This document shows, piece by piece, positions 1 through 28,423 of a stretch of 28,423 nucleotides of DNA. Each line of letters opens with the position of its first letter. Within the stretch, counting starts at the first letter, position 1. The position numbers and the translations under genes are program-made. Source of the stretch: a virus. The notes under the pieces are model-generated. The model saw nothing but the letters and a program-made list of their open reading frames with translations, did no database searches and had not been told where the DNA came from. The stretch is from positions 1 to 28,423 of IMG/VR virus record IMGVR_UViG_3300021368_000800; one strand, written 5' to 3'.

Positions 1-393
1 GTCATTCTCTATTGCACGGAACACATCTGCGGTTCCTTTGTTGATTCGTGGTTCAATCAAGCCTGGTTTGACGCGAGCGAGTCGAGTCATGTCGTGTCTC
101 TTGAAAATACCAAGATACTCATCGCGTTCTGCGGTCAGTGCAGCAGTCTTTGCAGTGAGTTCACCCACCGCTTGGAGTTGTCTTTGTAGATTCTCTTCTG
201 ACGCTTTCAGAGCAGCCTGTTCGCGTTCAAGACTTGATTCCAGAGTTGCAATGTTGGTACGCAGTCGTTCGTTGTTAGTCTGTTGTTGTGCGATGGTGGT
301 ATCACGAATTGCAATCTGTTGTGTGTGGTACATATAACCCGCTCCGGCGATCGCGATAATGAGCGGCAACATCTTAATCATTCCAAGCATCAT
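1..393 (-). CDS. Inner-membrane coiled-coil protein, spanin-like (partial, C-terminus off window)
   Basis: Read on the minus strand from ATG at 393; the frame is open to base 1, so only the first 131 residues are visible. An N-terminal membrane helix (about residues 6-22, LPLIIAIAGAGYMY) is followed by a long Gln/Glu-rich coiled coil (about 25-95) and a more conserved segment with RLARVKPGLIEPRINKGT. This layout (signal-anchor plus periplasmic coiled coil) is that of i-spanins such as lambda Rz, which join inner and outer membranes at lysis; that role is inferred from layout only. An AAGG ribosome site lies just upstream, and the first codons overlap the stop of the gene at 390-656. A small lipoprotein two genes upstream (595-885) could be the outer-membrane partner. 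It could equally be an unrelated membrane-anchored phage protein. Confidence 0.6.
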   Translation of the reverse strand, partial: MMLGMIKMLPLIIAIAGAGYMYHTQQIAIRDTTIAQQQTNNERLRTNIATLESSLEREQAALKASEENLQRQLQAVGELTAKTAALTAERDEYLGIFKRHDMTRLARVKPGLIEPRINKGTADVFRAIEND

Positions 394-656
394 TTTACCT
401 TTTTGATTTGATAATTAAACGGTTCCTGAGTCTTCAACTCGAAGGGTTCGTTCGTGGTCAATTTACCCGCTAGATGGGTGGGTTCTATTGTACTTATACT
501 TTTGAAATGGTAGACAGATTTTTTCGCTGGATCATACCATATGGTCACATGCCATTCATTGACAAAGTATTTGACCCATAACCAGACAAAGGGTTTAGCA
601 ATCCATTGTAAAACGGAGTAGGCAGTTTTCGATAAAATTTTCCCAATTCGCTTCAA
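390..656 (-). CDS. Conserved small phage protein, 88 aa
   Basis: Small protein with an N-terminal aromatic, possibly membrane-associated stretch (IAKPFVWLWVKYFV, about residues 19-32), then a beta-rich part with WHVTIWYD and a C-terminal EPFELKTQEPFNY motif. I recognise this last motif pattern (a polypeptide ending in E-P-F-D/N-Y) as typical of a short conserved protein in T4-like marine phages, but know no function for it. No ATG is available: the only usable start is TTG at 656, which makes the N-terminus overlap the lipoprotein gene upstream by 62 bases. The stop TGA sits inside the ATGATG start of the next gene. Function unknown; the start is uncertain, the reading frame less so. Confidence 0.6.
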   Translation of the reverse strand: MKRIGKILSKTAYSVLQWIAKPFVWLWVKYFVNEWHVTIWYDPAKKSVYHFKSISTIEPTHLAGKLTTNEPFELKTQEPFNYQIKKVK

Positions 657-885
657 TTTCTTCTCGCTCTTTGTATGTTCTGTATAACGCCTCTTTCTGA
701 CTGTCAGGCGCTTCGTGGTATTCTGCCCACTCTTCTGGTGTCATGAACTTTTTCTTTGGATATGACACCCCCAGTTCAAACGAGTAATAAATCTGTCCCG
801 TCTCTAAATCTTCATGTTGTTCCAAATTTGGCGACATCGCAACACAACCAGTTAACATAACGAAAACTGGCAGTAGTTTTATCAT
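595..885 (-). CDS. Small lipoprotein, 96 aa
   Basis: The N-terminus is a classical lipoprotein signal: MIKLLPVFVMLTGC, with a lipobox LTGC whose Cys14 would be acylated. The mature part is short, charged and predicted helical (KEREEIEANWENF near the C-terminus), with two more Cys residues near the end. It is therefore expected at the outer or inner membrane facing the periplasm. The ATG at 885 overlaps the stop of the upstream gene by four bases (ATGA), which supports this start. Two genes downstream lies a membrane-anchored coiled-coil protein, so an o-spanin/i-spanin pair for lysis is possible, but size and sequence do not prove it. No enzyme motif is visible. Confidence 0.7.
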   Translation of the reverse strand: MIKLLPVFVMLTGCVAMSPNLEQHEDLETGQIYYSFELGVSYPKKKFMTPEEWAEYHEAPDSQKEALYRTYKEREEIEANWENFIENCLLRFTMDC

Positions 886-1049
886 GGTAGGATTTTCTTC
901 CTCTGACCCATGATCTCAATGTAATTACGAGTCAAGATCTTATTTTTTCTTTTTTTCTTTGTTCGAGGCCCCATGTCTTTGGTGTCAGCAGGTATACCTG
1001 CATCACCCGTAGTCATGGCATCCTCATACATCTGTTTGAAAGTTTTCAT
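882..1049 (-). CDS. Small basic protein with capsid-targeting-type leader, 55 aa
   Basis: A 55-residue gene. It begins MKTFKQMYEDAMTTGDAG and continues with a very basic stretch (GPRTKKKRKNKILTR, residues 28-41). The start closely resembles the T4 internal-protein leader MKTYQEFIAE, which targets proteins to the prohead and is cut by the gp21 protease after the Glu; here Glu9/Asp10 fit that place. The gene overlaps both neighbours by four bases (ATGA at 1046-1049 and at 882-885). A T4-type late promoter (TATAAATA, 1090-1097 on the minus strand) lies about 40 bases upstream, consistent with a head protein made late. A role as an internal head protein that binds DNA is inferred from the leader and charge, not shown. 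Confidence 0.7.
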   Translation of the reverse strand: MKTFKQMYEDAMTTGDAGIPADTKDMGPRTKKKRKNKILTRNYIEIMGQRKKILP

Positions 1050-1633
1050 CGGTATATTTCCCCAAGGGTAACATATAGAGACTGTCTACTATTTATATGT
1101 TCTACCATGTAGACATCTAAACCGAATATATCCCCGATGGGTTTGCAGTTTTCTTTAACTCGAATCGCATCACCCTTGAATGCAATGTCGTTACATTGAA
1201 GAACTTCTAATTTGTCTTCACGCAATTTATACACACCCTGCGCTAGAATTTTATCTTCTAACAAATACCATTTATGATCCTCAGCAAGAATATCACTAGG
1301 ATGTAATCCACACTTGTCCAAAATCTTGTTTACAGAATTATCGGTGAGTTCGTATTTTTCTTTTATTAAAAACAATGCAGCAGCATAAGACGCAAGGCGA
1401 CTACTACCGCCTGGAACCTTCGCTAATAACTTTTTAAGATTGAAACACAACCGGTGAAATGTCGTGTATGAGTCTTTCTCTTCTCCGGTCACAATCTTCT
1501 TGGATTTTATTCGGTTTCCTTCTTTATCGATGATACCTAATTTAAACGCTTCGGTTTGATCAAAGGGTGTGGTTAGAAGTTTTATAAACCGAAAGGTGTA
1601 ATACAAATCACCGGCACGACTTGCTAATGACAT
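1046..1633 (-). CDS. Conserved T4-like phage protein of unknown function, 195 aa
   Basis: Starts MSLASRAGDLYYTFRFIKLLTTPF and contains FKLGIIDKEGNRIKSKK near residues 30-46, a pattern I associate with a protein widespread in T4-like marine phages that has no assigned function. The rest is mixed helix and strand, with no membrane segment, Cys cluster or catalytic motif. The ATG overlaps the stop of the upstream gene by one base (TAATG at 1633), and its own stop overlaps the next start (ATGA), so it belongs to the same tightly coupled run as the GT17 glycosyltransferase (2001-2747). The late-promoter-like TATAAATA at 1090-1097 lies inside its 3-prime end. A structural or assembly role is plausible but not demonstrated. 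Confidence 0.65.
   Translation of the reverse strand: MSLASRAGDLYYTFRFIKLLTTPFDQTEAFKLGIIDKEGNRIKSKKIVTGEEKDSYTTFHRLCFNLKKLLAKVPGGSSRLASYAAALFLIKEKYELTDNSVNKILDKCGLHPSDILAEDHKWYLLEDKILAQGVYKLREDKLEVLQCNDIAFKGDAIRVKENCKPIGDIFGLDVYMVEHINSRQSLYVTLGEIYR
1090..1097 (-). promoter_or_regulatory. T4-type late promoter TATAAATA
   Basis: Exact TATAAATA on the minus strand within the 3-prime end of the 195-residue gene and about 40 bases upstream of the ATG at 1049, which begins a small leader-bearing basic protein. Placement fits a late promoter dedicated to a head protein, although the site is also coding sequence. Confidence 0.5.
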
Positions 1634-2004
1634 TATACTTTCCTCAGTTCTTCAATTATGGTTTTGTCCATAGGGACACTTACATATTTAGTATTATCGA
1701 TCACTCTAAGATAAATTAAAAACGGTTTTAATATCTGCCAGTCATCGACTAGGGGAACTCGAAACTCTAACATTTTCAGTCCGTTCTCGTTACCAAACAC
1801 ATTGAAAATGATAACTAGATGATTCAGTATCAGATTGACAGATGGACTTCCACCTTCCTTGTATCGGGTGATAAGTCGTTTTAAATACTTAAATCGATTT
1901 AGATCCTCATAAAACTCTTCGGGATCGATACACAAAGGATTGTGATAACTGCGGATCGCATATAACTCAAAGTTTTTTTCTGACAACTCTTCAAACAATT
2001 TCAT
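1633..2004 (-). CDS. Conserved phage protein (DUF7207-like), 123 aa
   Basis: A compact helical protein with the pattern NPLCIDPEEFYEDLNRFKYLKRLI (in two parts, about residues 22-45), then LILNHLVIIFNVFG and a C-terminal LKPFLIYL segment. This arrangement is one I recall from a small conserved family in T4-like cyanophages and relatives, probably labelled DUF7207; I cannot verify the label here. There is no signal peptide or catalytic motif. ATG at 2004 overlaps the upstream TGA (ATGA), and its stop overlaps the next ATG by one base, so it is translationally coupled with the glycosyltransferase upstream and the 195-residue protein downstream. Function unknown. Confidence 0.65.
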   Translation of the reverse strand: MKLFEELSEKNFELYAIRSYHNPLCIDPEEFYEDLNRFKYLKRLITRYKEGGSPSVNLILNHLVIIFNVFGNENGLKMLEFRVPLVDDWQILKPFLIYLRVIDNTKYVSVPMDKTIIEELRKV

Positions 2005-2747
2005 AACAAATCATAACACCTTGGTAGATTTTTATTTTCGCTTATAGGTATATATTCTAATGACCTACCTTGGGGCCCAGCCAAAAGTGGCAATCTTTTT
2101 TTGTTGAATCTATCTACAACCGCATCAATGATATCTTCCTCATCCTCATATTCTATGATTCTAAAAAAATCACTACCCAAACCAGAACTTGCTTTTTTCA
2201 CACATTGTTTCAAACCACCAAACCATGTCAGATGCCACCCCTTGTGTTCTGCAGCCGTCGGTAATTTTAGTTTGTATCCGCGATAAGAGTTGACATTAAC
2301 AAAACGATTTTTCCCTAGTATCGCATAACTAAGGAATGAGTCAATGTTGACTATTCGATGTTCTATATCGTATGCATACCATTCACCGGTAAAACGAACT
2401 GCTTCATGATGGACTAACAAGTCTTTGACAGTATCTAAATTTTTATAATTCCAGATTTCATCAACATCGCTATGAAAGACAATGTCTTCGTCATCACAAT
2501 CTATTGAAAGAACACCAGCTTCTCTGACAGGCCATTCACCCTCTAAGTTTAACTGGACATACTGTATTTTTGATTCGAATTTGGAAAACCTATCTTTCAT
2601 TTTAGGCCAAGTGAGTTCTTTAGGTTCGCCAAGTATGGTGAGAGTGCTTTCAATTATGACAAACTTGTCCACTACACCATCATAGTGGTGCAGACGGAAG
2701 TTAAGCATTTGCTCTTCACCATTGAATAAAAAAGAATCAATTATCAT
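2001..2747 (-). CDS. Glycosyltransferase family 17 (N-acetylglucosaminyltransferase-like)
   Basis: A single-domain 248-residue glycosyltransferase. The family hallmarks are all present: MIIDSFLFNGEEQMLNFRL at the start, DKFVIIEST near 28-36, a metal-binding DxD-type site in FHSDVDEI (91-98), and KGWHLTWFGG (about 167-177). Members of GT17 include the bisecting beta-1,4-N-acetylglucosaminyltransferase and many bacterial and phage enzymes. The sugar donor and acceptor cannot be read from the sequence. In a phage the likely targets are virion glycoproteins, host surface glycans or modified DNA bases; this is inference. It is followed by coupled genes (4-base overlap at 2001) and preceded directly by a 51-residue gene whose stop ends at 2748. 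The start ATG at 2747 gives the conserved N-terminus. Confidence 0.85.
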   Translation of the reverse strand: MIIDSFLFNGEEQMLNFRLHHYDGVVDKFVIIESTLTILGEPKELTWPKMKDRFSKFESKIQYVQLNLEGEWPVREAGVLSIDCDDEDIVFHSDVDEIWNYKNLDTVKDLLVHHEAVRFTGEWYAYDIEHRIVNIDSFLSYAILGKNRFVNVNSYRGYKLKLPTAAEHKGWHLTWFGGLKQCVKKASSGLGSDFFRIIEYEDEEDIIDAVVDRFNKKRLPLLAGPQGRSLEYIPISENKNLPRCYDLL

Positions 2748-2903
2748 CTAATCCGGTCTTACTTGTACTATGTGATCCTTATTGATTAACCATACGATGT
2801 CGTCTTTGGTAAATGCAATAAATCTATCCTTGTTGAATAGATCTTTCATATCTATATGTCCAGTCAACGATGGCCCGTCATCAAAGTATATTTTTACTCT
2901 CAT
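2748..2903 (-). CDS. Small conserved protein, 51 aa
   Basis: A 51-codon gene between the coiled-coil protein and the glycosyltransferase. It reads MRVKIYFDDGPSLTGHI... with FIAFTKDDIVWLINKDHI further on. The alternating hydrophobic pattern suggests a small beta-barrel or sheet, ending in VQVRPD and a TAG stop directly before the glycosyltransferase ATG. A GGGTGA stretch upstream of the ATG could serve as ribosome site, and spacing to both neighbours is only a few bases, as expected for this packed genome. No function recognised; a short protein interacting with nucleic acid or another small subunit is only a guess. Confidence 0.6.
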   Translation of the reverse strand: MRVKIYFDDGPSLTGHIDMKDLFNKDRFIAFTKDDIVWLINKDHIVQVRPD

Positions 2904-2908
2904 TACGA

Positions 2909-3391
2909 TCACCCATCTGCCAGTGGATTATCAAGAACGGCCTGAATCTTGTTGTTCAGTCGGTTCTCAAGAGCTTCTATTGCATCATCTGTATCACTGG
3001 ATAAGTCATCTCGTTTCTGATCGAACCGTTCATTCGCACGGTCAATCATTCCTCGCACCTTGTCTTCCATCGCACGGTTCTCATCCTCAACCCTATCGAC
3101 ATTCTTCTCCATACGGTTGAAGTCGTCGCGTAGATCGTTTTTGATTGTGCGCGAGTAGTCGACTGCCTCGTCAACGCGAGTCAGTGCTTCATTTAGTTTA
3201 GTCTCAATTAGTTTGTTACGGTTTTCTATTTCTGTGGTATCGATATTCTGGACGATTTCCTTCATATCCATGTAGTCTGCGTAGAACTCAAATGCACCCC
3301 ACGATGCACCGCCCAGAGTCGATAATGCGGTCAAGACGATCATCATCTTGCCGCCGCGGAAAGTCATTCCCGCGAACTCGAACTCTGCCAT
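2909..3391 (-). CDS. Membrane-anchored coiled-coil protein, 160 aa
   Basis: The N-terminus MAEFEFAGMTFRGGKMMIVL leads into a single membrane helix (about residues 15-38), followed by a long, highly charged coiled coil (about 45-150, rich in Asp, Glu, Arg and Asn). Proteins with the same M-A-D/E-F-E-F start and helix-plus-coil layout are common in T4-like marine phages. No function is established to my knowledge; a structural or envelope-interacting role is possible. The start is supported by an AAAGGA ribosome site. The gene sits between exported proteins (left of 6119) and the glycosyltransferase run. It differs from holins in having one membrane segment and a long soluble tail. Confidence 0.7.
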   Translation of the reverse strand: MAEFEFAGMTFRGGKMMIVLTALSTLGGASWGAFEFYADYMDMKEIVQNIDTTEIENRNKLIETKLNEALTRVDEAVDYSRTIKNDLRDDFNRMEKNVDRVEDENRAMEDKVRGMIDRANERFDQKRDDLSSDTDDAIEALENRLNNKIQAVLDNPLADG

Positions 3392-3402
3392 TTCTGATTC
3401 CT

Positions 3403-3846
3403 TTATTCATCATTTGCGAACTTTAGATTTTTCAGGTTCGCAATCTCGGCCTCTAATTTCTTTATTTCGAGAGTCCTTGCACGAAGTTCTAATGCATAAA
3501 GTAAACTACAGTCCAACCGTTTCTTCGGTTTCCCGATAGGAATGGTTATTCTGGCATATACACCCACATCTCTTACGAAACCGTTGGGGTCATATCCGTC
3601 CGGAGCGACTCCAACCTGTTGAGTGTTGTAAAAATTACCATAAGGATCGTTCTGGTTGAGTATTCCCACGACACCAAATTCTACATTGGTTGCAGAACCT
3701 ATCGCTTGTGAACACTCCAACTGCCCCGATCTTACTCTATCCGATGCGTAGCTCTGTGGCGATGATGGCAGTGCGAGGTTTACTGAACTCGACTGTGCCA
3801 TTACATTTACACTTACTAGCATCAGAATAATGAATAAAAATCTCAT
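3403..3846 (-). CDS. Exported protein of unknown function, 147 aa
   Basis: The true start is ATG at 3846, giving a clear signal peptide MRFLFIILMLVSVNVMAQ with cleavage after AQ; a longer open frame upstream lacks this logic and overlaps the preceding gene. The mature protein has two Cys (in LECSQAIG and LDCSLLYA) that could form a disulfide, aromatic/Gly/Asn-rich middle (NQNDPYGNFYNTQQVG), and a C-terminal coiled coil (ALELRARTLEIKKLEAEIAN). It is the last of four consecutive genes for exported proteins (6119 to 3403). The C-terminal helix could mediate oligomerisation. Family not recognised; periplasmic or outer-membrane-associated by signal peptide. Confidence 0.7.
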   Translation of the reverse strand: MRFLFIILMLVSVNVMAQSSSVNLALPSSPQSYASDRVRSGQLECSQAIGSATNVEFGVVGILNQNDPYGNFYNTQQVGVAPDGYDPNGFVRDVGVYARITIPIGKPKKRLDCSLLYALELRARTLEIKKLEAEIANLKNLKFANDE

Positions 3847-3853
3847 ATCAATC

Positions 3854-4228
3854 TCACTTGATCTTCGAACAAATCCTCGAAAATAACATTGGTTTTGTTG
3901 TGTCTTCTGCAAGTGGTTTGCTCTTAGAACAAACATACACTGCATTTTCCATGTCCTTACGTCTAATGTACACGTCAATATATTTTATTTCTTGATGCTT
4001 CACTCGAATAATGTTGTCACCAATGACAGCAAATGGAACACTGTTCCAGTCTTCATCGAACACACCTATCTCGAAATACTCCACATCGTCCCGTGCATTG
4101 AACAACTTCATAGTCGCGACATTGACACCGGCGACTGCCGAAGGGTTGAATATCGGGTATGTGGGTGTCCATTCGTGGGCACTTGCGTACCCACTCAGGA
4201 CGATCAAAATTGACAGTAAATAACGCAT
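3854..4228 (-). CDS. Exported protein, chaperone-like N-domain, 124 aa
   Basis: Start ATG at 4228 overlaps the upstream stop (TAATG) and yields a signal peptide MRYLLSILIVLSGYASAHEW. The mature domain of about 105 residues is beta-rich: TMKLFNARDDVEYFEIGVFD, then VIGDNIIRVKHQEIKYIDVY and a Cys pair near the end. The pattern of strands with a basic edge strand recalls the N-terminal immunoglobulin-like domain of periplasmic pilus chaperones (PapD-type). That is a fold-level impression only, and the second chaperone domain is missing. It directly follows a secreted pilin-like protein, which fits a small export or surface module. Function otherwise unknown. Confidence 0.65.
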   Translation of the reverse strand: MRYLLSILIVLSGYASAHEWTPTYPIFNPSAVAGVNVATMKLFNARDDVEYFEIGVFDEDWNSVPFAVIGDNIIRVKHQEIKYIDVYIRRKDMENAVYVCSKSKPLAEDTTKPMLFSRICSKIK

Positions 4229-4728
4229 TAGATAGCGATACATTCCGCAGTCACGGTTGCCTGATAAGAACCGCCAGGCAGCGCACGACCGACACCATAT
4301 GTAGCTGACGCATCAACCTTGAACCAAGTAGAACCAGCAACAGTAAGTGCAACTTCTGTTACATTGTCATACTCGATCTTTGTGTTGTCGTAGTCAGACA
4401 TCAATGGATCAGAAACCTGAGCCACCGAAGTGTCACCTTCCCAGTACACAACATCTGAAAGTGCTGGACTCTCAGTGAAGCTGTTGGGGTGGGTGATTCG
4501 TGCTGAGTAGTAACTTGCTTGAACTACATCGTATCGAACGATTGGCATAACACCGCCATCACTTGGATTAGTGCTCAGAGTGCCAGGCTGAGGGTTGCCA
4601 AATACACCGACAACGTCCTGAGTCACGACACATTTTGATTCAACATTCCCCATAACGGGAACTTGTGTTGCATATGCTCCTGCACTAAAAGTCATAATTA
4701 AACATGATAAAAATGTTTTATTGAACAT
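4228..4728 (-). CDS. Secreted pilin/adhesin-like protein, 166 aa
   Basis: Start chosen at ATG 4728 because a GGGAG ribosome site lies seven bases upstream and the protein then begins with a signal peptide (MFNKTFLSCLIMTFSAGAYA). The mature protein is Val/Thr/Ser/Gly-rich and strand-rich, begins TQVPVMGNVESKCVVTQ and ends with SYQATVTAECIAI. It has one Cys near each end, as in fimbrial subunits where N- and C-terminal strands are tied by a disulfide. This and the neighbouring chaperone-like gene suggest an exported beta-sandwich protein. Pilin-like is inferred from layout; no usher gene is seen in the window. Confidence 0.65.
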   Translation of the reverse strand: MFNKTFLSCLIMTFSAGAYATQVPVMGNVESKCVVTQDVVGVFGNPQPGTLSTNPSDGGVMPIVRYDVVQASYYSARITHPNSFTESPALSDVVYWEGDTSVAQVSDPLMSDYDNTKIEYDNVTEVALTVAGSTWFKVDASATYGVGRALPGGSYQATVTAECIAI

Positions 4729-4747
4729 TGCTGTTCTCCCTTTCAGT

Positions 4748-5620
4748 TTACTTGGCATATTGTAAATTAATTAACTGCTGGTGCTTTAATTCCTGCGCCA
4801 GCCCCACTCTCAATCCTCTTCTATTGTTGGGTAGTTCTTTATCTTTCAATGTAATTGTATCCTCATAAGAACCACCTACAAGAGAATTTAGGTAACCAAC
4901 TGGTAGACCACGAAGGGCCATCAGTTGTTGGTGAAGAGCGATCTGTTCTTCACTAAATTCGTATTGTGTTTCTTCTATCCCCAGAAGAGATTCTAGTCCC
5001 GATCTCTCTTCTGCCTCTTGCGCGATCTTCAACCGTTCGCGTCTTTCTTCATCTTCCTTTTGTTGTTTCAGATTCGCCTTTCTATCTAGTTCGTTCTGAA
5101 TCATGTCGTCTGCGAGAGGATCATAAATCGACGCATCCTCAAAGTTCAGATCTACCGGTGACTCATAGCCTGGACATGACGGGTTACTTTGCGGGTCAAA
5201 ACACGGGTCAAACTGATACGAGTAATAGACTCCTGCGTCATACACCGACCCCTTACCTTCGGTCTCTATCGAACCCAACCCCCAGTAACTAATGTCGATG
5301 TTAGGTACTGCGACATTCTTATTGATGGTGGAGCCTGGTAGCCCCGACCAATCATCGGTCTCACGAAATATGTATCCTTCACCTTGTGCGTTTTCGTTTT
5401 GAACATGAACTAACAAATCATCTTCGGTCTCTTTGTCCACCGAATAGTTATAGATGACCGCATTGACCTGTAACCCTGCCTGTTGTGGCAGAATATTGGT
5501 CATCACCCACTGGTAACCAAAGGATGTCGCGTTCTGTGTTACTCCGAATGTTGTTTCAGAGTAAGAGTGCGAGGAGCAAAGCAGCAATACCGCCGCCCCC
5601 AATAGCCGTCTTAGTTCCAT
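4748..5620 (-). CDS. Exported coiled-coil protein, 290 aa
   Basis: Starts with a strong signal peptide MELRRLLGAAVLLLCSSHSYS. The N-terminal half is beta-rich and aromatic (FGYQWVMTNILP, DISYWGLGSI, YYSYQFDPCFDP with a Cys pair); the middle (about residues 175-215) is a charged coiled coil rich in Glu, Arg and Lys; the end is helical. ATG at 5620 has an AAGGA ribosome site seven bases upstream. Remarkably, its first 65 bases overlap the end of the upstream gene in another frame, so one DNA stretch encodes a signal peptide in this frame and a C-terminal membrane anchor in the other. Envelope-located; function unknown. Confidence 0.75.
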   Translation of the reverse strand: MELRRLLGAAVLLLCSSHSYSETTFGVTQNATSFGYQWVMTNILPQQAGLQVNAVIYNYSVDKETEDDLLVHVQNENAQGEGYIFRETDDWSGLPGSTINKNVAVPNIDISYWGLGSIETEGKGSVYDAGVYYSYQFDPCFDPQSNPSCPGYESPVDLNFEDASIYDPLADDMIQNELDRKANLKQQKEDEERRERLKIAQEAEERSGLESLLGIEETQYEFSEEQIALHQQLMALRGLPVGYLNSLVGGSYEDTITLKDKELPNNRRGLRVGLAQELKHQQLINLQYAK

Positions 5621-6119
5621 CCGATAGTCCTTCGTCTCCGGTTGCCTCTGCTTCTAGTGCAGCTGCTTCCCACCCTGCCTTCGCATCTTCACCAATCAAA
5701 CCATCATAGGGACAGGGAGTTCCGGCGTGCATCATTGCGTCAAAGACTCGTTCGTCTTGGCACATGACACTGACCGCAGCTACCTTCATACCCATATCAT
5801 AGAGTGTCTTAGCATTCTTGAGCCGTTCACAGTTCTCATCCGTCACCTGAGTACCGGTTGAGATACCAAGGATCTGAGTTTGAACCGCACCCGCAACGCC
5901 GAATGTACAGAGATCACTGTTCGATGTGTTGATGGTTGGTGTAATTGCAGAAGCAGGGGGTGATTTCAGAGTCGTTGTGGTATTACCGGTCGTCGTGATA
6001 GTGGACGTGGTAGTTGACTCTGTGCGAATAGTATCATCAACTGGATCTGCCAAGGGAGTATCGTCCTGAGCAAATGTCAGTGATGAGAGAAACAACAAAA
6101 CAATTGTTAGAAAACGCAT
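5556..6119 (-). CDS. Exported, C-terminally membrane-anchored protein, 187 aa
   Basis: Start ATG at 6119 gives signal peptide MRFLTIVLLFLSSLTFAQ and has an AAAGGA ribosome site; the ATG at 6143 is too near the late promoter (TATAAATA at 6154-6161) to be in the mRNA with a leader. After a Thr-rich stretch (TTTSTITTTGNTTTT) comes a conserved-looking domain, SDLCTFGVAGAVQTQILGIS and KTLYDMGMKVAAVSVMCQD, with four Cys, and a C-terminal hydrophobic anchor GGGGIAALLLALLL. I recall this domain from T4-like marine phages, function unknown. It is the first gene after the late promoter and heads the exported-protein set. Confidence 0.75.
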   Translation of the reverse strand: MRFLTIVLLFLSSLTFAQDDTPLADPVDDTIRTESTTTSTITTTGNTTTTLKSPPASAITPTINTSNSDLCTFGVAGAVQTQILGISTGTQVTDENCERLKNAKTLYDMGMKVAAVSVMCQDERVFDAMMHAGTPCPYDGLIGEDAKAGWEAAALEAEATGDEGLSDGTKTAIGGGGIAALLLALLL

Positions 6120-6153
6120 GAAACCATCCTTTAGTTCATTCATTATACAGGGG

Positions 6154-6161
6154 TATTTATA
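6154..6161 (-). promoter_or_regulatory. T4-type late promoter TATAAATA
   Basis: Exact match on the minus strand to the T4 late promoter consensus TATAAATA. It lies in the short intergenic gap between the EF-hand membrane protein (ends 6193) and the exported-protein run that starts at 6119, about 35 bases upstream of the chosen start. Transcription would begin near 6148, leaving a normal leader for the ATG at 6119. Confidence 0.6.
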
Positions 6162-6192
6162 ACTAAAGGACAGTTATGCAGTGTGATCTATG

Positions 6193-6504
6193 TCACTTTT
6201 TAGAAGCGGTAAACGCCTGTCCACCGAAAAAAGCCGCGACGATTGCCGCAACTGACACGAAATATGTCGCAGCCATGTCACCAAGTATCTTAGATGCTTG
6301 TTCTAATCCGATCCATGTTGCCAAAACAACAGCGAAAGGATATAGTAGCATACCACCTAGTGCAAACCACGCCATATTTCTTTGTGCATCACGCATTGCA
6401 TCTTGGTCTTCAAGTTCTTTACGCTTGAATTCCATGTACATTGCGTGTTCTTGCTCACTTACTTGTCCATCACCATTTGTATCAGCGGGATGGAATTCAC
6501 TCAT
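6193..6504 (-). CDS. EF-hand membrane protein, 103 aa
   Basis: The N-terminus carries a canonical EF-hand calcium loop, DTNGDGQVSEQE (about residues 8-19, with Asp, Asn, Asp, Gly and Glu at the liganding positions). A charged helix follows, then two hydrophobic segments, about 46-66 (MAWFALGGMLLYPFAVVLA) and 76-98 (AATYFVSVAAIVAAFFGGQA). It should sit in the inner membrane, with the EF-hand on one face. Two membrane helices could suit a holin-like role, but the calcium loop is unusual for that and I do not assign it. The start overlaps the upstream stop by four bases (ATGA). Confidence 0.7.
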   Translation of the reverse strand: MSEFHPADTNGDGQVSEQEHAMYMEFKRKELEDQDAMRDAQRNMAWFALGGMLLYPFAVVLATWIGLEQASKILGDMAATYFVSVAAIVAAFFGGQAFTASKK

Positions 6505-6791
6505 GAGTCGTCTTCGTCATCCCCGTAGTGCCATTCGACTTCTTCGTCTGACACTTCGTGTTCTTCTACCGGCGCTTCATGGAGAGTCTGAACTACTGGT
6601 GCGGGTTCAGGAGCAGGCGCTGGTGCGGGTGCTGGCGCACCTTGTTCACCGTGCCACTCTGCAATCTGTTCTGGTGTGAATGTCGCAGATCGAATTACCT
6701 CAGTACGACCCTTTGGACGAGTTACTGTCCAACCGCGTTCTGTGGGGTATCCGCCTAATCGTGCTATCCAAGGGGGAGTTTTTATAGCCAT
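6501..6791 (-). CDS. Pro/Ala-repeat acidic-tailed phage protein, 96 aa
   Basis: Begins MAIKTPPWIARLGGYPTERG, continues with a short domain containing VTRPKGRTEVI and TFTPEQIAEW, then a flexible repeat APAPAPAPEPAP and a very acidic C-terminus (VSDEEVEWHYGDDEDD). The Pro-Ala run is a spacer that would keep the acidic tail away from the folded N-domain. The ATG overlaps the upstream stop (TAATG at 6791) and its stop overlaps the next ATG. I recall similar short proteins in T4-like marine phages near structural genes; no activity is known to me. Confidence 0.65.
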   Translation of the reverse strand: MAIKTPPWIARLGGYPTERGWTVTRPKGRTEVIRSATFTPEQIAEWHGEQGAPAPAPAPAPEPAPVVQTLHEAPVEEHEVSDEEVEWHYGDDEDDS

Positions 6792-7723
6792 TACTTTGCT
6801 CCTTGTTTTACTGGTGTGAGATCACCTTTACGGTTATCTCCGTTGCGAGCAGGTGACTGCTTTGTTCCTGCTGTCTTTTCTTTCTCGATCTTCTCTCCGT
6901 CTAGTTCGACATTGGGATTCTCGATATTATGATCCTGCGCCATCTGATTTACCTTAGACTTCTCCATACCGTCGTTGTAACTACGACGGAACTTAGCAAG
7001 TCTGGTTTCAGTTGACGCACCCTTTGTACGCTCTGCGTGTGTTTTACCTTCTCCCATTGCGCGTTTCTTTGCAGCACGTGCTTTGAGTCGTGCCTTTGCG
7101 TCGGTGGCGGCTTTGTTTGCACCATCGTTTGCCATTTTGCCCTTACCACGATCCATGTATTGCTTCGAAGCGTGCATATGAGACTTTTCGCGGAGAATCG
7201 TCAAGTCTTCTACTGCCACATTTACTTCAATGCCGTGTTCGAACATTACATCGTAGTGAGTTACGATCGCAGTACCATCTTCCTGTTCGACCAGTGTGTG
7301 TTGGCCAGGAATACACTCACCATAACCCCATGACTCAGATGCGACATGAGTTGCACAGTCATGCTTCATTGCCTTACCGGCTGACTTTGCATCAAGATCC
7401 TTGTCGTCGTCTAACTTTCTCTTCTTAGAAGCATCGGCACGAGAACAGTCTGCTTCATGGTTCTCAGTAGAACCACCGCACTCAGGACATTCGTCCATCT
7501 CATCCGCAGCTTCGTCGATGTCTTTGTGACCCAACTTGCCCGACTTGCTGTGTTTCATCTTCTTCTTGATGGTAGCACGACGATTGTGCAGATACTCATC
7601 GGATGAGTCTACATCACCGTCATTGTCAATGTCTGCATCTGCCTTACCAACAGGATCGAGTTTCTTTTTCTCATCCATCTGTTGCAGTGCTTCTGCAATT
7701 TTTCTATAGTATTCGTTGTTCAT
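6791..7723 (-). CDS. Acidic/basic core-like protein with DxDxDGDxD loop and Cys cluster, 310 aa
   Basis: Layout by rough position: helix 1-22; a calcium-loop-like DADIDNDGDVDSSDEYLHNR (about 28-47); a basic stretch; a Cys cluster CPECGGSTENHEADC (78-92) likely binding zinc; a beta-rich domain with YGECIPGQHTLVEQEDGTAI and FEHGIEVNVAVEDLTIL; then long Lys/Ala-rich helices. The DIDNDGDVDS and FEHGIEV modules recur in proteins near the head genes of T4-like marine phages, so a prohead-core or virion-internal role is likely but inferred. An upstream GGAG supports the ATG at 7723. It has no enzymatic motif. Confidence 0.65.
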   Translation of the reverse strand: MNNEYYRKIAEALQQMDEKKKLDPVGKADADIDNDGDVDSSDEYLHNRRATIKKKMKHSKSGKLGHKDIDEAADEMDECPECGGSTENHEADCSRADASKKRKLDDDKDLDAKSAGKAMKHDCATHVASESWGYGECIPGQHTLVEQEDGTAIVTHYDVMFEHGIEVNVAVEDLTILREKSHMHASKQYMDRGKGKMANDGANKAATDAKARLKARAAKKRAMGEGKTHAERTKGASTETRLAKFRRSYNDGMEKSKVNQMAQDHNIENPNVELDGEKIEKEKTAGTKQSPARNGDNRKGDLTPVKQGAK

Positions 7724-7737
7724 CTTTATTCTCCGTA

Positions 7738-8034
7738 TTAGATGATCGTCATGATTTCATTGGCAATACCGATCAAAATGGCAATGCCAACACCCCATAT
7801 CAACTTATGGGATAATTCTGTTTTTGCCTTGACATCATGCATACAATCGTGTACATGGTCAAGTTTCTCTGAAAACTTGTTCTGTCGTACATAAGACTCT
7901 TCACGACGAACTTCTAAATCTTTTGTGCGATTCTCTGCAACTGCCGCTCGCATCTGTAAATCTACAACACTGTCGGCGATCTTATCGATCTTTTCCTCAA
8001 TGCGTTCGAGTCGTTTTGTCTGTGTTTCCGCCAT
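7738..8034 (-). CDS. Coiled-coil protein with C-terminal membrane anchor, 98 aa
   Basis: Start ATG at 8034 is fixed by a one-base overlap with the upstream stop (TAATG); a longer frame to 8046 is not needed. Residues about 5-75 form a charged coiled coil (RLERIEEKIDKIADSVVDLQ); a single hydrophobic helix ends the protein (IWGVGIAILIGIANEIMTII). This tail-anchored layout resembles XhlA-type haemolysin/holin-associated proteins, which act with a holin at lysis, but many phage proteins share it. No partner holin is evident here. Confidence is good for the gene, low for the role. Confidence 0.65.
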   Translation of the reverse strand: MAETQTKRLERIEEKIDKIADSVVDLQMRAAVAENRTKDLEVRREESYVRQNKFSEKLDHVHDCMHDVKAKTELSHKLIWGVGIAILIGIANEIMTII

Positions 8035-8318
8035 TAACAGTTCCACCTTCTCCGTGCGGCCTTACCGCGTTCCCCAGTCCAACCCCGTGAACGCGCACAG
8101 AACGACTTTCTTCGCTTTGCTGCCTTACTGTCAGGATCTAGTTTGCTTGGTTTCGTTGTCACAGCCGTTTGCAACTTAGAGCCAGGATTCTTCCTACGAT
8201 ATGCAGCAACACCTTTCTTGGTCAGTCCAGCACCCTTAGAAACGGGCAGTTTGTGCCCCTTCTTGACCGACAGACCCGATGCATCATCTTCCTGTAAATG
8301 TTGTTTAAACGATTTCAT
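8034..8318 (-). CDS. Basic DUF6321-like protein with capsid-targeting-type leader, 94 aa
   Basis: Starts MKSFKQHLQEDDASG, a close match to the T4 internal-protein leader (MKTYQEFIAE, cut after Glu); here L-Q-E at residues 8-10 fits the gp21 cleavage rule. The rest is strongly basic, with GLTKKGVAAYRRKNPGSK, RRKSFCARSRGW and a terminal ARRRWNC: the SFCAR...RWNC pattern is that of small phage DUF6321-type proteins. It is a candidate DNA-binding head-internal protein. TATAAATA lies only five bases upstream of the ATG, so a transcript from it would be almost leaderless. It couples to the next gene by TAATG. Confidence 0.7.
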   Translation of the reverse strand: MKSFKQHLQEDDASGLSVKKGHKLPVSKGAGLTKKGVAAYRRKNPGSKLQTAVTTKPSKLDPDSKAAKRRKSFCARSRGWTGERGKAARRRWNC

Positions 8319-8323
8319 AGGTT

Positions 8324-8331
8324 TATTTATA
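8324..8331 (-). promoter_or_regulatory. T4-type late promoter TATAAATA abutting a start codon
   Basis: Exact TATAAATA on the minus strand in the 17-base gap between two leader-bearing genes. The spacing to the ATG at 8318 is five bases, which would place the transcript start at or next to the start codon. Either the transcript is leaderless, or it serves genes further down, or the match is fortuitous. Confidence 0.45.
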
Positions 8332-8335
8332 TCTT

Positions 8336-8647
8336 TTACGATTTCTTTGCAGCAGAAGTTGCAATCGCCATCTTCTTTGCCATCGGATAATCTGGATTAT
8401 CCTTTTCGATTGCCTTTGCAATCTTCTCTCTCTTCTTCAACTCGGCGGGAGTTAATTTTCTCTCTACCGGATGACCCATTCTACGCAGGTCGTCCTTGCT
8501 GTATGAAGGTGGTGGTTTACTAAAGAAATCTCTTGACTTCTTGATTCGGTCTTGTCGTTCCTTAGAACCCAGCCCATGCTTTTTCGCCCGACGATCTAGT
8601 CGAGACTGAGCACTACTTCCCTCAACAAATGACCGAAACGATTTCAC
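8336..8647 (-). CDS. Basic protein with capsid-targeting-type leader, 103 aa
   Basis: The start is GTG at 8647, overlapping the upstream TAG (TAGTG) with GAGG seven bases before it. The protein begins MKSFRSFVEGSSAQSRL: F-V-E followed by Gly at residues 7-10 fits the T4 prohead protease rule. The rest is basic and helical: LDRRAKKHGLGSKERQDRI, a Pro-rich KPPPSY, and a C-terminal module KREKIAKAIEKDNPDYPMAK that recurs in T4-like marine phages. Predicted to enter the prohead and be trimmed; a DNA-compacting or ejected role is inferred from charge and leader. Confidence 0.7.
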   Translation of the reverse strand: MKSFRSFVEGSSAQSRLDRRAKKHGLGSKERQDRIKKSRDFFSKPPPSYSKDDLRRMGHPVERKLTPAELKKREKIAKAIEKDNPDYPMAKKMAIATSAAKKS

Positions 8648-10014
8648 TACTTGTCCTCACCACGCATCGCAAGCTTCGCGAGATGCTTCGCACGGTTCTT
8701 GTCCTTGACGACATTACCGAAACGATCTTTCTTCACACCGACCTTGCGGTTGGGTTCGAAGGGTGGTTTCTCATCTTTCTTAGTCTGAGCGTTCATGGTA
8801 CCACATGAACCTTCACGGATGTCCCAAAATGATTTCATTTCTGTACTTTCCTTTGTTGTTTTCCAACCACCACCTGCCGCTTTGTATTTCTTTGCAGCCC
8901 ATCCGTTAGCATATGCTGAGGGATAGACATCGAATTTTGCTTTTGCCTGTGCCTTCATCTTCGCCCAAAGTGCGGGGTTTGTTGGCACATTCTTCTCTTC
9001 AATGTAAGACTCACCAACTGCCGCCCATTTGCGGTCTTTTGGTATTGGCCCATGCTTCGCTCGATCTTTATACGCTTGGGGTACACGTTTGACAGACTTG
9101 TGACTCAGGTACTCATCACCTCGGCGTTGTGAATGATAGCGAGCAACAGCACGGTTGATGCCCTGCCCTATTTTCTTTGCCTTCGCACGATTTTTTTCAG
9201 ACTCACCTTCATCTCCTGCCTTTCGTGCATCTCTCGCCTTCTGTTGATAAGTACGCTGTGAACGATCTTTACTCATAGATCGCTTTCTCAGGTAACTATC
9301 GATAGTATCTGGTGACAACTCATCAAGTTGTTCTGCTGACTCTTTCTGCATATCTTTCATCTTCTGCATAGAGACAGGTTTACCTGCCTTAGAGACGATA
9401 CCGTTCATACCTTCCTTTCTCTTCTGAGCGAGGAACTTTTCCGCTTCACCCTGAGTCGAGAACTTAGTCTGGTAGATTGGGCCTCGTTTATTCTTTGCGT
9501 ACTTGACTACAAACTGTTCGTTCATTTCTGCTGATTCCTTTTTATCAGTCTTTACCATGATGGGTTTATTCCCTGTCCCAGGCCTATCCACACTTGGATC
9601 TGCTCTTCTCTTACGGCGTGCAGATGACGCACGATCTTTCTTGTCCATTGAATGTGCTTTCGAACGAGGCATACACTTGGGTTTACCTTCGCCTGGCTCT
9701 CGTGCACAATCACCCTTGATCTCACCATCGGTACCGACTCGAACCCAATCACCTTTCTTGCCCTTACCAAACCACTTGCGTAGATCTTCTACGCGGAGTC
9801 GTGGTTCACGACGGTTATAGTGTTGAGTAACAATCGACAGATTAGACTTGTCGTTGTTCATCGGATTGTTATCCTTGTGATGCACATCTTTTTCGTCGGT
9901 CAGTTCTTTCCGACCACGCATTGCACGACGCGCTGCATTACGGGCGGCACGCCTTTTGATCTGATCGGGGCGCGAGTGATAGTTGGCGTATTCTTTCTTG
10001 TAATCCCTAGCCAT
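8647..10014 (-). CDS. Mosaic HNH protein with internal MKSF leader, 455 aa
   Basis: Start ATG 10014, with AAGGG eight bases upstream; it overlaps the previous gene by eight bases. Modules in order: a basic lead, ARDYKKEYANYHSRPDQ (1-17); an HNH motif, DVHHKDNNPMNNDKSNLSIV (near 45-65); a KWFGKGKKGDWVRVGTDG domain with two Cys (about 80-150); a helical DELSPDTIDSYLRKRS module; a module ALWAKMKAQAKAKFDVYPSA with YANGWAAKKYKAAGGGWK; and finally MKSFWDIREG at residue 393. The modules are known as separate short proteins or domains in marine T4-like phages and are joined here by KES(A/T)E linkers. The HNH part could nick DNA. The terminal 63 residues could also be made from an internal ATG at 8838 (AAAGGA upstream). 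Confidence 0.7.
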   Translation of the reverse strand: MARDYKKEYANYHSRPDQIKRRAARNAARRAMRGRKELTDEKDVHHKDNNPMNNDKSNLSIVTQHYNRREPRLRVEDLRKWFGKGKKGDWVRVGTDGEIKGDCAREPGEGKPKCMPRSKAHSMDKKDRASSARRKRRADPSVDRPGTGNKPIMVKTDKKESAEMNEQFVVKYAKNKRGPIYQTKFSTQGEAEKFLAQKRKEGMNGIVSKAGKPVSMQKMKDMQKESAEQLDELSPDTIDSYLRKRSMSKDRSQRTYQQKARDARKAGDEGESEKNRAKAKKIGQGINRAVARYHSQRRGDEYLSHKSVKRVPQAYKDRAKHGPIPKDRKWAAVGESYIEEKNVPTNPALWAKMKAQAKAKFDVYPSAYANGWAAKKYKAAGGGWKTTKESTEMKSFWDIREGSCGTMNAQTKKDEKPPFEPNRKVGVKKDRFGNVVKDKNRAKHLAKLAMRGEDK

Positions 10015-11470
10015 CAATCTTACCCTTGTGTTTGGTGTATCCACGCTTCGAGTCTTTCTTACGATCACGCATTACAACAGACTTGTTGAACTTTCGTGCA
10101 TGTTTTGCAACGGGGTTGGTTGTCACCATGTCTTGGGGATTGAACTTAACGCTGTTAATCTTGTCAGCAGACTCATTTGGATTAGTTTCTGCGTTCTTGC
10201 GTCGAGCACGAACGAGTCTTGCACGGTCTAACATACGATCGTGCTTAATCTTGTCTAACTCTTTCTCTTTTGAGATTCGATCCCTTGTTTGTTTGACCGC
10301 GTCTTCTTCGACTTCATAGCCTGGTGTTATCTTCTTCGCCCACTTAGTTGCGGCATCCGTGCCCCATTCGTGTTTCTGTGGGGAGTATGATTCTTCGCGA
10401 ACCGGTTTCTGTATCGACGGGTAATTGAGTAGGTGTTTTGGCATCGCACCTTTCTTGACCATATCGCGAAGAACTCGATCAATCTCACGGATATCAAGAT
10501 CTGTCATCTGACCCACCTTACGCAACATCTTGTTCGATTGGCCTGGATTCTTTTTACGCATATCCAAGAATAAACGGACTGCCTTCTCATATCTCTTTTT
10601 GTTTTTGTGTCGGTCAAAGAAGGCACGAATGTCGGACATGGTGTCTTCTTCGAGTTCTACATCCTCTAACCAGCAACGAGAAATACGACCTTCATCGAGA
10701 GCAACGATAACATAATTGCTACCAAGGCGATGAATGTGCCCTGCAAAGCCAGCTTTTGTTCTGACCCGATCCCCTTCATTGAAGAGATCTCCCTCAATAT
10801 ACTTTTCGCGTACTTCACTCACAGACTCCAACGCTATTTTATTTTTAAACTCTCTTGTCTCTTTGAGACCCATACCCGTGCGAACATCGTTAAACAACTT
10901 CTTGGCATCGCGGTTGTTCATGGACGATGGTACGCCCTGCGAGAATGTTGTGAAATCATTCTTCTTTGCGTTCTCGCGTTGTTTCGATGCGGACATACCC
11001 TCTACACCTTCGGCATCCGGATCACGGTCACCCGCAGAGACGATGTTGATTTTTTCGAAGTTATAGAACCCGTGACGACCTTTCTTACCGTTGTATTTGT
11101 TCAGAAGTGTCTCGAACTCTGTGATACGATCCGCACCCACGACCATCGTAACTCGATTGAATCCTTGGTCATAGAGAGACGACGCAACCTCAAAGACATT
11201 TCGTAACTTCTTGTCCTTGATAATCGATCGTGCATGTTTGGGGTACATCTTACGCGAGTGTTTGATCTTCTGTTCGTAGGTCAGTGGGTTCTTACGCGCA
11301 TCGCTGGACTGCGACAGATAAACTTTGTATGGATTACTACCAGCCTTTGCGGACATGGTGTTCATCAACTTACCGTGACCGATAGTTGGGGGATTCATAC
11401 GACCAAAGGTGAAGAAGACTTCTCGAGCCTCTTCAACTAGGTATTGACTGAATGATGGGACTTTACTCAT
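10007..11470 (-). CDS. Nucleotidyltransferase (cytidylyltransferase-like) with capsid-targeting-type leader, 487 aa
   Basis: Residues 5-14 (PSFSQYLVEE) look like a T4-type capsid-targeting leader. A Rossmann-type nucleotidyltransferase domain follows: FTFGRMNPPTIGHGKLM (20-36) holds the TxGH form of the HxGH motif, VVGADRITEF lies mid-domain, and GMSASKQREN is the counterpart of the ISxTKxR motif. This fold transfers a nucleotide to a phosphorylated small molecule (NMNAT, pantetheine-phosphate and glycerol-phosphate families); the substrate is unknown. After residue 230 come an SH3/KOW-like part (NEGDRVRTKAGFAGHI), a helical domain and a very basic tail. Similar proteins occur in T4-like marine phages. 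ATG overlaps the upstream TGA by four bases. Confidence 0.75.
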   Translation of the reverse strand: MSKVPSFSQYLVEEAREVFFTFGRMNPPTIGHGKLMNTMSAKAGSNPYKVYLSQSSDARKNPLTYEQKIKHSRKMYPKHARSIIKDKKLRNVFEVASSLYDQGFNRVTMVVGADRITEFETLLNKYNGKKGRHGFYNFEKINIVSAGDRDPDAEGVEGMSASKQRENAKKNDFTTFSQGVPSSMNNRDAKKLFNDVRTGMGLKETREFKNKIALESVSEVREKYIEGDLFNEGDRVRTKAGFAGHIHRLGSNYVIVALDEGRISRCWLEDVELEEDTMSDIRAFFDRHKNKKRYEKAVRLFLDMRKKNPGQSNKMLRKVGQMTDLDIREIDRVLRDMVKKGAMPKHLLNYPSIQKPVREESYSPQKHEWGTDAATKWAKKITPGYEVEEDAVKQTRDRISKEKELDKIKHDRMLDRARLVRARRKNAETNPNESADKINSVKFNPQDMVTTNPVAKHARKFNKSVVMRDRKKDSKRGYTKHKGKIDG

Positions 11471-11973
11471 GATCTATCAGCTGCTCTCACACTTGGTAAT
11501 ATCTTTCTTGCAATTGCCTTCACTCGTCCAGAGAATGACTGCACCTTCTTTTCTAATCCTGCGCGGCGTGCTGGAGTTAAATCAGATCTCTTCTTACCCC
11601 CGCTCAGTTTTTTGAATAATTGATTGCGTGCTTGTCGCGACGAGCGAGTTCCAATACGCTGATTTCCTGCGATTCTTTTTCCGTGTCTTCGGCGGGCCAG
11701 TGCGAGTTGATTCTTACGGCGTCTCATCGCACGAGATAACGCCAGTCGTCCTTTTACAGACAACACTTCGTTTTGTTGTTGGTCTTCCTCTGGAACACAA
11801 TTAGGCACCATCTTACCGTTCTTAGGTTTCATACCCTTTTGAGTATAACCTTGCCAGCATGCTTCGCCAACCGTACCACGATGACGCTTGTGTGCCTGAT
11901 ACGCAAGCAAATCATCATCGGATTCTATATAATTTACTACAATAAAGTCTTTAAAAGAAAGTGGATCTGCCAC
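11467..11973 (-). CDS. Basic Arg/Lys-rich protein, 168 aa
   Basis: GTG start at 11973 with GGAGAT upstream. The N-terminus, ADPLSFKDFIVVNYIESDDD, partly resembles the capsid-targeting leaders of its neighbours (SFKDF, then Y-I-E before Ser). A short conserved-looking segment, HKRHRGTVGEACWQGYTQKG with a nearby Cys in MVPNCVPEE, precedes a long Arg/Lys-rich helical tail (RRRKNQLALARRRHGKRIAG). High positive charge suggests nucleic acid binding, plausibly inside the head. It sits between two leader-bearing enzymes and overlaps the next ATG by four bases. No enzyme motif is seen. Confidence 0.65.
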   Translation of the reverse strand: MADPLSFKDFIVVNYIESDDDLLAYQAHKRHRGTVGEACWQGYTQKGMKPKNGKMVPNCVPEEDQQQNEVLSVKGRLALSRAMRRRKNQLALARRRHGKRIAGNQRIGTRSSRQARNQLFKKLSGGKKRSDLTPARRAGLEKKVQSFSGRVKAIARKILPSVRAADRS

Positions 11974-11977
11974 TGTT

Positions 11978-13198
11978 CTATCTCCTACTAGGTTTCTGCC
12001 ATCCCTTCAATATATCTGGTGAAAAGTTGTTGTAGGAAAACTCCATACGATCAACCAATTTCACCGCGTCACCACCAAGTGTATCAATTGCTACATAACC
12101 TTCTTGACCAGTTGTCTTATAACCCTTTGAAGTCTTCACAAAAGTTTCAAGAGAACCGATCCTGTTCAATTTATTTATAAGAATTAATTTCGCATCTACG
12201 ATTAATTTTTGTAATTGAAACATTTTTTCTAAATTTTGTAGATTTTTTGTATCGAAAAAATCCAGCAATGATTGCATGATTGCCTTCTGTGTTGCCTTAC
12301 CTTTTGGGGTCTTACGCAACGACATCTGCTTTGCATACTTAGACTTAATCCAAGTGATTAGTCTACGAGCGTGTTGTTTGGGGTCTTTGATTCTTTGTCC
12401 TTTTCGGACATAGGTGTTGTTGAACTGCTCGATATGCTGAGCCAAGGATTGGTTGGATTCGAGTTGACGTAGAGTAGATCCAGATATTGAATTAAATAGT
12501 GTTCCAATTTCCGAAAGAATTGCATTGACTTTCTCCGTTTCTGCTGAGGTCATTGTTGCACCGCGAACATCTCGTAACATGGCATCCTGCGACCAGACAT
12601 TACGCGACTTGTTGAGTCCTGCGACATTCACACCATACGACGCTCGCATTGTCTCAAACGATCGACCGGTGTAGGTTGTGTGCCAAACGATACCAATCTT
12701 TGCTTTACGAATCTCTTTCGATTGTTCTACTGGCACTGCGTAGACAATCGTGTTGGGGTGGAATGTCACATAAGTTTTCCCGTCAATCCTCTTGGTTCCC
12801 AGATCTCCGCGACCAAACAGGAAGTCGCCCTGAATGACACCCTTGATACCCAGCTCGGGAAGATACTGTAATGCGTCCTTGAGTTTGACTGCAAGGTCAC
12901 CAGATGTATCTGCATCAATCTCTGCGGCAGTCTTGTAGACCTTGGGGTTCTTGTTGAAGATACCTTTCTTGGCAACAAAGAACTCTCCGTCACGGGGATC
13001 GATACCCGCAAAGATCGCAGGCGCACCGTCCCACTTCACGGAGACTCCGGTCTCTTTCTTACCAGCCAACATATTACGCAACTCACGCAATGCGTTGATG
13101 GCCTGTCGAGTCCCGTCCACACCCCCATAGAGAACCTTGTCCTCAATGTGAGTCATGTGGGTGTTCTTTGACTCAGCAATGTATTCTAAAAAGTCCAT
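11978..13198 (-). CDS. DUF6267-like protein with KxDG ligase-type motif and leader, 406 aa
   Basis: Starts MDFLEYIAESKNT: Y-I-A-E then Ser at residues 6-10 matches T4 internal-protein processing sites closely. The body matches a conserved T4-like marine phage family I recall as DUF6267. It contains SVKWDGAPAIFAGID (53-67): KWDG is the form taken by motif I of covalent nucleotidyltransferases (DNA and RNA ligases, capping enzymes), where the Lys (here K55) carries AMP or GMP. VIQGDFLFG (121-129) and KIGIVWHT (167-174) could be motifs III and IV/V. An RNA or DNA ligase-like activity is inferred. C-terminal helices are Lys-rich. It may be packed in the head like T4 Alt. Confidence 0.7.
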   Translation of the reverse strand: MDFLEYIAESKNTHMTHIEDKVLYGGVDGTRQAINALRELRNMLAGKKETGVSVKWDGAPAIFAGIDPRDGEFFVAKKGIFNKNPKVYKTAAEIDADTSGDLAVKLKDALQYLPELGIKGVIQGDFLFGRGDLGTKRIDGKTYVTFHPNTIVYAVPVEQSKEIRKAKIGIVWHTTYTGRSFETMRASYGVNVAGLNKSRNVWSQDAMLRDVRGATMTSAETEKVNAILSEIGTLFNSISGSTLRQLESNQSLAQHIEQFNNTYVRKGQRIKDPKQHARRLITWIKSKYAKQMSLRKTPKGKATQKAIMQSLLDFFDTKNLQNLEKMFQLQKLIVDAKLILINKLNRIGSLETFVKTSKGYKTTGQEGYVAIDTLGGDAVKLVDRMEFSYNNFSPDILKGWQKPSRR

Positions 13199-13206
13199 TA
13201 CTTTTC

Positions 13207-13788
13207 CTAAAATGTATAGTTAAAAGTGTCGATATCGTTTTTGTACATATGATCAACCAATGCTTTAGATTCATCGTTATACATATCACGATAGTCCATA
13301 TGAAAATTTTTTGTTTCGTGTACTCGTTTTGTGGATAACATTAAACCGATGTTTTTTAGTTCTTCTTGTAAATTTTCATACCTAATTAACTGAACAGTAT
13401 CAACATTCAACCATCTTATCTGTTGTGTACTTGGGCCAAACCAAGTGTCTTCCCAAGGATTGTGTGCGTATGTTTTTAACCAATCAACAAAATTAAGTTT
13501 TTTCTCTTCCGGATTTGGTGTTCTTTGCATTCGAAAATGATACCAACTGGATGCTCGATCCCAAGGGTTTCGAATTACTGCAAATTTATGATACTCATTG
13601 TATTTTGTGTATGACAAAAAATGCTTGCAATCATCCATCGTCGCGTGCTTGTTTTTCGTTATCATAATGTTTGTATTGATTTCACTCGTGTTAGGGTCTA
13701 TGGATCGTATAGCGTTGCCCACAGACCCACCAGCACATTTTGGAATATGAATGAAAATCAGTTTGTTTGTATCAGATACTAAAGCCAT
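13207..13788 (-). CDS. Sulfotransferase (PAPS-dependent, carbohydrate type), 193 aa
   Basis: Both PAPS-binding motifs are present: the 5-prime phosphosulfate loop IFIHIPKCAGGSVGNAI (11-27) and the 3-prime phosphate motif VIRNPWDRASSWY (71-83). This is the pattern of Sulfotransfer_2-type enzymes, which move sulfate from PAPS to a sugar hydroxyl. At 193 residues it is at the short end for the family, but the core is complete. The acceptor is unknown; in this setting it may be a virion glycan or a host surface sugar, perhaps related to the family-17 glycosyltransferase at 2001-2747. It lies directly after a probable virion surface protein (one-base gap) and before the DUF6267 gene. AT-rich compared with neighbours, suggesting separate acquisition. 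Confidence 0.8.
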   Translation of the reverse strand: MALVSDTNKLIFIHIPKCAGGSVGNAIRSIDPNTSEINTNIMITKNKHATMDDCKHFLSYTKYNEYHKFAVIRNPWDRASSWYHFRMQRTPNPEEKKLNFVDWLKTYAHNPWEDTWFGPSTQQIRWLNVDTVQLIRYENLQEELKNIGLMLSTKRVHETKNFHMDYRDMYNDESKALVDHMYKNDIDTFNYTF

Positions 13789-13789
13789 A

Positions 13790-14566
13790 TTAATTGTCGA
13801 CCAGTATTATATCAAAAATTGCGCCATGTCCGGCAGTACCAGAGTCAACGTTTACTTTGATGTCAGTTTTTTCTTCGAACACCAAAGGCACTGGATAGTC
13901 ATATGTCACCGCGTTACCACCCTGAGTTCCCCACTGACCTTTGAGGTTAAACGCACCACCAAATTCTCGTGCGAACAACTTGAACTTCACATCGACATTC
14001 TGTTTGTCCATCGACCCCTGAAACTTAACAAAGTATCCAGTCTTACCGGCAGGAATTGTATAGACTGCCATGAGAGTCTGTCCGTTACCAGCAAGAATCT
14101 GTGCGGCAAGGTTACCACCGATGTTGATTGTGATTACCCCGACATTAGTCGCAGTTGTCTTCCGAACACGAAAGATTCGTGAAAATATTTCGGTAGTCGT
14201 TGCACCCACTGTGGTTGTGACTGTAAGTGGATTGTAGTCGGCGTCTAGTCCCTGAATCTCAATACCTTCTCCGGTATCGTCACCACTGGTGGACGATGAC
14301 GATGCAACACCTGCAGCCGGATATGGATAGTCAGCAGTTGTGCCGTTAGCATCCCAGATCGTTCCAGATGTTGCGTCCGTACCTTGATAACCGAACTTAT
14401 TGATGTGAGAGTATCCTGTGACATCTCCAGCTGCGATAGGTATGTTGGATGCAGACCCGAATGAATTTAATATATTTCCGGCTTGGTCAGCAACCATAAC
14501 AACTTCATGGAGATCAAGATTGTTGACTCCATAATGTTGGTTTCTATTTACACTATACTGTGCCAT
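13790..14566 (-). CDS. Probable virion structural protein, 258 aa
   Basis: Begins MAQYSVNRNQHYGVNNLDLH. Composition is Gly, Thr, Ala and Asn rich with alternating strands (ATNVGVITINIGGNLAAQI), typical of beta-sandwich tail-fibre or capsid decoration proteins; YTIPAGKTGYFVKFQGSM and FEEKTDIKVNVDS recall receptor-binding or jelly-roll domains. There is no signal peptide or enzyme motif. Its ribosome site, GGAGG, lies within the remnant of a duplicated oxidase 3-prime end directly upstream (14567-14671). Virion role is inferred from composition and from its position beside another such protein. Confidence 0.65.
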   Translation of the reverse strand: MAQYSVNRNQHYGVNNLDLHEVVMVADQAGNILNSFGSASNIPIAAGDVTGYSHINKFGYQGTDATSGTIWDANGTTADYPYPAAGVASSSSTSGDDTGEGIEIQGLDADYNPLTVTTTVGATTTEIFSRIFRVRKTTATNVGVITINIGGNLAAQILAGNGQTLMAVYTIPAGKTGYFVKFQGSMDKQNVDVKFKLFAREFGGAFNLKGQWGTQGGNAVTYDYPVPLVFEEKTDIKVNVDSGTAGHGAIFDIILVDN

Positions 14567-14671
14567 TTATTCCTCCGCGAATCTATGATTTGCTTTTGCG
14601 TGATTTTGTTCGTCTTCTCGAATGCGATAGATCATGTCGTATATTGTCGCATCCTCCCTTAAACCATAATA
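14567..14671 (-). pseudogene. Remnant duplicate of the alternative oxidase 3-prime end
   Basis: Minus-strand translation gives YYGLREDATIYDMIYRIRED, then EQNHAKANHRFAEE and a stop. This matches residues 155-187 of the intact alternative oxidase (15538-16101) with five substitutions plus one extra Glu, and long identical DNA runs such as the stretch encoding EQNHAKANH. It has no start of its own in frame before YYG; the frame begins right after the stop of the 14675-15538 gene. It is therefore a truncated second copy, diverged from the intact gene. It retains the last diiron Glu and His of the family but nothing upstream. It now supplies the GGAGG ribosome site for the gene starting at 14566. 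Confidence 0.85.
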
Positions 14672-14674
14672 ACA

Positions 14675-15538
14675 TTATGCTAGTACCGGTGCAACGCCTG
14701 AGTTCGTGACCCAGATCGAAAGCCAATTGCCGCTATACTCTCTTTCCGTTCCTGTCAATGCGACACCGCCAACCGCAGACACATTGTTGTATCCTAATGA
14801 ACTTGACCCAATCTCTCGTAATTTGCCAGCGTTTTCGGCCAAGATTGAGGCATCATCGCCAGTCAGATCTGTTCCAGTATCTTCATCATGCCAGAACATA
14901 TTATATGCACCAACAGCAGATTCACGACCAAGTGTATCCGCATTTGTAGTATTCATCGTTGTCACATTCGGATCTGTTACAACTTGTTGCTTTGTATACA
15001 CTATGCCTTTGTGTGTGAAAGTGGGGTCAGAAGGTAATTTACTTTGATCGCCACTGCCAAAATCGCCTACTAGAATAGTGATATGTGTTGCGTCTGACAT
15101 CACGGTTGCGTAATCTGCGTCGGTCATTATGCTATTTGCCGTAGGACTAGATATACCAAAGTCCCCCTTTGTTCGTGCGTTTACTTCCCAACTTGTATCA
15201 AGTGAGAGATATGCTACCAGATAACCAAACTCTGTGTCATAAGTGTGACTACCACTGAGAGATGGTTGACCACCACCGCCACCACCGCCTACTGCGGGGA
15301 GACTAGAAAAGAACGATGCGGGTTTGACTTCTTTATTATAGAATGTCGCAGAGATTTCACCGCGATTCTTACCATCGGGATCTGTGGTCTTTTTGGTCTC
15401 AGTGTAGACCTGAGTCAAACCCGTAGTTCGAACACCACCTACTTGTTTGTTGTGCAGTGCACTACGGGCAAAGCCAGGGTTTGTGGGATCGTCCTTGAAC
15501 TGCCAACCCGAACGATTAGGTATGTTTTTATATGCCAT
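14675..15538 (-). CDS. Probable virion structural protein with poly-Gly linker, 287 aa
   Basis: Starts MAYKNIPNRSGWQFKDDPTN at an ATG that overlaps the oxidase stop by one base (TAATG at 15538). The first 85 residues form a Lys/Thr-rich domain; then a flexible PAVGGGGGGGQPS linker and a second domain rich in Thr, Asp, Ser and Gly (DTEFGYLVAYLSLDTSW, YATVMSDATHITILVGDFG). Two-domain, Gly-linked, strand-rich proteins of this kind are usual in phage tails or fibres; no enzyme motif or signal peptide is visible. It is flanked on both sides by the same oxidase 3-prime sequence, indicating that it moved or was duplicated together with an oxidase gene. Confidence 0.65.
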   Translation of the reverse strand: MAYKNIPNRSGWQFKDDPTNPGFARSALHNKQVGGVRTTGLTQVYTETKKTTDPDGKNRGEISATFYNKEVKPASFFSSLPAVGGGGGGGQPSLSGSHTYDTEFGYLVAYLSLDTSWEVNARTKGDFGISSPTANSIMTDADYATVMSDATHITILVGDFGSGDQSKLPSDPTFTHKGIVYTKQQVVTDPNVTTMNTTNADTLGRESAVGAYNMFWHDEDTGTDLTGDDASILAENAGKLREIGSSSLGYNNVSAVGGVALTGTEREYSGNWLSIWVTNSGVAPVLA

Positions 15539-16101
15539 TATTCTGCGTACCTATGATTTGCTTTTGCGTGATTTTGTTCGTCTTGCCGAATGCGATAGAT
15601 CATGTCATACACAGACGCATCCTTTCTTAAACCATAATAATCAATTGCAATCTGTGGCGCGGGGGGGTTGTCAATACACCCTTTACCAATCAACATCAAG
15701 TATGTGTCATAACTCTTTACTGCTTCCTCTTCGAAGTATGCAGTCATCTTGTGTCCCAATTTGGGACTAAGAATGTAGATGACCAGATAGAAGTGCCAGA
15801 ATACAAACTGAATCACATAGATCATGAATCGTTCGAATGCGTTTGCGTGTACCACTTCCATCATGAACATCAAGTGTTTGCGTTCGTTCTCCGCCTCTGC
15901 GAACAGTTCGTGTATCTTGTGTCCGTTACCGCGTTCCATACGGCGCAGTGATCTCAGGTGAGTGACCATCGCACCCACCAAGCCTGGTACTCCTGCAACT
16001 GTTTCCAAAACAAGAGCGCGTCTATCGTATCGTTGACGAAACCAAATGTCCGCAAAGAACCGGAACATTCGTGTCATTAGTTTCGCAATTCTATCTCTCA
16101 T
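15538..16101 (-). CDS. aox: Alternative oxidase (diiron ubiquinol oxidase), 187 aa
   Basis: All diiron-carboxylate motifs of alternative oxidases are present: LETVAGVPGLVGAMVTHLRS (32-51, ligand E33), FAEAENERKHLMFM (67-80, ligands E73 and H76), AYFEEEAVKSYD (121-132, one Glu of the EEE), and IRQDEQNHAKANH (171-183, ligands E175 and H178). Hydrophobic helices near 93-112 fit monotopic membrane binding. The enzyme oxidises ubiquinol and reduces oxygen to water without pumping protons. It is shorter than usual bacterial forms (about 220) but lacks only N-terminal sequence. Start ATG 16101 is chosen for the GAGG ribosome site and because it abuts the upstream stop; an open frame to 16209 exists. 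Cyanophages carry a related plastoquinol oxidase, whereas this one resembles the respiratory type. Confidence 0.92.
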   Translation of the reverse strand: MRDRIAKLMTRMFRFFADIWFRQRYDRRALVLETVAGVPGLVGAMVTHLRSLRRMERGNGHKIHELFAEAENERKHLMFMMEVVHANAFERFMIYVIQFVFWHFYLVIYILSPKLGHKMTAYFEEEAVKSYDTYLMLIGKGCIDNPPAPQIAIDYYGLRKDASVYDMIYRIRQDEQNHAKANHRYAE

Positions 16102-16102
16102 A

Positions 16103-17491
16103 TCATCCCTCAATTTTTGCATACGGTGCGGAGAAACTACTCTTAGACCCCGCATAATAATATATGTCTTTAGTGATCTGATCTTTAATGTTCTTATTTT
16201 GTGCATCAATCGTGGTCAAGACTTTGAACGCAAGATACTTTGCATACCTCCACTTCATTGGTTGTTGATAACACATAAGAATGTGATCTGCCATGGGTGG
16301 TAGGTTATTCACACCAAGTTTCTTCGCCATCTCATAAATCTCTTTACAAAGCGAATCGTCCTTTCTTCGAACACGACCAGCAACATCACTACTTTTTGGC
16401 AAAGACACACCAGTGTATTGTTTGATAATGAAAGAAGCGGGGCCTAATGATACTTTACCTTGGTTTGCAGTCTCCCCTTTTATCTCTCCCTGAAAACCAG
16501 TGAGTCCGTCACCGGTGCCAAAACTTCTCCACTGTATTCGGTCAAACGATCGTTCACCAAAATAAAGATACGCATCCATTGAATCGTAGATTGTTGCGCG
16601 ATCATTTGCCTTGGTGATGTACCTTACAAACTTAACACCGGATGTTGTTCCTTTCGATTCATTGACATTGATTTGACTGTATCTTGCTGTAGTTTCACAT
16701 TTTTTCAGTGACACTCCAATCACTTTCTTATCAAGGTACATTTTCGTCATTTCTCCATTCAGACCTTTTAGAGATTTTTCACCGGTGATTGACGATATGT
16801 CTTGATTGTTCTTGAAGATATACATGTCTGCTGGAGACCACTTGTTGATGTCTCCAAACGCACCTTCTTTTCGATTGATTGCTTTGAATGTAGTTTCTAT
16901 CTCTTCAACCAAAGAACTTCCACGATGGAATCTAGCGTCTCGAACATGCATGTACTTATCGTACAATTTGTTTGCTCCAAGTATCGATGACTTTATCCAA
17001 TCTTCCGGAAGGTTTTGCATCATATTCTCTAATGGTTCAGTGACATCACAAAAACCGTAGGCAGTCTTGAACTGAGTTGGACTTACAATCTCATCTAGTT
17101 TCATCTTTCTTTTGAAAACATACCACACCAGAGCACAGTACAGACATTGTGCAGATTCCACCAATGCAGTGATATCAGAACCCGCACCAGAACCACCGCC
17201 TCCACCAAACTCATCGGTTTTTTCTAAAGCATCTAAACGAACAATGTTGCCATTGATTTTATCTCTAAAAAGATTTTGATTTCGCAATAAACCTTCGAGA
17301 TTGCCTTGTTCGAACTTTATCTGAATGTCGCGAGAAGCATAATCCAAATATTTTGTCGTACCATCAAGCATGGCAAACGATTCACCCGCCGAAATCTTAG
17401 AGATAACTTTCGTATATCTCCGTTTCGGATGATCCGGATGTCGTTTAGCAAATTCTTTTGACAAATCTGCGAGTGTTAGTTTACCTGCCAT
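16103..17491 (-). CDS. Large unknown phage protein, possible nuclease-like core, 462 aa
   Basis: Starts MAGKLTLADLSKEFAKRHPD with ATG 17491. Two domains joined by a flexible FGGGGGSGAGSD linker (about residues 95-106): the N-domain is basic and contains KVISKISAGESFAMLDGT; the C-domain contains DINKWSPADMYIFKNNQD and, further on, KKVIGVSLKKCET. The spacing of an Asp-bearing strand and a strand ending in x-L-K-K is reminiscent of PD-(D/E)xK nuclease or related folds, but the pattern is loose. It is the first gene after a strong terminator and carries a T4-type late promoter 28 bases upstream, so it is probably expressed late. Function unknown; virion-associated or DNA-processing roles are both possible. 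Confidence 0.7.
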   Translation of the reverse strand: MAGKLTLADLSKEFAKRHPDHPKRRYTKVISKISAGESFAMLDGTTKYLDYASRDIQIKFEQGNLEGLLRNQNLFRDKINGNIVRLDALEKTDEFGGGGGSGAGSDITALVESAQCLYCALVWYVFKRKMKLDEIVSPTQFKTAYGFCDVTEPLENMMQNLPEDWIKSSILGANKLYDKYMHVRDARFHRGSSLVEEIETTFKAINRKEGAFGDINKWSPADMYIFKNNQDISSITGEKSLKGLNGEMTKMYLDKKVIGVSLKKCETTARYSQINVNESKGTTSGVKFVRYITKANDRATIYDSMDAYLYFGERSFDRIQWRSFGTGDGLTGFQGEIKGETANQGKVSLGPASFIIKQYTGVSLPKSSDVAGRVRRKDDSLCKEIYEMAKKLGVNNLPPMADHILMCYQQPMKWRYAKYLAFKVLTTIDAQNKNIKDQITKDIYYYAGSKSSFSAPYAKIEG

Positions 17492-17518
17492 TAGATACAG
17501 TTCCAGTTTACTTGTATC

Positions 17519-17526
17519 TATTTATA
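17519..17526 (-). promoter_or_regulatory. T4-type late promoter TATAAATA
   Basis: Exact TATAAATA on the minus strand, immediately after the intrinsic terminator at 17532-17555 and 28 bases upstream of the ATG at 17491. Placement between a terminator and the first gene of the left block is what a genuine late promoter would show; it marks the switch from the early-type to the late-type block. Confidence 0.65.
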
Positions 17527-17531
17527 ACACG

Positions 17532-17555
17532 AAAAAAAGGGGGCGTAAAGCCCCC
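17532..17555 (-). terminator. Strong intrinsic terminator
   Basis: On the minus strand: six G/C pairs (GGGGGC, loop TTTAC, GCCCCC) followed by seven T. It is the clearest intrinsic terminator in the window and separates the right (early-type) from the left (late-type) block. Confidence 0.9.
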
Positions 17556-17716
17556 AGTGGTTGTTTTGGTGATGTTGCAATCGCAATACCCAAGGTCACC
17601 ATCCCAAATGGAGCGAAGTGACCGAACCGCCCAGCCCACAATAGGGGGAACCTATTGCCTACTCTATCGTACCTTCGCATATTGGAGCGGAGCGGAGGCA
17701 TTGCACCTCCCACCGT
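17532..17716 (-). ncRNA. Candidate free-standing small RNA, about 185 nt
   Basis: This gap has no credible protein gene but holds a full transcription unit on the minus strand: a sigma70-like promoter (17723-17751), an RNA of about 185 bases, and a strong intrinsic terminator. Hairpins in order: GGAGG/CCTCC with a seven-base loop (17694-17710); a perfect seven-base-pair CAATAGG/CCTATTG stem with a five-base loop (17639-17657); GGTCAC/GTGACC enclosing an 18-base region (17594-17623); then the terminator. It is unlike tRNA (no acceptor/T-arm pattern) and I do not recognise 6S, tmRNA or RNase P motifs. It could be a regulatory RNA or a long structured 3-prime trailer of the upstream operon. Confidence 0.55.
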
Positions 17717-17722
17717 AGTTGG

Positions 17723-17751
17723 ATTGTATGTAAGGAGTTTTTACTCGGCAA
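17723..17751 (-). promoter_or_regulatory. Sigma70-like promoter for the candidate small RNA
   Basis: Minus strand: -35 TTGCCG (17751-17746), 17-base spacer, -10 TACAAT (17728-17723). The expected start near 17716 precedes the first hairpin of the candidate RNA and lies only 30-odd bases after the stop of the HD hydrolase gene. Match to consensus is fair (4/6 and 5/6), spacing ideal. Confidence 0.5.
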
Positions 17752-17757
17752 ACACAC

Positions 17758-18294
17758 CTACAGTCCGTCTATCAACTCCGCAATAAACTCGTTATACTTC
17801 CGTTGTGCCCAGTGTCCCGCTTGAGACTTCCAAACACTCTCAGACTTCATGGCATCGAGCAACTTGATCATCTCGACTCGCCATGTTGACCACTTGTCGG
17901 GGTCATGTTCGCGAATACTTTTTGCGTTGTGCATGATATCTATAATCTTCACAAACCTCACAACCTCCGGTGCAAGTGCGAGACGCGCACCGTCCAGTGC
18001 CTTTCGTTGTGTTCGATCACCGACAAATGATTCGGGTTTGGTGAGATACCAAACATATTCTGCAACTCGATCACCGAACTGAGTCTGAATCTCACGCATT
18101 GTCACCTGAGTATCTTCGACAGTGTCGTGAAGAACCGCAGCGTATAACGCGCTTTGGTTCATCTCTTTACACCAACTCTGGTACAACTGTCCAACAGCAT
18201 AACAGTGTTCGACATAGTCTTCACCGGTATACTTACGCACTTGACCCGCATGGGCCTGTCGTGCGTACATTTTTACATAATCTAAATTAACCAC
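17758..18294 (-). CDS. HD-domain alarmone hydrolase (MESH1/SpoT-like), 178 aa
   Basis: Single HD domain with the motifs of the RelA/SpoT hydrolase half: ARQAHAGQVRKYTGEDYVEH (10-29), LHDTVEDT (54-61, metal-binding His-Asp at 55-56), and KIIDIMHNAKS (115-125, where D118 and N122 match the usual K-x-A-D...N). There is no synthetase domain, so it matches small hydrolases like MESH1 that split (p)ppGpp (or NADPH) to remove the 3-prime diphosphate. The start is GTG at 18294, overlapping the upstream gene by eight bases, with AGGT before it; ATG at 18270 would cut into the first motif. Phage use: relief of the starvation response, inferred. It ends just before the candidate small RNA promoter. Confidence 0.8.
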   Translation of the reverse strand: MVNLDYVKMYARQAHAGQVRKYTGEDYVEHCYAVGQLYQSWCKEMNQSALYAAVLHDTVEDTQVTMREIQTQFGDRVAEYVWYLTKPESFVGDRTQRKALDGARLALAPEVVRFVKIIDIMHNAKSIREHDPDKWSTWRVEMIKLLDAMKSESVWKSQAGHWAQRKYNEFIAELIDGL

Positions 18295-18670
18295 GAAATC
18301 TACCTAGACCCTCGTAAATCGTCGAGGGGTGAATTACTTTACCGTTTTGGTAACCTCGCATCGGACGACCAGCCTGTGTAATGACCATAGTCTTGCCACG
18401 AGAACCTATATTATAGTCTATCTCGCGATCAAAAGCAACCAAGGCCTCCTGCAAACTTTGGTGATTTGTCACAGTTATGCGACCATTCTTTTCCTGAACT
18501 TGCAACTCAAACTTCTTGAGTTCTGCACACTCCTCTTCATACTCGAAGTATTCGTCTGCGAGTTCATTACAGTATGCGAGAGAAATTTGTTTGACCCGAC
18601 GAGCACCAGACTCGTCGAGAATGAACCGGCGAACCTTCGCCGGTATTTCAGAGTAGTCAGTGTATCGCAT
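18287..18670 (-). CDS. Hypothetical protein, 127 aa
   Basis: Starts MRYTDYSEIPAKVRRFILDE and has a central acidic helix (CNELADEYFEYEEECAELKK) followed by a strand-rich C-terminal half with QNGKVIHPSTIYEGLG. There is no membrane segment, signal peptide or catalytic signature. ATG at 18670 overlaps the upstream stop by one base (TAATG), and the stop overlaps the GTG start of the alarmone hydrolase by eight bases, so the two should be co-translated. It belongs to the four-gene unit starting with the DUF932 gene at 19778. Family not recognised. Confidence 0.65.
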   Translation of the reverse strand: MRYTDYSEIPAKVRRFILDESGARRVKQISLAYCNELADEYFEYEEECAELKKFELQVQEKNGRITVTNHQSLQEALVAFDREIDYNIGSRGKTMVITQAGRPMRGYQNGKVIHPSTIYEGLGRFRG

Positions 18671-18825
18671 TATTCGTCCTCCACAAATCGTTGGAAAATT
18701 TCAGGTGCCATGCCATCTTCAACAAGTTCATTGAAAACCTCTTGTGCAGAGGTCGAGTCAGTAAAGAGGCGGGCATCCGCCTCATTTTGTTCGTTGATAA
18801 ACGCAACCACAAAGTAAGTATTCAT
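18670..18825 (-). CDS. Small acidic hypothetical protein, 51 aa
   Basis: Reads MNTYFVVAFINEQNEADARL, continues with a helix containing SAQEVFNELVEDG and ends FQRFVEDE. The beta-alpha pattern and acidity are like small phage host-take-over proteins, but nothing identifies it. Both ends overlap neighbours by one base (TAATG at 18825 and at 18670), which is strong support that this short frame is a real gene. It is transcribed with the DUF932 gene upstream. No function assigned. Confidence 0.6.
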   Translation of the reverse strand: MNTYFVVAFINEQNEADARLFTDSTSAQEVFNELVEDGMAPEIFQRFVEDE

Positions 18826-19778
18826 TACGCAGCCTCCGCCATTTCAAGTGCAAGGTTCATCGCCTTGAGTTTCTTGGACTGGTTCGCACCAAACCATGCA
18901 GACTGCATACGAGTGTCAGCGTTACGACCTAACTCGTGGTCAGTCATGTAGGTGACTGCGTTCACAGCGTTCCAGTATGAACCCATTGCAAAGTTCGCAC
19001 CAGGCTGAGTCTCCAAGACATCATAGGTTCGCTTTGCAGTGCGAGACAGATCAGCGTAGGTCTTGACCTCAGCATTCTTGTCCGCGATCGGGAACACATT
19101 GTTGAAGAACTGAACCAAGTTCTCTTCGGTGACTCGCTTCTTCGCGAGGAACCGTGCAGCCTCTTTGTACTGCGCGAACTTCTCATGGGCGATACCCAAC
19201 TGATCCTTGACCATCTGTGGGTCAAACGCACGACGGTGGTTCAGTGACACCTCGTTCTTAGAACCCATGTTCAGTGACATTGTCAGAGTGTTGTTGCAGA
19301 CCACACGAATCGGAGTGAAGCGCACATTGAGTGACTTACCGTACTGGTGTGGGTTAGAGAACAACAAGTAAGAATCGACTTGGTCATCACCAAGAACATC
19401 GAACGACTCGTTCACCTTCGCGAGTGCCCAGACATTCTTACCGTCCGCGAGAGAACCCGCAGTATGCATCTCCATATCACCAGCAAGACAATACTCAGTA
19501 AAGAAGTCAAACGCCTCGACATTCTGAACAGGTTCCCAGTTGTCACCGACCATCGGTGCGAGAACTTTGTTGTCAGAAGAACGAACCAGAGCAGACGCAC
19601 CGGTAGGAATCAGATCCACATCTTCCATCGCAGCGTAGGTAGGAACCTTCTTGACTTCCCAATCGCAACCAGCCTTCTCCATCATTTGACGGGGTGTAAG
19701 ATCCGCAGAGACCTTAGTTCCAAGACCGTGCCATGGAACCTCACCCGCGTAAGCCATTGTTTCAACCATATGTGACAT
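18825..19778 (-). CDS. DUF932 phage/plasmid-like protein, 317 aa
   Basis: Typical start of the family, ETMAYAGEVPWHGLGTKVSA (6-25), then WEVKKVPTYA, NWEPVQNVEAFDFF and a conserved RVVCNNTLTMSLN block near residues 158-170. DUF932 proteins (also described as phage/plasmid-like protein TIGR03299) are common in phages and plasmids; their biochemical role is not established. Length (317) is normal for the family. It has its own sigma70-like promoter upstream (19815-19843) and leads a unit with two small proteins and the alarmone hydrolase. GC is higher than in the small genes around. The start ATG 19778 has GAGG before it. Confidence 0.85.
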   Translation of the reverse strand: MSHMVETMAYAGEVPWHGLGTKVSADLTPRQMMEKAGCDWEVKKVPTYAAMEDVDLIPTGASALVRSSDNKVLAPMVGDNWEPVQNVEAFDFFTEYCLAGDMEMHTAGSLADGKNVWALAKVNESFDVLGDDQVDSYLLFSNPHQYGKSLNVRFTPIRVVCNNTLTMSLNMGSKNEVSLNHRRAFDPQMVKDQLGIAHEKFAQYKEAARFLAKKRVTEENLVQFFNNVFPIADKNAEVKTYADLSRTAKRTYDVLETQPGANFAMGSYWNAVNAVTYMTDHELGRNADTRMQSAWFGANQSKKLKAMNLALEMAEAA

Positions 19779-19814
19779 AATATTTCCTCAATCAATTATC
19801 AATGTTTCAAGAAC

Positions 19815-19843
19815 ATTATACGATATTTTCATAACAAAGTAAA
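19815..19843 (-). promoter_or_regulatory. Sigma70-like promoter upstream of DUF932
   Basis: Minus strand: -35 TTTACT (19843-19838), spacer of 17, -10 TATAAT (19820-19815, perfect consensus). It sits in the only sizeable non-coding gap between the 38-residue gene (ends 19853) and the DUF932 start, giving a leader of about 30 bases with a GAGG ribosome site. Confidence 0.75.
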
Positions 19844-19852
19844 GCGTAAATA

Positions 19853-19969
19853 TTACACAATTCCTAAAATTTCTTTTGACCTCTCCAGATCCTTCTGCAA
19901 CCACTTCGGCAGATCTTTGTGCCATCGGTAGGTGTAGTACACCCACATCGCAACATGTTTCTCGTTCAT
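19853..19969 (-). CDS. Very small protein, 38 aa
   Basis: A 38-codon frame: MNEKHVAMWVYYTYRWHKDL continues PKWLQKDLERSKEILGIV and stops at TAA (19853). It is rich in Trp, Tyr, Lys and His, with an amphipathic helix at the end. ATG overlaps the stop of the membrane protein upstream by one base (TAATG), the junction used throughout this genome, which is the main evidence that it is translated. It is the last gene of its unit, just before the DUF932 promoter. No function recognised. Confidence 0.55.
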   Translation of the reverse strand: MNEKHVAMWVYYTYRWHKDLPKWLQKDLERSKEILGIV

Positions 19970-20268
19970 TACCACTCCCGCAAAATAGTGACAGCCAGCA
20001 TAAAACCAGAGATCGCATTCAGCATGATCAATGCACGGTCACGCCAGATGATCGACACCCATGTCCAGAGAACGATCCCAGCAAGACCAAACCCCAGATC
20101 ATACATTCGGTAGTCGATACCCGCAGACCTCATGGCAAGAGAACAGAGAATCAGAATCGATGCAATCCACTTGATATACCAGTCAAAGTTCTCAGGGTAC
20201 CAGTCACGATCTGGTTTGGTGCGACCCTGAGCGCGCACCATTGGATCACCTTTAGACTTAGGTGTCAT
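19969..20268 (-). CDS. Small membrane protein, 99 aa
   Basis: The start is taken as ATG 20268 because AAGGG lies about eight bases upstream; the next upstream ATG (20274) is too close to that site. A soluble, Lys/Asp-rich lead including PDRDWYPENFDWYIKW is followed by about three hydrophobic segments (IASILILCSLAM, LGFGLAGIVLWTWVSIIW, IMLNAISGFMLAVTI). The motif WRDRALIMLN between the last two recalls small membrane proteins of T4-like marine phages of unknown role. It overlaps the 30-residue gene upstream and couples to the 38-residue gene downstream. Confidence 0.65.
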   Translation of the reverse strand: MTPKSKGDPMVRAQGRTKPDRDWYPENFDWYIKWIASILILCSLAMRSAGIDYRMYDLGFGLAGIVLWTWVSIIWRDRALIMLNAISGFMLAVTILREW

Positions 20269-20350
20269 CGTCATCACCCTTGATTTCCCACCAGTACACC
20301 AGTATAAGCATAGCAGCAAAGACCAAAACAACTGTATCCCAATTCATCAT
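20258..20350 (-). CDS. Single-span micro-protein, 30 aa
   Basis: A 30-codon frame starting ATGATG at 20350: MMNWDTVVLVFAAMLILVYW, then WEIKGDDDDT and TAA. It is essentially one membrane helix with an acidic tail (GDDDDT) on the likely cytoplasmic side. The start overlaps the TGA of the LSm-like gene by four bases and its end overlaps the next gene, so it fits the coupled layout. Such micro-proteins in phages often modulate host membrane proteins; that is a general possibility, not a call. Confidence 0.55.
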   Translation of the reverse strand: MMNWDTVVLVFAAMLILVYWWEIKGDDDDT

Positions 20351-20622
20351 AAGATCAACCCACTCGACGCCTTGCGATACTCTTTCTCAACTGCTTCTGC
20401 TGTCGGTACTACCAAAATGATACCCGACTTCTGAAACTTCACCTCACCGATCTTAGGTTCACCAGTCATTGCGACGGTTGGCATGAACCCAAGATTGTTA
20501 CCGTCTGGAGCAACGATGTGGGGGTCACCGATGATGTAACCATCGGTTGTCTCATCGCGGAACTTACCAACATACTCTGTTCCGTTACTTACCACAATTG
20601 TTACCACTTGATTAATATCCAT
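20347..20622 (-). CDS. LSm-like small protein, 91 aa
   Basis: Begins MDINQVVTIVVSNGTEYVGK, a strand pair with the NG-x-E-Y-x-G turn seen in Sm/LSm barrels, followed by DGYIIGDPHIV, LGFMPTVAMTG and a closing VKFQKSGIILVV strand; the end is helical (AEAVEKEYRKASSG). T4-like marine phages often carry small proteins of this pattern, and I recall some labelled LSm-like. If right it may bind RNA, which would be of interest next to a phage small RNA 2.6 kb downstream. Fold inferred from pattern only. ATG 20622 follows a GGAGAATTGTA leader. Confidence 0.6.
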   Translation of the reverse strand: MDINQVVTIVVSNGTEYVGKFRDETTDGYIIGDPHIVAPDGNNLGFMPTVAMTGEPKIGEVKFQKSGIILVVPTAEAVEKEYRKASSGLIL

Positions 20623-20637
20623 TACAATTCTCCATTG

Positions 20638-21252
20638 TTAAACAAAAAAATTCGAGAGAGTTACCTTTTCAAATTCTGGTAATCTGTCAGTGATAAGAAT
20701 AATCTTTTTATCCTCACCGGTTGGTTTTACATACTTCTCTTTGATGCCTTCAGAATCATCCCACTTCATCGAGACTGACTTGCGATTCTTGGGCAGGCCT
20801 GCTGTCTCACCGATCTTTGACCAGTTGTCGGCAAGATAGACTGAACCCTTCTTGCCGTCTCCAATCGTCGTGATGATCGCAACAAGGTCATCACCATATC
20901 TTTCATACCAATCTTTCTTAGCGCGGTTTCGCACTGCCTTGAGAACCTGAGTTCCAAGATTGGGAATCTGCTTGATCATACAAAATCGTTTGTTGTCCGC
21001 AACACTGTTGAACATACCATCAAACTCAGACTGAGATTTTTCAAAGTAATTTAGTATTGCCTTAGGAGTCGGTTTGAAACCACTGCCGATCCAGAAGGTA
21101 CCGACCAGTTCGTTCTCATAATATATCAGATACTTGATGCATCGACCCACAGTTCTCGCACTGGCGACATAACTGTGATAACGAACGACGATGTCATCCG
21201 CCATTCGTTTTTGTTCTTTAGTCTCTGCTATTCTGATATTCAGTTTAGTCAT
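20638..21252 (-). CDS. DUF4338/Mom-like acyltransferase-fold protein, 204 aa
   Basis: The conserved blocks resemble DUF4338 (the family of Druantia DruA) and the related DNA-modification protein Mom: YHSYVASARTVGRCIKYLIY (25-44), ENELVGTFWIGSG (46-58), RFCMIKQIPNLGTQVL (89-104), and DWYERYGDDLVAIIT followed by GSVYLADNWSKIGETAG (114-152). Mom-type proteins have a GNAT-like fold and alter adenine in phage DNA; DruA has an unknown role in defence. Which applies here is open. Its ATG overlaps the stop of the HNH endonuclease by four bases, so the two are co-translated, suggesting a nuclease/protection or nuclease/partner pair. Confidence 0.6.
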   Translation of the reverse strand: MTKLNIRIAETKEQKRMADDIVVRYHSYVASARTVGRCIKYLIYYENELVGTFWIGSGFKPTPKAILNYFEKSQSEFDGMFNSVADNKRFCMIKQIPNLGTQVLKAVRNRAKKDWYERYGDDLVAIITTIGDGKKGSVYLADNWSKIGETAGLPKNRKSVSMKWDDSEGIKEKYVKPTGEDKKIILITDRLPEFEKVTLSNFFV

Positions 21253-21788
21253 AACGCCTCAACGACTCGGCCCATTCGATCAAAAACAAACTTATCACCA
21301 TAGAACTTATTGCAGTAGTTACATTGAGGTATGATGTTCTCTGGACTCATATCTAGGCGAGGATCCATGTGACCTTTTTCAAGAACAACTTTGCCATGTT
21401 CGTAACGATGACGAGTGCCTTCCTTCTCACCACAAGTCGCACATCGATTGTCATATGCAGCCTTCATGACATCAAAGTCAGAAGTGTTCAACTCATTGAG
21501 GCGCTTCTTCGCGGCAAACGATGGGTGAGGTTCTTTGGTAGTGACTAGGCGATAGTTACCCTTACCGTCTTGATCGACATACCAACCAGACTGTTTACCA
21601 AGGTGACGGGGTTCCTGTAAGTCCGAACCGGTGTAACCGATCAACTGGGCGATCTCACCTTTAGCCAACCAAGTACCTTCGTACTCGTGCAGAACAGACA
21701 ACACCTTAAACTTGTTACTTCCCTCGCGGAAGTTAAACTTGACACCATGAGGTTTCAAGTAGGTTTCCCAATCAGATCGCAAACACAT
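21249..21788 (-). CDS. HNH endonuclease, restriction-enzyme-like, 179 aa
   Basis: Start ATG 21788 is set by GGAG eight bases upstream. Residues 25-85 look like a winged-helix or recognition part (VLSVLHEYEGTWLAKGEIAQ). A zinc-HNH core follows: RCATCGEKEG (115-124), LEKGHMDPRLDMSPENIIPQ (136-155; His140 and Asn151 in HNH positions) and CNYCNKFYGDKFVFD (156-170). The GHMDPR...CNYCN layout resembles C-terminal HNH domains of some type II restriction enzymes more than intron-homing HNH proteins; specificity cannot be read. It has its own promoter (21819-21847) and overlaps the DUF4338/Mom-like gene downstream. Confidence 0.8.
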   Translation of the reverse strand: MCLRSDWETYLKPHGVKFNFREGSNKFKVLSVLHEYEGTWLAKGEIAQLIGYTGSDLQEPRHLGKQSGWYVDQDGKGNYRLVTTKEPHPSFAAKKRLNELNTSDFDVMKAAYDNRCATCGEKEGTRHRYEHGKVVLEKGHMDPRLDMSPENIIPQCNYCNKFYGDKFVFDRMGRVVEAL

Positions 21789-21818
21789 AATAATCACTCC
21801 AACTCAATTTACTAATAT

Positions 21819-21847
21819 AGTATACTTGTTTTGAAAAGAAATGTCTA
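21819..21847 (-). promoter_or_regulatory. Sigma70-like promoter upstream of HNH/DUF4338 pair
   Basis: Minus strand: -35 TAGACA (21847-21842), spacer 17, -10 TATACT (21824-21819). It lies in the 71-base gap between the SprT-like gene and the HNH gene. The leader that follows (GAGTTGGAGTGATTATT) closely resembles the one before the gene starting at 24164. Confidence 0.7.
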
Positions 21848-21859
21848 GAACTTTTTTGG

Positions 21860-22501
21860 TTAAATACTACCATTTCGCATCGCAGACATTCGTTCGCGAG
21901 CCGCGATCCACTGATTAAACGTCATTGGTTTACGGGCATTGCCAACCGACAATCCACCCGCCTTGAATTCCTCTTTCAAAAACTGTGCATCAGCGGCACT
22001 CATGAATCGCGAGACCAACTTCAACAAACACTGGCGGAACGAACGACCGTGGTGCCAGTGACCAACACAGTGCGCCAGTTCGTGAAGCACGGTGTACTGG
22101 TTCATACCAACCTTGGTGTCAAGGGTGATGTGACCCTGAGTCGCCTGACCCGCAGTTCCGCGGCCGGTGTTACGATACTTAGACGCAACCTTAACGCGGT
22201 TGTTGGTGAAGAGGCGTTCAATGTTCGAACCCTCCGCGACCAACTTCGAGTAGGTCTTGGATCGGGTGATAGTATCGACATACTTCTGGACTTCCTCGAT
22301 AGTCGAGAACTCACGACCCGAACCGAAGTTCGCTTGGTAACGCCACTCGGCCTCGTAGGTCTTCTGGCGTTCGGAATCCTTACCACGCGCACCCTTGTTC
22401 TGCTTCTTCGCATGGTTACGAAGGTACTCATTGTACTGGTCTTCGATCGAACCGTGATAGGGACGATCAAACATCATTTCTTTGTAGATACCTACTAACA
22501 T
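21860..22501 (-). CDS. SprT-like zinc metallopeptidase domain protein, 213 aa
   Basis: The active-site motif LHELAHCVGHWHHGRSFRQ (139-157) gives zinc ligands His140 and His144 with Glu141, and a downstream HHG typical of SprT/TIGR04338-type proteins. The N-terminal 60 residues are charged and Lys/Tyr/Asn rich (YNEYLRNHAKKQNKGARG). A small Gly-rich region (YRNTGRGTAGQATQGH) precedes the catalytic helix, forming the substrate-side strands in this family. Relatives cut proteins bound to DNA (Spartan) or have unknown targets; the phage substrate is unknown. The start overlaps the previous stop (TAATG). No membrane segment, so cytoplasmic. Confidence 0.8.
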   Translation of the reverse strand: MLVGIYKEMMFDRPYHGSIEDQYNEYLRNHAKKQNKGARGKDSERQKTYEAEWRYQANFGSGREFSTIEEVQKYVDTITRSKTYSKLVAEGSNIERLFTNNRVKVASKYRNTGRGTAGQATQGHITLDTKVGMNQYTVLHELAHCVGHWHHGRSFRQCLLKLVSRFMSAADAQFLKEEFKAGGLSVGNARKPMTFNQWIAARERMSAMRNGSI

Positions 22502-22647
22502 TATGCAGCCTTCTCTAGCTTCTCAATTTGGAGTTGAAGCGCGGCGATACGCGCCTCAACACGAGCGTTGTCTTCGGGAGACAACTCCCCACGGATCTCC
22601 GCGAGGCACATCATCTCGTTATAAAGGTTACCAATTACTGCATCCAT
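22501..22647 (-). CDS. Small helical protein, 48 aa
   Basis: A 48-codon frame beginning MDAVIGNLYNEMMCLAEIRG and ending in a coiled-coil helix (VEARIAALQLQIEKLEKAA). Both ends are one-base overlaps with neighbours (TAATG at 22647 and 22501), the best evidence for translation. It may dimerise through the leucine-spaced helix. It lies in the unit started by the promoter at 23128-23156 and ends at the SprT-like gene. No function recognised. Confidence 0.6.
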   Translation of the reverse strand: MDAVIGNLYNEMMCLAEIRGELSPEDNARVEARIAALQLQIEKLEKAA

Positions 22648-22937
22648 TACGCACACTCCCTTTGTTCACGAATCTCAAAAACCATCTCACGGACATACTC
22701 ACGATCGACAGTGTCACCATCAAAGTCCATCGATGGACGGTAACTAAACCGCTTGATCAGACCCTTACAAACTTCATCAAAACTGAAACCATAGTCATAG
22801 ATACCACCGTGACCGTAAAAACTCAAACAATAATCAACGAAGTCGAGCACCTCAGAAACGGACAGTTCCTCATCATTAGGACGGAAAGACTGACGGTAAA
22901 CGTTGCGAACCTGTTCAACCAATAACACACTACTCAT
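22647..22937 (-). CDS. Hypothetical acidic protein, 96 aa
   Basis: Starts MSSVLLVEQVRNVYRQSFRP; the rest is helical and acidic with LSVSEVLDFVDYCLSFYGHG, FSFDEVCKGLIKRF and FDGDTVDREYVREM. There are three Cys but no zinc-type spacing, no membrane segment and no signal peptide. Small acidic cytoplasmic proteins of this sort are frequent in phage early regions. It is preceded by a 51-residue gene (two-base gap) and couples to the 48-residue gene by TAATG. Family not recognised. Confidence 0.6.
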   Translation of the reverse strand: MSSVLLVEQVRNVYRQSFRPNDEELSVSEVLDFVDYCLSFYGHGGIYDYGFSFDEVCKGLIKRFSYRPSMDFDGDTVDREYVREMVFEIREQRECA

Positions 22938-22939
22938 AA

Positions 22940-23095
22940 TTACACCTCACACTTCAAAGCAAACTCAAGGAAAATCTTGTTGACCAAACTTTGGTCAAAC
23001 TCAACACACTCTTTTTTGACAACCGCGATCCACGCAGGAACATCACACCGAAGGTCGATGTTGTTCAAAATTGACTGTTTAATTGAAAGTTCCAT
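22940..23095 (-). CDS. Small hypothetical protein, 51 aa
   Basis: The true start is ATG 23095 with a strong AAGGAG eight bases upstream; a longer frame to 23308 would run through the promoter and into the upstream gene. The protein reads MELSIKQSILNNIDLRCDVP, continues with WIAVVKKECVEFDQSLVNKI and ends FALKCEV. It is helical with three Cys. It is the first gene after the promoter at 23128-23156 and so heads a unit with the 96-, 48- and 213-residue genes. No function recognised. Confidence 0.65.
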   Translation of the reverse strand: MELSIKQSILNNIDLRCDVPAWIAVVKKECVEFDQSLVNKIFLEFALKCEV

Positions 23096-23113
23096 AACAA
23101 AACTCCTTATCAT

Positions 23114-23136
23114 CAAATTACAGGGTAATTGTCTCA
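23114..23136 (-). repeat. Promoter-overlapping repeat, copy 1 (palindrome ATTACCCTGTAAT)
   Basis: This 23-base segment is identical to 24181-24203 except one base. It spans the -10 and the start of the transcript and contains the inverted repeat ATTAC-CCT-GTAAT. Placement over the start site in two promoters suggests a shared operator for a phage or host regulator. Confidence 0.65.
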
Positions 23137-23156
23137 TACATTTGGGGATTTGTAAA
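23128..23156 (-). promoter_or_regulatory. Sigma70-like promoter with shared operator
   Basis: Minus strand: -35 TTTACA (23156-23151), spacer 17, -10 GACAAT (23133-23128). It is followed by the palindrome of the shared repeat, then AAGGAG and the ATG at 23095. The -35 lies in the loop of a small inverted repeat (GGGG/CCCC, 23144-23161). Confidence 0.65.
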
Positions 23157-23205
23157 GCCCCTGGCTCATTTATTTGGTGAATACTCGACATTCGTGCCAT
23201 GAATA

Positions 23206-23240
23206 ATACACTTGGTGTATGATATCGTACACTAGGTGTA
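23206..23240. promoter_or_regulatory. Twin palindromes, ACACnnnGTGT type, 21 bp apart
   Basis: Two inverted repeats: ATACAC-TTG-GTGTAT (23206-23220) and TACAC-TAG-GTGTA (23228-23240), with centres 21 bases apart, that is two helical turns. They sit 50-100 bases upstream of the promoter at 23128-23156; the second overlaps the stop codon of the small gene 23232-23381. The layout suits two dimers bound on one face of the DNA. The regulator is unknown. Confidence 0.5.
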
Positions 23241-23381
23241 TAATAGACCGTACCCCAACATGAACCCGATCGACATACCCATGCAGACCAGAACACCCCA
23301 ACCCACAAACGCGGCAGAACTCAGCGGTTTCTTGGGGCGAAGGTAGTTGTCCTTCTTAGCAAAGTCTTTCATTACACTCAT
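23232..23381 (-). CDS. Small membrane protein, 49 aa
   Basis: A 49-codon frame: MSVMKDFAKKDNYLRPKKPL, then a membrane helix (about residues 22-47, with SAAFVGWGVLVCMGMSIGFM) ending GYGLLYT. A basic cytoplasmic lead with one hydrophobic span predicts N-in topology. ATG 23381 overlaps the upstream stop by one base (TAATG), supporting the frame. It ends inside the twin-palindrome region. It belongs to the unit started at 24195-24223. No function recognised. Confidence 0.6.
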   Translation of the reverse strand: MSVMKDFAKKDNYLRPKKPLSSAAFVGWGVLVCMGMSIGFMLGYGLLYT

Positions 23382-23701
23382 TACACTAACGCCTCAACTG
23401 TTCGTAAATACTTTCTACCCGCAGCGGACAAACTATAAAGAGCATGACCACCGTTTTGAGTGAACTCTAATGCTTCGTTGGCATCAAGATCCATCTCAGC
23501 AGTACTACTGGTCAAAAGTCCATAGGTCTTGTAAAGGTTCCACAAATCACCTCGAACTTTATTCAACCTCTTCTGTTCAGGTTTAGTCAAATCATAATCA
23601 TCGACCAAATAATTAACTAAATCAGAACTACCAATCGATTTGTGTTTTTTAATTAATTTCAACAACCGAAGTTCTTGCACAAATTTCACTTCATTTTTCA
23701 T
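23381..23701 (-). CDS. Possible winged-helix regulator, 106 aa
   Basis: Begins MKNEVKFVQELRLLKLIKKH and continues SIGSSDLVNYLVDDYDLTKP, LNKVRGDLWNLYKTYGLL and GGHALYSLSAAGRKYL. Three helices, a turn and a C-terminal strand pair ending in a S-x-x-G-R-K-Y-L motif are the usual pattern of small winged-helix DNA-binding proteins, where the last part is the wing and dimer helix. This is a pattern-level call. As the only DNA-binding-type protein near the shared operators, it is a candidate for their regulator (inference). Coupled to neighbours by TAATG at both ends. Confidence 0.6.
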   Translation of the reverse strand: MKNEVKFVQELRLLKLIKKHKSIGSSDLVNYLVDDYDLTKPEQKRLNKVRGDLWNLYKTYGLLTSSTAEMDLDANEALEFTQNGGHALYSLSAAGRKYLRTVEALV

Positions 23702-23913
23702 TACGCAGCTCCAAACAATTCATCAAAGGTGAGGGGAACGACCAGTTCCAACTCGGTCTGTTCCTCAATCTGGGGAACGGGTTTTGGGGATAGGAGATTT
23801 TTGATCTCCGCAATGCGGCACCCGAACGCACGGGCGAAAGGATGGTCAGTCCCCGCATCTTTTTGCAGGGCTTCCAATTCCATTTCCAACTTAAACTTTT
23901 CAAACTCAGACAT
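23701..23913 (-). CDS. Hypothetical protein, 70 aa
   Basis: Starts MSEFEKFKLEMELEALQKDA, an acidic helix, followed by HPFARAFGCRIAEIKNLLSP and a Pro/Glu-rich end with VPLTFDELFGAA. Second helix and first could pair; no membrane segment, Cys motif or enzyme signature. The frame overlaps both neighbours by one base (TAATG at 23913 and 23701). It is the second gene of the unit starting at 24164. No family recognised. Confidence 0.6.
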   Translation of the reverse strand: MSEFEKFKLEMELEALQKDAGTDHPFARAFGCRIAEIKNLLSPKPVPQIEEQTELELVVPLTFDELFGAA

Positions 23914-24164
23914 TATGCAGCTTCCTCAACAAAGGGTTTCGCGATCAAGTAGACACCGACCGCACTAGGAACATCACAGAAGGCGTACTCACTGCAAAGC
24001 AGTCGATACTTGGCGAAGTATTTGACTCCAGCATCGGCAGGACTGTCGATAGGTGGGAAATAAACAGCGACCTGTTCACCACGGTCATCAATGACCTCAC
24101 CAAGACTCACTGGATGCATCGCACCAGAGTTGATCTGAACCACACGACCTTTCAAACATTCCAT
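23913..24164 (-). CDS. Hypothetical beta-rich protein, 83 aa
   Basis: Start ATG 24164 is chosen over a GTG at 24173 because GGAG is nine bases upstream of the ATG. The protein begins MECLKGRVVQINSGAMHPVS and continues with short strands (GEVIDDRGEQVAVYF, VGVYLIAKPFVEEA), suggesting a small beta-barrel. It has three Cys and no motif of known enzymes. It is the first gene after the promoter at 24195-24223, with a leader nearly matching that of the HNH gene. Function unknown; an early regulatory role is possible from position. Confidence 0.6.
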   Translation of the reverse strand: MECLKGRVVQINSGAMHPVSLGEVIDDRGEQVAVYFPPIDSPADAGVKYFAKYRLLCSEYAFCDVPSAVGVYLIAKPFVEEAA

Positions 24165-24180
24165 AACAATCACTCCATCT

Positions 24181-24203
24181 CAAATTACAGGGTAATTATC
24201 TCA
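24181..24203 (-). repeat. Promoter-overlapping repeat, copy 2 (palindrome ATTACCCTGTAAT)
   Basis: Differs from 23114-23136 at one base only. It again covers the -10 (GATAAT) and the start region, with the ATTAC/GTAAT arms. Two copies 1.07 kb apart in otherwise unrelated gaps point to a common operator or recently copied promoter. Confidence 0.65.
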
Positions 24204-24223
24204 CGAAAAGAGGAAACCGTCAA
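24195..24223 (-). promoter_or_regulatory. Sigma70-like promoter with shared operator
   Basis: Minus strand: -35 TTGACG (24223-24218), spacer 17, -10 GATAAT (24200-24195). The -35 lies within one arm of a seven-base inverted repeat (CCGTCAA/TTGACGG, 24217-24248), and the -10 overlaps the shared palindrome. This is one of the best promoters in the window, serving the gene at 24164. Confidence 0.75.
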
Positions 24224-24248
24224 GTGTAAATATGTCACAAATTGACGG
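24217..24248. repeat. Inverted repeat CCGTCAA/TTGACGG around a promoter -35
   Basis: Seven-base perfect arms separated by 18 bases, in the gap after the SNase gene. One arm contains the -35 element of the promoter at 24195-24223. It might be an operator, or a terminator stem for the SNase transcript (followed on the minus strand by a T/C-rich but not pure T run). Confidence 0.45.
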
Positions 24249-24262
24249 TTTTTTAGACTATT

Positions 24263-24694
24263 TTAATCTAAGGTTATAACTTTTTTTTCTAAGAGGATTT
24301 CACGATTTTTGAGGTGTTCTTCCTCGATATCGTCTTTGGATTGCCCGTGGTAGGCAACCGCGATGTGTTTTTCTATCATCATTTGGTTCACACTACGATA
24401 TGAATCTGTTTCGGAATCATATACAACAAATTCACCGAGTATGCGACCGAATTTGCCCTTACCGTCCTTTTTCGTTCGTAGAGTACTGGTTTTCCCAAGA
24501 TGCTGTTTGAGGTAGTCCTTAGCATAGAGGCCGAATACTTTCTCAACTTTATCACGTGTCCGGCTCTCTGGGGTATCGATTCCATAGAGACGAATCCGTT
24601 CCCCTCGTAACCAGACACCAAATCCAAGATCAATATCGACATCTACGGTGTCACCGTCTACTACGCGGCTAATTTTAACTCTGTATTCATACAT
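24263..24694 (-). CDS. Thermonuclease-family nuclease (SNase-like), 143 aa
   Basis: Clear staphylococcal-nuclease fold: VVDGDTVDVDIDLGFG (11-26), RIRLYGIDTPESR (33-45, with R35, D40 and E43 at the catalytic places) and GKFGRILGEF (80-89, R84 for the second arginine). The catalytic set looks complete, so it should be a calcium-dependent nuclease of DNA and RNA. There is no signal peptide, so it would act inside the cell, perhaps on host nucleic acid. The length of 143 matches the mature domain. Its start is inside the end of the previous gene (34-base overlap); it is followed by a long-arm inverted repeat at 24217-24248. Confidence 0.88.
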   Translation of the reverse strand: MYEYRVKISRVVDGDTVDVDIDLGFGVWLRGERIRLYGIDTPESRTRDKVEKVFGLYAKDYLKQHLGKTSTLRTKKDGKGKFGRILGEFVVYDSETDSYRSVNQMMIEKHIAVAYHGQSKDDIEEEHLKNREILLEKKVITLD

Positions 24695-24900
24695 AAGGCA
24701 TCGATCTCCTTCTTGCCGAGTTTTCTAAACTTACGGCGTGAAGGTGACCATGTCTTAAATGGTTTTGAAAACATTACCACATCTGTGGTACCGCGTTGAA
24801 CCCATCCGTAGAGATCGGTGCCTTTGGTAAGGTAGATGTGACAAGGGTAGTCCGCGTTGGTCTCTTCTCGCCACAAGTATTTATACGGATCACTTGTCAT
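24661..24900 (-). CDS. Hypothetical protein, 79 aa
   Basis: Start ATG 24900 is preferred over ATG 24909 because GGGAGG lies nine bases upstream. The protein reads MTSDPYKYLWREETNADYPC, continues HIYLTKGTDLYGWVQRGTTD and has a basic end with WSPSRRKFRKLGKKEIDAL. Aromatic, small and mildly basic; possibly a nucleic acid or carbohydrate contact, but nothing definite. It overlaps the nuclease gene by 34 bases, so the two frames share sequence. An internal TATAAATA (24878-24885) falls in codons for YKY and is probably fortuitous. Confidence 0.55.
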   Translation of the reverse strand: MTSDPYKYLWREETNADYPCHIYLTKGTDLYGWVQRGTTDVVMFSKPFKTWSPSRRKFRKLGKKEIDALCMNTELKLAA

Positions 24901-25087
24901 ACTTACCATCCTCCCAAGAGCCAGGCGGACTGCAAAACGCGATGATGCGATTCACTGCGTCTACCATTGTTGGATCACCAAAAGGCACATGTTCGATGTC
25001 ATCTAGTAAATCAATCAAGAAATCACGCGCCACCTGTTCGCGTTGTTCGTAGGTCAATGCGACCGTTGCGGTTGTTATCCTATCCAC
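24890..25087 (-). CDS. Hypothetical helical protein, 65 aa
   Basis: The start is GTG at 25087 with GGGGGTG upstream; a longer frame to 25213 covers the preceding 54-residue gene and is less likely. The protein reads MDRITTATVALTYEQREQVA, then FLIDLLDDIEHVPFGDPTMV and AFCSPPGSWEDGKYDK. It is acidic and helical without membrane parts or recognised motifs. It overlaps genes on both sides (8 and 11 bases). No family recognised. Confidence 0.55.
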   Translation of the reverse strand: MDRITTATVALTYEQREQVARDFLIDLLDDIEHVPFGDPTMVDAVNRIIAFCSPPGSWEDGKYDK

Positions 25088-25244
25088 GACGCACCCCCAA
25101 CTTAGCTTCAAGGTTCGCGATCTCACGATCCTTTCGTTTCTGCCACGCCTCTTCGGTGCGACCATTCTTCTCAAAGAACTTAGATTCTCTGAGACGCTCC
25201 AGCGCACCTTCACGGCGCGACTTCACCACGTTTTCTCCTCTCAT
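25080..25244 (-). CDS. Small basic helical protein, 54 aa
   Basis: From ATG 25244, which overlaps the cytochrome stop by four bases, it reads MRGENVVKSRREGALERLRE and continues SKFFEKNGRTEEAW, ending in EIANLEAKLGVRRG. An AGGAG site lies inside the first codons, just before two GTG codons at 25229 and 25226, so the true start may be GTG 25229, giving a protein five residues shorter. It is a highly charged helix without recognised motifs. It is co-transcribed with the cytochrome c gene upstream and the small genes that lead to the SNase. Confidence 0.55.
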   Translation of the reverse strand: MRGENVVKSRREGALERLRESKFFEKNGRTEEAWQKRKDREIANLEAKLGVRRG

Positions 25245-25552
25245 GACTCCGGAAAGCCCTCCTGTACGAATACACCAATTGTACCAATCTGACCATCGGT
25301 CAAATACTGTGCAACTGGGTACATCATTGCGGATTGTGGGCCAATGGGGTGACCCTGTTTGTAGTGTAACAACTTGCTGATAATGTCATCAGCAGATTGT
25401 CCTGCAAGTGTTGGCCCAAGACCACCTTGTCCTTCAGGCCCGTGACACGCCATACACTGTGCCCAAGGTTTGCGAATGTCCTCGAATCGATCATCCGCCA
25501 TTGCAGTAGTTGATAACAAGGCAACCACAGTCGCCACCATAAAGTTTCTCAT
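25241..25552 (-). CDS. Periplasmic class I cytochrome c, 103 aa
   Basis: Signal peptide MRNFMVATVVALLSTTAMAD, then a single haem site CMACHGPEGQGG (33-44; Cys33, Cys36, His37), a LGPTLAGQSADDIISKLLHY segment and a likely axial Met in SAMMYPVAQYLTDGQI (76 or 77). This is the pattern of small soluble cytochromes of the c4/c553 type, electron carriers between the bc1 complex and oxidases. Haem attachment would rely on the host maturation system. It is one domain of normal size, apparently intact. It could feed or drain electrons in concert with the alternative oxidase at 15538-16101 only indirectly, since that enzyme uses quinol. Coupled to genes on both sides. Confidence 0.9.
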   Translation of the reverse strand: MRNFMVATVVALLSTTAMADDRFEDIRKPWAQCMACHGPEGQGGLGPTLAGQSADDIISKLLHYKQGHPIGPQSAMMYPVAQYLTDGQIGTIGVFVQEGFPES

Positions 25553-25875
25553 CGTCTCATCCTCGCGTGTTCCTTCGCCTCATCCTGAGATAGAATCGGC
25601 ACGGCATTTGATTTGTGTAAAGTTGAAATACCCTTCACTAACGTTCCGGTGTATTCTTTTCGTTCAGGTTTTGAACAGGACTCCGGTGTTGCGAAGTCTG
25701 GCCTACTGGGGTACTGCTGTCCCTCCGCGCATCGTACATCTGAGTACGACGGTTGCTTTCTTGGCGCAAGCGGACGGAATTCCGGTGCCTTGAATTTACC
25801 AAATGTCTCTCCTTTTACTTTGGTTGGTTTACGTTTACGACCTGAGTAGTCGTGGCTGGTTGAATAGAATCGCAT
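25549..25875 (-). CDS. Conserved T4-like phage protein, 108 aa
   Basis: Start ATG 25875 has GAGG six bases upstream; ATG 25881 would abut that site. The protein reads MRFYSTSHDYSGRKRKPTKV, has ETFGKFKAPEFRPLAPRKQP in the middle and ends with KGISTLHKSNAVPILSQDEA. The C-terminal x-M/L-H-K-S-N-A-V-P motif is one I know from a protein conserved across T4-like marine phages, of unknown role. Basic, Pro-rich and probably extended. It overlaps the lipoprotein gene upstream by 41 bases and the cytochrome gene by four. This is good evidence that the metabolic genes are embedded in phage DNA. Confidence 0.7.
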   Translation of the reverse strand: MRFYSTSHDYSGRKRKPTKVKGETFGKFKAPEFRPLAPRKQPSYSDVRCAEGQQYPSRPDFATPESCSKPERKEYTGTLVKGISTLHKSNAVPILSQDEAKEHARMRR

Positions 25876-26071
25876 AATCATCCTCGGCGTACAGTTTGCA
25901 GTACGTCTTTGTCACTTCCTGTTCTTGGCAAATGATTGCACCATAGTGTGGAATACATCTTTCCTCGACAGTTCTGAACGAACCGAAATCAAGACAGATT
26001 CGGTCATCATCAACCGTTGAACAGCCAGTATACAACAGACCGGAGAGTAATGCAATGGTAATTTTTCTCAT
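25835..26071 (-). CDS. Small lipoprotein, 78 aa
   Basis: Start ATG 26071, with GGAG eight bases upstream; the ORF start at 26098 is not supported. A lipoprotein signal MRKITIALLSGLLYTGCSTV has a lipobox YTGC (Cys17). The mature part has five further Cys in CLDFGSF, RCIPHYGAIICQ and YCKLY, so internal disulfides are likely, and the end is LFNQPRLLRS. Membrane-attached, periplasmic side. It lies just after the isocitrate lyase gene (30-base gap) and overlaps the next gene. Function unknown. Confidence 0.7.
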   Translation of the reverse strand: MRKITIALLSGLLYTGCSTVDDDRICLDFGSFRTVEERCIPHYGAIICQEQEVTKTYCKLYAEDDYAILFNQPRLLRS

Positions 26072-26101
26072 CCTTCGTTCTCCAAGTCCCAGACACAAAT
26101 G

Positions 26102-27346
26102 TTAGAATTGGTCTTCTTCCGTTGACCCTGCACCCGCCGCAGTCGAACCGCTTCCGAGCGCCGTCGTAATCGCGTCGAAATAGGACACTCCGACTTCCTG
26201 TTGGTGTTTTGCTGAGGTATATCCTTCATATCTTGCTCCGATTTCTCTTTGCTGCAATCTTGAATATGCCAACATACCGTCTGCCTTGTATTCCTGCGCG
26301 AACTGGAATACGGCATAGTTTGTGGCGTGGAATCCCCCAAGTGTAATAAACTGGAACACATAACCCATCTTCGCAAGTTCGCCTTGGAATGCTTTGAGTT
26401 CGTCGTCGTTTGGAATTGCTTTTTTCCAGTTGAATGATGGCGAACAGTTATACGCCAACATTGCGTCCGGTACTGCACCCTTCACCGCGTCTGCAAATCT
26501 CTTCGCTTCTTTCAGACATGGTTTGGATGTCTCACACCAGACTAGGTCTGCATACTCTGCGTATGCCTGTCCTCGAACACAACCGTATTCGAGACCCATC
26601 CCTTCTTTCAGCATGTAGAACCCTTCGGATGTCCGACACTTGATCGAACCCGCAGAACCTTGTGCAACTCGTTTGATGAAGGGTTTGTCAATGTCACTCA
26701 CATCAGATGAAAGTAACTTAGCACTTTCGGCGTCAGTTCGAGCAATGACCACGGTATCAGTACCAGCAACATCACTAGCGAGACGAGCAGCGTTAAGATT
26801 ACGGATAGCTGCAGATACAGGTATAAGAACCTTTCCTCCCAAGTGACCGCATTTCTTTTCACTTGCGAGTTGGTCTTCAAAGTGGACTCCGGCAGCGCCG
26901 GCGTCGATAAGGTTTCTTGCGAGTTCGTATGCATTTAGTACCCCTCCGAATCCTGCTTCTGCGTCAGCGATGATGGGAGCGTAGCGAAACCCCCGACCGC
27001 ATTCCAGATAGGAGATTTGGTCTTGACGTTTAAATGCGTTATTAATGCTACGAACAACGTCAGGAACAGAATTGACAGCGTATAGTGATTGATCAGGATA
27101 GACCTCTTGGGTTGAGTTTGCCGCAGCTGCGACTTGCCATCCCGAACAGTAGATTGCTTTGAGACCTGCCTTGACGTGTTGGACTGCTTGTTGTCCATTG
27201 TAAGCTCCAAAGGTGTTGACATAAAGATGGTCACGAAACATGGCGCGTAGATTGTGCGCTTGGTCTCGTGCGAATTGATTGGTGTAGTGACGACTACCCC
27301 GTAATTTTTCTACGACCTGTAAGTCGTAATCTCGTTTCTTTTTCAT
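26102..27346 (-). CDS. aceA: Isocitrate lyase, 414 aa
   Basis: Complete glyoxylate-bypass enzyme splitting isocitrate to glyoxylate and succinate. Motifs: CSGWQVAAAAN (71-81), YPDQSLYAVNSVP (88-100), IADAEAGFGGVLNAYE (124-139), the signature DQLASEKKCGHLGGK with the catalytic Cys in KKCGHL, VIARTDAES, WCETSKPC, YNCSPSFNW, FITLGGFH and the closing STEEDQF that folds over the active site. All substrate-binding residues I know appear intact. It is about 20 residues shorter than E. coli AceA (434) at the N-terminus. ATG 27346 overlaps the stop of a 32-residue gene by four bases. Malate synthase is not in the window. Phage-borne; expected to shift carbon from the decarboxylating TCA steps (inference). 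Confidence 0.95.
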   Translation of the reverse strand: MKKKRDYDLQVVEKLRGSRHYTNQFARDQAHNLRAMFRDHLYVNTFGAYNGQQAVQHVKAGLKAIYCSGWQVAAAANSTQEVYPDQSLYAVNSVPDVVRSINNAFKRQDQISYLECGRGFRYAPIIADAEAGFGGVLNAYELARNLIDAGAAGVHFEDQLASEKKCGHLGGKVLIPVSAAIRNLNAARLASDVAGTDTVVIARTDAESAKLLSSDVSDIDKPFIKRVAQGSAGSIKCRTSEGFYMLKEGMGLEYGCVRGQAYAEYADLVWCETSKPCLKEAKRFADAVKGAVPDAMLAYNCSPSFNWKKAIPNDDELKAFQGELAKMGYVFQFITLGGFHATNYAVFQFAQEYKADGMLAYSRLQQREIGARYEGYTSAKHQQEVGVSYFDAITTALGSGSTAAGAGSTEEDQF

Positions 27347-27441
27347 AACATAACTCCGGCAATAAAGGTTAGTAAACTAAAGACTACCCCCAGAGCAAAC
27401 ACCTCGACCCAGTATTGGTCGACTACTCTCTTTAGTTCCAT
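27343..27441 (-). CDS. Single-span micro-protein, 32 aa
   Basis: A 32-codon frame: MELKRVVDQYWVEVFALGVV then FSLLTFIAGVML and TGA. One membrane helix from about residue 11. The end overlaps the isocitrate lyase ATG by four bases and the start overlaps the zinc-ribbon gene by ten, so it fits the coupled pattern. Micro-proteins of this type are easily overcalled; the junctions are the main support. No function recognised. Confidence 0.5.
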   Translation of the reverse strand: MELKRVVDQYWVEVFALGVVFSLLTFIAGVML

Positions 27442-28025
27442 GACAATGTTATACGGGACTTCCCGCTCTCGTCGAAACTATCTATACTCACGCCACACTC
27501 TTCTATAATCGGCATGATCGCTTTGAAGTTCTCGACGCCTTCTTTACTCCCGTCAAAACAGAAGTAAGATGAAGTCAATTGTTCGGGATCGTAACACACA
27601 AAACCATCAACCGATGTATCGTAGTCAGAGAGAATCAAACCTTCGTCAACCTCACCCATACCGCCACACTCAGGGCAGTCAATGAACTCATCAAGATCAT
27701 CGTCATGCTCTTCTGCGAGTTGGTCGGTATCGTAATCTGGATTCTCGACAATGCCTTCACCATGACACTCGTAACACTCTTCACCCTCGATGTAGACCTC
27801 ACAGTCTTGCGAGTGATTGAAGAGAACCTTGGAGTAATCGACATCCTTATACTCAATTCGATTACCATCCGCATCCTCTCGAATCAGATAACCATCGTCA
27901 TCGTACTTTGCATCAAGATAGTCAGGCAGACTACCCCATGCACAACTCTGACAGCAGGGTTCATTCCAACCGACATACCAACCTTCTTCACGCAGGCGTT
28001 CCTGCATCTTTCTAAAACCGTTCAT
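27432..28025 (-). CDS. Zinc-ribbon protein (DUF6891-like), 197 aa
   Basis: Starts MNGFRKMQERLREEGWYVGW. It contains CCQSCAWGSL (24-33), a HSQDCEVYIEG segment, and two DnaJ-type CxxCxG units, CYECHGEG (about 83-90) and CPECGGMG (116-123), which probably bind one zinc ion together. The linker between is strongly acidic (EEHDDDLDEF). The N-terminal CCQSCAW part resembles the DUF6891 family, found in bacteria and phages without known role. Related CxxCxG zinc centres bind unfolded protein or act as structural clamps. The start overlaps the upstream stop by one base (TAATG). Confidence 0.7.
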   Translation of the reverse strand: MNGFRKMQERLREEGWYVGWNEPCCQSCAWGSLPDYLDAKYDDDGYLIREDADGNRIEYKDVDYSKVLFNHSQDCEVYIEGEECYECHGEGIVENPDYDTDQLAEEHDDDLDEFIDCPECGGMGEVDEGLILSDYDTSVDGFVCYDPEQLTSSYFCFDGSKEGVENFKAIMPIIEECGVSIDSFDESGKSRITLSWN

Positions 28026-28243
28026 TATTCAGCCTCAAATCGTAATTGGTGGATAACTCGACCACCACTCAAAAGATCGACAGCAGGATTGTTCTCGCTG
28101 TCATAGAAAAACATTTGTTTGCACTGCGGGAATTGTTCGTCCGCAGTTTGGACGATACGCCACTCCATCTCTTCGGGTGGGTAACCTTCTTCCTCGTGAT
28201 AAGAATAACCAGAACTATCAGCAGACAAAGTAATCAGTTTCAA
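28025..28243 (-). CDS. Hypothetical acidic protein, 72 aa, TTG start
   Basis: No ATG is available. TTG 28243 is chosen because it overlaps the TGA of the upstream peptidase gene by four bases (TTGA) and has GAGAGG eight bases upstream. The protein reads MKLITLSADSSGYSYHEEEG, then EMEWRIVQTADEQFPQCKQM and GGRVIHQLRFEAE. It is acidic and probably alpha/beta, with no recognised motif. A near-consensus promoter (28276-28304) sits just upstream inside the peptidase gene. It couples to the zinc-ribbon gene by TAATG. Confidence 0.6.
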   Translation of the reverse strand: MKLITLSADSSGYSYHEEEGYPPEEMEWRIVQTADEQFPQCKQMFFYDSENNPAVDLLSGGRVIHQLRFEAE

Positions 28244-28423
28244 TGGTAACACCTCTCAGTCAAAACACTCTCTAAATTATACGCTTCCTCTTCGCAGAAG
28301 TCAACCCCCTGCGCCAGTTGACGCGCATGGACTAATTCGTGTGCGATAGCGATCGCAGTCTCGCGTTCGGTAAGGTCGGGGTTGAGTTCGATCAGACACC
28401 CGTCCTCATCACCGGAACAGTAT
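28240..28423 (-). CDS. HExxH metallopeptidase (partial, N-terminus off window)
   Basis: The open frame enters at 28423 and gives about 61 residues: CSGDEDGCLIELNPDLTERE, then TAIAIAHELVHARQLAQGVD and CEEEAYNLESVLTERCYH before TGA. HELVH provides a zinc-binding HExxH motif, and the EEEA about 18 residues later offers a third ligand (Glu), as in gluzincin-type peptidases. Family cannot be fixed from this fragment; it may be a toxin-associated or cell-wall peptidase, or a small structural relative. The stop overlaps the next gene's TTG start. A promoter is embedded in its last codons. Confidence 0.65.
   Translation of the reverse strand, partial: YCSGDEDGCLIELNPDLTERETAIAIAHELVHARQLAQGVDFCEEEAYNLESVLTERCYH
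28276..28304 (-). promoter_or_regulatory. Near-consensus sigma70 promoter inside a coding region
   Basis: Minus strand: -35 TTGACT (28304-28299, 5/6), spacer 17, -10 TATAAT (28281-28276, 6/6). It lies in the last third of the peptidase reading frame and would start transcription near 28269, about 25 bases before the TTG start of the next gene. It is the best-scoring early-type promoter in the window. Confidence 0.7.

Follow-up and report, generated by a model that had tools for sequence, protein, structure and literature searches.

Introduction

Phage mosaicism reflects a mix of illegitimate and homeologous events, as a study of lambda Red described (PMC2327257), and T4-related phages are thought to acquire DNA through illegitimate exchange carried out by their homologous-recombination enzymes (reviewed in PMC2993671). 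The locus described here is like such mosaics in that its joints fall on gene boundaries or close to them, one side having little homology and the other showing homologous exchange, and in that tail-fibre-like genes are swapped. It is unlike them in that the end of a metabolic gene, an alternative oxidase (AOX), is the recurrent scar and coincides with the predicted ribosome-binding site of the next gene.

Shuffling in T4-like phages is also mediated by PeSL cassettes, which consist of a promoter and a stem-loop (Arbiol 2010 and Comeau 2014, cited in PMC4503421). As those cassettes are summarized there, they share with the present locus a short expression-signal sequence that may offer homology for shuffling neighbouring genes; PeSL is a promoter plus a stem-loop, whereas the signal of the AOX remnant is a Shine-Dalgarno sequence inside coding sequence. 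A scan covering sigma-70-type sites gave no promoter-like match on the minus strand of the remnant region (14567-14672), no terminator-like stem-loop was found on the gene strand of the remnant (the only match, 14577-14593, is on the plus strand), and the RNA fold of the region was not unusual (z=-1.25). The remnant was rejected as a PeSL cassette because gene-strand promoter-like and terminator-like matches were both absent.

A related oxidase, PTOX (plastoquinol terminal oxidase, phrog_4235), is known in cyanophages (PMC7472177). Both are related di-iron oxidases of marine T4-like phages; unlike PTOX, the AOX studied here matches the Pfam AOX family, matches phrog_4235 weakly, and sits among virion genes. 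Judged by title or abstract, no publication that we found describes an AOX remnant of this kind. The DNA analysed, hereafter the window, is a stretch of 28,423 nt (IMG/VR record IMGVR_UViG_3300021368_000800); it is one metagenomic contig, and all evidence on its joint comes from the assembled sequence.

Results

All features of the locus are on the minus strand. Its left border is gp462 (phrog_1462; 16103-17491), followed by an intact AOX gene (15538-16101) of about 187 aa that matches Pfam PF01786 (E=3.7e-63) over positions 15-215 of the 216 in the profile and has the Glu and ExxH iron-ligand motifs (NERKH, DEQNH). The AOX start at 16101 was chosen because it aligns with the starts in relatives; the frame from the ORF caller is longer and begins at 16209. 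The sole match to AOX in the phage collection was Phage C48C1 (59% identity). The next gene, VG287 (14675-15538; 864 nt, 287 aa), has a start codon that overlaps the AOX stop (TAATG), and beyond it are the AOX remnant and VG258 (13790-14566), which encodes a virion (tail-fibre-like) protein of phrog_8198. A sulfotransferase-family gene (13207-13788) lies between VG258 and the DUF6267 gene (11978-13198), which is the conserved right border of the variable locus. The sulfotransferase-family gene is absent from this position in relatives L001, L002, L003, and L005, and the homology of VG258 to L001 ends about 10 nt short of the VG258 stop, near that gene.

Cyanophage homologues of VG258 are annotated as tail fiber or virion structural protein. 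The VG258 structure model was of moderate quality (pLDDT 65) and beta-rich, with weak matches in the PDB and viral matches that were mostly unnamed phage proteins. VG287 is modular, its N-terminal and C-terminal parts occurring separately in relatives. Used alone as a query, VG287 had no relatives in the viral or phage collection; a profile of its C-terminal part matched four loci, all within the compared set. Its structure model was unusable (pLDDT 31).

A repeat search of the window returned D1, by far the longest repeat, in which 104 nt at 14569-14672 match 15537-15640 in the same orientation with 87% identity and a spacing of 968. One copy, tail1 (15537-15640), is the 3' end of the intact AOX and ends in HRYAE-TAATG without a Shine-Dalgarno sequence. 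The other, tail2 (14567-14672), is a headless AOX 3' end of 34 codons plus a stop, the scar. On its own, tail2 matches Pfam AOX at profile positions 184-216 (E=1e-8), and tblastn picks it up as a second location (E=1.5e-17); a degenerate C-terminal AOX pattern matched exactly twice in the window and not once in 100 shuffles. The frame of tail2 opens straight after the VG287 stop with no start codon, and its first in-frame ATG is internal. Tail2 retains only the last ExxH and cannot work as an oxidase. The preliminary description, which reported a duplicated oxidase 3' end on both sides of an 864-base gene, was correct in both respects, but it gave the headless copy as 33 codons rather than 34 plus a stop.

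The joint (14672-14677) has the sequence CATAATGTTATTATGGTTTAAGG, which reads as the VG287 stop, ATG, TTAT, and TATGG. CATAATGTTAT corresponds to the stop of VG287 and the start after it as they occur in L005, and AOX continues from TTATTATGG onward. The word common to the two sides at 14672/14673 is about 4 nt long, or 7 nt with one mismatch.

Close AOX genes are encoded in three viral contigs: L001, L002, and L003. Over the 99 coding nt of the last 33 codons, there are 13 differences between tail1 and tail2, 5 between tail1 and L001, 8 between tail2 and L001, and 7 between tail2 and L002; tail2 thus matches L001 at 91/99 and L002 at 92/99, compared with 86/99 for tail1. The end of tail1 (TACGCAGAATAATGG) resembles that of L003 (TACGCAGAGTAATGG), the last bases being common to both, and the end of tail2 (TTCGCGGAGGAATAAATGG) is as in L001. 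Because of these pairwise distances and distinct 3' ends, the two tails are best read as alleles from two arrangements and not as an in-place duplicate.

Relatives carry the genes of the locus in varied orders: gp462-AOX-VG258-DUF6267 in L001, AOX-VG258-DUF6267 in L002, AOX-DUF6267 in L003, VG287-DUF6267 in L015, VG287-AOX-DUF6267 in L019, gp462-VG258-AOX-DUF6267 in L020, and VG258-VG287 N-terminal part-DUF6267 in L057. Given these varied orders across the wider set of loci, the stretch from gp462 to DUF6267 is a shuffling locus. Window positions 13800-14672, which hold tail2 and most of VG258, align unbroken to L001 at 91% identity, which indicates that tail2-VG258 is an old AOX-VG258 junction and makes tail1 with VG287 the other component. 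The segments flanking the joint have different nearest relatives, and the intact junction of one putative parent is present in L001. Window AOX and tail2/VG258 (91-92%) are nearest to L001; unlike VG258, the DUF6267 gene and gp487 beyond it are nearest to L005 (91-92%) and L003 (89%). A search for AOX directly before VG258 or VG287, as the preliminary description had proposed, gave VG258 in L001 and L002 but not VG287 among the compared relatives, and no contig with the order AOX-VG287-DUF6267 was found. The recombination between related phages proposed there is supported by the contiguity of AOX and VG258 in L001, the tail distances, and the L003-like end of tail1.

In marine viral contigs AOX is widespread, with 403 candidate stretches; most of the loci examined (L087-L166) have it away from the virion-gene locus. 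The VG258 proteins of L002 (1703-1850) and L001 (5634-5785) have unrelated N-terminal modules (MAQYSVNRNQHYG... and MGASRYLNNEGIW..., respectively) on the same core, a case of module swapping inside a virion gene.

AOX ends were also found before VG258 in three other contigs. L005 and L169, from different samples, carry the same scar: after the VG287 stop comes the DUF6267 start MLSF(S/A)DTLTEQ, which L015 has in slightly altered form; it is joined at GAACAAAA to the final 45 nt of AOX, and VG258 follows. The DUF6267 half (34 nt, 94%, E=5e-9) and the AOX half (45 nt, 89%, E=1e-10) overlap by 8 nt. L176 shares its upstream gene with L002; in it, only the first 12 nt (ATGAAAGACAAA) and last 44 nt of AOX remain ahead of VG258, with a broken frame. 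The L169 and L176 records, both of them fragments, yielded no AOX at other positions. Directly before VG258, then, AOX stretches of 106, 45, and 44 nt remain from three different joints, which argues against an assembly fault specific to the window. The L176 and L005/L169 scars may not be fully independent, as suggested by alleles shared within the scar. Scars this short were missed by HMM and were found by reading junctions and with DNA patterns; by HMM, none of the 88 other AOX loci had a second AOX piece. Gene ends were also sought in every short intergenic gap; apart from the AOX scars, this screen returned mostly unpredicted small genes. The window remnant is one of a recurring class of AOX-end scars that precede a single virion gene family. 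L176 also has an open frame at 5350-5919 that resembles a GIY-YIG endonuclease, its translation judged by eye, and overlaps the DUF6267 end.

A short distance ahead of the VG258 ATG, the closing codons of AOX (GAGGAATAA and similar sequences) supply the Shine-Dalgarno sequence of that gene; in the window it is GGAGGA, in the last codons of the remnant (14571-14576). A Shine-Dalgarno sequence was present in the last 20 nt of all three intact AOX genes before VG258 (L001, L002, and L190) and of the AOX end in all four scar-bearing contigs (window, L005, L169, and L176). It was present in 0/8 AOX ends leading to VG287 (window) or to DUF6267, either directly (L003, L019, L020, and L039) or across a gap (L158, L161, and L162). 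For comparison, 20/83 other AOX ends had a Shine-Dalgarno-like 4-mer. The correlation is clear, in a set of few and partly related cases.

The AOX end also marks the boundary of later exchanges. L001 and L002 have 95% identity across AOX, no relatedness in the first 150 nt or so past the AOX stop, and 98% identity over the next 2.2 kb. The window and L001 share an identical run of 298 nt (14319-14616) that begins 50 nt inside the AOX tail and reaches 247 nt into VG258; 12 differences fall in the 60 nt upstream of the run and 73 in the other 528 nt of VG258, downstream of it. L005 and L169 are 90-100% identical through the VG287 end and the scar, and diverge within VG258. Given these divergence points and the 298-nt tract, the AOX end was used in recent exchanges of the VG258 5' module, or at least is where they ended. 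AOX as a homology anchor, an idea of the preliminary description, fits these later exchanges (the 298-nt tract and the L001/L002 boundary), but homology between AOX copies is not supported as the maker of the rearrangement itself: the founding joint is nearly non-homologous, and the joints of L005/L169 and L176 differ from it.

Elsewhere in the window are an isocitrate lyase family gene (26102-27346, minus strand; PF00463, E=1.9e-88; no PHROG match), which is an unusual metabolic gene for a phage, and a glycosyltransferase family 17 gene (2001-2747, minus strand). A 24-nt repeat at 23113-23136 and 24180-24203 (TGAGACAATTACCCTGTAATTTGA on the gene strand; 96% identical) has counterparts of similar sequence in L001 and the AOX loci L106-L108, and looks like a shared regulatory element.

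Discussion

We consider it probable that the scar was made by recombination between related T4-like marine phages, that the AOX end was kept for the ribosome-binding site of VG258, and that this end later served as a homologous arm. One parent would have had the order AOX-VG287 and then, probably, DUF6267, as suggested by the match of ATGTTAT at the joint to L005; the other would have had AOX-VG258. A crossover with almost no homology, possibly involving recombination enzymes, would have joined the VG287 end (its stop and the first bases of the next gene) to a point inside the AOX of the second parent, 106 nt before the AOX end. The product would carry intact AOX, VG287, VG258, and DUF6267, with an AOX end stranded between VG287 and VG258. 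The scar would persist because GGAGGA lies just before the VG258 ATG, behind an A-rich leader, in the last codons of AOX, so that a viable joint must leave the VG258 leader in place. The AOX end would afterwards act as a homologous arm for swapping VG258 5' modules.

Retention of the scar for VG258 translation is suggested by the ribosome-binding site predicted in the AOX end. If the origin is as proposed, the remnant might nonetheless persist only as recent debris or as a homology arm and play no part in VG258 translation, which we consider unlikely though worth weighing: exchange tracts start inside the AOX end and the scars may be young, but no joint leaves fewer than the last 44 nt, the AOX end persists in L176 and the window despite the lost reading frame, and, among AOX ends leading to VG258, VG287, or DUF6267, the Shine-Dalgarno sequence is present only where VG258 follows. 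We put forward, as a tentative generalization, that the AOX 3' end may be a portable leader for a virion gene, combining a ribosome-binding site with a homologous arm for 5' modules, and that the oxidase can accordingly be lost while at least the last 44 nt are kept in several lineages.

The remnant could alternatively descend from a full second AOX (AOX-VG287-AOX-VG258) whose body was lost by internal deletion, leaving the last 34 codons. L176 has such an internal AOX deletion before VG258, and VG287 is directly before AOX in L019. This origin is rather improbable, since it requires two events, none of the 89 AOX-bearing loci has two AOX genes, and the joint bases ATGTTAT resemble the DUF6267 start of L005 and not the observed AOX starts.

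Tandem duplication of the AOX tail in one genome, with or without VG287, followed by divergence, was an option in the preliminary description and would account for two like-oriented tails separated by about 1 kb. The distances make it very improbable, as the tails differ from each other more than either does from L001, and tail2 has its 3' end and downstream gene in common with L001, as tail1 has its 3' end with L003. Equally improbable is an assembly chimera of two co-occurring phages. The window is a single contig whose parts have different nearest relatives, as in a chimera, but the few bases common to both sides of the joint are not enough to mislead an assembler, the flanking genes are intact, and the same architecture with its own scar is present in L005 and L169 from other samples.

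An independent 34-codon gene can be dismissed almost completely: a short open frame with an ATG spans the scar in L005 and L169, but the window has no in-frame start, the frame is broken in L176, and the remnants, which the preliminary description allowed might be such a conserved gene, are AOX in sequence and vary in length and frame among relatives. An insertion sequence or transposon was also rejected; the two ends of VG287 lack inverted repeats, and the direct repeat flanking it is gene sequence, 13% diverged.

The locus shows that auxiliary metabolic and tail-fibre-like genes are shuffled jointly in marine phages, and the scar is a readable mark from which the recombining parental gene orders can be inferred. 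If retention of the gene end serves translation of the next gene, metabolic-gene remnants in phages can be working leaders and not debris, and the location of a ribosome-binding site would steer the exchange of virion modules.
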